Of a stretch of 39,577 bases of DNA, positions 1 through 39,577 are shown piece after piece. A program made the position numbers and the translations under genes. The notes under the pieces were generated by a model. That model was not told the DNA's origin. It saw only the letters and a list, made by a program, of their open reading frames with translations, and did not search any database. How positions within the stretch are numbered: position 1 is the stretch's first letter; each line of letters starts with the position of its first letter. This stretch comes from an uncultured Actinomycetes bacterium (GTDB taxonomy: Bacteria > Actinomycetota > Acidimicrobiia > Acidimicrobiales > Ilumatobacteraceae): contig CAIQJP010000125.1 in the NCBI GenBank assembly GCA_903872155.1, positions 1 through 39,577 of the forward strand, read 5' to 3'.

Positions 1-990
1 GACTGCGCATTGTCAGATATGACAATTGCTCAAGCGACGACTGGTGAGGTATTAGGTTTCGGGTCGATATTTGGAATGAACACATCAGGCTCTTTGTGGA
101 AACTGATCTTCAGCGGAGTTACCAATACTCCATCTGCTGGCAGTGGTTCGACTCCTAGTGGTGGTTCAACGCCTGTGGCTGACACTCCTTCAACCCCCGC
201 AACGCCTGCGGCTGATACTCCTTCAACCCCCGCAACGACTGCTGCAGCACCGACTTTGGTGACAACCGAAAACGCTGCTGCCTTGGTGCGCACGCCTGGT
301 TCGCAGTCGATCATTGTCAACGGTGAAGAAGTTGTCATTGAATCCAACACTGTCAACATCCCGGCTTCTCGTACGCCGGCGGATTACCGCACTCCCGCAC
401 AGGTTGTTTCAATTCAGCAGGCTGGCGCAGCGTTGTTGCAACAGTTCTTGGCTTCATTGCCCGCTGGTGCAACTTCGAATGTTGTCGTTGTCAACACTGC
501 AACTGGCGCTGTCATGCAGAACCTGGTGTTTGATGCAAATGGCAACTCGGTGAATGTTCCAGTTGAAGACATCGTGTTCCTTGACGGCCCGCAGTTGTCG
601 TTGATGATCGGTTCAAACAACGCCAACATCACTGCCGATGGCAAGTATCAGGTTGGTGCTGGTGGAATTGTCGGTGTGACTGGTGCAGGACTAGGTGCAG
701 GTGTATCGGGTGAAGTCGTGGCAATGTCGACTCCGACGTTGCTGGCAAACTTCCAAACCACTGCAGCAGGTGACTTCAACAAGTCAGCACAGTTGCCAGA
801 TTCAATTGGTGTTGGCGATCACACGCTTGTTGTTGCGACTGGTACGACCTACGCAATGATGGGTATCCGCGTGGTGCCCGCCGCATTGCCAACCACTGGT
901 GGTTCAAGTGAGCGAGTGATCATCATCGCCTTGTTCACCTTGGTGTTTGGTGCGTTGTTCTTCCGTGGACGTCGCATCAGCCTTATCTAG
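1..990 (+). CDS. LPXTG-anchored surface protein, 3' part
   Basis: This is the C-terminal part of a secreted wall-anchored protein. The frame is open to the left edge, with three codons before the first possible start (TTG at 10), and no signal peptide is visible, so the real start probably lies outside the window. Counting from TTG-10 there are 326 residues. A Pro/Thr/Ala/Ser-rich linker spans about residues 40-80, followed by a Val/Thr/Gly-rich beta-type region. The end is a textbook sortase signal: LPTTG at about 293-297, a hydrophobic stretch, and an RGRR tail. By family knowledge, sortase would cut between Thr and Gly and attach the protein to the cell wall. The function of the ectodomain is not recognisable. 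A strong hairpin follows the stop codon. Confidence 0.82.
   Translation, partial: DCALSDMTIAQATTGEVLGFGSIFGMNTSGSLWKLIFSGVTNTPSAGSGSTPSGGSTPVADTPSTPATPAADTPSTPATTAAAPTLVTTENAAALVRTPGSQSIIVNGEEVVIESNTVNIPASRTPADYRTPAQVVSIQQAGAALLQQFLASLPAGATSNVVVVNTATGAVMQNLVFDANGNSVNVPVEDIVFLDGPQLSLMIGSNNANITADGKYQVGAGGIVGVTGAGLGAGVSGEVVAMSTPTLLANFQTTAAGDFNKSAQLPDSIGVGDHTLVVATGTTYAMMGIRVVPAALPTTGGSSERVIIIALFTLVFGALFFRGRRISLI
178..243 (+). repeat. 33-bp tandem repeat, two copies, in the Pro/Thr linker
   Basis: Two adjacent 33-base units (178-210 and 211-243) differ at only a few positions. Each encodes an ADTPSTPAT-type linker unit of the LPXTG protein. Such in-frame minisatellites can change linker length by slippage. 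Here only two copies are present. Confidence 0.8.
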
Positions 991-1000
991 TCCGCTGTGA

Positions 1001-1047
1001 TTCTGGTGAGGATTTTTACTCATAACGAGTAATTATCCTCACCAGAA
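1001..1047. terminator. Strong hairpin after the LPXTG gene
   Basis: A 13-bp perfect stem (TTCTGGTGAGGAT, 1001-1013, with its complement at 1035-1047) encloses a 2x2 T/T bulge, a further 6-bp stem (1016-1021 with 1027-1032) and a 5-base loop. It starts 11 bases after the LPXTG stop and ends 25 bases before the next gene. No U-tract follows on the + strand, so it is either a hairpin-only terminator or an RNA-stability element. The structure is seen directly; the role is inferred. Confidence 0.6.
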
Positions 1048-1071
1048 CACCGCAAGGGTTAGCCTGACCAT

Positions 1072-1515
1072 GTGATCTGGTTATTCATTGTCATTGCAGC
1101 AATTGGTGTCTTTCTCATTGCAGCTTTGACCATTGGCCGAGAAGCCCGACGTCTCGATGCCATGGCCCCTCGCGCGGTCTATCAACTCGAACAGGCAGCC
1201 GATTTTGTGGCGATGTCGTTACCCGAATCAACGCAGGCTCGACTCACCATGGAAGAGCTTGAGAAGCTGTTGGTGTTGCACATGAATTGGTTGCACAGCA
1301 AGGGTCTGTTGCCCGCCAAGGCCGTCGATCAACGCCAAGACATCTCTACGCCGATTGTGGTGACTGAAGAATCGTTGATTGCGTACCTACTCGGTGAATC
1401 AGACAAGGCCGGAATTCAGATCATGGATGATGTCGACTTGGTAAATGTCACCGAAGCACACTTGGCGTACTTCAATGCGATCGGTGCAGTGGGGCCAGTA
1501 GCCGACGAGATGTAG
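1072..1515 (+). CDS. Small membrane-anchored protein of unknown function
   Basis: This 147-residue protein starts with GTG. One strongly hydrophobic segment lies at about residues 2-20 (Trp/Leu/Phe/Ile/Val-rich) and is followed by Arg-rich residues (GREARRLD), which suggests an N-in/C-out or anchored topology with a soluble remainder. The soluble part is acidic and probably helical (LTMEELEKLLVLHMNWLH). I do not recognise a family. It follows the hairpin at 1001-1047 and so probably has its own promoter. It ends 8 bases from the stop of the convergent GT gene. Coding is supported by an uninterrupted frame with natural amino-acid composition and a plausible topogenic N-terminus. Confidence 0.7.
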   Translation: MIWLFIVIAAIGVFLIAALTIGREARRLDAMAPRAVYQLEQAADFVAMSLPESTQARLTMEELEKLLVLHMNWLHSKGLLPAKAVDQRQDISTPIVVTEESLIAYLLGESDKAGIQIMDDVDLVNVTEAHLAYFNAIGAVGPVADEM

Positions 1516-1523
1516 CCGGCGGA

Positions 1524-2849
1524 TTATTCGTCGTCGGCGGGATTGACAACCAAGGCGCGTATCCGACGGCCTTCTTCTTTGCCATATCGGATGTAATGCA
1601 ACAAGGGATTACCACCAGATGCCGCAACATCTTTATAACGCTCGACGTACCACACTGCATCAAAGTCGACGCTTGGCTGCAATTTTTGGCTCACGCCATA
1701 ACGCAGGTAGTACATGGCTCCGTCATAGTGACCAGCTCGCACATGAGGATATTGCTCTGCGAACCATTGGCCCTTAAAGAATTCGCTCGCGGCAATTTCA
1801 CTTGCCGCCGCTTTCTCATCCTTGATCTCTTTGATTCTGAAAGTGCAGACCAACCGAATCGTGCGGAGCATTTCATTAATCATCCGTCGATGGTTCAGCG
1901 ATAAGCGGCCTGATATGGCGCGACGGAATTTACGAGGACCGATTTCTTTTGGCGCTTTGGTCTGTTGCGCAAAGACTTCAGCCATTTCCTTTTGGGGAGG
2001 AGTCGAAATAAATGTTCCCACTAATCGGATCGCCGGCATGGGTACATCAAATTCTTCGCCGTAAATGTTGAAGTATTCGGTGTAAAACTCTTGCACTTTT
2101 TCTAAAGAACCGTTGGTGGCGATACCACCATGTACTTGATGGAAAGTCGCTTCACCGAGAAGCAATGTGGGAATGGTCTCGAGAAGTTCGCACGCACGTT
2201 TCCAGGTGTCGAGGTTGACGAGTCCTCCACCAGGAGTGACGAAACCTTCGGAGTAACCGCCTAATTCATCCCATAATGATCGCCACATAAAGAGGCTGTT
2301 GCTTTCGGCAACCGGGTCGAACCAGGTCGGACCAGAAGATTCGTCGAAGACAGAAATATCAAAGAGTTTGTAACCGTCATCTTCCCAACCGCTTTTTGCC
2401 AACATTTCGTCTTCGGCTTGTTGGTTATAACCCTCAACAATTGCCACTCGTTGAAACTTGTTTCCTAAGTAACGACCGCGTGAACCAACAAAGGCACGTT
2501 GGTTGTAACTAATTGCGTCACGGGCTGATGCAATCAGTCGTGGAGACGCGATTCGAGCACCATCGATATACACACCGATGATCTCGCCCGCAGCTTGTTT
2601 CAGACCAAAATTGATCGCAGGCACCGGGCTTTTTGTCGGGTTGTCCATTGACAAAACCCGTAAATCAAGGTTGAGGTGTGCGAAATCTGTAGCAGTCGGC
2701 GGAACCTTTGAACCATTGTCAATCAAGATCACTTCGTATTCATCGCGCCCAATATCTTTTTGATAGGGAAGCGAAAGCGACAACAGCGTGCGCGGCAATT
2801 CGCGATTCATGTTGTAGCTAATGACGATGATTGAAACTTTGGGCTTCAT
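1524..2849 (-). CDS. Family 2 glycosyltransferase with two C-terminal WY...HY repeats
   Basis: A predicted cytoplasmic GT-A enzyme of 441 residues. The N-terminus (PKVSIIVISYN, then VILIDNGS) is the nucleotide-binding fold of GT2 enzymes. The usual DxD position is replaced by YIDGAR (about residues 92-97), and the acceptor region carries ESNSLFMWR, a Gly-rich PGGGLVNLD and FHQVHGGIATN. From about residue 356 there are two copies of a degenerate motif, W-[FY]-x-E-x-Y ... [HY]-Y-x-R-Y-G (about 356-392 and 396-428), the same module that occurs six times in the GT at 9029-11836. The ATG lies 2 bases after the stop of the upstream methyltransferase, so the two are co-transcribed. Substrate unknown. 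Confidence 0.9.
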   Translation of the reverse strand: MKPKVSIIVISYNMNRELPRTLLSLSLPYQKDIGRDEYEVILIDNGSKVPPTATDFAHLNLDLRVLSMDNPTKSPVPAINFGLKQAAGEIIGVYIDGARIASPRLIASARDAISYNQRAFVGSRGRYLGNKFQRVAIVEGYNQQAEDEMLAKSGWEDDGYKLFDISVFDESSGPTWFDPVAESNSLFMWRSLWDELGGYSEGFVTPGGGLVNLDTWKRACELLETIPTLLLGEATFHQVHGGIATNGSLEKVQEFYTEYFNIYGEEFDVPMPAIRLVGTFISTPPQKEMAEVFAQQTKAPKEIGPRKFRRAISGRLSLNHRRMINEMLRTIRLVCTFRIKEIKDEKAAASEIAASEFFKGQWFAEQYPHVRAGHYDGAMYYLRYGVSQKLQPSVDFDAVWYVERYKDVAASGGNPLLHYIRYGKEEGRRIRALVVNPADDE

Positions 2850-2851
2850 CG

Positions 2852-4105
2852 TTAACGCGCCTTGCGTAATCTTGGGTTGTTGATCAACGTACGAATGTCA
2901 ATGAGAGCATTACTCATGCTTGGCTTTCCACGATGTTTACGGATCAGTTTGAATACTTTCTTCATGAGTCGTGCGCGTGGATCAAACTTTTCGCTGCGTT
3001 CAATAATTGATTCGGGAACTTCGGTCATTGTGTTAATCGCGTGGTCAATGATCGAGTCAAAGTGATCCCAGAGAACATTGTTGTTCGGATCAAGGCCAAG
3101 AACCATCAGACTTCCGGTGGGATCGGTATCAACGGGCATCACAATCAGGTCAGGGCGATGCAACTGCAAAATCGGAATGATTTTCCAAATGTCTCCGGTC
3201 CAATAACGTGACTGGCGAATTCGTTCACCTTGAAGAGGATGTGCCGGATAAATGTCATCAACGATGACAACAGAACCCGCGTGGCAGAAGCGTTCCATGT
3301 TCATGAAATCTTTGAGCGCGAATTCAATTTGATGCATTCCGTCGATATAGCAAAGGTCGATTGCCTTCATCGTTGAAGTGTCTGCAAGGCGAAAGTAGTC
3401 ATCGCTTGTTGTGTAGCTAATTGAATGTTGAGGTGCAATCGGTACTGACAACTGCGGGGCAGGGTCAATTCCGAGTGCCGCGCACTGTGCCAATTTCAAA
3501 CTTGCTCCGTACTCGACACCAATCTCGGTGTAGAAACGTGGTTCAACGTACTTGTGAAGGTCGACCAAAAATTCGTAGCAGTCAAGAGTCCCGGCGCCGT
3601 GTTCAACTTCTTCGGGTACGTCTGGTGGAAAAGAGTTTTGAACCGGTGTTGCTAAGGCAAGCGTGAGGTCGGTCGGGCACCCGGCCATCGCGGTACCAAA
3701 GCGAAATGAAGTGATGGTTTCAAACGATGCGCCAAATGGGCTTTCCCATACATCAGTGACGTGAGGCTGCGCTGGGCTGCCTTGAAGAGTGGCACTGCCT
3801 GCCACAATCAAAACGCCATCGGATGACAACGCATTTTCGGCAGCAATGATCTGTGCTGCTGAAGGATCAACATCAGGCCCGATGACGACTACGTCCATTG
3901 AATGTGAGGCGATCGAAGAAACTTCGTTGGGTGTGACAGTTCGGGCTTCTGCACTGATTCCGGTCAGAACCTGGGCGTAATCGGGGCCCGACCCGGAACC
4001 GATGATGACTACTTGTAAAACGTGGGGGCTCGTGAGATGCGACTGGTTTAAGACATGGCGTTTGAGAGCCACCCGTAAGTTGTCAAGAGAAGAGATGTAG
4101 TTCAA
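2852..4105 (-). CDS. Class I SAM-dependent methyltransferase-like protein, two Rossmann-like halves
   Basis: This 417-residue protein appears to have two halves. The first (about 25-140) looks like a degenerate nucleotide-binding fold (VLQVVIIGSGSG, MDVVVIGPD, GVLIVAGS). The second resembles the Methyltransf_24 group: FYTEIGVEYGASLKLA as the SAM loop, then DLCYIDGMHQIEFALKD and GSVVIVDDIYPAH, the Asp/His pattern typical of sugar-modifying enzymes in glycan clusters. The start chosen is TTG at 4103-4105, with GAGGG six bases upstream; there is a stop further upstream in frame and no ATG. It probably methylates a sugar or glycan assembled by the adjacent GT, but target and position are unknown. 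Confidence 0.8.
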   Translation of the reverse strand: MNYISSLDNLRVALKRHVLNQSHLTSPHVLQVVIIGSGSGPDYAQVLTGISAEARTVTPNEVSSIASHSMDVVVIGPDVDPSAAQIIAAENALSSDGVLIVAGSATLQGSPAQPHVTDVWESPFGASFETITSFRFGTAMAGCPTDLTLALATPVQNSFPPDVPEEVEHGAGTLDCYEFLVDLHKYVEPRFYTEIGVEYGASLKLAQCAALGIDPAPQLSVPIAPQHSISYTTSDDYFRLADTSTMKAIDLCYIDGMHQIEFALKDFMNMERFCHAGSVVIVDDIYPAHPLQGERIRQSRYWTGDIWKIIPILQLHRPDLIVMPVDTDPTGSLMVLGLDPNNNVLWDHFDSIIDHAINTMTEVPESIIERSEKFDPRARLMKKVFKLIRKHRGKPSMSNALIDIRTLINNPRLRKAR

Positions 4106-4165
4106 TCGAGGCCCTCGCCAACGTTGTTTGGACGTTCAAATACTAGGCGTTCAGCCCAGCGAGTC

Positions 4166-5248
4166 TCAGACCATCAATGGAAGTTGGTTCATCGGGTAAC
4201 ACGATGGTGCAAAAAACCAGGCTTCTATGGCGTAGCGGTCTTTCGTCATCCCGGGAGCGATGGCAGTGCAGTGAAGGTTCATTTCATCAAACAAGATGGC
4301 GTCGCCAGCCTTGAATTGCAGGCGGACCGGCGGCAATTCAGCCGAACACTCATCAACGATCTCTCGAGAGACCGACCAATCGAAGGCAGCACCGTGAGTG
4401 CCGGTCGGGGCGATTTCATGGAGGCGCTTGGGAACCATGTCCATGGTCGGTGCATCAACGCCACAATCGGTGAGTGCGATCCACAGGTTGATGGTTCGAA
4501 TTCCCTCGCCGAGGAAGGCTCCGTCTTGATGCCATCCATTTGCCGTGTCGCCGCCACACGCAACGCGCCGCAACGTGGTTTTCTTGACAGACAACGCCGG
4601 GCGTTCGCCGAGGTAAGCCTGAATCAAACTAATAATTGAGTTGTTCTGAAACAGTTCGATCAAATGTGAAAATGTTCGAGGTGAATCGGCGGCGAGGACA
4701 CCACCACCGCCGCGAACCCAGTGGCGTGAACCTTGATCTTCAGGACTCCATGCCGAAAATTCGGTGACACCCAATTTCTCAGATGACTTAAAGGGCACGA
4801 ACCATGGTGCTGATTCTTCAAGCGGATTGCCAACGATTGCGTCATCGTATTTTTCAAACGAGATGTTGACATCGTTGATGGCCGCTTGCGCTTCGCATGG
4901 TGTAATCAAATTGCGAACGATCAGTGAACCATTATTCAAAATTGCTGAACGCAATTTCTCAACGTTCAACTCATCGCGACTGATTTCAGGAATGCCAACA
5001 ACGTCGCTAAACAGATTGGTGGTGGCGGGTGGCCAACTGGAGAACGACGATTTCGGCGACAAGTGGAAGAGCGCTTCGTGTCGAAGTTCAATCAGGCGGG
5101 CCTCAATGGCAGGGGCTGGGCTCGCTGAATTTGCCTGAGTCAGGGTGTCGATCGCCTCGAGGAATTTTCCGGACTGAACGAGTCGTTCGGCATGAGCGAT
5201 TGGATCGGTTGGCCCAGACTTTTTACCGAATCTCCATGTGAATGCCAT
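4166..5248 (-). CDS. Phytanoyl-CoA dioxygenase (PhyH) family Fe(II)/2-oxoglutarate oxygenase
   Basis: Predicted non-haem iron hydroxylase of 360 residues. The facial triad is visible: H240 and D242 in WHQDGAF, and H326 in NLHCTA. R338 in KDRYAIEAWF is the likely 2-oxoglutarate ligand. The N-terminal 60 residues (AERLVQSGKFLEAIDTLTQAN) look like a TPR-type helical pair, which is unusual for short PhyH proteins and may be a docking segment. AAGGGA precedes the ATG. It sits between the mycothiol-type isomerase and the methyltransferase/GT pair on the same strand. The context suggests hydroxylation of a lipid or glycan moiety of the surface polymer rather than phytanate catabolism. Fold and cofactor are well supported; substrate is not. 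Confidence 0.9.
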   Translation of the reverse strand: MAFTWRFGKKSGPTDPIAHAERLVQSGKFLEAIDTLTQANSASPAPAIEARLIELRHEALFHLSPKSSFSSWPPATTNLFSDVVGIPEISRDELNVEKLRSAILNNGSLIVRNLITPCEAQAAINDVNISFEKYDDAIVGNPLEESAPWFVPFKSSEKLGVTEFSAWSPEDQGSRHWVRGGGGVLAADSPRTFSHLIELFQNNSIISLIQAYLGERPALSVKKTTLRRVACGGDTANGWHQDGAFLGEGIRTINLWIALTDCGVDAPTMDMVPKRLHEIAPTGTHGAAFDWSVSREIVDECSAELPPVRLQFKAGDAILFDEMNLHCTAIAPGMTKDRYAIEAWFFAPSCYPMNQLPLMV

Positions 5249-5274
5249 CTTGTCGTCCCTTCAACAAACTTCGT

Positions 5275-5292
5275 ATGTCAGGTTACTGACAT
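5275..5292. other. Perfect 7-bp dyad in the isomerase/PhyH gap
   Basis: ATGTCAG (5275-5281), a four-base loop, and CTGACAT (5286-5292) form a perfect inverted repeat between the stop codon of the isomerase gene and the PhyH ribosome-binding site. It could be a weak attenuating hairpin or an operator-like site. There is no T-run, so a full terminator is unlikely. Confidence 0.3.
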
Positions 5293-6098
5293 CAAATCAT
5301 CATGTTGAGGGCACTAGTGACTTTGCGCCCGTGATCTAAGTCCCCGCTATAGGTGATTTTGTCGGCGAGTTGTTGATCGGTCTGGCGGCCAGTCGCAAGA
5401 GCCAAAAAGGTTGCGGTATCCATCGTGATTCGCGATAGGGGAGCCTCTGGTTCTTGGTTCACTAAGGCAGCGCGTCCATCGACAATCGTGCACACGATGT
5501 GGCGTGGAACCCCACCAGTGATGTCAATCACCACACTCTGGCCATCGGGCGTTGCGGCTCGCTTGCCAACCACAATCGGCACGGTACGAATCAGTCGATC
5601 AATCGTGTGCTCGGCAGCCGGGCCAGAAAGATGGCCAGGAATACCTACGGCACGACGCATGTCTTGTTCGTGGACCCAACAATCAAGTACGCGAATATGC
5701 AAGAAGTCGGCAGTGGTGCCAGGACCAGTTGGGGTCATGACTTCTTTGGTGAAGTACGACTCGTCGGCCGTGCGTAAGAAATTCAAACGTCGGGCCGCAA
5801 CTTCGTTCCACTCACTTAAGACCTGGGCTCCAGTAAGTGAACGACGACTATCAATTTCGTTTTCGTTGGCTTCGCCGATGGGGTTACGCACATAGTCAAA
5901 CTTGGGTGCCTGGTGGGTGGTGCGGCCGCCGCCACTTTCGGCACTTTCGTAGGCAACGATGTGCGACAAGTTGTCTTGCACCGTCCAACCAGGGCAGTCA
6001 CTTGGAAGTTTCCACTCTGCTGGTGAAAGTTGTGCCCCGAGTTCGGATAGCGAAGCAAAACACAACGCAAGCTTGTCGATGGTGTCGTTGGGGATCAT
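5292..6098 (-). CDS. Maleylpyruvate isomerase family mycothiol-dependent enzyme
   Basis: This 268-residue protein matches the actinobacterial family with a DinB-like metal-binding helical bundle and a small C-terminal domain. Visible signatures are CPGWTVQDNLSHIVAYE (H46) and WVHEQDMRRAVG (H143 to D146), which supply the divalent-metal ligands in this superfamily, and a C-terminal beta-rich part (QSVVIDITGG ... LSRITMDTATFLALATGR). Family members use mycothiol for isomerisation or thiol transfer; the substrate here is unknown and the annotation is at family level. AAGGA lies seven bases before the ATG. The upstream gene is a DsbA-like protein 13 bases away, so two thiol-chemistry genes are coupled within a glycan operon. 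Confidence 0.9.
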   Translation of the reverse strand: MIPNDTIDKLALCFASLSELGAQLSPAEWKLPSDCPGWTVQDNLSHIVAYESAESGGGRTTHQAPKFDYVRNPIGEANENEIDSRRSLTGAQVLSEWNEVAARRLNFLRTADESYFTKEVMTPTGPGTTADFLHIRVLDCWVHEQDMRRAVGIPGHLSGPAAEHTIDRLIRTVPIVVGKRAATPDGQSVVIDITGGVPRHIVCTIVDGRAALVNQEPEAPLSRITMDTATFLALATGRQTDQQLADKITYSGDLDHGRKVTSALNMMI

Positions 6099-6111
6099 GA
6101 GGGTTTCCTTT

Positions 6112-6807
6112 TTACGGTGCCGGGTTCTGAATGCTTTGCCAATCGCGAGCTTGTAGATATGGCGTGAAGGCCTTACCGATGAACTCTAAATCGGCCGGAG
6201 TCTTGGGGGTCTTGATTTCGTACAACCCGTCAACACGCGTGTACGCCACGGTGAGATCCCACAGCGCAAGAGCTTGATCGCCGATAGGTGCAGGAACGAC
6301 AACCGGACCAAAAACGGCTTTCTCCGTTCGTGAACCTTCGGCGGGGAACAGCACAATGGGCACACCAAAGCCAGCGAGTTCGTTGATGACATAGAAGTGG
6401 TCGGCTTTAACATCGTCGTGGGTTGACTCGTCGGCCAGGGCGAGGTCCCAGTCGTCGGCTGAGGCACCAATGGATTCAAGCAATTCTTTAGCCACTGCGG
6501 GGTCGTGGGGCTTGCGACCGTCAGTGTGAAGCGCTTTGCCACAGGCGGCATACCAGGCATCACACAAGGCCATATCGCGACGGCGCAGGCGAGCAGCAAC
6601 GCGCAATGGGCTCCAGCCGTAGGCGAGGGGACGTTCCCATGGGTGCGGTTTACCTTCGGGTCGGTTGACCTCTTCAAGACTGAAGAAGCGCCAATTGATT
6701 TCAAGGCCGGTGAGTCGTCGAACTTCGCGAATCCATAGCGATGTTTGATACGCCCATGGGCACATCGGGTCGAAGAAAAAGTCAACTTTGTCAACTTGGT
6801 TTGGCAC
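6112..6807 (-). CDS. DsbA-like thioredoxin-fold protein, Rv2466c (mycothiol-dependent nitroreductase) type
   Basis: 231 residues with a thioredoxin-fold start (VDFFFDPMCPWAYQTSLW) followed by a long helical insertion and a late strand with the cis-Pro-like VPIVLFP. This matches the FrnE/Rv2466c branch of DsbA-like proteins. Mycobacterial Rv2466c has a CPWC site; here the motif is CPWA (C16-A19), so only the nucleophilic Cys remains. That suggests a monothiol mechanism using mycothiol or glutathione-like cofactors rather than dithiol exchange. The GTG start lies inside the end of the acyltransferase gene (17-bp overlap), so translation is probably coupled. An ordinary 2-hydroxychromene-carboxylate-isomerase-like role is the alternative. 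Confidence 0.85.
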   Translation of the reverse strand: MPNQVDKVDFFFDPMCPWAYQTSLWIREVRRLTGLEINWRFFSLEEVNRPEGKPHPWERPLAYGWSPLRVAARLRRRDMALCDAWYAACGKALHTDGRKPHDPAVAKELLESIGASADDWDLALADESTHDDVKADHFYVINELAGFGVPIVLFPAEGSRTEKAVFGPVVVPAPIGDQALALWDLTVAYTRVDGLYEIKTPKTPADLEFIGKAFTPYLQARDWQSIQNPAP

Positions 6808-7936
6808 TGCTGAACCGCCGATCTTTGAGACGAAGGAATGGTTTTTCGACGAAGAACCACGAGGCTGCCGTGACAGCTGAAACGATCATGATGCCAATCA
6901 CGATGCGAACTGACTGTGGCCCCCACGTGAAATGGCGACCCATCACTTGGAAGATCAACATATGCCACAGATAAAGGCCATAAGAAACTTTGCCGAGTAT
7001 GGCGAGTGGCTTCCAGGTCAAAACGCTGTTACCGATCCACGCACTATTTGCAGCTGCCAAAATGACGATGCCGGCAAGTAGTGCGATCACCGTGAATCCG
7101 CCTTTATAAATGAATGAACCGTGTGAGAGTTCATATTTGATGTACACGATTCCGAGAAACGCAATAGTTGCTGAGTAATTCAAGATTTTCCGGTTGATTC
7201 GTATATGGCGATAAATCAGAGCGAACAGAGCGCCGACCAATAAGGAATCAACGCGGGTGTCGGTGCGAATGTATAAAAAGAGCCACGAGACTCCCTGATT
7301 CCATAACTCATTGCGGTGCCAAGCAACGACAGCGATGGTGATGGCGACTAAGCCCATCATGACTTTGCTCGGAATTTTGAGAGCCACGAGAGCGATCAGA
7401 ATCGCTGGCCAAATAATGTAGAACTGCTCTTCAATTCCAAGGCTCCAAAGATGACCTAGGTCATTTTGTGCGGCATCTGGATGCCATACGACATTCCAGT
7501 TGTTGAGATAGAGCAAGGCGTGCCATGTTGTGCGCCACTGAATATCCATCGGGAACTTTTCCCAGCGGGCCACAAAGAAGTCGACAATAAGAATCGCGTA
7601 AAGCGCGGGCAGCAACCGCAATGCCCGACGCATATAGAAACGACGAAACATTCCCGACTGATTGCGTTGTCGGTCTTTGAGCAACAGTGAGGTAATCAAA
7701 AACCCGCTCAGAACAAAGAAGATGTCAACCCCAAGAAAACCTGGTTCTAAGGTCTTGTTCAGCCAATTCCATGGGGTGACGGCATTGAAATACGGGTCGG
7801 TACTGACAATCCAGTGAAAATGGGCGACGAAAACCTGCAACACGGCGATGCCGCGGATCCCGTCAAGGGCGGGGACATGGCCGGGCAAATCGAGCGGGGC
7901 ATTTGACTGCGAAATGTCGCTTTGTGGGGCGCTCAC
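6791..7936 (-). CDS. Acyltransferase family 3 (OafA/YrhL-like) membrane O-acyltransferase
   Basis: 381-residue polytopic protein. The family hallmarks are clear: PALDGIRGIAVLQVFVAHF (the conserved His and Arg region), GVDIFFVLSGFLIT, RRFYMRRALRLLPALY and HLWSLGIEEQFYIIWP, followed by about ten membrane segments and a final YGLYLWHMLIF. These enzymes move acyl groups, usually acetyl, across or at the membrane onto surface polysaccharides or glycolipids. No SGNH domain is attached, unlike the longer OafA proteins. The GTG start lies 27 bases from the divergent ATG at 7964, so a compact two-way promoter must lie at or inside the gene starts. It is the first gene of the leftward unit ending at 1524. 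Confidence 0.95.
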   Translation of the reverse strand: MSAPQSDISQSNAPLDLPGHVPALDGIRGIAVLQVFVAHFHWIVSTDPYFNAVTPWNWLNKTLEPGFLGVDIFFVLSGFLITSLLLKDRQRNQSGMFRRFYMRRALRLLPALYAILIVDFFVARWEKFPMDIQWRTTWHALLYLNNWNVVWHPDAAQNDLGHLWSLGIEEQFYIIWPAILIALVALKIPSKVMMGLVAITIAVVAWHRNELWNQGVSWLFLYIRTDTRVDSLLVGALFALIYRHIRINRKILNYSATIAFLGIVYIKYELSHGSFIYKGGFTVIALLAGIVILAAANSAWIGNSVLTWKPLAILGKVSYGLYLWHMLIFQVMGRHFTWGPQSVRIVIGIMIVSAVTAASWFFVEKPFLRLKDRRFSSAKPS

Positions 7937-7963
7937 ACCAAGAACCTAGTACCGTGAGAAGCC

Positions 7964-8188
7964 ATGGAACGCCCTACAAAGTTTGAGCACACCCGCTTTC
8001 TTGGAGACAAGCGGACCCAGTTGGTCTACGACGTTGATAACTGGCAAGACCCTGCGATCATTGACGAAATCGTGGCTGCCGAAATCGGCTTGTGTTTTGG
8101 TCCAGACACGTTGGTCGAGGCCCGCAACCGTGGCTACACCTTGGCAACTCCGGGCAAAACCCGTCGCCAGCGCAAGCCCCGTGCCTGA
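7964..8188 (+). CDS. Short conserved-looking protein of unknown function
   Basis: 74 residues, ATG start, stop 15 bases before the hydrolase gene on the same strand. The sequence is globular rather than low-complexity (FEHTRFLGDKRTQLVYDVDNW, then FGPDTLVEARNRGY) and ends with a basic RRQRKPRA tail. Two other frames are open across the same stretch. This one is favoured by its clean ATG, its spacing to the next gene and its balanced composition. No domain is recognised. The basic tail could bind nucleic acid or membrane, but that is speculation. Confidence 0.6.
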   Translation: MERPTKFEHTRFLGDKRTQLVYDVDNWQDPAIIDEIVAAEIGLCFGPDTLVEARNRGYTLATPGKTRRQRKPRA

Positions 8189-8203
8189 AGGTTGCCGTAG
8201 CCG

Positions 8204-8965
8204 ATGCTGAGCAACGGCACCATTGTTTCGGGCTCGCTCAGCCTGCCGCGCTACCTGGTTCAACCCGCGGGCAAAACTGAAGGTGCGCCTGGCGTGATTA
8301 TGTTGCACTCGTTTCCGTTTGGGCCCATTGACGCGCGCCATTCGGCGAGCAGTTTCCCCGAGCTGATGGATCGGCTGGCCAACGAACTGGGCTTTGCCGC
8401 GATGTGTTTTACGTTTCGCGGGTGTGGTGACAGCCCTGGTGACTTCTCACTTCAAGGTTGGGTTGATGATCTGCGGGCAGCTATTGACCATATGATTTCT
8501 GAAACAAATCCAACTGGATTGTGGCTTATTGGTTCAAATACTGGTGGTTCATTAGCCATGTGTGTGGGAGCAGATGACCCTCGCATTAAGGGTTGTGCAT
8601 TGCTCGGTCCACGAGCAGATTTTGACGACTGGGCTGCGCAGCCGAGAAAGTTTTTAGATCACTGTCGATCAGTTGGTTCGGTGCAGACTCCGCAGTTCCC
8701 TAAAGACTTTGATGAATGGACGCGTGAGTTACGTCGATTCAGACCAGTGCCAGCAGCACAACGTTTTGCCCCACGACCATTGTTGTTGTTGCATGGTGAT
8801 GATGACGAGAGTGTTCCAGCGACTGACACTCGACAATTGGCGGAAGCACATGGCGCAGCGGAGATGCGTGTTCTTGAAGGTGCTGGACATCGAATGCGCC
8901 ACGACCCGAGAGCGATGGCTGTGCTGTTCGGTTGGTTGGATCGTCAACGTTTGGATGGCGAGTAA
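8204..8965 (+). CDS. Alpha/beta hydrolase-fold protein with Asn at the nucleophile position
   Basis: 253 residues with the classic alpha/beta hydrolase order: an oxyanion strand (GVIMLHSFPFG), FRGCGDSPGDF, a nucleophile elbow, an acid (LLLLHGDDDESVP, D200) and a His (GAGHRMRHDP, H229). The elbow reads G110-S-N112-T-G114, so the position normally Ser in G-x-S-x-G is Asn; the codon is aat. Either the protein is not a hydrolase (a binding or scaffold protein), or S111 or another residue acts instead. It resembles bacterial dienelactone-hydrolase-like esterases in length. The first part of the gene looks more GC-rich than the second, a possible recombination mark. Confidence 0.85.
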   Translation: MLSNGTIVSGSLSLPRYLVQPAGKTEGAPGVIMLHSFPFGPIDARHSASSFPELMDRLANELGFAAMCFTFRGCGDSPGDFSLQGWVDDLRAAIDHMISETNPTGLWLIGSNTGGSLAMCVGADDPRIKGCALLGPRADFDDWAAQPRKFLDHCRSVGSVQTPQFPKDFDEWTRELRRFRPVPAAQRFAPRPLLLLHGDDDESVPATDTRQLAEAHGAAEMRVLEGAGHRMRHDPRAMAVLFGWLDRQRLDGE

Positions 8966-9028
8966 ATAGTATGAGTCAACCATCTACTTATCAGACTTAT
9001 TGTCAGGAACCATGGGTATTGTGAACAT

Positions 9029-11836
9029 GTGCGTCGCCGAAGATCAGAAGATAACGACGTGATGCTTTTCAAGAATTCAGTCAATGCTCGAGCTCAGTCA
9101 ATATTCGACGAGTTCTTTTATGTGAACCTGTATACCGAGGTTGAAGGCAGCGGAATTTCCCCCGTTCAGCACTTCACTCGCGCCGGGTTTGATGAAGGCC
9201 GAGACCCTTGTGCGCTTTTTGATAGCGATTGGTATCGACATAAGTATGGAATCTCACGCGATGAAAATTGCTTAGCGCATTATCTTCGCAAAGGTTATAA
9301 ACGCGGTTTTGAACCAAGCCCATATTTCAATTCAGAGTTTTATCGTTCACAAGCAAAGGACATTCCAGAGAGTATTTCTCCACTTGAACATTTCAGAACG
9401 GTTGGCTGGAAGCGACTACTTGATGTGAATCCGTTGTTTGATACGGCTTGGTATCTTGATCAATTCAATGAACCACTCGGTCTGGGTGTTATCCCGATTG
9501 AGCACTACATCACCGAAGGGTGGCGAACAGGAAATTCGCCGAACCCGATGTTCATCTCCGATTCGTATTATGAGTTGAACCAAGATGTGAAGTACTCGGA
9601 CATCAATGCTCTGCATCACTATCTAGTATGGGGCCGTCAAGAGGGTCGAACAGTTTCTGAACTGATCGACAGCGATTGGTATGTGGCGCAGTATCCCGAC
9701 GATTCGATGGTTCAGTCGTGGGGAGCGCCTGCTCACTTTGCTCGCTTTGGTTCATGCGAAGGTCGAACCATTAGCCCAGATTTATTGGCCCAACGAATTA
9801 CACAATTCGCTTGTGATCGAGCACGTCGATTACGAAATCATCTTCAGTTAGAGGGTTATGGCGACACGTCATCTGACCCATTTGATCTTGAGGCTCGACT
9901 CAACTCACTAACCTTTGCGGGCTCTACCAGCCCCCGTGTTTCGGTGATTATCCCGACCTTTAATCATTCAAAAGATGTTGTTGCGTGTCTTGAAACCATC
10001 GCAATCGCCGCTGATCAAACCGCTTATGAAGTCATAGTTGTTGACGATTGTTCATCAGCCGACGAGTCGGCACGACTTTCACGAATTCCGGGCATTCGTT
10101 ACATTCGGCATGAGACGAACCAAGGCTTCTCGGGTGCTTGCACAACTGGGGTGAATGCTTCTTATTCAGAGTTTGTCTTGTTGCTGAACAATGACACTGA
10201 AGTGTTACCTGGATGGATTGATTCGCTTGTGGTCGAGATGGATGATCATCCGTCAACGGGCGTGACTGGTTCAATGATTCTTCGGGCCAATATGCGGCTA
10301 CAAGAAGCTGGTGGCATTATTTGGTCAGATGCAACTGGAGCGCACTACGGAAGTAATGACAATCCGTGCGGTTACCAATACCGATTCCGTCGATCGGTCG
10401 ATTTCTGCTCGGGGGCGGCACTTCTCATTCGTCGTGAATTGTGGAATGCCATGGGTGGTTTTGACCAGAAATTGGCGCCGGCCTATTACGAAGATGTGGA
10501 CGTTTGCTTTAACTCACGACGACATGGTTACGAATGTGTGTATCAGCCGAGTTCGTTGATCATTCACCGTGAGGGAAGTACTCATGGATCGTCGTCATTT
10601 GGGCTGAAGCGTAAGCAGTTCGAAAACCGTCATTTACTTGTTGACAAATGGCAAGTTGAGTTACGTGGTCAAGTTGAAGCGCCTGATGTTGAAAGAGATG
10701 CGGCGACTCTTCAGGCCCGTGATCGTCGACGTGAACGACATATTTTGATTTGTGACCATCAGCAATTAGATCCAAAATCTGATGCCGGGTCAGTCCGAAT
10801 GAATTACATCTTGAAAGAATTCGCTCGACGCGACTTCGTGGTGCATTTCTTGTCGGTTAGTACTTATAAAAGTCATAGTTGGGTTGATGACATCACTCGC
10901 GCTGGCGTCGAGATTTTGAATCCAGGTGATGAGGTCGAGCAGTTTTTGCTGAAGCATCGCGATGTTCTTGAATGCATCTTCGTGTCGCGGCCAGAGGTGA
11001 TGGCTCATCTGGCTACACAAATCGCATTGAATGCTCCGCAAGTGCCACTCATTTACGACATGGTCGATGCGCATGGTATGCGGCTTCGTCGAAAAGCCGA
11101 ATTGTTTGGTGAATTTTCTGTGAAGGATGCCGAACACATTGAAAGTGTGGAATCTAAAGCGGCCCGAATGGCTGATATCACGATTGCGGTTTCTCAGAGT
11201 GATGAGCAGTACATCCAAAAACTGTGTGGCGAAAGTCTAAAAACCGCAATCATTCCGACGATCCACCCGGTTGTTGATGGTCTAGAGAAATATGAGAACA
11301 GAAAAGGAATCTTGTTTGTGGGCGGATTTCAACACGACCCCAACGTTGATGCTGTGAAATTCTTGACAATGGAAATACTTCCGCGGGTGCAGCAAAAGCT
11401 AGACCCTATTGAACTAACAATTATTGGAAGCAACGCGACTTCTGAGATTTTTGAATTACAAAGCGAGTCGGTCAATGTTCTTGGATGGGTCGAAGATCTT
11501 CTACCGCATTACAACTCGCACAAGATGGTCGTAGCACCATTGCGCTATGGGGCAGGGGTTAAAGGCAAGATTGGTGAAGCTTTGAGCCATGGGATACCCA
11601 CAGTTACTACTTCGGTGGGCGTTGAAGGTATGCCTCTCATTAACGGCCAGGACATTTTGTTTGCTGATACTGCTGATGAAATTGCTGACGCTGTCGTCAA
11701 GGTTTACAACGATGAACAATTGTGGATCTCGTTGTCGCAAAATGGCCAGCGAAAGATCGATTCACTTGTTGGCAGCGAAGCGCTACGAAAAATGGTTGAC
11801 GATCTCTTGGATCAAGTAAGCGGTCTGAAGGCTTAG
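9029..11836 (+). CDS. Bifunctional glycosyltransferase (GT2 + GT4) with six N-terminal WY...HY repeats
   Basis: 935 residues in three parts. Residues 26-248 hold six degenerate repeats of about 35 residues. A GT2 domain spans about 302-530, with PRVSVIIPTFN, VIVVDDCS, LLNNDTEV (387-392) as the metal-binding motif and YYEDVDVCF near 487-494. A GT4-like domain runs from about 570 to the end, with LFVGGFQHDPN, NVLGWVEDL and APLRYGAGVKGKIGEALSHGIPTV. The fusion can make two consecutive linkages with one protein, as in rhamnan and capsule assembly. The start is uncertain: GTG-9029 has no clear Shine-Dalgarno, while ATG-9062 has AGAAG 11 bases upstream and overlaps the stop of a 16-codon reading frame (9012-9062). 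It converges with the GSCFA gene 10 bases downstream. Confidence 0.93.
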   Translation: MRRRRSEDNDVMLFKNSVNARAQSIFDEFFYVNLYTEVEGSGISPVQHFTRAGFDEGRDPCALFDSDWYRHKYGISRDENCLAHYLRKGYKRGFEPSPYFNSEFYRSQAKDIPESISPLEHFRTVGWKRLLDVNPLFDTAWYLDQFNEPLGLGVIPIEHYITEGWRTGNSPNPMFISDSYYELNQDVKYSDINALHHYLVWGRQEGRTVSELIDSDWYVAQYPDDSMVQSWGAPAHFARFGSCEGRTISPDLLAQRITQFACDRARRLRNHLQLEGYGDTSSDPFDLEARLNSLTFAGSTSPRVSVIIPTFNHSKDVVACLETIAIAADQTAYEVIVVDDCSSADESARLSRIPGIRYIRHETNQGFSGACTTGVNASYSEFVLLLNNDTEVLPGWIDSLVVEMDDHPSTGVTGSMILRANMRLQEAGGIIWSDATGAHYGSNDNPCGYQYRFRRSVDFCSGAALLIRRELWNAMGGFDQKLAPAYYEDVDVCFNSRRHGYECVYQPSSLIIHREGSTHGSSSFGLKRKQFENRHLLVDKWQVELRGQVEAPDVERDAATLQARDRRRERHILICDHQQLDPKSDAGSVRMNYILKEFARRDFVVHFLSVSTYKSHSWVDDITRAGVEILNPGDEVEQFLLKHRDVLECIFVSRPEVMAHLATQIALNAPQVPLIYDMVDAHGMRLRRKAELFGEFSVKDAEHIESVESKAARMADITIAVSQSDEQYIQKLCGESLKTAIIPTIHPVVDGLEKYENRKGILFVGGFQHDPNVDAVKFLTMEILPRVQQKLDPIELTIIGSNATSEIFELQSESVNVLGWVEDLLPHYNSHKMVVAPLRYGAGVKGKIGEALSHGIPTVTTSVGVEGMPLINGQDILFADTADEIADAVVKVYNDEQLWISLSQNGQRKIDSLVGSEALRKMVDDLLDQVSGLKA
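9104..9772 (+). repeat. Six degenerate repeats of about 35 residues coded in the double GT
   Basis: The coded units share F-[DN]-x2-[FW]-Y-x3-[FY] at the front and [PA]-x2-H-[FY]-x2-x-G-x2-E-G-R at the end, at about residues 26-58, 64-95, 100-130, 137-170, 175-208 and 213-248. The repeats are diverged at DNA level, so they are an old protein module rather than a recent expansion. Two more copies occur at the C-terminus of the GT at 1524-2849. Confidence 0.8.
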
Positions 11837-11846
11837 TGACAAATAC

Positions 11847-12926
11847 TTATTGATCGTTTGCAGGTAGTCCTGATGCATTCAACGTATTCATGATTGTTTC
11901 TTCGTCGCACACCACATTGCGAGGCTGACTCACAACCGGTGCAGTATCGGGAACAAAGTTTGAAGAGTTGTTTGTCGATTGAAGCATGTGCTTTTCGAAA
12001 ATACGCATCACATGGTCAACGCCAACTTGACGTACCTGGCGTAGATCGGGCTCAAAATACGGAGCACCAATGGCAGAGCCAGAAATAATTTCGTACGACG
12101 GGAAATACTCAACAAATGGATACAACTTTGTGATTTCGTCGGCTGCCACGCGCAAAGTTGCTTTACTAATGGTGGTCGAAACCAAAACGTGTCTCGGTTC
12201 GAAAGTAGCGATGAGCGGCACTGGAGAGACAGTCAAAATGATCCGCAGGGTCGGGTTGAGTTTTCGCGCTTTGGCAATAAATAGATGCAAGTCAGCAATG
12301 ACTTCACTCACTCCAAAATTGATGAAGGCATACTGATCGTCTGAATAAGAGCCCCCACTCACCCCTGGGGCAACAGGGAAAATTGACCCATCGGTCTTTG
12401 AAATGAATGTCTCGGTGAGTCCGAGGGTAAACACTAAGACATCACTCTCAAGGAAGATTCGCCTGACGGCTTCAAGGTGTTCGTCACGTGATTGAACAAC
12501 TTGTTCGGGAGAGTCCCATGGCCTTGGTTCAATTTGGGGTCGGTAGGGGTCAACAAACCCACCGACTGTTTCCCATACTTGTTCGCTCGGATTGAATTCT
12601 CCGAATGCTCGATCAATCAGTTGAATGCCTTGCCGGACTGTGTAGACATTTCCGTACCGAGCTGAGAAGACTCCGTAGTTGCGCGCCGAGTTTGTTTCGT
12701 CTGAATCGTTGGGGTTGCCTTGCTCGGCAATGAAATATGAAAGTCCGCGTTTGACGAGATGGCGAGAAATGTGTTGGGCGAAGCAACTGCCCATCGTTGA
12801 GACTTGGTCACCAGGTTGAATTTGAAACTTCGCCGAGGTCATCGGGTCAAGAGCCCCTGGAGGTGTTTGTGTTACCCCAGTGTTCCAGAATTGGTGAGAA
12901 GGAAGTCCGCGATATGGATGGCTCAC
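11847..12926 (-). CDS. GSCFA domain protein
   Basis: 359 residues with the name-giving motif GSCFA at residues 46-50 (MGSCFAQHIS), then NYGVFSARYGNVYT, VFTLGLTETF and LTVSPVPLIATF. This is the GSCFA family, an SGNH-like fold in which the motif Ser and a late His (GVDHVMRIF region) would be the catalytic candidates. Members occur in capsule and exopolysaccharide loci and are thought to act on glycan ester groups, but the reaction is not established. The GTG start overlaps the stop of the upstream gene (GTGA) and is preceded by a strong GGAGGA at 12932-12937, so translation is coupled to the WcbI-like protein. Confidence 0.9.
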   Translation of the reverse strand: MSHPYRGLPSHQFWNTGVTQTPPGALDPMTSAKFQIQPGDQVSTMGSCFAQHISRHLVKRGLSYFIAEQGNPNDSDETNSARNYGVFSARYGNVYTVRQGIQLIDRAFGEFNPSEQVWETVGGFVDPYRPQIEPRPWDSPEQVVQSRDEHLEAVRRIFLESDVLVFTLGLTETFISKTDGSIFPVAPGVSGGSYSDDQYAFINFGVSEVIADLHLFIAKARKLNPTLRIILTVSPVPLIATFEPRHVLVSTTISKATLRVAADEITKLYPFVEYFPSYEIISGSAIGAPYFEPDLRQVRQVGVDHVMRIFEKHMLQSTNNSSNFVPDTAPVVSQPRNVVCDEETIMNTLNASGLPANDQ

Positions 12927-13804
12927 AATTTTCCTCCATTAACGATCGGTAATAAGACTTCGTTGTAGATCGGCCACAACAGTTCGTGACAATCAACGTC
13001 GCGTGGTTGCTGCACCTCGTATTTAGCAAACGAGCGTTGAACAAATTCTTCAAGACCAATCACCGAATGATCTTCAAGCTTCCACATGAATGCACCCTTG
13101 ATACCGAGGGCATTGGCAACTGACGGATAGACCGACCAAGAAACGCTGGCCATGAATAGTCCATCGACCATCATGTTTTCGACGGGGATGCTTTCGGTAT
13201 CAATAGTGGGATCGATCTGCTTTGCAAGTAGTCGCGCCATTTGAGCCATCGCAGGGACCTTTGGATGGTTCACCGTGTGCATGAAAGCGCCCGAACGTTG
13301 TAGTGGGATGATGAAGTCGCGGTAGTCCAAGTGTGGAAATGGAACGAAGTCGTGACGCAAGCGATCAATTGATATTTGCCAACGATCGTGGTAGCCGAGA
13401 GCGCCAAATACTTCGGGTGTGAATAGCGAGATGGTTTGTTGGGCGTTCAGGCCATGTTGCCAAGCCCACAATGCGATTGCGGAGTTATAAGGGCCAGTAG
13501 CGCTTTCTACGAGTGACCCATCACGCATCCATGCATAGACCTGATCGGGGTGAAAAGCATTGAAATAAAGCTCGGGGAAACGGCACACCCTTAAATGAGG
13601 TTTATTGATTCGCTCTAAGGCCGCCGATTGCATCCCTTCAGGACCAGAAAATAGCCATACATCGGCTTTAGAGAGTTGTTCGTCAAGGACAGAGTCATCC
13701 ACTCCTACGCGAGGTACGGGAACAATGACGTCAGCCGGTAAGAGCATCGAAAGTGCAGAGGTCAACCCCCCAGTCATGCAGTTGCTAGTAATTACTATTC
13801 GCAT
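12923..13804 (-). CDS. WcbI-like polysaccharide biosynthesis protein (putative acyltransferase)
   Basis: 293 residues from the ATG at 13802-13804. A GTG at 13825 would add seven residues but lacks a ribosome site, whereas GGAAAG precedes the ATG. The N-terminus (MRIVITSNCMTGGLTSAL) resembles the N-C-Q/M start of WcbI, a capsule protein of Burkholderia reported to bind CoA-type ligands. Other landmarks are WLFSGPEGMQ, FPELYFNAFHPDQVY and NHPKVPAMAQMARLLAKQI, the last also typical of the family. The downstream partner is a GSCFA protein, a pairing expected for a glycan acylation/deacylation step. The gene is divergent from the methyltransferase gene at 13856 across only 51 bases. Family assignment is from motif memory and moderate in certainty. 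Confidence 0.78.
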   Translation of the reverse strand: MRIVITSNCMTGGLTSALSMLLPADVIVPVPRVGVDDSVLDEQLSKADVWLFSGPEGMQSAALERINKPHLRVCRFPELYFNAFHPDQVYAWMRDGSLVESATGPYNSAIALWAWQHGLNAQQTISLFTPEVFGALGYHDRWQISIDRLRHDFVPFPHLDYRDFIIPLQRSGAFMHTVNHPKVPAMAQMARLLAKQIDPTIDTESIPVENMMVDGLFMASVSWSVYPSVANALGIKGAFMWKLEDHSVIGLEEFVQRSFAKYEVQQPRDVDCHELLWPIYNEVLLPIVNGGKL

Positions 13805-13855
13805 TTCGCTGCTTTCCGGGGACACGGGTGACGGTGCTCAATTTGCCAAAGGAAT

Positions 13856-14602
13856 ATGACTAATCTACTACTAGTGAAAAAGTGGTCGTGCGTTATATGT
13901 GGCTTTCAAAATAAAAAGTCCGAACCTTCCAGAGAAGCCATGTTGTGTGCAAAATGCAACTCAACATGGCGAGTCCGCGCAACCGCGTTGGGCGTCTTGG
14001 TTGGAACTGGTATGCCACAAGCGCCTTTTCCGGAAGTTAACCCCAATTGGTTTTGGCGCGGCGTCGGTACCAGCGATCACATGGCGTTAGCTGGGGCGCT
14101 TGCCTCAAAATTTGATTACACGAATTCTTATTATCATCGGTTCCCCCGCCTCGATTTGCTGAATGTCTCCGAAGACCAACGACGCCAGTTTGGGTTTGTC
14201 ATTTGTTCTGATGTTTTAGAACATGTGCCACCGCCGGCTGACCGAGCTCTAACCGGAATTGCTGATCTACTGGATGATCACGGTTTTGCAATTCTGTCAG
14301 TGCCTTGTGGTGGACGGGCAGTACCTACTGATGAGTATTACCCAGGTTTAGCGTCTTGGACCGAATTTAAAGATCGTGTTGAATGGGTCGACACCAACGG
14401 AGATCAGCACACCGATTATGAACCAGAGTTCCATGGTGGCGGTGGCCAGACATTGGCATTCCGACTTTGGGGGATGGGCGACTTTTGTGATCGGGTGATC
14501 GCTTCGGGATTTAAGGCAATTGGCGAGGTTCCGACCAACCCAGAATTGGGTGTACCTGAGATTGAGGATTCGGGAATATTCATCGCCCACATCGATCGCT
14601 AG
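13856..14602 (+). CDS. Zinc-ribbon class I SAM methyltransferase-like protein
   Basis: 248 residues. The N-terminus carries a zinc-ribbon pattern (C12-x2-C15 ... C31-x2-C34). The later part has the post-motif-I region of a Methyltransf_11-type enzyme (FVICSDVLEHVPPPADRALTGIADLL, then GFAILSVPC). The usual Gly-rich SAM loop is not obvious; the equivalent stretch is ALASKFDYTNSYYHRFPRLDLL, so SAM binding may be altered. AAGGA precedes the ATG. It is the first gene of a rightward AT-rich run that continues to 24231 and probably modifies a sugar made by this cassette. Confidence 0.8.
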   Translation: MTNLLLVKKWSCVICGFQNKKSEPSREAMLCAKCNSTWRVRATALGVLVGTGMPQAPFPEVNPNWFWRGVGTSDHMALAGALASKFDYTNSYYHRFPRLDLLNVSEDQRRQFGFVICSDVLEHVPPPADRALTGIADLLDDHGFAILSVPCGGRAVPTDEYYPGLASWTEFKDRVEWVDTNGDQHTDYEPEFHGGGGQTLAFRLWGMGDFCDRVIASGFKAIGEVPTNPELGVPEIEDSGIFIAHIDR

Positions 14603-14613
14603 ATTCTTAACGT

Positions 14614-15405
14614 ATGGCTACACCGCGTCAATTAACAAATGTGGTGGTTGCGCACGAAGCTGCTCTGCTTGACAGAATTGAAACCAATTGCCCGTATCAG
14701 GTTTGTGAAGTTAAAGCGGTTGATTTATCAAGTGCTGATTTACAGCCACCATGGAATTCAAATCAAATCGCTGAGGCCCGCCAGTATTTTGTCGTTGATC
14801 CGAAGGAGTTAACGACCCCTTTTGTTTCATTCTCTTCGTACCGACTACCTGAAAAAACTCTCGGTCAAGTCAGCCACCACGATATGTGCCGCCTGGTTCG
14901 GAATGCTTCAGCCACGGATGTTTACTCGCCCTATGTCATCAAGAACTCTCTGGGAAGAATGTTGAATCCAGCGGCTAATGCTGAGTCATATACATTTGGC
15001 GTAACGCCCATTCTTAATGATCTTCTCAGTCTGTGGCCCGAAGAGTTTCAAGAACTGACTAGAGATATTCAAGAACCTCGTTTTCTTCCAATGTGTAATT
15101 CGTTTTGCTGTTCTACCAAGACCTACTCAGATCTTCATGCGTTCATCGTCAAAGTCATTCAGCAAAGTTGGGAGAGAAATCAATTCAATTTTCAATGGAA
15201 AGATCAATGGACCGCGTCATATCCGGAACGAGAGGCCGGACTGCTTTTTGAACGAGCGACTGCTTATTGGTTCGCTAGTCAAACAAATTTAGAAATTCAC
15301 TGCACTAAGTGGGCTCAAAAATTCCCTCGAAAGATTCGCAACTTCCATCCGTCAATTTTGGGTTGGCGTAAATTAGGAAGTGATGATCTTGATACGACTA
15401 ACTGA
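14614..15405 (+). CDS. Possible DUF4422-like glycosyltransferase
   Basis: 263 residues, ATG start, 11 bases after the methyltransferase stop. I do not recognise it firmly. Two stretches resemble DUF4422 capsular-polysaccharide proteins: FLPMCNSFCCSTKTYSDLHAFI, which is like the N-M-F-I-M block, and REAGLLFERATAYWFAS, which is like the G-F-L-A-E-R block near the C-terminus. The final 20 residues are basic and aromatic. It lies directly upstream of UDP-galactopyranose mutase, so a Galf transferase role is a reasonable guess, but only a guess. There is no signal peptide or membrane segment. Confidence 0.7.
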   Translation: MATPRQLTNVVVAHEAALLDRIETNCPYQVCEVKAVDLSSADLQPPWNSNQIAEARQYFVVDPKELTTPFVSFSSYRLPEKTLGQVSHHDMCRLVRNASATDVYSPYVIKNSLGRMLNPAANAESYTFGVTPILNDLLSLWPEEFQELTRDIQEPRFLPMCNSFCCSTKTYSDLHAFIVKVIQQSWERNQFNFQWKDQWTASYPEREAGLLFERATAYWFASQTNLEIHCTKWAQKFPRKIRNFHPSILGWRKLGSDDLDTTN

Positions 15406-15441
15406 TATGAATACAACTCGCCAAATGAAAGCCGAATAGAT

Positions 15442-16566
15442 ATGTTCGCCGTCGTCGGTGCGGGATTCTCGGGGTCGGTCATAGCAAGGCAGTTGGCCGA
15501 AGCCGGATTTAAAGTCACTGTGTTCGAGAGTCGTAATCACGTAGCTGGCAACTGCTTCACTGAGCGTCATGAAACTGGTGTTATGAAACATGTTTATGGA
15601 CCTCACATATTTCATACGCAACATCAAGAAGTATGGGATTTCATTAATCGCTTTGGTGAAATGGTTCCCTATGTGCACAAGGTGAAGGCGACAGTTCAAG
15701 GTGAGATATTCACTCTTCCAATCAATCTGAACACAATAAATAAATTCTTTGGGCTAGATCTTTCCGAGGAAGAGGCTCAGCAGTTCTTGGCCTCAAAGAT
15801 TGACTCATCAATTAGTGATCCAGTTACATTCGTCGATCAAGCGCTTCGATTCGTTGGCCCAGAACTATACGAAGCCTTCTTTGCGGGGTATACCCGCAAG
15901 CAATGGGGTGTCGACCCTTTAGATCTCCCCGCGTCAATTCTTGCGAGATTGCCTGTTAGGTATAACGACGATGAGTCGTACTTTTCGCATCCTTATCAAG
16001 GAATTCCCAGAAATGGATACACGCCGATAGTGGAGGCCATTTTGGAACACGTGAATATCTCGGTTTTATTGGGGACAGAGTTTGATCCGCAAGATGTCAA
16101 GAAATATGACCACACGTTTTGGACCGGTCCCTTAGATGCTTTTTTCAAATATGAATTCGGAAACCTGGGCTATCGAACTCTTGATTTTGCTGAAGAGGTT
16201 CACGACGGAGATTTTCAAGGATGTGCAGTGATGAACTTCCCTGACGAAGATATTCCGATTACTCGCATTACTGAACACAAGCATTTTGCTCATTGGGAAA
16301 ATCATGACCAGACGGTGATTTATCGAGAATCAAGCCGACTCTGTGAAGAAGGCGATATTCCTTACTATCCAATTCGTCTGGTTAAAGAGATGGACGTACT
16401 AGAAAAGTATCTGAAGGTAGCCGGCGAGCAAACAAATGTGAGTTTCCTAGGAAGACTCGGAACGTATCGATATCTAGATATGGACGTCACGATTAAAGAA
16501 GCTCTAGAGCTTGCAGCGCAGGTCATCAAATCGGCGAATCATGGACAGTCAGTTAAACCTTTTTGA
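15442..16566 (+). CDS. glf: UDP-galactopyranose mutase
   Basis: FAD enzyme that interconverts UDP-Galp and UDP-Galf in the cytoplasm. At 374 residues it has the usual length. Signatures: GAGFSGSVIARQLAEAG (FAD-binding, residues 7-12 as GxGxxG), VAGNCFTE, YGPHIFHT, FAGYTRKQWGVDP, the substrate-contact region (RYNDDESYF) and TRITEHKHF. The gene is complete and intact. Its 3' end and the start of the next gene recur in decayed form about 1 kb downstream (17431-17790). Galf may feed an arabinogalactan-like or exopolysaccharide polymer. Confidence 0.97.
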   Translation: MFAVVGAGFSGSVIARQLAEAGFKVTVFESRNHVAGNCFTERHETGVMKHVYGPHIFHTQHQEVWDFINRFGEMVPYVHKVKATVQGEIFTLPINLNTINKFFGLDLSEEEAQQFLASKIDSSISDPVTFVDQALRFVGPELYEAFFAGYTRKQWGVDPLDLPASILARLPVRYNDDESYFSHPYQGIPRNGYTPIVEAILEHVNISVLLGTEFDPQDVKKYDHTFWTGPLDAFFKYEFGNLGYRTLDFAEEVHDGDFQGCAVMNFPDEDIPITRITEHKHFAHWENHDQTVIYRESSRLCEEGDIPYYPIRLVKEMDVLEKYLKVAGEQTNVSFLGRLGTYRYLDMDVTIKEALELAAQVIKSANHGQSVKPF

Positions 16567-16623
16567 GATAACACAAGATGCAATGAGACATACGTATATC
16601 TCCCCAATAGAGAGTAGTAGCAC

Positions 16624-17328
16624 ATGGTCTTTTACAACTTAGAACACTTAACTCAAGAGGATAGGCAAGAGGTAAGTGGTCCTATCCAGGATGACGAAGC
16701 TCTCTTTATGTTTGCGATCATTCGTGGAATGCAGATTGAAACCGTTTTAGAAATAGGTGGGCTCAATGGTTATTCGGCCCGAAATTTTCTCGCGGCGGTG
16801 GGCCCAGAAGGAACCGTATTTACTTGCGATGTGAACCCTGTGGCACAGATTGCGAATAACCATGTAGTACTGATCAAGAACGGCATTGAATTGGATCCCT
16901 CGGATTTAAAGCAGTCCAAAATTGAACTTCTCTTTTTCGATTGCCATGACTACGACGCTCAGATGAAGATACTGAGCAATCTACAGAAGAACAAGATGCT
17001 TGCAGATCGAGTTGTTTTAGTTCTGCACGATACGAATACGCATCCGTACCAGTCAGTTCCCTGGGCGTTTGAGACTACGGACGGATATGTGCATCAGGTG
17101 GTGGAGCGTCAGATGGTAAATGACTTAGTGGCAGATGGTTGGCACGCCTTCAGTTTGCACACTGACTCAAAGAAACTATTAAGGAATATTCCATATCGAC
17201 ATGGAGTTACAGTGCTCACAAAATTTGTCCTTTTTGATAACGGGATCCATGGGGTAGTTGAGCCAACGTCCAAAAGAAGAAAAGGAATTTTCCGCACAAT
17301 CAAGAATCGTTATCAAGATATGTCTTAA
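16624..17328 (+). CDS. Class I SAM-dependent methyltransferase (Methyltransf_24-like)
   Basis: 234 residues. SAM loop VLEIGGLNGYSARNFLAAVG at about residues 40-59, an acidic strand (VFTCDVNP), then LLFFDCHDYDAQMKIL and VVLVLHDTNTHPY, the metal/substrate pattern of the Methyltransf_24 and cephalosporin-hydroxylase-like group. The C-terminus is basic (TSKRRKGIFRTIKNRYQ), possibly for membrane association. It lies 57 bases downstream of glf. A remnant of a second copy of its start lies at 17608-17790. The substrate is presumably a sugar hydroxyl of the Galf-containing polymer. Confidence 0.85.
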   Translation: MVFYNLEHLTQEDRQEVSGPIQDDEALFMFAIIRGMQIETVLEIGGLNGYSARNFLAAVGPEGTVFTCDVNPVAQIANNHVVLIKNGIELDPSDLKQSKIELLFFDCHDYDAQMKILSNLQKNKMLADRVVLVLHDTNTHPYQSVPWAFETTDGYVHQVVERQMVNDLVADGWHAFSLHTDSKKLLRNIPYRHGVTVLTKFVLFDNGIHGVVEPTSKRRKGIFRTIKNRYQDMS

Positions 17329-17430
17329 ACACAAGGCTTAAGTATCGATTGGCCTCAACGAGGTTTTAAGATTGGATCTCTCGACTAATTTACTGCGCAA
17401 ATCTTTGGATTCTCGCAACGCCTTGAGTCA

Positions 17431-17552
17431 GGACTACATCTCAAAATCTAGACACGGATGTCACGATTAAGGAAACGCTTGATTCAGCATCGACGGTGAT
17501 CAACCTGTTAGGCAATGACGATTCAATTTTCCCATTTTTCCTAAATAGATGA
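17431..17552 (+). pseudogene. glf: Decayed 3' end of a second glf copy
   Basis: In the frame ending in TGA at 17550-17552 the coded peptide LDTDVTIKETLDSASTVI aligns with LDMDVTIKEALELAAQVI of the intact glf, 12 of 18 identical. DNA similarity starts near GGA-17431 with small indels. The distance from the matching Leu codon (17448) to the downstream ATG (17608) is 160 bases, against 150 (16474 to 16624) in the intact copy. The remaining bases of the 567-base gap (17329-17895) hold no gene I can support apart from this remnant and the next. Confidence 0.7.
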
Positions 17553-17607
17553 GGCCGTGATCAACTCCAAGTTCAGATTGTTTGTCAAGTGATGAAAAGG
17601 TCTCTAT

Positions 17608-17790
17608 ATGCGTTTTAACAATTTAAAATTGGGACGCGACGTAGGAGGAAAGTGTTTTACCCAAAGATGAAGTGGTCAATATTGCGATTCAGAGCATTCG
17701 AGAACCAATAATCAAAGCATTTAACCGTAATAAGCCGATAATGATCGATATCATGATCAATGCGAATAATTCTCTACGATCACCTCTATG
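17608..17790 (+). pseudogene. Decayed 5' end of a second methyltransferase copy
   Basis: Starts ATG-CGT-TTT-AAC-AAT-TTA, coding MRFNNL against MVFYNL at the start of the intact gene at 16624. A one-base loss near 17650 shifts the frame, after which LPKDEVVNIAIQSIRE and PIMIDIMINANNSLRSPL align with IQDDEALFMFAIIRGM and ETVLEIGGLNGYSARNFL of the intact protein. The frame ends at TGA 17788-17790. With the remnant just upstream it preserves the gene order and spacing of the intact glf/methyltransferase junction. Confidence 0.6.
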
Positions 17791-17895
17791 AGTTGCGGAC
17801 TCAAAAGAGAAATTCAGTGATTAACAACCTTTGAAATTACTCACAGTTCTATCAATCGTGGATAAAAGGTATTTGGCCAGGAGGGGGTCAGTTAA

Positions 17896-19380
17896 ATGGT
17901 TAAATTAAGAATCAGAAAGTATCAAGTCAACACCAAGTGGTACTTGTGCTTCGCTGCCTATTTTCTTGCGATTCATTTACGTTTTGCACCGTACAGCTTT
18001 AAAACCTTGGCGGGCGACGATGTCATTCTCCTCGGCGTTTCTAATCAAAACAACGGATTTCTGAGTACTTTTTGGGGATCTTTCACTGATAACACTGGTG
18101 GTAAATGGCGCCCAGTTTCACAGATAGTTCTCTCGCCATTGCTTGATTTTTTTGGGGGAGATTTTTGGAAATATCAACTCCTAAATGAGGCCCTACTTGC
18201 AGGCTGTGGTGTTTTGATCGCCGTGTTGGTCTTTAACTTGACTGGGGAACGATTTCTGCTCGGGTTATCAGCAGGTTCTTTTGTGATTCTCGCAAGATTC
18301 AATCTCTACTACGTCTTGCAAGTTTTTGGGCTGATGGAGAGTCTTGCAGTTTTATTCATGCTCTCTATGTTGATATCTCTTGAAAAATACGTTCGATTGA
18401 GGTCAAACAGGTATATCTATTTTTCTAACTTCTTCTTTTTACTGACCATTCATACTCATGAACGTTACCTATTTCTGCTACCGGTGCTTTTTGTCTGCAG
18501 TTGGTTGTACGTACCTTCTAAGCCATTCTTGGCCCGGTTATTCTTGGTTTGTCTGCCGCTATTTATCGTTGCCGAAAACTTTTTGGTCAAGACAAAAATC
18601 TTGAATTTAACTTTCCTCACTGGTGGCGGTGGCACTGAAATAAACTCGGCAACGACCGACATCCCGATTTTTTCTTGGCGGGCACTTCTAAATATTTTTG
18701 GGTACAACTCTGGACCAGATTATTTGAGCGGCAGGAATGCACATTCATTAGGTGGCGCGGCTGTAATCCTCGCAGTTGGCTGGACAATTTTGCTTTCTGT
18801 GGTAATTCTATTGTCGTGCATACAAATGTTCCGTAACACTGGTTGGCAAAACAGTTATAGGAAGATTTCCATCGCCGTACTTTTAATTGGTCCGTTGATT
18901 CTGAGTGCTTCAATAACTTTCAGGCAAGAGTATCGATGGTTGTTTGCACCATACATTGCACTGATCATCGTTGCTCATGTTTCTTTGAATATTGTTGCGA
19001 GGTCCAGACAGAGTTTGAATTTAATTACTAGTTTGCTTGTCAGTTTGGGATCTTTAATCGGTCTTTATTACGCAAGTTATGCTCAGTCAACTTACTTTTT
19101 CTCAACTCAGAATCTCGCTGACTCCATTAATGATCGATTGTTCGTTCAATACGAAGAACAGATGGCGACCACCACATTTGTGATTGTTGACCATGATTCA
19201 ACTGCATTTGACTGGGCAGTTGGTACTGGGCTTTACTACAGGGAATATAGCCCTACTCAAAATTTTGATATCCGAAGAGTGGCTTCGACAGAAGAGATAA
19301 CTGCTTTGACTGAGTTGCGCGAGAATTTAATAGTTTTTGATTATCGTCGGGACCAGATAGTTCAAATACAGGGTTATTGA
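17896..19380 (+). CDS. Polytopic membrane protein, probable GT-C glycosyltransferase
   Basis: 494 residues with about ten hydrophobic segments between residues 15 and 400, then a soluble C-terminal stretch. The first extracytoplasmic loop carries LAGDDVILLG, the acidic pair expected in GT-C enzymes that use polyprenyl-phosphate sugars. WRPVSQIVLSPL and THERYLFLLPVLF are further conserved-looking loop/membrane blocks. Start: ATG-17896 with a perfect AGGAGG at 17879-17884. It is among the most AT-rich genes in the window. The hairpin at 19601-19624 lies downstream. It may use the lipid-linked sugar made by the GT2 fusion at 21369. Alternatives are a ligase or a plain surface-glycan membrane protein. 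Confidence 0.8.
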   Translation: MVKLRIRKYQVNTKWYLCFAAYFLAIHLRFAPYSFKTLAGDDVILLGVSNQNNGFLSTFWGSFTDNTGGKWRPVSQIVLSPLLDFFGGDFWKYQLLNEALLAGCGVLIAVLVFNLTGERFLLGLSAGSFVILARFNLYYVLQVFGLMESLAVLFMLSMLISLEKYVRLRSNRYIYFSNFFFLLTIHTHERYLFLLPVLFVCSWLYVPSKPFLARLFLVCLPLFIVAENFLVKTKILNLTFLTGGGGTEINSATTDIPIFSWRALLNIFGYNSGPDYLSGRNAHSLGGAAVILAVGWTILLSVVILLSCIQMFRNTGWQNSYRKISIAVLLIGPLILSASITFRQEYRWLFAPYIALIIVAHVSLNIVARSRQSLNLITSLLVSLGSLIGLYYASYAQSTYFFSTQNLADSINDRLFVQYEEQMATTTFVIVDHDSTAFDWAVGTGLYYREYSPTQNFDIRRVASTEEITALTELRENLIVFDYRRDQIVQIQGY

Positions 19381-19600
19381 GGTTTCGGTAGATTTCTCAC
19401 TGCTTGATAAATTGCACTTGGATGAGTTCTCAAAACATTTGAAATTGAAGCGGTACCTTCGCTTCGCTTTGTATCTGAACGGTGGTTTTGTTTCAAACTT
19501 ATGCTGGTGATTTTATAGCCACATCAAGTTGAGAAGAGATTTCATGTCGGGCTTAGGGAAGATTGTTGACAGATACTCATACCGATAGGCAATCACTTTA

Positions 19601-19624
19601 AAGGGGGGTCTTTGCGCCCCCCTT
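19601..19624 (+). terminator. Rho-independent-type terminator
   Basis: AAGGGGGG (19601-19608), an 8-base loop, and CCCCCCTT (19617-19624), followed by ATTTCT. The stem is 8 bp with six G-C pairs. It lies between the membrane protein gene and the transketolase pair and probably ends the upstream transcript. The 220 bases before it hold no supported gene. Confidence 0.7.
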
Positions 19625-19645
19625 ATTTCTGGTAAGTTGCCTTGC

Positions 19646-20467
19646 ATGCCAAGAAATTTGTTTGAAATTTCTCAAAACACCCGAATCAAGGTGCTAGAGG
19701 TGTCCAAAAAGGCGAATAAGGGTCATATCGGTAGTGGCCTTTCAATTTGTGAGATTGTTGTGGCCATTTTGGATTCTGCTACCGGTGTCGGAACGGACGA
19801 TGATGACCGAACAAGAATTGTACTTTCGAAAGGTCACGCAGCTCTGGCCTTCTACTCCGCTTTGAGCGAATTTGGGATCATTAGCGATGATGAGCTCTAT
19901 TCTTACTGTGTAAATGGCTCTAAGTTTGGAACACACCCAGATCCAATTCAAACTGGTACAGACTTTATGACCGGTTCTCTAGGCCAAGGAATTGGTTTTG
20001 GGGTTGGAGCTGCAATGGCTACAAAAATTAAAAATCGCCAAAGTCAAACTTTTGTCGTTTTAAGTGATTCAGAACTTAACGAAGGCTCAACATGGGAGTC
20101 GTTATATGTTGCAGGGCACAATAATCTAAAGTCTCTCGTTGTTGCGTTAGACCTCAATGGTCAGCAGGCGATGGGGAAAACTCGAGATGTAATGCAATTA
20201 GATGGCTTACCAAATCAACTAGCGATGGTTGGATGGAACTGCTTAGCCTTGGACGGTCATGATTCAGAGAATCTCGCTTTAGCATTTTCAAGAAAACTTG
20301 ATGATGGGAGCAAACCTTTATTGGTAGTCGCCAAAACGATCGCCGGTAAAGGGGTCTCATTTATGGAAGGAAAAATTGAGTGGCATTATTTGCCACAGTC
20401 GGATGATCAACATCGGCTTGCCATTGAAGAAGTCAACAAATTCAGGCAGAGAACCAGGGGAAAGTAA
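19646..20467 (+). CDS. Transketolase-like protein, N-terminal (TPP-binding) subunit
   Basis: 273 residues from ATG-19646; a TTG at 19637 adds three residues and cannot be excluded. Motifs of the TPP-pyrophosphate half of transketolase are present: GHIGSGLSICEIVVAIL, VLSKGHAALAFYSAL, HPDPIQTGTDFMTGSLGQGIGFGVGAA, then VLSDSELNEGSTWES with NNLKSLVVALDLNG for Mg-TPP. A split transketolase inside a glycan cluster, next to an NDP-sugar epimerase, suggests two-carbon transfer in making an unusual sugar rather than the pentose-phosphate pathway. The C-terminal partner follows after 2 bases. Confidence 0.95.
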   Translation: MPRNLFEISQNTRIKVLEVSKKANKGHIGSGLSICEIVVAILDSATGVGTDDDDRTRIVLSKGHAALAFYSALSEFGIISDDELYSYCVNGSKFGTHPDPIQTGTDFMTGSLGQGIGFGVGAAMATKIKNRQSQTFVVLSDSELNEGSTWESLYVAGHNNLKSLVVALDLNGQQAMGKTRDVMQLDGLPNQLAMVGWNCLALDGHDSENLALAFSRKLDDGSKPLLVVAKTIAGKGVSFMEGKIEWHYLPQSDDQHRLAIEEVNKFRQRTRGK

Positions 20468-20469
20468 CA

Positions 20470-21372
20470 ATGCGTGCTGAGTTTTTAGACAAGTTATTTG
20501 AGATTGCGGAAAACGATGAGCGGCTAGTCTTTATGACAGCAGATCTTGGTTTTGGAGTAGTGGAAAAGTTTGCGGAGCGTTTCTCCAGTAGGTTCATAAA
20601 TGTTGGTGTAGCCGAGCAGGCCATGGTTGCAGCTGCTACCGGTCTTGCTGAAGCAGGACTCATCCCGTACTGCTATTCAATCGCAACGTTCACTTCTCTG
20701 CGGGCTCTCGAGTTCACTCGAAATGGTCCAATTGCACATGCGCTGCCAGTAAAGGTAGTTGGAGTTGGAGCGGGGATGGATTATGGATTTGACGGTTTGA
20801 CCCACTTCGCTGTAGATGATGTTGCGGCCCTTCGTGCTTATCCGGGATTTCTTATTTGGGCACCTGCGGATTCCGATGAAGTTACAAGCGACCTTGAAGA
20901 GATTCACAACGATCCACGTCCTGTATATATTCGACTTTTGCGTAGGGGGGAGAAAACAACTAATCAAAGACTTCACACGAATCCAAAAGTTTCGGCCCGC
21001 ACCGTGATCTTGAGCCTTGGTGATGCCCATACTCTCAGCGCCAAAATTGCACTGAAACTTGATAGTGCTGGTGTTTTTGTTGAACAGATATCTGTAACCA
21101 GGATCGATGATCAGACACTGACTCAGATTGCGAATTTATTGGGAGCGGTTGATTTCTGTGTGACTGTTGAAAATCATTTCATTATTGGAGGCCTAGGTTC
21201 CCTCGTTTGCGAGGCGGTAGCAACGAACGGAATTGATACAAAGGTCATCCGCGTGGGTGTTGAGGATCTGCCAATATCTGAATATGGGGACTCTGAATTC
21301 CTGGAGAAGCGATTTATGACAGATATTGGACTAGTTGTTGAGGAAGTTAGCAGAGGTAAGAGGCACAAGTGA
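20470..21372 (+). CDS. Transketolase-like protein, C-terminal (pyrimidine-binding) subunit
   Basis: 300 residues, with AGGGGAAAG before the ATG. The pyrimidine-domain features are RLVFMTADLGFGVVEKFAERF, INVGVAEQAMVAAATGLAEAG (the Glu that activates TPP) and YCYSIATFTSLRALEF, followed by the C-terminal domain with VILSLGDAH and TVENHFIIGGLGSLV. It works with the preceding subunit to form one active site. The stop overlaps the GTG of the epimerase-GT fusion (GTGA), so the three proteins are probably made in fixed ratio. The product acceptor is unknown. Confidence 0.95.
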   Translation: MRAEFLDKLFEIAENDERLVFMTADLGFGVVEKFAERFSSRFINVGVAEQAMVAAATGLAEAGLIPYCYSIATFTSLRALEFTRNGPIAHALPVKVVGVGAGMDYGFDGLTHFAVDDVAALRAYPGFLIWAPADSDEVTSDLEEIHNDPRPVYIRLLRRGEKTTNQRLHTNPKVSARTVILSLGDAHTLSAKIALKLDSAGVFVEQISVTRIDDQTLTQIANLLGAVDFCVTVENHFIIGGLGSLVCEAVATNGIDTKVIRVGVEDLPISEYGDSEFLEKRFMTDIGLVVEEVSRGKRHK

Positions 21373-23351
21373 CTGAAGAAGTGATTGCTTTTGATCCAAC
21401 AAACAGTATTTCAAAACTGGATGGCCCGATACTGGTAACAGGCGCAGGTGGGTTTATCGGGGCAGCGCTGTTGAAGTCTTTATTGGCAGTACGTTCAGAT
21501 GTGTTTGGGGTTGCGAGAAAGAAGAACTGGAGAATTTCGGAAAAAGAGATAGGTCATGTCTATTTCATCAATTTAGAAAACTCAAGTGAACTAGTAACTT
21601 GCCTAGATGAAATCATGCCACGGACAATTTTTAATTTGTCAGCGCATGGTGCTTACCCTGATCAAAACAATTTTGAATCAATTACGCGCATCAATTTAAA
21701 CTCTGCGAAATGGATTGCTGACTGGTGCTCTTCAAATCAGTGCGGGCTCGTGCAGGCGGGGACATCTTCGGAGTATGGGGTCAACTGTGCCGGGCCTTCT
21801 GAGCTTGATATTTGTAAACCAAATAGCCCCTACGCTGTCACCAAACTTGCGGCAACGCAGATGTTGGAATTGATGTGCAGTAACTCCAAACTTTCTGTCA
21901 CGGTTCTTCGGCTGTACTCCGTTTATGGGCCGATGGAAGAACCCAAACGTCTGATCCCAACATTGCTTCGGTTGGGTCGACGTGGAGAACTACCTCCATT
22001 TTCGCCGAGGGAAGTAACGCGAGATTTCGTATTCATTGACGATGCTGTCAACGCATTTATTGTCTCTGCGGTCACTCAAATTGGGATTCCAGGGTTTCGA
22101 TTATTCAATATTTGCTCTGGTGATTCAGTATCAATGGAGAGGGTAGCAAGCATTGCTGGTGAGCTTTTCGAGATTGACACTGCACCCATTTTTGGGCCAG
22201 CATTACGTCAATGGGATCTCGCTAAATGGTATGGGAACCCGAGCCGTGCACTCGAAGAAATGAATTGGCGAGTTACCACCAATTTTGCTGAAGGATTAAA
22301 AAAGACCCATGATTGGTACAACATTGAAAAGAATCAAAAGTATTTAGAAATTGATTTCAATGCGTCCGCCTCCTCCTTAGATAAACAAAAAATTAGTGCA
22401 ATAGTCGCTTGCTACAAGGATGCAAAAGCCATTCCCTATATGCACGATCGTTTGGTCGCAGTATTTAAGAAGATTGATATTGATTACGAAATCATTTTCG
22501 TAAATGACTGCAGTCCAGACGACACGCTTGACGTTATTGAAGAGATTTCAAAGTCCAATCCCAAGGTGATTGGAATTTCGCATAGTCGTAATTTCGGTTC
22601 CCAGGCTGCCTTCATGTCAGGCATGAACATTGCCACAGGAGATGCATGCGTTTTGCTCGACGGCGATTTGCAGGATCCGCCCGAGTTAATTGAGGATTTC
22701 GTTGAAAACTGGCGACAAGGATTTGATGTCGTGTATGGCAGGCGTGTCGGCCGAGAGGCCCCACTCTTGATGAGATTTTGTTACAAGGCGTTCTATCGAT
22801 TGCTTGCAAAGGTTTCAACTTTTGCTGTGCCTCTAGACGCTGGTGACTTTTCTCTAATGTCAAGAAGAGTGGTTGATCAATTGCTAAGGATGCCCGAGCG
22901 GGAACTCTTCCTTAGGGTGGCGAGGGCATATGTCGGCCATAAGCAGTTAGGCATAAGTTATGTACGCCCAGAAAGAATGTTTGGAACTTCAACTAACAAT
23001 TTGAGACGAAATTTCGGATGGGCAATACGTGGGATCGTAGCTGTTGGCAGGGCACCGCTTTCCTTAGTGACTGCGTTAGGAACAGTTCTGTTCGGATTGA
23101 GTTTGACAGCAATTGGGGCTCAAATGGCGATCAAGATAATTGATCCTTCACTATCTCCACCTGGATTTGCTTCAGTTTTGACTATCAGCACCTTTTTTGG
23201 CTCTATCAATTTGCTAGCGATATCAATAATTGGGGCGTATGTTGGCCGCACTTTGGAAGAATCAAAGGGCCGACCGCGTTTCATAGCGGAGAAAATCACA
23301 GTAAACGGTCGGACGACAGATTTTGATCAGGTTGATATCTATGCAAAATAG
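21369..23351 (+). CDS. Fusion of NAD-dependent sugar epimerase/dehydratase and polyprenyl-phosphate GT2
   Basis: 660 residues. Residues about 20-320 are an extended short-chain dehydrogenase: GAGGFIG (25-31), TSSEYG (132-137) and Y155-x3-K159 in SPYAVTKLA. Residues about 340-655 are a DPM1/GtrB-type GT2: ISAIVACYKD, IIFVNDCSPDD, HSRNFGSQAAF, LLDGDLQDPPEL (DGD 431-433), and two C-terminal membrane helices (about 565-635) ending in GRTLEESKGRP. The first half would finish an NDP-sugar and the second would load it on a polyprenyl phosphate at the membrane. The fusion is continuous with no frameshift. The GTG start overlaps the transketolase stop by 4 bases. Confidence 0.93.
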   Translation: MTEEVIAFDPTNSISKLDGPILVTGAGGFIGAALLKSLLAVRSDVFGVARKKNWRISEKEIGHVYFINLENSSELVTCLDEIMPRTIFNLSAHGAYPDQNNFESITRINLNSAKWIADWCSSNQCGLVQAGTSSEYGVNCAGPSELDICKPNSPYAVTKLAATQMLELMCSNSKLSVTVLRLYSVYGPMEEPKRLIPTLLRLGRRGELPPFSPREVTRDFVFIDDAVNAFIVSAVTQIGIPGFRLFNICSGDSVSMERVASIAGELFEIDTAPIFGPALRQWDLAKWYGNPSRALEEMNWRVTTNFAEGLKKTHDWYNIEKNQKYLEIDFNASASSLDKQKISAIVACYKDAKAIPYMHDRLVAVFKKIDIDYEIIFVNDCSPDDTLDVIEEISKSNPKVIGISHSRNFGSQAAFMSGMNIATGDACVLLDGDLQDPPELIEDFVENWRQGFDVVYGRRVGREAPLLMRFCYKAFYRLLAKVSTFAVPLDAGDFSLMSRRVVDQLLRMPERELFLRVARAYVGHKQLGISYVRPERMFGTSTNNLRRNFGWAIRGIVAVGRAPLSLVTALGTVLFGLSLTAIGAQMAIKIIDPSLSPPGFASVLTISTFFGSINLLAISIIGAYVGRTLEESKGRPRFIAEKITVNGRTTDFDQVDIYAK

Positions 23352-24231
23352 AAATGGTGCTTGCCCCTGCTGTTTTGGTGACGGAGTTCTTAGATATCCA
23401 ACCAAGATTGACAACAGTCTGCTAACTGGAAAGACATATTCTTCAAGAAAAATACCTGAGCTAATGCATTATTCGTATATGGAGTGCAGGACTTGTAGAG
23501 CATTATTTGTGGATGATTTGCCTGATAGCGATTTTCTCCAATCTAGTTATAACGAAGCAGAATTCGTTTCTAGCAACGACTCATTATTCGCAGCTCGGAC
23601 CTATTTTCACGAATTGAATCGGATGAGTTTGTTGAACACTGGAAAACTTTTGGATATTGGATGTTCTGATGGATCATTTATTTCTATAGTGGATTCTAAT
23701 TCTGAAATGAAAGTTTTGGGGATAGAGCCTTCAATTCAAGCGATCAACAATTCCGATCCCTCCGTGAGACTGAAAATTGAACACACAGTTTTGGAAAAAT
23801 TCCAAGGTGAATCAGAATTTGACGTATTAACTTGCTTCCAAACTGTTGAACATCTCAGTGACTTACGTGGACTATTGACTAAATCACATGAACTGCTCGT
23901 TGACCGGGGACGTTTAGTGCTTGTTTGCCATGACAGACTTTCGTTAGTCAACAGAATCCTCGGTCAAAGATCACCAATTTTTGATATAGAGCATCTGCAG
24001 ATACTCAATAAATCTGCTGTCAAAGCATTGCTGGAAACAAATGGATTTGGTGAGGTCAGGGTCAAGTCAATTTCCAACACTTATCCAATCTCCTATTGGC
24101 TTTTGTTGGCCCCAATCCCAAAGTTTTTGAAGAGATTTATTGATTCGAGGAGACATACTCGTTATTTATCTTGGGGAATTAGAATTCGAGTTGGGAACTT
24201 GCTTGCGGTTGGAAGGAAAATCCAAGACTGA
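23341..24231 (+). CDS. Zinc-binding class I SAM methyltransferase (C-methyltransferase-like)
   Basis: 296 residues from ATG-23341; a TTG at 23323 would add six residues. The N-terminal zinc site is C8-x2-C11 (CPCC) plus MECRTCRALF. The SAM domain follows: KLLDIGCSDGSFI, VLGIEPS, FDVLTCFQTVEHLSDLRGLL and GRLVLVCHD. This layout matches sugar C-methyltransferases and related zinc-ribbon enzymes in O-antigen clusters. It overlaps the end of the fusion gene by 11 bases and is the last gene of the AT-rich rightward run. Together with the transketolase pair and the epimerase it could make a branched or methylated sugar. The 126 bases after it, up to the convergent gene, hold nothing recognisable. 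Confidence 0.88.
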   Translation: MQNRNGACPCCFGDGVLRYPTKIDNSLLTGKTYSSRKIPELMHYSYMECRTCRALFVDDLPDSDFLQSSYNEAEFVSSNDSLFAARTYFHELNRMSLLNTGKLLDIGCSDGSFISIVDSNSEMKVLGIEPSIQAINNSDPSVRLKIEHTVLEKFQGESEFDVLTCFQTVEHLSDLRGLLTKSHELLVDRGRLVLVCHDRLSLVNRILGQRSPIFDIEHLQILNKSAVKALLETNGFGEVRVKSISNTYPISYWLLLAPIPKFLKRFIDSRRHTRYLSWGIRIRVGNLLAVGRKIQD

Positions 24232-24357
24232 AGTGTCCACAATTTTTGGCTGTGAAGATACAAAGTTGATTTGCTTGTAACTTCATCTCAGATCCATCTT
24301 TTGGCTTGAATCAACACGCAAGTTTGAATACCTGTGAAAAGCACAAAAACAATGGAC

Positions 24358-25287
24358 TCAATTCTCTTCAATCTGTTTCATTTTCTCTGCAGATGCGATC
24401 ACTTGTCGATCCAATTTTGAGATGTGGATACGGCGAATTTCAAGTTCAGCCTCGTAGACATCAAGCTGCTTTCGAACCCAAGTGCGCTCTTCCTGCATAG
24501 ATTCAAGGATTTGGTTGACTTGCTCAAGAGTTACTGCACTCAGTTGTTCTCTAGACAATGCATCATCAGAGGTTATGAATGTGCTCCCCTTAATGGAAAT
24601 AGAAGGCGTGTGTTCACATACGGCGATTACATAGATTGGCTCAAACACTGATTTTAGGTTTGTTACTGGTTTCCCGGTCGGCGTAACTTCAGGTGTGATT
24701 TCAAGCGTCCTGTCGGCCTCGTCAATATTGAAGATCAGTGAAGTTGCAATGAGGCGCTGGCCGAGAAAACTCACATGAGCAAAATCATTCTTTAGGAAAG
24801 TTCGAAATTCATCGATATAGAACTCTTTGACATGAAACTCATTGCGGTAGTCGTTGAGATCGCTGTACTCGGCTTTATTCGGTGTTGAAATAAGCAAAGT
24901 TCCTGTTGGGCTGAGCACGCGGCTCAACTCAGAGAGAATTTCCTCCTGATTTATTACGTGTTCAATCACTTCAAAACAAGTGATGAAATCAAAATGCCCG
25001 TCCGGAAAAGGCAGCAATGAACTTTCGAGCATCTGAAAAGTAGCGTTTGAAAAATCAGCGTATGAATCCTTTGAATGCTTGATTGCTTCTGGGTCAACGT
25101 CAACCCCAACGACTGAAGAAGCATTCTTTGCAAGAATCGCGGTGCCGTAACCTTCGCCGCACCCGTAGTCGAGAGTTCTTTTGCCTTTGCAAAGTTCATG
25201 AGCAATGGCATATCGATGCATGTGCTCATATCGGATTTGCGTTCCGCCGTAGCCCTGCACAAATCGTTCTCCTGTCCAAGAAATCAT
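24358..25287 (-). CDS. Class I SAM methyltransferase with C-terminal coiled coil
   Basis: 309 residues. SAM loop TLDYGCGEGYGTAILA at about 38-53, then VVGVDVDPEAI, FDFITCFEVIEHV and GTLLISTPNKAEYSD. These mark a Methyltransf_11/23-type enzyme common in polysaccharide loci. From about residue 245 the sequence becomes charged and heptad-like (LEQVNQILESMQEERTWVRKQLDVYEAELEIRRIHISKLD), so a coiled coil probably drives oligomerisation. The protein ends abruptly within this segment (MKQIEEN). In related proteins coiled coils may lead into a further domain, so a 3' truncation is possible. It is the last gene of the leftward operon, 43 bases after the MBOAT stop. Confidence 0.9.
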   Translation of the reverse strand: MISWTGERFVQGYGGTQIRYEHMHRYAIAHELCKGKRTLDYGCGEGYGTAILAKNASSVVGVDVDPEAIKHSKDSYADFSNATFQMLESSLLPFPDGHFDFITCFEVIEHVINQEEILSELSRVLSPTGTLLISTPNKAEYSDLNDYRNEFHVKEFYIDEFRTFLKNDFAHVSFLGQRLIATSLIFNIDEADRTLEITPEVTPTGKPVTNLKSVFEPIYVIAVCEHTPSISIKGSTFITSDDALSREQLSAVTLEQVNQILESMQEERTWVRKQLDVYEAELEIRRIHISKLDRQVIASAEKMKQIEEN

Positions 25288-25330
25288 CGAAATAGTGTAT
25301 TAAATGTTTGCAAACTCGGTGTTAGAAGAT

Positions 25331-26761
25331 TCAGAACTTGAAATACAAGAATGGGCTGAACGTGCTTGAGAGTGCGTACATGGTGGCGATTGGGCCTACC
25401 AGTGCTACTGCTGCTAATCGAACAACCGAAGCCGTTCTCCCTTGCGCACGTGAGATATCTCGACCGACATGAATCTTTGCTGGTAGGAACACCACTAGCA
25501 GTCCAATTGCAAGCCACACCAGTCGCTGGTCAGTCATGATTTCACTCAAAGTACTCGGCCAACTCAAACCAGTAGGCCACAGCATCGACTTGATGAAGGT
25601 AAAGCCCTGGTTAATGTCAACCGCTCTAAACAATGTCCAGCCGATACAGACGACAGCGAAAGTGATGATTCGTCGCAACGGAATGAGCCACTTCGTTTTG
25701 ACCTCATTAAATCCGGTCAAGCGTTCGATGATTAAGAAACACCCGTGGAAAACACCCCACGCAATGAACGTCCAGCTGGCTCCATGCCATAAACCAGTTA
25801 ACAAAAACACGCAGGCCAAGTTGATGTAGGTCCGGTTCGGGCCTTTGCGGTTTCCTCCGAGCGGTATATATAAGTAGTCCCGAAACCACGATGACAACGA
25901 GATATGCCAGCGACGCCAGAAGTCGGTAATTGACACGGCACTGTATGGGTGATCAAAGTTTTCGGGGAAATCAAACCCAAACATACGGGCTAGACCGATT
26001 GCCATATCGCTATAGCCCGAGAAGTCGAAGTAAATCTGGATTGCATAACAGATCGCCCCGATCCAGGCAACTGCCCAAGTCACGCGGTTATCAGGCAGAG
26101 CGAAAGCATGATTAGCGATTGCTGCAACTTGATCGGCAATCAATATCTTCTTGCCGAGACCCCAGAAAAATCGTGGTGCTCCGGCGGCAAAGTCGTCAAG
26201 CCGACGACGTGGCGTGCGAAGTAGGTCGGGTTCAATATGTGAATATCGAACAATTGGCCCAGCAATCAAATGGGGGAAGAGCAGAATGTATGCGGCGTAA
26301 TCGAGTAGTCGCGGAGCTGGTTTTGCATCGCCACGAGACACATCAATCACATAACTCATTGACTGGAATGTAAAAAAGCTAATGGCAATAGGTAGGGCTA
26401 GAGATAGTTCAAATTCGGCGTTGATTCCGATCTTGTTGAGTCCACTTGAAAACTGATTGACAGCGAATCCGCCGTACTTCCACAGGGCTAACGCCGCAAG
26501 ATCGGCAGCTAATACCGAACGCTTGAGCCAACGTACTCTGTCGGGTTGACTCGTTCGCCACGCATCAATTTTGACGGCCGCAAAATGGTTGATGCAGATC
26601 GAAGCCAATAACAGAACGATGAACGCGCCGCCGCCCCACATATAAAAGACGGCGCCGACGAAGGCAACGAAGAGGTTACGTATTCTCCAGCCACCAAGCC
26701 AATAAGCAAGTAGGCACGCAGGAAAGAATGCAAAAAGGAAAACGGGATCAGAGAAAACCAC
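25331..26761 (-). CDS. MBOAT-family O-acyltransferase (AlgI-like)
   Basis: 476-residue polytopic enzyme. MBOAT landmarks are LPIAISFFTFQSMSYVIDVSRG, FPHLIAGPIVRY, YFDFSGYSDMAIGLARMFGF, FWRRWHISLSSWFRDYLYIPLGG (H286) and LTGLWHGASWTFIAWG with the catalytic His (H326). These are the classic AlgI/DltB-type features. It would pass acetyl or similar groups across the membrane to a periplasmic or wall-side transferase. The GTG start shares one base with the stop of the AlgX/J-like gene, so translation is coupled and the two proteins are likely partners in O-acetylating the exported glycan. Confidence 0.95.
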   Translation of the reverse strand: MVFSDPVFLFAFFPACLLAYWLGGWRIRNLFVAFVGAVFYMWGGGAFIVLLLASICINHFAAVKIDAWRTSQPDRVRWLKRSVLAADLAALALWKYGGFAVNQFSSGLNKIGINAEFELSLALPIAISFFTFQSMSYVIDVSRGDAKPAPRLLDYAAYILLFPHLIAGPIVRYSHIEPDLLRTPRRRLDDFAAGAPRFFWGLGKKILIADQVAAIANHAFALPDNRVTWAVAWIGAICYAIQIYFDFSGYSDMAIGLARMFGFDFPENFDHPYSAVSITDFWRRWHISLSSWFRDYLYIPLGGNRKGPNRTYINLACVFLLTGLWHGASWTFIAWGVFHGCFLIIERLTGFNEVKTKWLIPLRRIITFAVVCIGWTLFRAVDINQGFTFIKSMLWPTGLSWPSTLSEIMTDQRLVWLAIGLLVVFLPAKIHVGRDISRAQGRTASVVRLAAVALVGPIATMYALSSTFSPFLYFKF

Positions 26762-27936
26762 TAGTTCGATCCAACTTGTTCAAATGCGACGACTAATTGC
26801 TCACGGAACTCTGGGGTCCCCATTGTGTGCCAACCATTTGCCGAGGGGTCTCTGAGACGATCTCCGACTGCACGTTCAACACTCATGCTCCAAAAGATTT
26901 CAGATCTTGCAATTACATTGGCGACATCCGCTGGTGAAAGTGCATCAAAATGAACGAATGTAATGTCGGCGAAGTAGGGGATGATCCGTCCGACTGCCTC
27001 AACGCCGAATGAGTCAACCATGATGACTGTCTTGCGGGTGATCAGAGAACCTGCCGGACCAGTATTGGTGTAACGGCGATAGATGTGGGTTAAGTCTCCG
27101 CCGTCCCAAATCTCTGGTGTTCCTGCGGTAATTTCTGGCCGGACCACTTCGTACAACGGAGTTTGATCAACGACCGGGTTGCCTTCGAGATAGGTCAAAT
27201 CGCCGATGTAATCAATGAGTCCCTTGTATTGCAGCGCCGAATCATCCCATAGTCCGGGTTGCAGAGTATTGATCACCGCTTTTGCTGCTGCTGCATTTCC
27301 GGCGCTATCCCAGTGACTGTCTTTGCGCAAAAAGAGCGGCTCACGTGTCTGATCCATTGCATCTGACATTGCCGATTTCAGATCAACGTAGCCATCAATA
27401 TTGGCAGCGCTTAATCCCTGCCACAAACCATCCGAATACTGGTTCAGGCAATCCAGGCTGCCTTGATCATCGGGCAAGAGTTCGCGATGCAATGTCGTCT
27501 TGTTTGGTGCAACCGTGAAGATCGCTGTGCGACCAGAATCATTGATGGTCGTTTGTGTAGTAGCGATATTGCTGATCAGTTGGGAGACAATGTCGGCACT
27601 TTGGCACGCCATTCCGAAATCATCGTTTAAAAACAAGTACCCGTCTTTGCCATGAATGATTCGCGGAACTGATCCGCCGCCAAATGCCGGGTCTTCGTGA
27701 AAAACATGTTGGTCAATCCAGCCGTCCGACTTGATTGCCCGCGAACGCAACGGGATGCGATCACCAATGAACTTGCTCAGTGTCGAAAAGCCATCCCAGC
27801 TCACTGACAGTTCGCTGAAATCGGTCGCCGGACGATTTTCGACTGGTGCGCCACGACGTCCGCTGGCGTAGGCCAAAATTGGTCCGAAGAATAAAAGAAA
27901 AGCCAAGGATGCAGTAGCCAGACGACTGATCTTCAC
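26761..27936 (-). CDS. AlgX/AlgJ-like SGNH-fold acetyltransferase partner
   Basis: 391 residues beginning with a signal-anchor (KISRLATASLAFLLFFGPILAYASG). GKDGYLFLND, APNKTTLH, RKDSHWDSAGNAAAA (D206 and H208) and a late VDSFG (S309) correspond to the catalytic Asp-x-His and Ser blocks of AlgX/AlgJ-like proteins. These take acyl groups from an MBOAT partner and place them on polysaccharide outside the membrane. GTG start with AAGAAAGAG upstream. It lies 26 bases after galE and overlaps the MBOAT start by one base. The glycan accepting the acyl group is not known. Confidence 0.88.
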   Translation of the reverse strand: MKISRLATASLAFLLFFGPILAYASGRRGAPVENRPATDFSELSVSWDGFSTLSKFIGDRIPLRSRAIKSDGWIDQHVFHEDPAFGGGSVPRIIHGKDGYLFLNDDFGMACQSADIVSQLISNIATTQTTINDSGRTAIFTVAPNKTTLHRELLPDDQGSLDCLNQYSDGLWQGLSAANIDGYVDLKSAMSDAMDQTREPLFLRKDSHWDSAGNAAAAKAVINTLQPGLWDDSALQYKGLIDYIGDLTYLEGNPVVDQTPLYEVVRPEITAGTPEIWDGGDLTHIYRRYTNTGPAGSLITRKTVIMVDSFGVEAVGRIIPYFADITFVHFDALSPADVANVIARSEIFWSMSVERAVGDRLRDPSANGWHTMGTPEFREQLVVAFEQVGSN

Positions 27937-27962
27937 CGCTCTTTCTTAGCAGTATGAGTGGT

Positions 27963-28931
27963 TCAACTTTGGGATTTGTGCCAAGTGAAGGCGCTATTGA
28001 TGATTTCTTCGTACGAGCGAGTTGCTGTCCACCCCAGTGTTTGCTGAGCAAGCTTCGCGTCGGCGTACACGATGGCTGGATCGCCAAGCCGACGTGGCGC
28101 AAATTGGTGAGGTACTGGCTTGCCCGACGCCTTCTCGGTGGCAGCAAGAATTTGCAGAACCGATGTGCCAATTCCGGTACCAAGGTTGACGGTCAGGTTG
28201 GGTTTTCCGTCATTCAAGTAATCAACAGCTTTGGCATGGGCATCAGCCAGGTCTTCCACATGGATGTAGTCACGAACCCCAGTGCCATCGGGGGTGGGGT
28301 AGTCGTTGCCCAACACCTTGATTGGTCCACTTGCGCCAAGCGCGGCTTTCATCACCAAGGGGATGAGGTTGGTAGTGATATCCCAGTTTTCACCTAGCGC
28401 GCCATCGCTACTTGCGCCCGCAGCATTGAAGTAACGCAAGCTGGCCCATCGCAAACCGTGCGTGACGCCATACCAACTGATGATGCGTTCCATCATCGCT
28501 TTGGTTTCGGCGTACACGTTTTCGGGTTTGATTGAAGCCGATTCGGTAATGGGCAAGTGATCGGGGTTGCCGTACACCGCAGCCGATGACGAAAAGACGA
28601 TTTGCTTCACGTTGGCTGCAAGCATTCCCTCAACGAGTCCAACAGTTCCTTCAACGTTGTTGCGCCAATACAGATGAGGCTGAGTCATTGACTCGCCGGC
28701 ACTCTTATAGGCCGCGAAATGAATGACGCTGTCAACGTTGTGCTTACGACAAATTGATTCAACGGCCGCACTGATACAAATATCGGCAACTTCAAGAGTC
28801 GCGCCAAGCAAGTTCTTTTCTGAGCCGCGAACAAGTGAATCAAGAACAACGACATCACGATGTTGAGATCGCAATAAGCGCAACGTGTGTGAACCGATAT
28901 ATCCTGCACCACCAGTTACCAGGATGGTCAC
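27963..28931 (-). CDS. galE: UDP-glucose 4-epimerase-like enzyme
   Basis: 322 residues with the full set of GalE motifs: GGAGYIGSH, FAAYKSAGES, FSSSAAVYGNP, NVYAETKAMME (Y140, K144), RYFNAAGAS and GTGVRDYIHVEDLA. It interconverts C4 epimers of NAD(P)-bound UDP-sugars in the cytoplasm. Its start overlaps the end of the UDP-xylose synthase gene by 4 bases. In that context the substrate may be UDP-Glc/UDP-Gal, UDP-GlcA, or UDP-Xyl to UDP-Ara. The sequence cannot separate these. The Gal form would also feed the Glf enzyme in this window. Confidence 0.95.
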   Translation of the reverse strand: MTILVTGGAGYIGSHTLRLLRSQHRDVVVLDSLVRGSEKNLLGATLEVADICISAAVESICRKHNVDSVIHFAAYKSAGESMTQPHLYWRNNVEGTVGLVEGMLAANVKQIVFSSSAAVYGNPDHLPITESASIKPENVYAETKAMMERIISWYGVTHGLRWASLRYFNAAGASSDGALGENWDITTNLIPLVMKAALGASGPIKVLGNDYPTPDGTGVRDYIHVEDLADAHAKAVDYLNDGKPNLTVNLGTGIGTSVLQILAATEKASGKPVPHQFAPRRLGDPAIVYADAKLAQQTLGWTATRSYEEIINSAFTWHKSQS

Positions 28932-29887
28932 GAAATTCCCTCAACTTCAATGAAGTGCTTGATCATGCGCTTCAACCCATCATGCAGTGAAATCGTTGGC
29001 TCCCAGCCAAGAATCTCGGTGGCCAAAGCGATGTCAGGTTTGCGTTGTAAAGGATCACCATCGCGTTCGGGTGGTAACGCAACAGAGACGATGTCACTCG
29101 ATGAGCCAGTGAGTTCAATCACAAGTTCGGCGAGTTCGCGCATCGTGAATTCGCTCGGGTTCCCGATGTTGACAGGCATGTTGTAGTCGCTGTCGAGCAA
29201 GGCCATGAGCCCTCGAACCTCATCGCTGACATGACAGAACGATCGAGTTTGTGAGCCATCGCCGTGCAATGTCAATGGTTCTCCACGCAATGCCTGCACG
29301 ACAAATGTGTTCACAACGCGGCCATCATTCGGACGCATGCGCTCGCCGTATGTGTTGAAGATACGAACAATGCGTACGTCAACGCCGTGCACCCGGTGGT
29401 ATGCCATGGTGAGGGCTTCACTAAATCGTTTGGCTTCGTCGTAACAACTACGTGGCCCAATCGATGACACATTGCCCCAATACGTTTCAGGTTGTGGGTG
29501 CACCAATGGATCTCCGTAGACCTCACTAGTTGATGTCAAGAAGAAGACTGCACCATCGGCTTTGGCGCGATCGAGCAAATTGCGCGTGCCAGTGCTGCCA
29601 ACAGCGAGAATTTCAAGGGGCATCGTTGCGAAATCATTTGGCGACGCTGGGCTTGCGTAATCGAGCACCGCATCAAACTTTGCTGTAAGTGCATTGTGTG
29701 CGGGCCAGGGGAGGGTGATGTCATGCTCGATAAGAGTGAACTTGGTATTGCCGCTGAGGTGCGCAACATTTTCGCGACGACCAGTTGCAAAGTTGTCAAT
29801 TGCCACAACCTCATCACCACGCGCAAGAAGTGCATCGGCAATATGTGAACCGATGAAACCTGCACCGCCAGCAAGTAGTACGCGCAT
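28928..29887 (-). CDS. UDP-glucuronate decarboxylase (UDP-xylose synthase)
   Basis: 319 residues. GGAGFIGSH (N-terminal NAD loop), TSTSEVYGDP, the UXS-specific IGPRSCYDEAKRFSEAL (Y149, K153), RIFNTYGERMRPNDGRVV and GDGSQTRSFCHV identify UDP-xylose synthase, which decarboxylates UDP-GlcA. It sits 2 bases after ugd, which makes UDP-GlcA, so the pair forms the UDP-Glc to UDP-Xyl path. The length is normal for a short soluble bacterial UXS. Some dTDP-glucose dehydratases are close relatives, but the CYDEAKR block favours UXS. Confidence 0.93.
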   Translation of the reverse strand: MRVLLAGGAGFIGSHIADALLARGDEVVAIDNFATGRRENVAHLSGNTKFTLIEHDITLPWPAHNALTAKFDAVLDYASPASPNDFATMPLEILAVGSTGTRNLLDRAKADGAVFFLTSTSEVYGDPLVHPQPETYWGNVSSIGPRSCYDEAKRFSEALTMAYHRVHGVDVRIVRIFNTYGERMRPNDGRVVNTFVVQALRGEPLTLHGDGSQTRSFCHVSDEVRGLMALLDSDYNMPVNIGNPSEFTMRELAELVIELTGSSSDIVSVALPPERDGDPLQRKPDIALATEILGWEPTISLHDGLKRMIKHFIEVEGIS

Positions 29888-29889
29888 GT

Positions 29890-31173
29890 TTAGCGGCCAA
29901 TTCCTTGATAGGTAAATCCGGCGCGTTCCCAGTCTTTGCGATCAAGCAAATTGCGTGCATCGACGATCTGCTTGCCGGTCATTTCAGTAGCAATCGTTGA
30001 TGGAGAAATCCATTTGAAATCATCCCATTCGGTAAGAACTGCAAGCACATCGGCACGTGAAGTTGCTTCATCACTTGATGCGGCAATCACAAGATCGTTC
30101 GGTAATCCTGGGCGAATGACATTGACAGTTGGGTCATATGCCTGAACCCGTGCCCCGAGCTTCGTGAGGCGTTCAATGATGGCGATGGCTGGCGAGTCAC
30201 GAAGATCGTCGGTGCCAGCTTTGAAGGTGAGGCCCCAAACTGCAACAATTTTGCCACTCAAATCTCCGCCAGCCGCGAGTCGAATCTTGTCGGCGACGCG
30301 ATCGAGCTGTTGGTCGTTGACGGTAATCACACCCTTGAGAAGATCGAATGAATAGTCGGCGTCTTCGGCGATCTTGATGAGTGCTCGTGAGTCTTTCGGG
30401 AAACAACTGCCGCCCCAACCGGGTCCGGGACGTAAGAAGTTTTCGCCGATGCGCTTGTCACTACCAATTCCGACAACGACATCATTGATGTCGGCACCGA
30501 CACCTTCGCAAATGGCGGCGATGGCATTAATGAACGACAACTTAGTTGCCAAGAACGCATTGGCTGCGTACTTAATAGTTTCCGCCGATGCTGGGTCGGT
30601 GATAATGACTCGAGTTGAGAGACCGTCATAGAGTGAAGCAACTTTCATCGCTGCCGCCTGATCGTCACTGCCCACCACAACGCGGTCGGGCTTTAAGAAG
30701 TCTTGAACTGCCGAACCTTCACGCAAGAACTCGGGGTTTGACACAACCTTCACATCGGGTCGCTTCAAAGCCTTTTCAACGACCTTGGTTGAGCCAACCG
30801 GAACAGTTGATTTATTGACAACGATTGCTTCAAAGGGAAGCACCGCAGATATTTCTTCTGCTGCACGTTGCACGTAACTGAGGTCGGCAGAGCCATCTTC
30901 GCCTTGGGGTGTGGGCACACAGAGAAACGCGATGTCACAGTTTTTCGCGGCCTCAGTCGAACCCATGACAAATGACAACCGGCCTGACGCCATACCGTCT
31001 GCCACGAGATCGGCAAGCCCAAGTTCGACGATCGGGATGATTCCGTCTCGCAGTTTGGCGATTTTGTCGGCGTCGATGTCAGCACAAACGACGGTGTGAC
31101 CAAGGTGGGCCAGACAAGCACCGGTGGTCAGACCGACATAGCCAGTTCCGATGACGGCGATGCGACAGGACAT
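29890..31173 (-). CDS. ugd: UDP-glucose 6-dehydrogenase
   Basis: 427 residues. GTGYVGLTTGACLA is the NAD site; FLCVPTPQGEDGSADLSYV, NKSTVPVGST, NPEFLREGSAV and GPGWGGSCFPKDSRAL with the catalytic Cys (C257) complete the Ugd pattern, and a C-terminal GLTFKAGTDDLRDSPA follows. It oxidises UDP-Glc to UDP-GlcA. ATG start at 31171-31173; the 77-base region to the divergent acyltransferase gene must hold the promoter of this operon (ugd, uxs, galE, algX-like, MBOAT, methyltransferase), but no clear -35/-10 pair is visible. A 7-bp inverted repeat there is too short to call. Confidence 0.97.
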   Translation of the reverse strand: MSCRIAVIGTGYVGLTTGACLAHLGHTVVCADIDADKIAKLRDGIIPIVELGLADLVADGMASGRLSFVMGSTEAAKNCDIAFLCVPTPQGEDGSADLSYVQRAAEEISAVLPFEAIVVNKSTVPVGSTKVVEKALKRPDVKVVSNPEFLREGSAVQDFLKPDRVVVGSDDQAAAMKVASLYDGLSTRVIITDPASAETIKYAANAFLATKLSFINAIAAICEGVGADINDVVVGIGSDKRIGENFLRPGPGWGGSCFPKDSRALIKIAEDADYSFDLLKGVITVNDQQLDRVADKIRLAAGGDLSGKIVAVWGLTFKAGTDDLRDSPAIAIIERLTKLGARVQAYDPTVNVIRPGLPNDLVIAASSDEATSRADVLAVLTEWDDFKWISPSTIATEMTGKQIVDARNLLDRKDWERAGFTYQGIGR

Positions 31174-31250
31174 AAGGTTGAGGTTAGTAGTTGCCGACGC
31201 GCCAACAACGCCCTGTCAACCTCGTCAGATACCAAATTGAGGAGTATTTA

Positions 31251-31955
31251 ATGAACCAGATTCATCCCACAGCAGTTATTGGTCCAGACGTCAAAATCGG
31301 AACGGGCAATAAGGTTGGGCCATACGTGGTCATTCTCGGAAATACCGAAATTGGCGATGACAATTGGATTGGGCCTCATATTTCGATCGGAACGCCAGGT
31401 GAAATTCGAGGTGGTGATCATCCAGTTTTGTGGGACGGATCGGGCAACAACGCCACAGTGACAATTGGTAACCGAAATGTGATTCGTGAGTTCACGGCTA
31501 TTCATTCAGGCAAAGTCACCGGCACAAAAATTGGTGATAACTGCTACATCATGAATAACTCGTATATTCCGCACGATGGTTTTCTGGGAAACGACGTAAC
31601 AATCAGTGGTTCTGTGATGCTTGGTGGTCACGCTCAGGTGCTTAACGGAGCAAATCTTGGGATGGGTGCCGTAGTTCATCAACGCCTTGTGATTGGTGAG
31701 CGGGCCATGGTGGGAATGGGAGCAGTCGTTACCAAGAGTGTTTTGCCGTACGCCACTGCTTTCGGTAATCCAGCAACGATTCGCAATGTCAACAAGGTCG
31801 GGATGGAGCGAGCCGGATTATCAAATGAACTTATTCAACAATTGGGTGACGCATTAATGTCTGGAGATGAAAAGGCGATGACAAATTTGGTTGGTGACAA
31901 GATGGCTGATTTTGCAAACGCGATTGCAGTTGCAATAGGAAATAGTGTTCACTGA
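31251..31955 (+). CDS. LpxA-like left-handed beta-helix acyltransferase
   Basis: 234 residues from ATG-31251, with GAGGAG eight bases upstream; an in-frame start at 31191 lacks a ribosome site. Hexapeptide repeats run from IHPTAVIG onward. Landmarks of UDP-GlcNAc acyltransferase are kept: TIGNRNVIREFTAIHSG, YIPHDGFLGN (H108, matching the catalytic His of LpxA), VHQRLVIGERAMVGMGAVV, and GNPATIRNVNKVGMERAGL leading into a short helical tail that is shorter than in E. coli LpxA. It would acylate an amino sugar on UDP. The nearby aminotransferase/oxidoreductase pair supports a 3-amino-sugar substrate. Confidence 0.88.
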   Translation: MNQIHPTAVIGPDVKIGTGNKVGPYVVILGNTEIGDDNWIGPHISIGTPGEIRGGDHPVLWDGSGNNATVTIGNRNVIREFTAIHSGKVTGTKIGDNCYIMNNSYIPHDGFLGNDVTISGSVMLGGHAQVLNGANLGMGAVVHQRLVIGERAMVGMGAVVTKSVLPYATAFGNPATIRNVNKVGMERAGLSNELIQQLGDALMSGDEKAMTNLVGDKMADFANAIAVAIGNSVH

Positions 31956-31969
31956 TAACTGTTCGAAAC

Positions 31970-33148
31970 CTAATTAGTCAATTCATGAAAAACCGTTAGA
32001 TACTTTTCTGCGACTATTTCGACAGAAAAATTCTTTGTGATCAAATCCAATTGTTGAATTTGCATTTCCTCAAGCTGCGCTGAATCTGCGTTGAGCAGAT
32101 CAACAATTTCATGAGAAAGTTGGCTGGTGGATAAGCCTGACAAAATTCGAACTTTCGGCCATTGACCCAGATCAATTCCGGGGAAGACGTCGCTGTCCAC
32201 GCTTGCAATGATCGGTACACCGGCGGCCATGACTTCAAAGGTTGTGATACCGATTCCATGAATGTCAAGGTCATGGGTTTCGATATGAGCTGCAGCCAAA
32301 TAGTCGGGGACATCAACATGGGGGACGCGTCCGACAACGGTGATGTGACTCGCCACTCCTAGTTCTTCGGCAATTTTCAAAAATGTGGTGTCGTACACTT
32401 CGCCGACGACGACGACTTGGGCATTCGGAACCTTGCTGAGTATTTCAGGAAGGGCGCGAATTAACGGAATACGACTTCGAATTGGTATGACGTGACCGAA
32501 TGACAAAATGACTTTCTTATTTGCTAGGTCATAATGATCAATAATGCGGGTGGGGTCCCCGGCCCCGAATGCACGAACATCAAGGGTGGCGGGAATAAAT
32601 CCGACCGGGGTTTTGGGTTTGTAACGGCGCTGAACCATGTCCATGGTGAAACGGTCGACGCCAAAGATGCGACTTTTCCCAGTATTGGCAAACGGTCGCA
32701 ACACCAAACGGTCGACAGTAGAAATCAGCAATCGAGCAAAAGTATTCGTATGGGTTAAAGGTGTATGGACTGTGAGTACCCGAGGAATCTTGCGGCGCCT
32801 GGCCACGAGTGTGGTTGCCAACGTGAGATCAAAAAATTGACCATTTTGGTGGATGACATCGGGTTCAAAAGCCTTGAAGATCTTGTTGAGACGACGAAAG
32901 ATTGAAGGCCTGATGCAGAACGGCAGTCGATAGTTGAATGAAACTTTGCCAGGAGCGATCCATTTTGCGGGGACTCGCGTAATGTGTATGCCATCAATAT
33001 GGTCACTGGTTGACGTGTTCTCAGGTTGCGTTGTGACAACCATGACCTGATGCCCTTGACGAAGGTACTCGCGAGCCATATCGAAGGAAAAATGTGAACT
33101 TCCGGTCGTCATGGGAGGAAAAAAGGCGTTGACAATGAGAATTTTCAT
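31970..33148 (-). CDS. Family 4 glycosyltransferase (GT-B)
   Basis: 392 residues from the ATG at 33146-33148, with AAAGG ten bases upstream. A longer frame reaching 33265 would run onto the divergent aminotransferase start and begins with an unlikely N-terminus, so it was not used. The GT4 pattern is MKILIVNAFFPPMTTGSSHFSFDMA, DVIHQNGQFFDL, LSFGHVIPI (donor-site hinge), VVVVGEVYDTTFLK, and a C-terminal HGIGITTFEVMAAGVPIIAS with the acidic nucleotide-sugar-binding block. It lies antisense between the LpxA-like and aminotransferase genes and converges with the former (14 bases). It may use the UDP-amino sugar made next door. Confidence 0.92.
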   Translation of the reverse strand: MKILIVNAFFPPMTTGSSHFSFDMAREYLRQGHQVMVVTTQPENTSTSDHIDGIHITRVPAKWIAPGKVSFNYRLPFCIRPSIFRRLNKIFKAFEPDVIHQNGQFFDLTLATTLVARRRKIPRVLTVHTPLTHTNTFARLLISTVDRLVLRPFANTGKSRIFGVDRFTMDMVQRRYKPKTPVGFIPATLDVRAFGAGDPTRIIDHYDLANKKVILSFGHVIPIRSRIPLIRALPEILSKVPNAQVVVVGEVYDTTFLKIAEELGVASHITVVGRVPHVDVPDYLAAAHIETHDLDIHGIGITTFEVMAAGVPIIASVDSDVFPGIDLGQWPKVRILSGLSTSQLSHEIVDLLNADSAQLEEMQIQQLDLITKNFSVEIVAEKYLTVFHELTN

Positions 33149-33264
33149 ACTATTTAGACCTTTGAACGACTGCGGTATTGATAGTAGAGGGTGATCACTT
33201 GCAGATTGCCGATAGTTGAACCATTGACGAACATAAAATAGACGAGATTCAGAGAAGAGAGACA

Positions 33265-34365
33265 ATGCCTATACCCATTACCAATGTGCAATTAGGGCCA
33301 GAGGTTGAAGCCTCGGTGCTCGCAGTGATCCGATCGGGGATGATTGCCCAGGGCCCTGTCGTTGCGCAACTCGAAAAATCGTTCGCCGAAATGACTGATG
33401 TCAAACATGTTGTTGCGGTCAATAACGGAACAACGGCACTCATTGCAGCGCTTGAGGTTCTTGACCTTCAGCCCGGAGATGAAGTCATCACGAGCCCCTT
33501 CACTTTTGTCGCCACCCTGAATGCAATTTTGTCAGCAGGAGCAACTGCCCGCTTCGCTGATATTTCAGCCGAAGACTTCAATGTCACGACGGCCAGCCTG
33601 GCCAGCCTTGTGAACGAGCGCACCAAGGTCTTGATGCCCGTGCATCTATATGGACAAGTGGCCGATATGGAGGGTATTAGTGAGTTGGCAAGCTCTTCCG
33701 GGGCACGCCTTGTTGAAGATGCGGCACAGGCACATTTGGCGTCCCTCAATGGCAAGGCGGCGGGCACCTGGGGTATCGGATGTTTTTCGTTGTATGCAAC
33801 GAAGAATCTCACATCTGGTGAGGGCGGTTTGATTTCGACCAACGATGACGATATCGCTGATCGATTACGCGTTTTGCGCAACCAAGGTATGCGTCAGCGT
33901 TACCAATACGAGATGGCTGGAAACAACTATCGCATGACCGATCTACAAGCAGCAGTATGCGTGCCGCAACTAGCAAAGTACGAAGAAAATGTCCGTCGCC
34001 GTAACGAGAATGCCCTTGCTCTTAACCAGGCGCTTGCCGACATTACATGGGTACAGACTCCGCAAGTCCTCGAGGGGCGCGGTCATGTGTGGCACCAATA
34101 CACAATTTTGGTTCGTGACGGTGGCCCAGTTGACCGTGATGAATTGATCGCACATCTCACAAAGCTCGAGATTGGTTGCGGCATTTATTATCCGAAGATC
34201 GTGTACGACTACGACTGTTACCGACAAGACTCTCGGGTCATTACCGATTCGGTGCCTGTTGCTGAAGATGTAGTTCGACGTTGTGTGTCGTTGCCGGTGC
34301 ACCCAGGTGTTGGGCCACGGGAGATTGAGGAAATCGCCACAGCGATTCGGATGGCTACAAAATGA
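33265..34365 (+). CDS. DegT/DnrJ/EryC1/StrS sugar aminotransferase (GnnB/WlbC-like)
   Basis: 366 residues of the PLP sugar-aminotransferase family. VVAVNNGTTALIAALEVL, SPFTFVATLNAIL, VHLYGQVADM, LVEDAAQAHLA (PLP Asp, D152) and CFSLYATKNLTSGEGG with the Schiff-base Lys (K180), then NYRMTDLQAAV. The long form of the EDAAQAHLA and TKNLTSGEGG blocks is typical of 3-keto-sugar aminotransferases such as WlbC and GnnB. AGAAGAGAG lies before the ATG. Its stop overlaps the start of the Gfo/Idh/MocA gene by 4 bases (ATGA), so both enzymes are made together. The reaction would be amination of a UDP-3-keto-GlcNAc or related sugar. Confidence 0.95.
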   Translation: MPIPITNVQLGPEVEASVLAVIRSGMIAQGPVVAQLEKSFAEMTDVKHVVAVNNGTTALIAALEVLDLQPGDEVITSPFTFVATLNAILSAGATARFADISAEDFNVTTASLASLVNERTKVLMPVHLYGQVADMEGISELASSSGARLVEDAAQAHLASLNGKAAGTWGIGCFSLYATKNLTSGEGGLISTNDDDIADRLRVLRNQGMRQRYQYEMAGNNYRMTDLQAAVCVPQLAKYEENVRRRNENALALNQALADITWVQTPQVLEGRGHVWHQYTILVRDGGPVDRDELIAHLTKLEIGCGIYYPKIVYDYDCYRQDSRVITDSVPVAEDVVRRCVSLPVHPGVGPREIEEIATAIRMATK

Positions 34366-35294
34366 GTGCACCTGTAAAAATAGGACTCATCGGTGCTGGA
34401 AACATGGGGGCACTTCACGCTCGCACTATTTTCAATAATGCCTCAACAGAATTGGCTTGGGTATGCGACCCGCAAGAAAAGATCGGCTTGGGAATCGCCG
34501 GAAAGTATTCAAGCCGTTACATCAATGAGCCCGATTTGGCGGCAGTTGATGCCGTCGTGGTTGCGGCCCCGACTCAATTTCACTTCAATATTGGCAGTGA
34601 AATTATCTCGGCGGGTCTACCACTGTTGTTAGAGAAGCCTCTCGCAAATTCGCTTGGTGAAGTTAAAGATTTGATTGAATTGTCCGCCAAGAAAGGCAGT
34701 CCTCTGATGTGCGGATTGCTTGAACGATTTAATCCAGCAGTTCGAACTGCCTTTGATCTCTGTCGTGACCCAATTCATTTCAAGTCGGTGCGTCATTCGC
34801 CAATGACGGCTCGTATCGTTACTGGGGTCACAGGCGATCTATTGATCCATGACGTTGATTTAGCCCTGACTTTGTTTGGTGAACTCCCAGTGAAAACACT
34901 GGGTTTGACTGATTCAGTTAATAACTCGGTTGAAGACGTTGTCGAGGCATTATTGAATTTCGGTTCTGGCCGAGTTGGTTCATTGTCCGCATCACGACGT
35001 TCGCAGCGCAAAGTTCGAGCAATCACTATTGCGGAAGGCGAACGATTGATCGAAGTTGACCTGCTCCGCCAAGACATCACCATCTACAAACATGTATTTG
35101 AGTCAATTACTGACGACGAAATTGGATACCGACAACAGACAATTATTGATATCCCAATGTTGCATCACCATGGAGAACCTTTGATGATGCAACTTGATCA
35201 TTTTGTCGCATTGATTAACGGTCAACAAGATGTTGAAATTGAACGGTCGCGAATTATCGGGCCACATCAAGTCATCAACGATGTCTTGAAGTGA
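34362..35294 (+). CDS. Gfo/Idh/MocA-family oxidoreductase (GnnA/WlbA-like)
   Basis: 310 residues. IGLIGAGNMGALHARTI (NAD loop, residues 11-16), VVVAAPTQFHF, LLLEKPLANS (EKP 91-93) and a late GDLLIHDVDLALTLFG (His/Asp/His-type substrate block) are typical of the family. A member coupled by a 4-base overlap to a DegT aminotransferase is the usual arrangement for oxidation at C3 of a UDP-sugar before transamination. The order is aminotransferase then oxidoreductase. Its TGA overlaps the ATG of the following membrane protein (TGATG), continuing the operon. Confidence 0.93.
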   Translation: MSAPVKIGLIGAGNMGALHARTIFNNASTELAWVCDPQEKIGLGIAGKYSSRYINEPDLAAVDAVVVAAPTQFHFNIGSEIISAGLPLLLEKPLANSLGEVKDLIELSAKKGSPLMCGLLERFNPAVRTAFDLCRDPIHFKSVRHSPMTARIVTGVTGDLLIHDVDLALTLFGELPVKTLGLTDSVNNSVEDVVEALLNFGSGRVGSLSASRRSQRKVRAITIAEGERLIEVDLLRQDITIYKHVFESITDDEIGYRQQTIIDIPMLHHHGEPLMMQLDHFVALINGQQDVEIERSRIIGPHQVINDVLK

Positions 35295-37234
35295 TGAAAT
35301 TGCGTCTAAAGACTATTTCTTGTGGCGCTGTGGCAATAGCTGCGTATGGGCTAACGAGATTCGCCGCCGAGATCGGTTCAACCGAAAGATTGCTGGCTAT
35401 CGCAATTCTTTTAACCGGAATCGCAGTTCTCAATAGGTCCTTTGACCGATTTCTCGTTGCAATTTTGTTAATCATTGGATTTAGCCCAATGCTGGGGTGG
35501 ATTTCTGGACTATCAGATGTCGTTGATCCTGTCGCCTTGGTACTCGCGACGATGTTTGGGTTCTCGTGTTACTCATGCGAAAGAATCGGTCGCCGGCATG
35601 CGTTTGAAGTAGCGATAGTTGGTGGGTCAAGTTTGCTCACACTGTGGTTCTGGCAGATGTATTGGCGAGTAAGTCCAGGCCGTGAGCCGTTGTCGCTGTT
35701 GTTAAATGGCTGGGATCATGTTTCGCACTTTAATTTCTTCTCGATGTCAACTGTGCATGACTCATTTTTATCGAGAGTGCCTCACCCTGAGGGGGTGACC
35801 GAATGGTTTACTGAAAAGTATCCAGCGGGCATACAGATGTTTTGGTCGCAATTGGCAAGGATTCCTCGGGGTCTTTCCAACGACGTCAATCATCTATTGA
35901 TTGTTTATAGCAGGATCAATGTTGCCAATATGGCTCTTATTCTGGTTCTTGCATTGGTCTCGGTGTTTCGAATTATGCGGTCAACGAAATTCACGTTGTT
36001 CATCGCTTGTGCGTTGGCTGTGGGGGGATTTGTTCTCATCGGGCCGTTGTCAATTTCCTTAACTACAGGATTCCCTAATTTTGGAATTACGTGTGGCGCT
36101 CTTTTTGTTGGCGCATCAGTCATTCTTCGACCCATGGAAGTCCCCTGGCAAAACTCAGTGATCCTTAACGGTGTCATTCTGGTTTGTGCGTATAACTGGT
36201 TTCCTGCTGCACTACCAATTTTGATTCCAGCCGGAGTTTTGCTCTTATCAGATTTCGTGAAAGCACCGAAGAGAACAAAGCAGATCCTTCTCTTTATTTC
36301 AGCTGCCGGGTTTTTTGGTTCGGCGATTCCGATTTTGCAAAATTTAAGTGTCGGAACATCTCACCTTGAGGAAACTGGGGGAATACCAATAATCAATCCC
36401 CTTTATCCTGTTGTCTTTGGTTTGTTCTCAGTTGCACTGTCGTTGCATAACTCACACAGTTTCAAATTGGTGAGTCTGATTAGAAATTTCGCAGTTCCGG
36501 TAGTCAATATTCTCCTTGTGCTCGGCATCGCTATTTCAAACCGTCTGAATACGGGTGGCTATCCGTACTATTCTCAAAAATTTCTATATCTTGGGACAGC
36601 GATCGCCTTCGCATGGACTCTTATGCAACTGGTGGTCTGCGTGGACCAAGTGGGCCACACCGATCTTGATTTTAAAGGTCGGGCCAGATATTCAATTTCT
36701 TACGTGTTGTTTGGCTTGTTGAGCCTTCAAATTTGGGGTTACGTTGGGCCAGATTATTCGTTGTTGGCAGGAGTTAATGCAGGTCCTGCTTTGAATACGA
36801 GGGCAGTGCTTCATTCGGGCCGTGGCTATATGAACCATTCGATATCGATACTTGAAGCAATCCATCGTGATCAGCAATTTGCGCTTGGCGTTGAACGACC
36901 TGTTCTGATTATTGATTCAGTTCCATCGGCGGCACATCCGATTTTGCTGAACTATTGGCCAGGGGTGCTGAATCAGCGATTTGATGATGCACAGTTTCAG
37001 GCTGCTCTCAAAATGGGCAATGTCAGCATGGTTCCCTTTTTTAGTTTTCCAGAATTTGTCGCCACGTTTAATGCGCAATTCGTACCGTTTGAAGTTGACA
37101 TTGTGACCACCCAAGAGTTTGCTCGTGAATTATTGAAGGTCAATCCCGAATGGTCGGAGAGTATTTATCTGTATGAGGGCGATGACCTCGGCGCAACCAT
37201 TACTAAGTATGAGGGCGCCGAATTAGTCGGGTAA
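35294..37234 (+). CDS. Large polytopic membrane protein, probable GT-C glycosyltransferase
   Basis: 646 residues from ATG-35294 (a GTG one codon earlier is possible). There are about eleven hydrophobic segments up to residue ~490 and then a soluble C-terminal region of about 150 residues. The first large loop carries LLNGWDHVSHFNFF, an Asp/His-bearing motif in the position of the GT-C catalytic loop, followed by PHPEGVTEWFTEKYPAG. This fits polyprenyl-phosphate-sugar-dependent enzymes, though I cannot name the family. It is translationally coupled to the oxidoreductase, so it may use the amino sugar. Its end overlaps the convergent DUF2142-like gene by 12 bases. Confidence 0.8.
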   Translation: MKLRLKTISCGAVAIAAYGLTRFAAEIGSTERLLAIAILLTGIAVLNRSFDRFLVAILLIIGFSPMLGWISGLSDVVDPVALVLATMFGFSCYSCERIGRRHAFEVAIVGGSSLLTLWFWQMYWRVSPGREPLSLLLNGWDHVSHFNFFSMSTVHDSFLSRVPHPEGVTEWFTEKYPAGIQMFWSQLARIPRGLSNDVNHLLIVYSRINVANMALILVLALVSVFRIMRSTKFTLFIACALAVGGFVLIGPLSISLTTGFPNFGITCGALFVGASVILRPMEVPWQNSVILNGVILVCAYNWFPAALPILIPAGVLLLSDFVKAPKRTKQILLFISAAGFFGSAIPILQNLSVGTSHLEETGGIPIINPLYPVVFGLFSVALSLHNSHSFKLVSLIRNFAVPVVNILLVLGIAISNRLNTGGYPYYSQKFLYLGTAIAFAWTLMQLVVCVDQVGHTDLDFKGRARYSISYVLFGLLSLQIWGYVGPDYSLLAGVNAGPALNTRAVLHSGRGYMNHSISILEAIHRDQQFALGVERPVLIIDSVPSAAHPILLNYWPGVLNQRFDDAQFQAALKMGNVSMVPFFSFPEFVATFNAQFVPFEVDIVTTQEFARELLKVNPEWSESIYLYEGDDLGATITKYEGAELVG

Positions 37235-38713
37235 TCGCACGAGCAAGTACGTGAAAGCCATCAACGATGTGCCAATTACTAATGCCAGCAACGCGATGAG
37301 GGGTAGCCCGCCCGGCGGCAACCAATCGGGGGACAGCATCCAGAACTTACGTCCATTCAATCCGACGGTGTAACGCTGCAAGGCAAAGTTCAAACACAGT
37401 ATTGAGGCAAGCGCACTCGTGCCGATTGCAAGAACAGAAAAAGTTCGAGTATCAGAACGATTGAGACGACTGCCACGAACCCACATGGCGAGTATGGGCA
37501 ACCCAACCTCGAGGGCGAGTGTGTATCGACCCTGGTAACCGAAGCCAGATGTTTTCGCTTTGATTCCTTCGCTGATAATCGGAATAAAGACAACTGCTGC
37601 AAGACAGAGAATGACGATGAGTGTCTTCTTGGACCCTGCAACCAAACTCGAGAATCCGATCGCTAGGGCGATTGCGCCGATGCAGAGAAAAAATGCCAGT
37701 GGTGGTGCGGCAAATTCAACCCAGCCAAACCAACCAAACATAAATCGGAAGTATTCGTCACCACGGTCAAATGCAGCTTCAAGATTCTGTGCGTAAGTGG
37801 GCAGTCCTGGTTCGGTCCCTCCACCAACAGCGGTACCAATACCGCTCAGTTTGTAAAGGGCCATAGATAGAAGAACACCGCTCGAAACGATGACGCTCAG
37901 TATCCGGCCTTGATACTTACGAATGAGTGAGCGCACACTCGATCGTGGACCAGAAAAAAGGATGATTAATGCAATGACGGGGATCATCCAAAAGAATGCG
38001 GCTGGTCGAACCGTGGCAAAGAGGAATGTTGAAACAAGCACAGCACCGATTAATCGACGCGAGATGGCTTGGTGGGCACGAAGTTTTTCAAGTGCAGTCA
38101 GGCAACTGACCCAAAAGAGAATTGCTCCGGCGATTTCGAGGCCATGTGGGTTGACTGCCCCTGACAATGAAAATGCCATCGGCGAAAACGCAATGACTAC
38201 TCCAACTGCTCGCGTCTTTGAGCCGTGCAATAAGGCCAGCCTGAATGCCCAAGCACCAACAATTGCGGTGAGCAATGAACTCACCAACCTCATCGCGTAG
38301 AAGCCGCCAGAGCCCGGAAACATGAGGCCAACTGGACCAACAAGGGCGTAATAGGTAGGGGGATAGTGGGCTGCTGATGATGGAACTTCAACTTTGTTCG
38401 ATCCTTGTAGGAACGGTCCGAGACATGCAGCTGATGGTCGATCGGCGGCGAGGATGCACGAGAGAAAGGGCAAGCCTTGTGAATAAGCCTGAGGAACTTT
38501 GAATACCTTTGATTCAAAGCCAAAATCACCAATAGTCGTCCGGCCGCTGAACTGCAGATCTGCGGTAGCGACTGCTTTCACGACGTGGGCAGTTTCATCA
38601 GGGGACCCATACAAGGGTTGAGCAAAAGACCACAGGACGCCCATGCTGAGCACCCAGATAAAAAACCAAGATGTTGGGTTGCGTATGGCCCGTTTTGCAC
38701 GTGCGGCGAGCAT
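37223..38713 (-). CDS. DUF2142-like polytopic membrane protein
   Basis: 496 residues from the ATG at 38711-38713, chosen because AAGG lies eight bases upstream; a TTG at 38737 would add eight residues without a ribosome site. About eleven membrane segments. The first extracytoplasmic loop starts PLYGSPDETAHVVKAVATA and later has SSAAHYPPTYYALVGPVG, the Asp-Glu-x-x-His and Y-x-x-x-Y-Y pattern of DUF2142 and related GT-C proteins. The precise role is unknown, but these genes are recurrent in surface-glycan loci. It is divergent from the partial gene at 38770 over 56 bases and converges with the gene at 35294. Confidence 0.8.
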   Translation of the reverse strand: MLAARAKRAIRNPTSWFFIWVLSMGVLWSFAQPLYGSPDETAHVVKAVATADLQFSGRTTIGDFGFESKVFKVPQAYSQGLPFLSCILAADRPSAACLGPFLQGSNKVEVPSSAAHYPPTYYALVGPVGLMFPGSGGFYAMRLVSSLLTAIVGAWAFRLALLHGSKTRAVGVVIAFSPMAFSLSGAVNPHGLEIAGAILFWVSCLTALEKLRAHQAISRRLIGAVLVSTFLFATVRPAAFFWMIPVIALIILFSGPRSSVRSLIRKYQGRILSVIVSSGVLLSMALYKLSGIGTAVGGGTEPGLPTYAQNLEAAFDRGDEYFRFMFGWFGWVEFAAPPLAFFLCIGAIALAIGFSSLVAGSKKTLIVILCLAAVVFIPIISEGIKAKTSGFGYQGRYTLALEVGLPILAMWVRGSRLNRSDTRTFSVLAIGTSALASILCLNFALQRYTVGLNGRKFWMLSPDWLPPGGLPLIALLALVIGTSLMAFTYLLVRLPD

Positions 38714-38769
38714 GGTAATGACCTTAGCGGTATACAAGTCTCGGTAATGAATCGCTGGTGTCGTACATT

Positions 38770-39577
38770 ATGAAGGTGAATGAGAAGCAGTCGGCCCTGT
38801 TGAAGTGGCTTGGCGTCGGTTTGGCGTTTCTACTTATTGGTATTTATCTCTTTTCACTGACGGCGCACAATACCTACACATTCGATGAATGGATGTTCTT
38901 TACAGGTCGTCGCGATTGGGGCTTCCATGCCTTAGTTGCGAACCACAATGGACACCTTTCGATTGTCCCCGCAGCCATATACATCGCAGTATTCAAATTA
39001 TTTGGCTACGCACATTATGAAGTTTTTCGGTTATTGGCTGTTGTCTTTCATCTAGCAGTGACATTGCTCGCCGCCGATCGCATTCGGCGGCGGCACGGAT
39101 GGTTGGTGGCATCAGTTATTGGTTTGGCGCTCGCCCTGATGGGCGGCGGCGGCGAAAATATCTTGTGGGGATTCCAAATTGGGTTCATGGGTGGCTTGCT
39201 TTTCTTCTTCATTGCTTTACGGTGCTATGAAAAGTCTTTAGAGTCGACCAGTCTGGCATGGCCGTTGTTGACCATGATCGCGGTGTGCTTGTCGGTTGGT
39301 AGTGCCGGCACTGGCATCGCCAGCATCTTGGTGTTGTTCTTTCTGACCTTTCGCACACCACAATGGAAGCGGCTCTGGTGGGTGAGTCTTGTCCCAGGCA
39401 TTATGTATGCCGCTTGGTATGTGAGATACGCAGAGTCGGACAACACAAATTCGGCTTTTCGTGCAATACCTACTTTTGTTGCGAATTCGGCTTCATATTC
39501 AATGTCGGAAATTTTCGGTATTGACCACATTTGGGGTTTATTGATGATCGGTGCATTAGTCGCATATTTCATTCATC
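38770..39577 (+). CDS. GT-C-type membrane protein, 5' part (cut by window edge)
   Basis: The frame from ATG-38770 stays open to the last base, giving 269 complete codons and no stop. The N-terminus has a basic start (MKVNEKQSALLKW) and a first membrane helix, then a loop with NTYTFDEWMFFTGRRDW and NHNGHLSIVPAAIYIAVFKLFGY. The FDEW acidic pair in the first extracytoplasmic loop is the hallmark position of GT-C enzymes. Several further hydrophobic segments follow (VIGLALALMGGGG, GGLLFFFIAL). It resembles the other two large membrane proteins of this locus in layout. No ribosome site is clear; ATG was chosen as the first start of the frame before the signal-like helix. Confidence 0.75.
   Translation, partial: MKVNEKQSALLKWLGVGLAFLLIGIYLFSLTAHNTYTFDEWMFFTGRRDWGFHALVANHNGHLSIVPAAIYIAVFKLFGYAHYEVFRLLAVVFHLAVTLLAADRIRRRHGWLVASVIGLALALMGGGGENILWGFQIGFMGGLLFFFIALRCYEKSLESTSLAWPLLTMIAVCLSVGSAGTGIASILVLFFLTFRTPQWKRLWWVSLVPGIMYAAWYVRYAESDNTNSAFRAIPTFVANSASYSMSEIFGIDHIWGLLMIGALVAYFIH

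Follow-up and report, generated by a model that had tools for sequence, protein, structure and literature searches.

The window analysed here (the whole stretch of DNA, 39,577 nucleotides) carries an LpxA-like gene, a glycosyltransferase gene, and an aminotransferase/oxidoreductase gene pair (Table 1). All genes named in the initial annotation were found where it had placed them, including the LpxA-like protein with its catalytic His, the DegT and Gfo/Idh/MocA genes overlapping by 4 bases (ATGA), and the nearby GT4. The LpxA-like gene starts with an ATG at 31251, with a GAGGAG upstream of the start. Since the GT4 gene lies on the opposite strand between the LpxA-like gene and the pair, a single transcript for all three genes is unlikely here. 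The oxidoreductase gene also overlaps the 35291-37234 ORF by 4 bases, so that this ORF may share its transcript. A promoter/terminator scan returned fewer sites than were found in shuffled sequence.

Table 1. Genes of the LpxA-like locus and its neighbours, in positions of the window
Feature	Position	Strand	Basis or remark
UDP-glucose 6-dehydrogenase-like gene, TuaD group	29890-31173	-	NCBIfam; divergent neighbour
Left-handed beta-helix acyltransferase of the LpxA family (234 aa); putative UDP-GlcNAc3N 3-N-acetyltransferase	31251-31955	+	Pfam
GT4-family glycosyltransferase	31970-33148	-	Pfam
DegT/DnrJ/EryC1/StrS aminotransferase; proposed GnnB role (3-keto to 3-amino)	33265-34365	+	PF01041, 372 bits
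Gfo/Idh/MocA oxidoreductase; proposed GnnA role (UDP-GlcNAc 3-dehydrogenase)	34362-35294	+	PF01408
647 aa ORF, hydrophobic by eye	35291-37234	+	without Pfam or NCBIfam match

To see how the locus is conserved, we examined 66 actinobacterial loci carrying a relative of the LpxA-like gene, with their fetched flanks. Strong homologues of both DegT and Gfo were present in the flanks of 51 of the 66 loci, representing 23 of 30 labels (mostly genera), and both lay no more than 3 kb away in 47 of those 51. The LpxA-like and DegT genes were divergent and less than 500 bases apart in 45 of the 56 loci with a DegT homologue, and the exact 4-base DegT/Gfo overlap recurred in 37/52 pairs, a count that depends on the start codons chosen by script for the related genes. 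Among 396 genomes of the phylum, a genuine LpxA-like gene occurs in four, and it was these four that gave the best Gfo matches, with the fifth close behind. The 51/66 linkage and the conserved divergent arrangement led us to reject a chance neighbourhood: the LpxA-like gene is associated with the DegT/Gfo pair, and the set is common to many actinobacteria. GT4 homologues of at least 200 bits occurred in 30/66 related loci. In G055, from the same family, a DegT gene whose product is 52% identical to that of the window directly follows a gene with WlbB as its best solved relative, which takes the place of an LpxA-like gene. L140 has a WlbB relative next to a close homologue of the DegT gene.

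When 13 of the 15 loci with negative flanks were searched as whole genomes, 7 proved to hold both partners, among them L081 with a weaker Gfo (172 bits), and the full pair was thus not found in 8/66 loci. Whole-genome search at E 1e-30 gave no Gfo in L043, L045, L083 and L098, and the aminotransferases near the LpxA-like genes of L043, L045 and L098 were only more distant ones. Such exceptions would be expected if the LpxA-like enzyme acetylated another sugar nucleotide and the pair merely lay in the same surface-glycan island, and the best curated model of the DegT enzyme, the 4-aminotransferase PseC (266, below its cut-off of 423.5), points in the same direction. The divergent arrangement and the co-occurrence across the 396 genomes argue against this explanation, which we regard as highly improbable.

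The LpxA-like protein matched both Hexapep and Acetyltransf_11 (LpxA domain 2, PF13720) of Pfam above cut-off, the latter over only positions 2-39 of 82. LpxA models topped its family matches in NCBIfam, with the LpxA equivalogs below cut-off (NF003657, 164.9 of 226 bits; TIGR01852, 153.0 of 231.05 bits). The initial annotation had named kinship with serine or galactoside acetyltransferases as an outcome that would speak against its reading; we rejected such membership, since LpxA models lead the matches, and in the tree the protein stays with LpxA and Pcryo_0615, an N-acetyltransferase of 2,3-diacetamido sugar synthesis from Psychrobacter cryohalolentis according to the title of PDB entry 8e62. 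The AF2 model (pLDDT 92.5) showed a left-handed beta-helix with a C-terminal helical domain, superposing on E. coli LpxA with Z 29.5 over 218 residues and on 8e62 with Z 25.4 (37% identity, 181 aligned residues), whereas 3mqg, of the WlbB/WbpD group, gave a lower Z of 20.1. The fold-comparison lists were headed by LpxA entries, and the C-terminal helices are absent from the 189-aa chain of 8e62. Among solved sequences, 8e62 came first in phmmer by less than 2 bits (115.5 vs 113.8), and with the family profile Burkholderia LpxA ranked above it (187.4 bits vs 180.8 for 8e62). To our knowledge, no member of this actinobacterial family has a known activity.

In the tree, 22 LPS-type LpxA rows formed a clade at 100/100 with the window protein outside it, and a single clade of the window protein and LPS-type LpxA was not rejected (p-AU 0.407), so that the tree gives no decisive branch order of the window protein, Pcryo_0615 and LPS-type LpxA. 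Rows L032-L034, L080 and L101 had been dropped as repeats of L036-L038, with L080 and L101 staying in the 66-locus counts, and 16 near-copies and 4 outgroup rows were additionally left out of the tree. L035, from genome G434, was rejected as an actinobacterial LpxA; its contig carries lpxC/fabZ-lpxA and is probably foreign to that genome, and L035 was counted among the LPS type.

We then compared individual residues, in E. coli LpxA numbering, between 68 actinobacterial rows (window included) and 24 LPS-type LpxA rows; near-copies from Amycolatopsis were retained, so that the site counts refer to sequences and not to independent events. His108 of the LpxA-like protein aligns with His125 of E. 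coli LpxA, and the catalytic dyad His125 and Asp126, together with the UDP contacts Gln161 and Asn198, was kept in 92/92 rows. In contrast, position 155 was Met, Leu or Ile in 68/68 actinobacterial rows and Gly in 21/24 LPS-type rows, and the 3-hydroxyacyl contact at position 73 had lost its Gln in 68/68 rows (Glu in 64/68), as compared with Gln in 23/24 of the LPS type. Position 220, which together with 216 we take to contact ACP, was basic in 4/68 actinobacterial rows and Lys or Arg in 24/24 LPS-type rows, and the mean C-terminal net charge was -3.5 vs +0.5. The window protein has Glu at 73, Met at 155 and Met at 220. It agrees with 8e62 at 73 (Glu), 122 (Tyr), 155 (Met), 173 (Met) and 191 (Pro), as well as at 125, 126, 160, 161 and 198. 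Lys76 was absent from all 68 actinobacterial rows, from both LpxA copies adjoining GnnAB-like genes, and, by an eye reading of its QDLG motif, from Leptospira LpxA. The acyl-ruler position 173 was Met in 68/68 actinobacterial rows vs 5/24 of the LPS type. The changed acyl-channel and 3-hydroxyacyl positions, in agreement with Pcryo_0615, make acetyl a likelier group than a fatty acyl chain.

These observations bear on a second explanation, in which an acyl group of at most C10 is passed from ACP by the LpxA-like enzyme onto UDP-GlcNAc3N, yielding an N-acylated sugar for a glycolipid. The LpxA fold with its C-terminal helices is consistent with this, as are the partner genes, which match those of lipid A loci that include a Gnn-like pair (L109, L111, L116 and L118), and a PF03706-type membrane protein present in 46/64 related loci. 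An excerpt of PMC6408518 moreover describes Met at position 173 as compatible with C10 chains and suggests ACP binding by His160, Gln161, Arg204 and Asn198, which are kept in most or all of our rows. On the other hand, the residues at 73, 155 and 220 and the C-terminal charge speak against an acyl-ACP enzyme, as does the lack of lipid A genes: no FabZ, LpxB, LpxC or LpxI homologue was found at E 1e-6 in the 66 loci, and the source genome (97.4% complete) was without a match to lpxC, lpxD or lpxB at E 0.001, whereas the same search matched 4 to 6 of 14 control genomes. On these searches we rejected a lipid A pathway, and we consider transfer of a fatty acyl chain improbable.

Among solved relatives, the oxidoreductase was closest to GnnA 7bvj by phmmer (82.8 bits), profile (137.1 bits vs 114.8 for the next), VIA (Z 33.5) and Foldseek (rank 1). 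The GnnA/GnnB-type logic put forward earlier is thus supported by the sequence and fold of the oxidoreductase, and so is an LpxA-family partner. The best NCBIfam match was NF040723, an archaeal UDP-GlcNAc 3-dehydrogenase, below cut-off (122.2 of 450 bits). The profile scores of 3q2k and 3q2i, presumably WlbA chains, were 51 and 41 bits, vs 137 for GnnA, and the VIA table of the oxidoreductase held no entry with WlbA by name. The nearest solved chains of the DegT enzyme were scyllo-inositol transaminase and perosamine synthetases, not GnnB.

The 6-dehydrogenase gene, 77 bases from the LpxA-like gene, raises a third explanation, in which the pathway begins with this enzyme and ends in UDP-2,3-diacetamido-glucuronic acid, like that of Psychrobacter or that of Streptomyces teichuronic acid, where an epimerase is added. 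The L147 region contains a homologue of this enzyme with 26% identity. Pcryo_0615 is tied by its PDB title to a diacetamido-2,3-dideoxy sugar, with the uronic acid named in a title cited by PMC10622841, and S. griseus is described in an excerpt of PMC13274773 as making ManNAc3NAcA. Against this, the 6-dehydrogenase scores as a UDP-glucose type (NCBIfam TuaD model 442 bits, below its cut-off of 700, vs TviB 76 bits; NDP-sugar dehydrogenase subfamily above cut-off) and adjoins two epimerase/dehydratase genes, one above the GalE cut-off. Its homologues at E 1e-10 were found in 0/66 related loci (fetched flanks searched), and the oxidoreductase is nearest to GnnA rather than to the WlbA chains. 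We judged the 6-dehydrogenase gene to lie outside the module, and find the uronic-acid route unlikely.

Taken together, these results suggest that the locus probably encodes a module that supplies a nucleotide sugar to a cell-surface glycan, on a route from UDP-GlcNAc through UDP-GlcNAc3N to UDP-2,3-diacetamido-2,3-dideoxyglucose. We infer that the GnnA-like oxidoreductase would oxidise C3 of UDP-GlcNAc, the DegT enzyme would aminate the resulting 3-ketone to UDP-GlcNAc3N, and the LpxA-like protein, as a trimer using acetyl-CoA, would acetylate the new 3-amino group. A glycosyltransferase, perhaps the intervening GT4, might then use the product. A doubly acetylated surface sugar, rather than a lipid, is the most likely outcome; of the earlier proposal of an N-acylated 3-amino sugar for a surface glycan or a glycolipid, the pathway gains support and the glycolipid branch is disfavoured by the changed acyl-channel positions shared with Pcryo_0615.

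Finding an LpxA-family gene in an actinobacterial genome does not necessarily signal lipid A or contamination. Such a gene may well carry an lpxA annotation, and its partners and residues point instead to 2,3-diacetamido-glucose, a sugar that Amycolatopsis, Rhodococcus, Lentzea, Cellulomonas and other genera or strains of this set are predicted to display. Residues 73, 155 and 220, with 173, provide a testable rule for separating acyl-ACP LpxA from acetyl-type relatives. Among the matches listed in a search of open-licence literature (title and abstract start), no paper dealt with an LpxA-family enzyme and a Gnn-type pair in actinobacteria. It is conceivable, though unlikely, that the actinobacterial family and Pcryo_0615 form a lipid-A-free sister branch of LpxA working with GnnA/GnnB. 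An ancestral UDP-GlcNAc3N acyltransferase would then have given rise both to the enzyme that performs the first acylation of lipid A and to a cell-wall sugar N-acetyltransferase, and LpxA may derive from a short-chain enzyme through an opened acyl channel and an ACP patch.

One close known pathway is that of GnnA, GnnB and LpxA for lipid A with GlcN3N, of the Acidithiobacillus and Leptospira type. The three enzyme families are in common, the window oxidoreductase is nearest to A. ferrooxidans GnnA, and a small residue replaces Lys76, as read in Leptospira LpxA. However, lpxC, lpxD and lpxB were not detected in the window genome, fabZ was not found in the related loci, and the acyl channel and position 220 are not conserved in the actinobacterial family. 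The 3-N-acetyltransferases WlbB and WbpD, whose substrate is a uronic acid, carry out the same kind of reaction as proposed here, 3-N-acetylation of a UDP-3-amino sugar, but belong to another left-handed beta-helix subfamily with a lower structural match. Pcryo_0615 shares the LpxA fold and the channel residues and is the best phmmer match among solved sequences; it differs in its shorter chain without the C-terminal helices, in its Gram-negative host, and in a pathway leading, by the title cited in PMC10622841, to a uronic acid. The utr genes of S. griseus, for a teichuronic acid of ManNAc3NAcA, include, according to an excerpt of PMC13274773, a predicted aminotransferase, oxidase and N-acetyltransferase. 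They offer an actinobacterial precedent for a cell-wall 2,3-diacetamido sugar, although there it is a uronic acid, whose synthesis involves both a UDP-sugar dehydrogenase and a 2-epimerase. According to the same source, a polymer of a related sugar serves in Streptomyces as the receptor of umbrella toxins.

All four genes of the block described in the initial annotation, encoding an LpxA-like protein, a DegT aminotransferase, a Gfo/Idh/MocA oxidoreductase and a GT4 glycosyltransferase, were confirmed in the window, as was the 4-base overlap of the DegT and Gfo genes. The GT4 gene sits between the LpxA-like gene and the DegT/Gfo pair, on the opposite strand. In Pfam, the hexapeptide-repeat and LpxA domain 2 models both matched the LpxA-like protein above cut-off; the curated LpxA equivalog models scored it below theirs.

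Coordinates of genes in the window and in compared loci (L-numbers)
Sequence	Positions	Strand	Feature
Window	9029-11836		935-residue protein, GT2 and GT4-type domains in one chain
Window	21369-23351		Single ORF, NAD-dependent epimerase/dehydratase domain fused to GT2 glycosyltransferase domain
Window	31251-31955	+	LpxA-like protein
Window	31970-33148	-	GT4
Window	33265-34365	+	DegT
Window	34362-35294	+	Gfo/Idh/MocA oxidoreductase
Window	35291-37234		647-residue protein, hydrophobic by eye, its gene sharing 4 bases with that of the oxidoreductase; no match in Pfam or NCBIfam
L040	8723-9784		PF03706 (LPG_synthase_TM, YbhN-like) membrane protein
L099	7910-8905		PF03706 (LPG_synthase_TM, YbhN-like) membrane protein
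L109	7989-8708		Second LpxA (Ectothiorhodospiraceae) beside GnnA/GnnB-like genes, Lys76 lost
L116	7974-8711		Second LpxA (Ectothiorhodospiraceae) beside GnnA/GnnB-like genes, Lys76 lost

The AF2 model of the LpxA-like protein (pLDDT 92.5) showed a beta-helix with C-terminal helices. Its best structural match was E. coli LpxA (Z 29.5, 1.7 Å, 218 residues); the comparison with 8e62, identified by its PDB title as Pcryo_0615, an N-acetyltransferase needed for a diacetamido-2,3-dideoxy sugar, gave Z 25.4 and 2.0 Å over 181 residues. By phmmer, 8e62 was the best solved match by a narrow margin, and the family profile placed Burkholderia LpxA first and 8e62 second. In an 82-row tree, the 22 LPS-type LpxA grouped in one clade with 100/100 support, and the window, the actinobacterial rows and 8e62 all fell outside it. 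The fit improved slightly on that of the free tree when the actinobacterial rows and 8e62 were constrained together (p-AU 0.574); a constraint uniting the window with the LPS-type clade was not rejected (p-AU 0.407). Judged by this tree, the actinobacterial family is set apart, its branch placement being tentative.

A collection of 84,980 species was scanned; of the 591 candidate stretches among the matches listed, 354 held up, and the best 80 loci (66 from Actinomycetota, 14 from Gram-negative groups) were kept; all locus counts given here refer to these best 80. A DegT homologue (330 bits or more) and a Gfo homologue (190 bits or more) together flanked the LpxA-like gene in 51 of the 66 actinobacterial loci (within 3 kb in 47 of these), which were spread over 23 of 30 labels, mostly genera. 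Thirteen of the remaining 15 loci were searched as whole genomes, and L065 and L099 by flanks alone. Gfo (E 1e-30) and DegT (E 1e-80) were each found in nine of the 13 genomes and both in seven, counting L081, whose Gfo scored just 172 bits; at these genome-wide thresholds L039 and L096 had Gfo and no DegT, L043 and L083 had DegT (46% identical in L043) and no Gfo, and L045 and L098 had neither. With both partners in 58 of the 66 actinobacterial loci among the best 80, the proposed association proved to be a real, conserved module. The exact 4-base overlap recurred in 37 of 52 DegT/Gfo pairs, and in 45 of 56 DegT-bearing loci the LpxA-like gene was divergent and lay no more than 500 bases off. 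A GT4 homologue (at least 200 bits) was present in 30 of the 66 actinobacterial loci, and the 14 Gram-negative loci had none at E 1e-10. G369, a genome of the same order, differs from the window in its layout, with Gfo, GT4, DegT and then a divergent LpxA-like gene.

Homologues of a membrane protein, whose PF03706 family was checked in L099 and L040, occurred in 46 of 64 actinobacterial loci, and in 15 of these the gene begins no more than 400 bases from the end of the LpxA-like gene; no homologue was detected in the window at E 1e-6. This protein could be part of a glycan export or lipid-linkage step.

No LpxB, FabZ, LpxC or LpxI match was found at E 1e-6 in the 66 actinobacterial loci; as a control, FabZ and LpxD matched in all 14 Gram-negative loci. 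The initial annotation had no other lipid A gene in view, and for LpxC, LpxB and LpxD this now extends to the genome: none of the three had a match in the window's own assembly, which comprises 2.81 Mb in 165 contigs and is 97.4% complete, the same searches matching 4, 6 and 4 of 14 control genomes, and the sole match to LpxA domain 2 was the window's gene. A 2010 survey detected no lipid A enzymes in seven Gram-positive genomes (PMC3087551). Among 100 genomes (the window's own and 99 relatives), a close LpxA-like match was found in the own genome only (next best, 61 bits). Six of 396 genomes of the window's phylum, Actinomycetota, matched at E 1e-15; four were genuine (own, G369, G278, G363), one was weak and one was L035. 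The LpxA-like gene is therefore patchy and accessory. L035 carries an lpxC/fabZ fusion and lpxA on a 3.3 kb contig (C187) binned with actinobacterial genome G434, and is probably contamination. Gfo matched in 14 of the 396 genomes, the best four being the four LpxA-like genomes and the fifth G055 (210 vs 213 bits).

GnnA of Acidithiobacillus ferrooxidans (7bvj) ranked first for the oxidoreductase by phmmer, family profile (137 bits, next 115), Foldseek and VIA. The AF2 model (pLDDT 89.9) aligned to 7bvj by VIA with Z 33.5 and rmsd 2.5 over 290 residues; the best non-GnnA row (Z 31.5) is so close that fold alone does not decide GnnA identity. The aminotransferase clearly belongs to the DegT family; its best curated model was PseC, below cut-off, and its nearest solved chains were scyllo-inositol transaminase and perosamine synthetases, so that its predicted 3-amino role derives from its partner and not from its own sequence. 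A uronic-acid pathway requires a 6-dehydrogenase. No UDP-sugar 6-dehydrogenase homologue was found at E 1e-10 in the 66 actinobacterial loci, and the window's neighbouring 6-dehydrogenase scored as UDP-glucose type.

PMC6286764 describes the E. coli LpxA site as follows: the dyad is His125/Asp126; the alpha-phosphate and uracil are bound by Gln161 and Asn198; the 3-hydroxyl of the acyl chain is bound by Gln73 and His122; Lys76 makes contact with the ring oxygen of the sugar; and chain length is restricted by Gly173 and His191. G173M shifts this enzyme from C14 to C10, and LpxA donors are described as ACP only (PMC6408518); the P. aeruginosa ruler is Met169 (PMC6820557). His125/Asp126, 161 and 198 were unchanged in all 68 actinobacterial rows. 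Position 173 was Met in 68/68 (LPS-type: Gly 14/24, Met 5/24), 155 was Met, Leu or Ile in 68/68 (Gly in 21/24), 73 was Glu in 64/68 (Gln in 23/24), and Lys76 was present in 0/68 (21/24); in 8e62, positions 73, 76, 155 and 173 are Glu, Ala, Met and Met. Position 220 was basic in 4/68 vs 24/24, and mean C-terminal net charge was -3.5 vs +0.5. Counting against acetyl transfer, the suggested ACP-binding residues His160, Gln161, Arg204 and Asn198 (PMC6408518) were kept in 68, 68, 65 and 68 of 68 rows; His99 was kept in 57. The balance of this signature favours a short acyl group, most simply from acetyl-CoA.

Lys76 is also replaced in two Ectothiorhodospiraceae LpxA copies adjoining GnnAB-like genes and, read by eye from the QDLG motif, in Leptospira LpxA. 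The Leptospira enzyme is selective for UDP-GlcNAc3N. Since L111 and L118 have a Gnn-like pair nearby yet retain Lys76, its loss in the actinobacterial family may be taken as a lead, not proof, towards a 3-amino substrate. In the L109 and L116 genomes, the other LpxA copy adjoins lpxD, fabZ and lpxB.

In G055, of the window's family, the window's DegT has a homologue of 52% identity that comes directly after a gene matching WlbB best among solved chains (3mqg, E 6e-48); a Gfo of 37% identity lies more than 1 kb further on, on the opposite strand. In L147, of the same order, a beta-helix gene lies directly beside a DegT of 52% identity; the Gfo is some 9 kb off, and the stretch between them holds a distant homologue of the 6-dehydrogenase. 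The acetyltransferase slot thus seems to be filled by differing beta-helix families, which supports acetyl transfer.

The gene module of the initial annotation, proposed there to make an N-acylated 3-amino sugar, stands as real and conserved; the preferred interpretation is synthesis of UDP-2,3-diacetamido-glucose by way of a predicted LpxA-fold N-acetyltransferase, the acyl group now being read as acetyl. Related 2,3-diacetamido uronic acids are already known on actinobacterial walls, as in S. griseus, whose teichuronic acid is described as containing ManNAc3NAcA, with a predicted utrA/utrB/utrJ route (PMC13274773).
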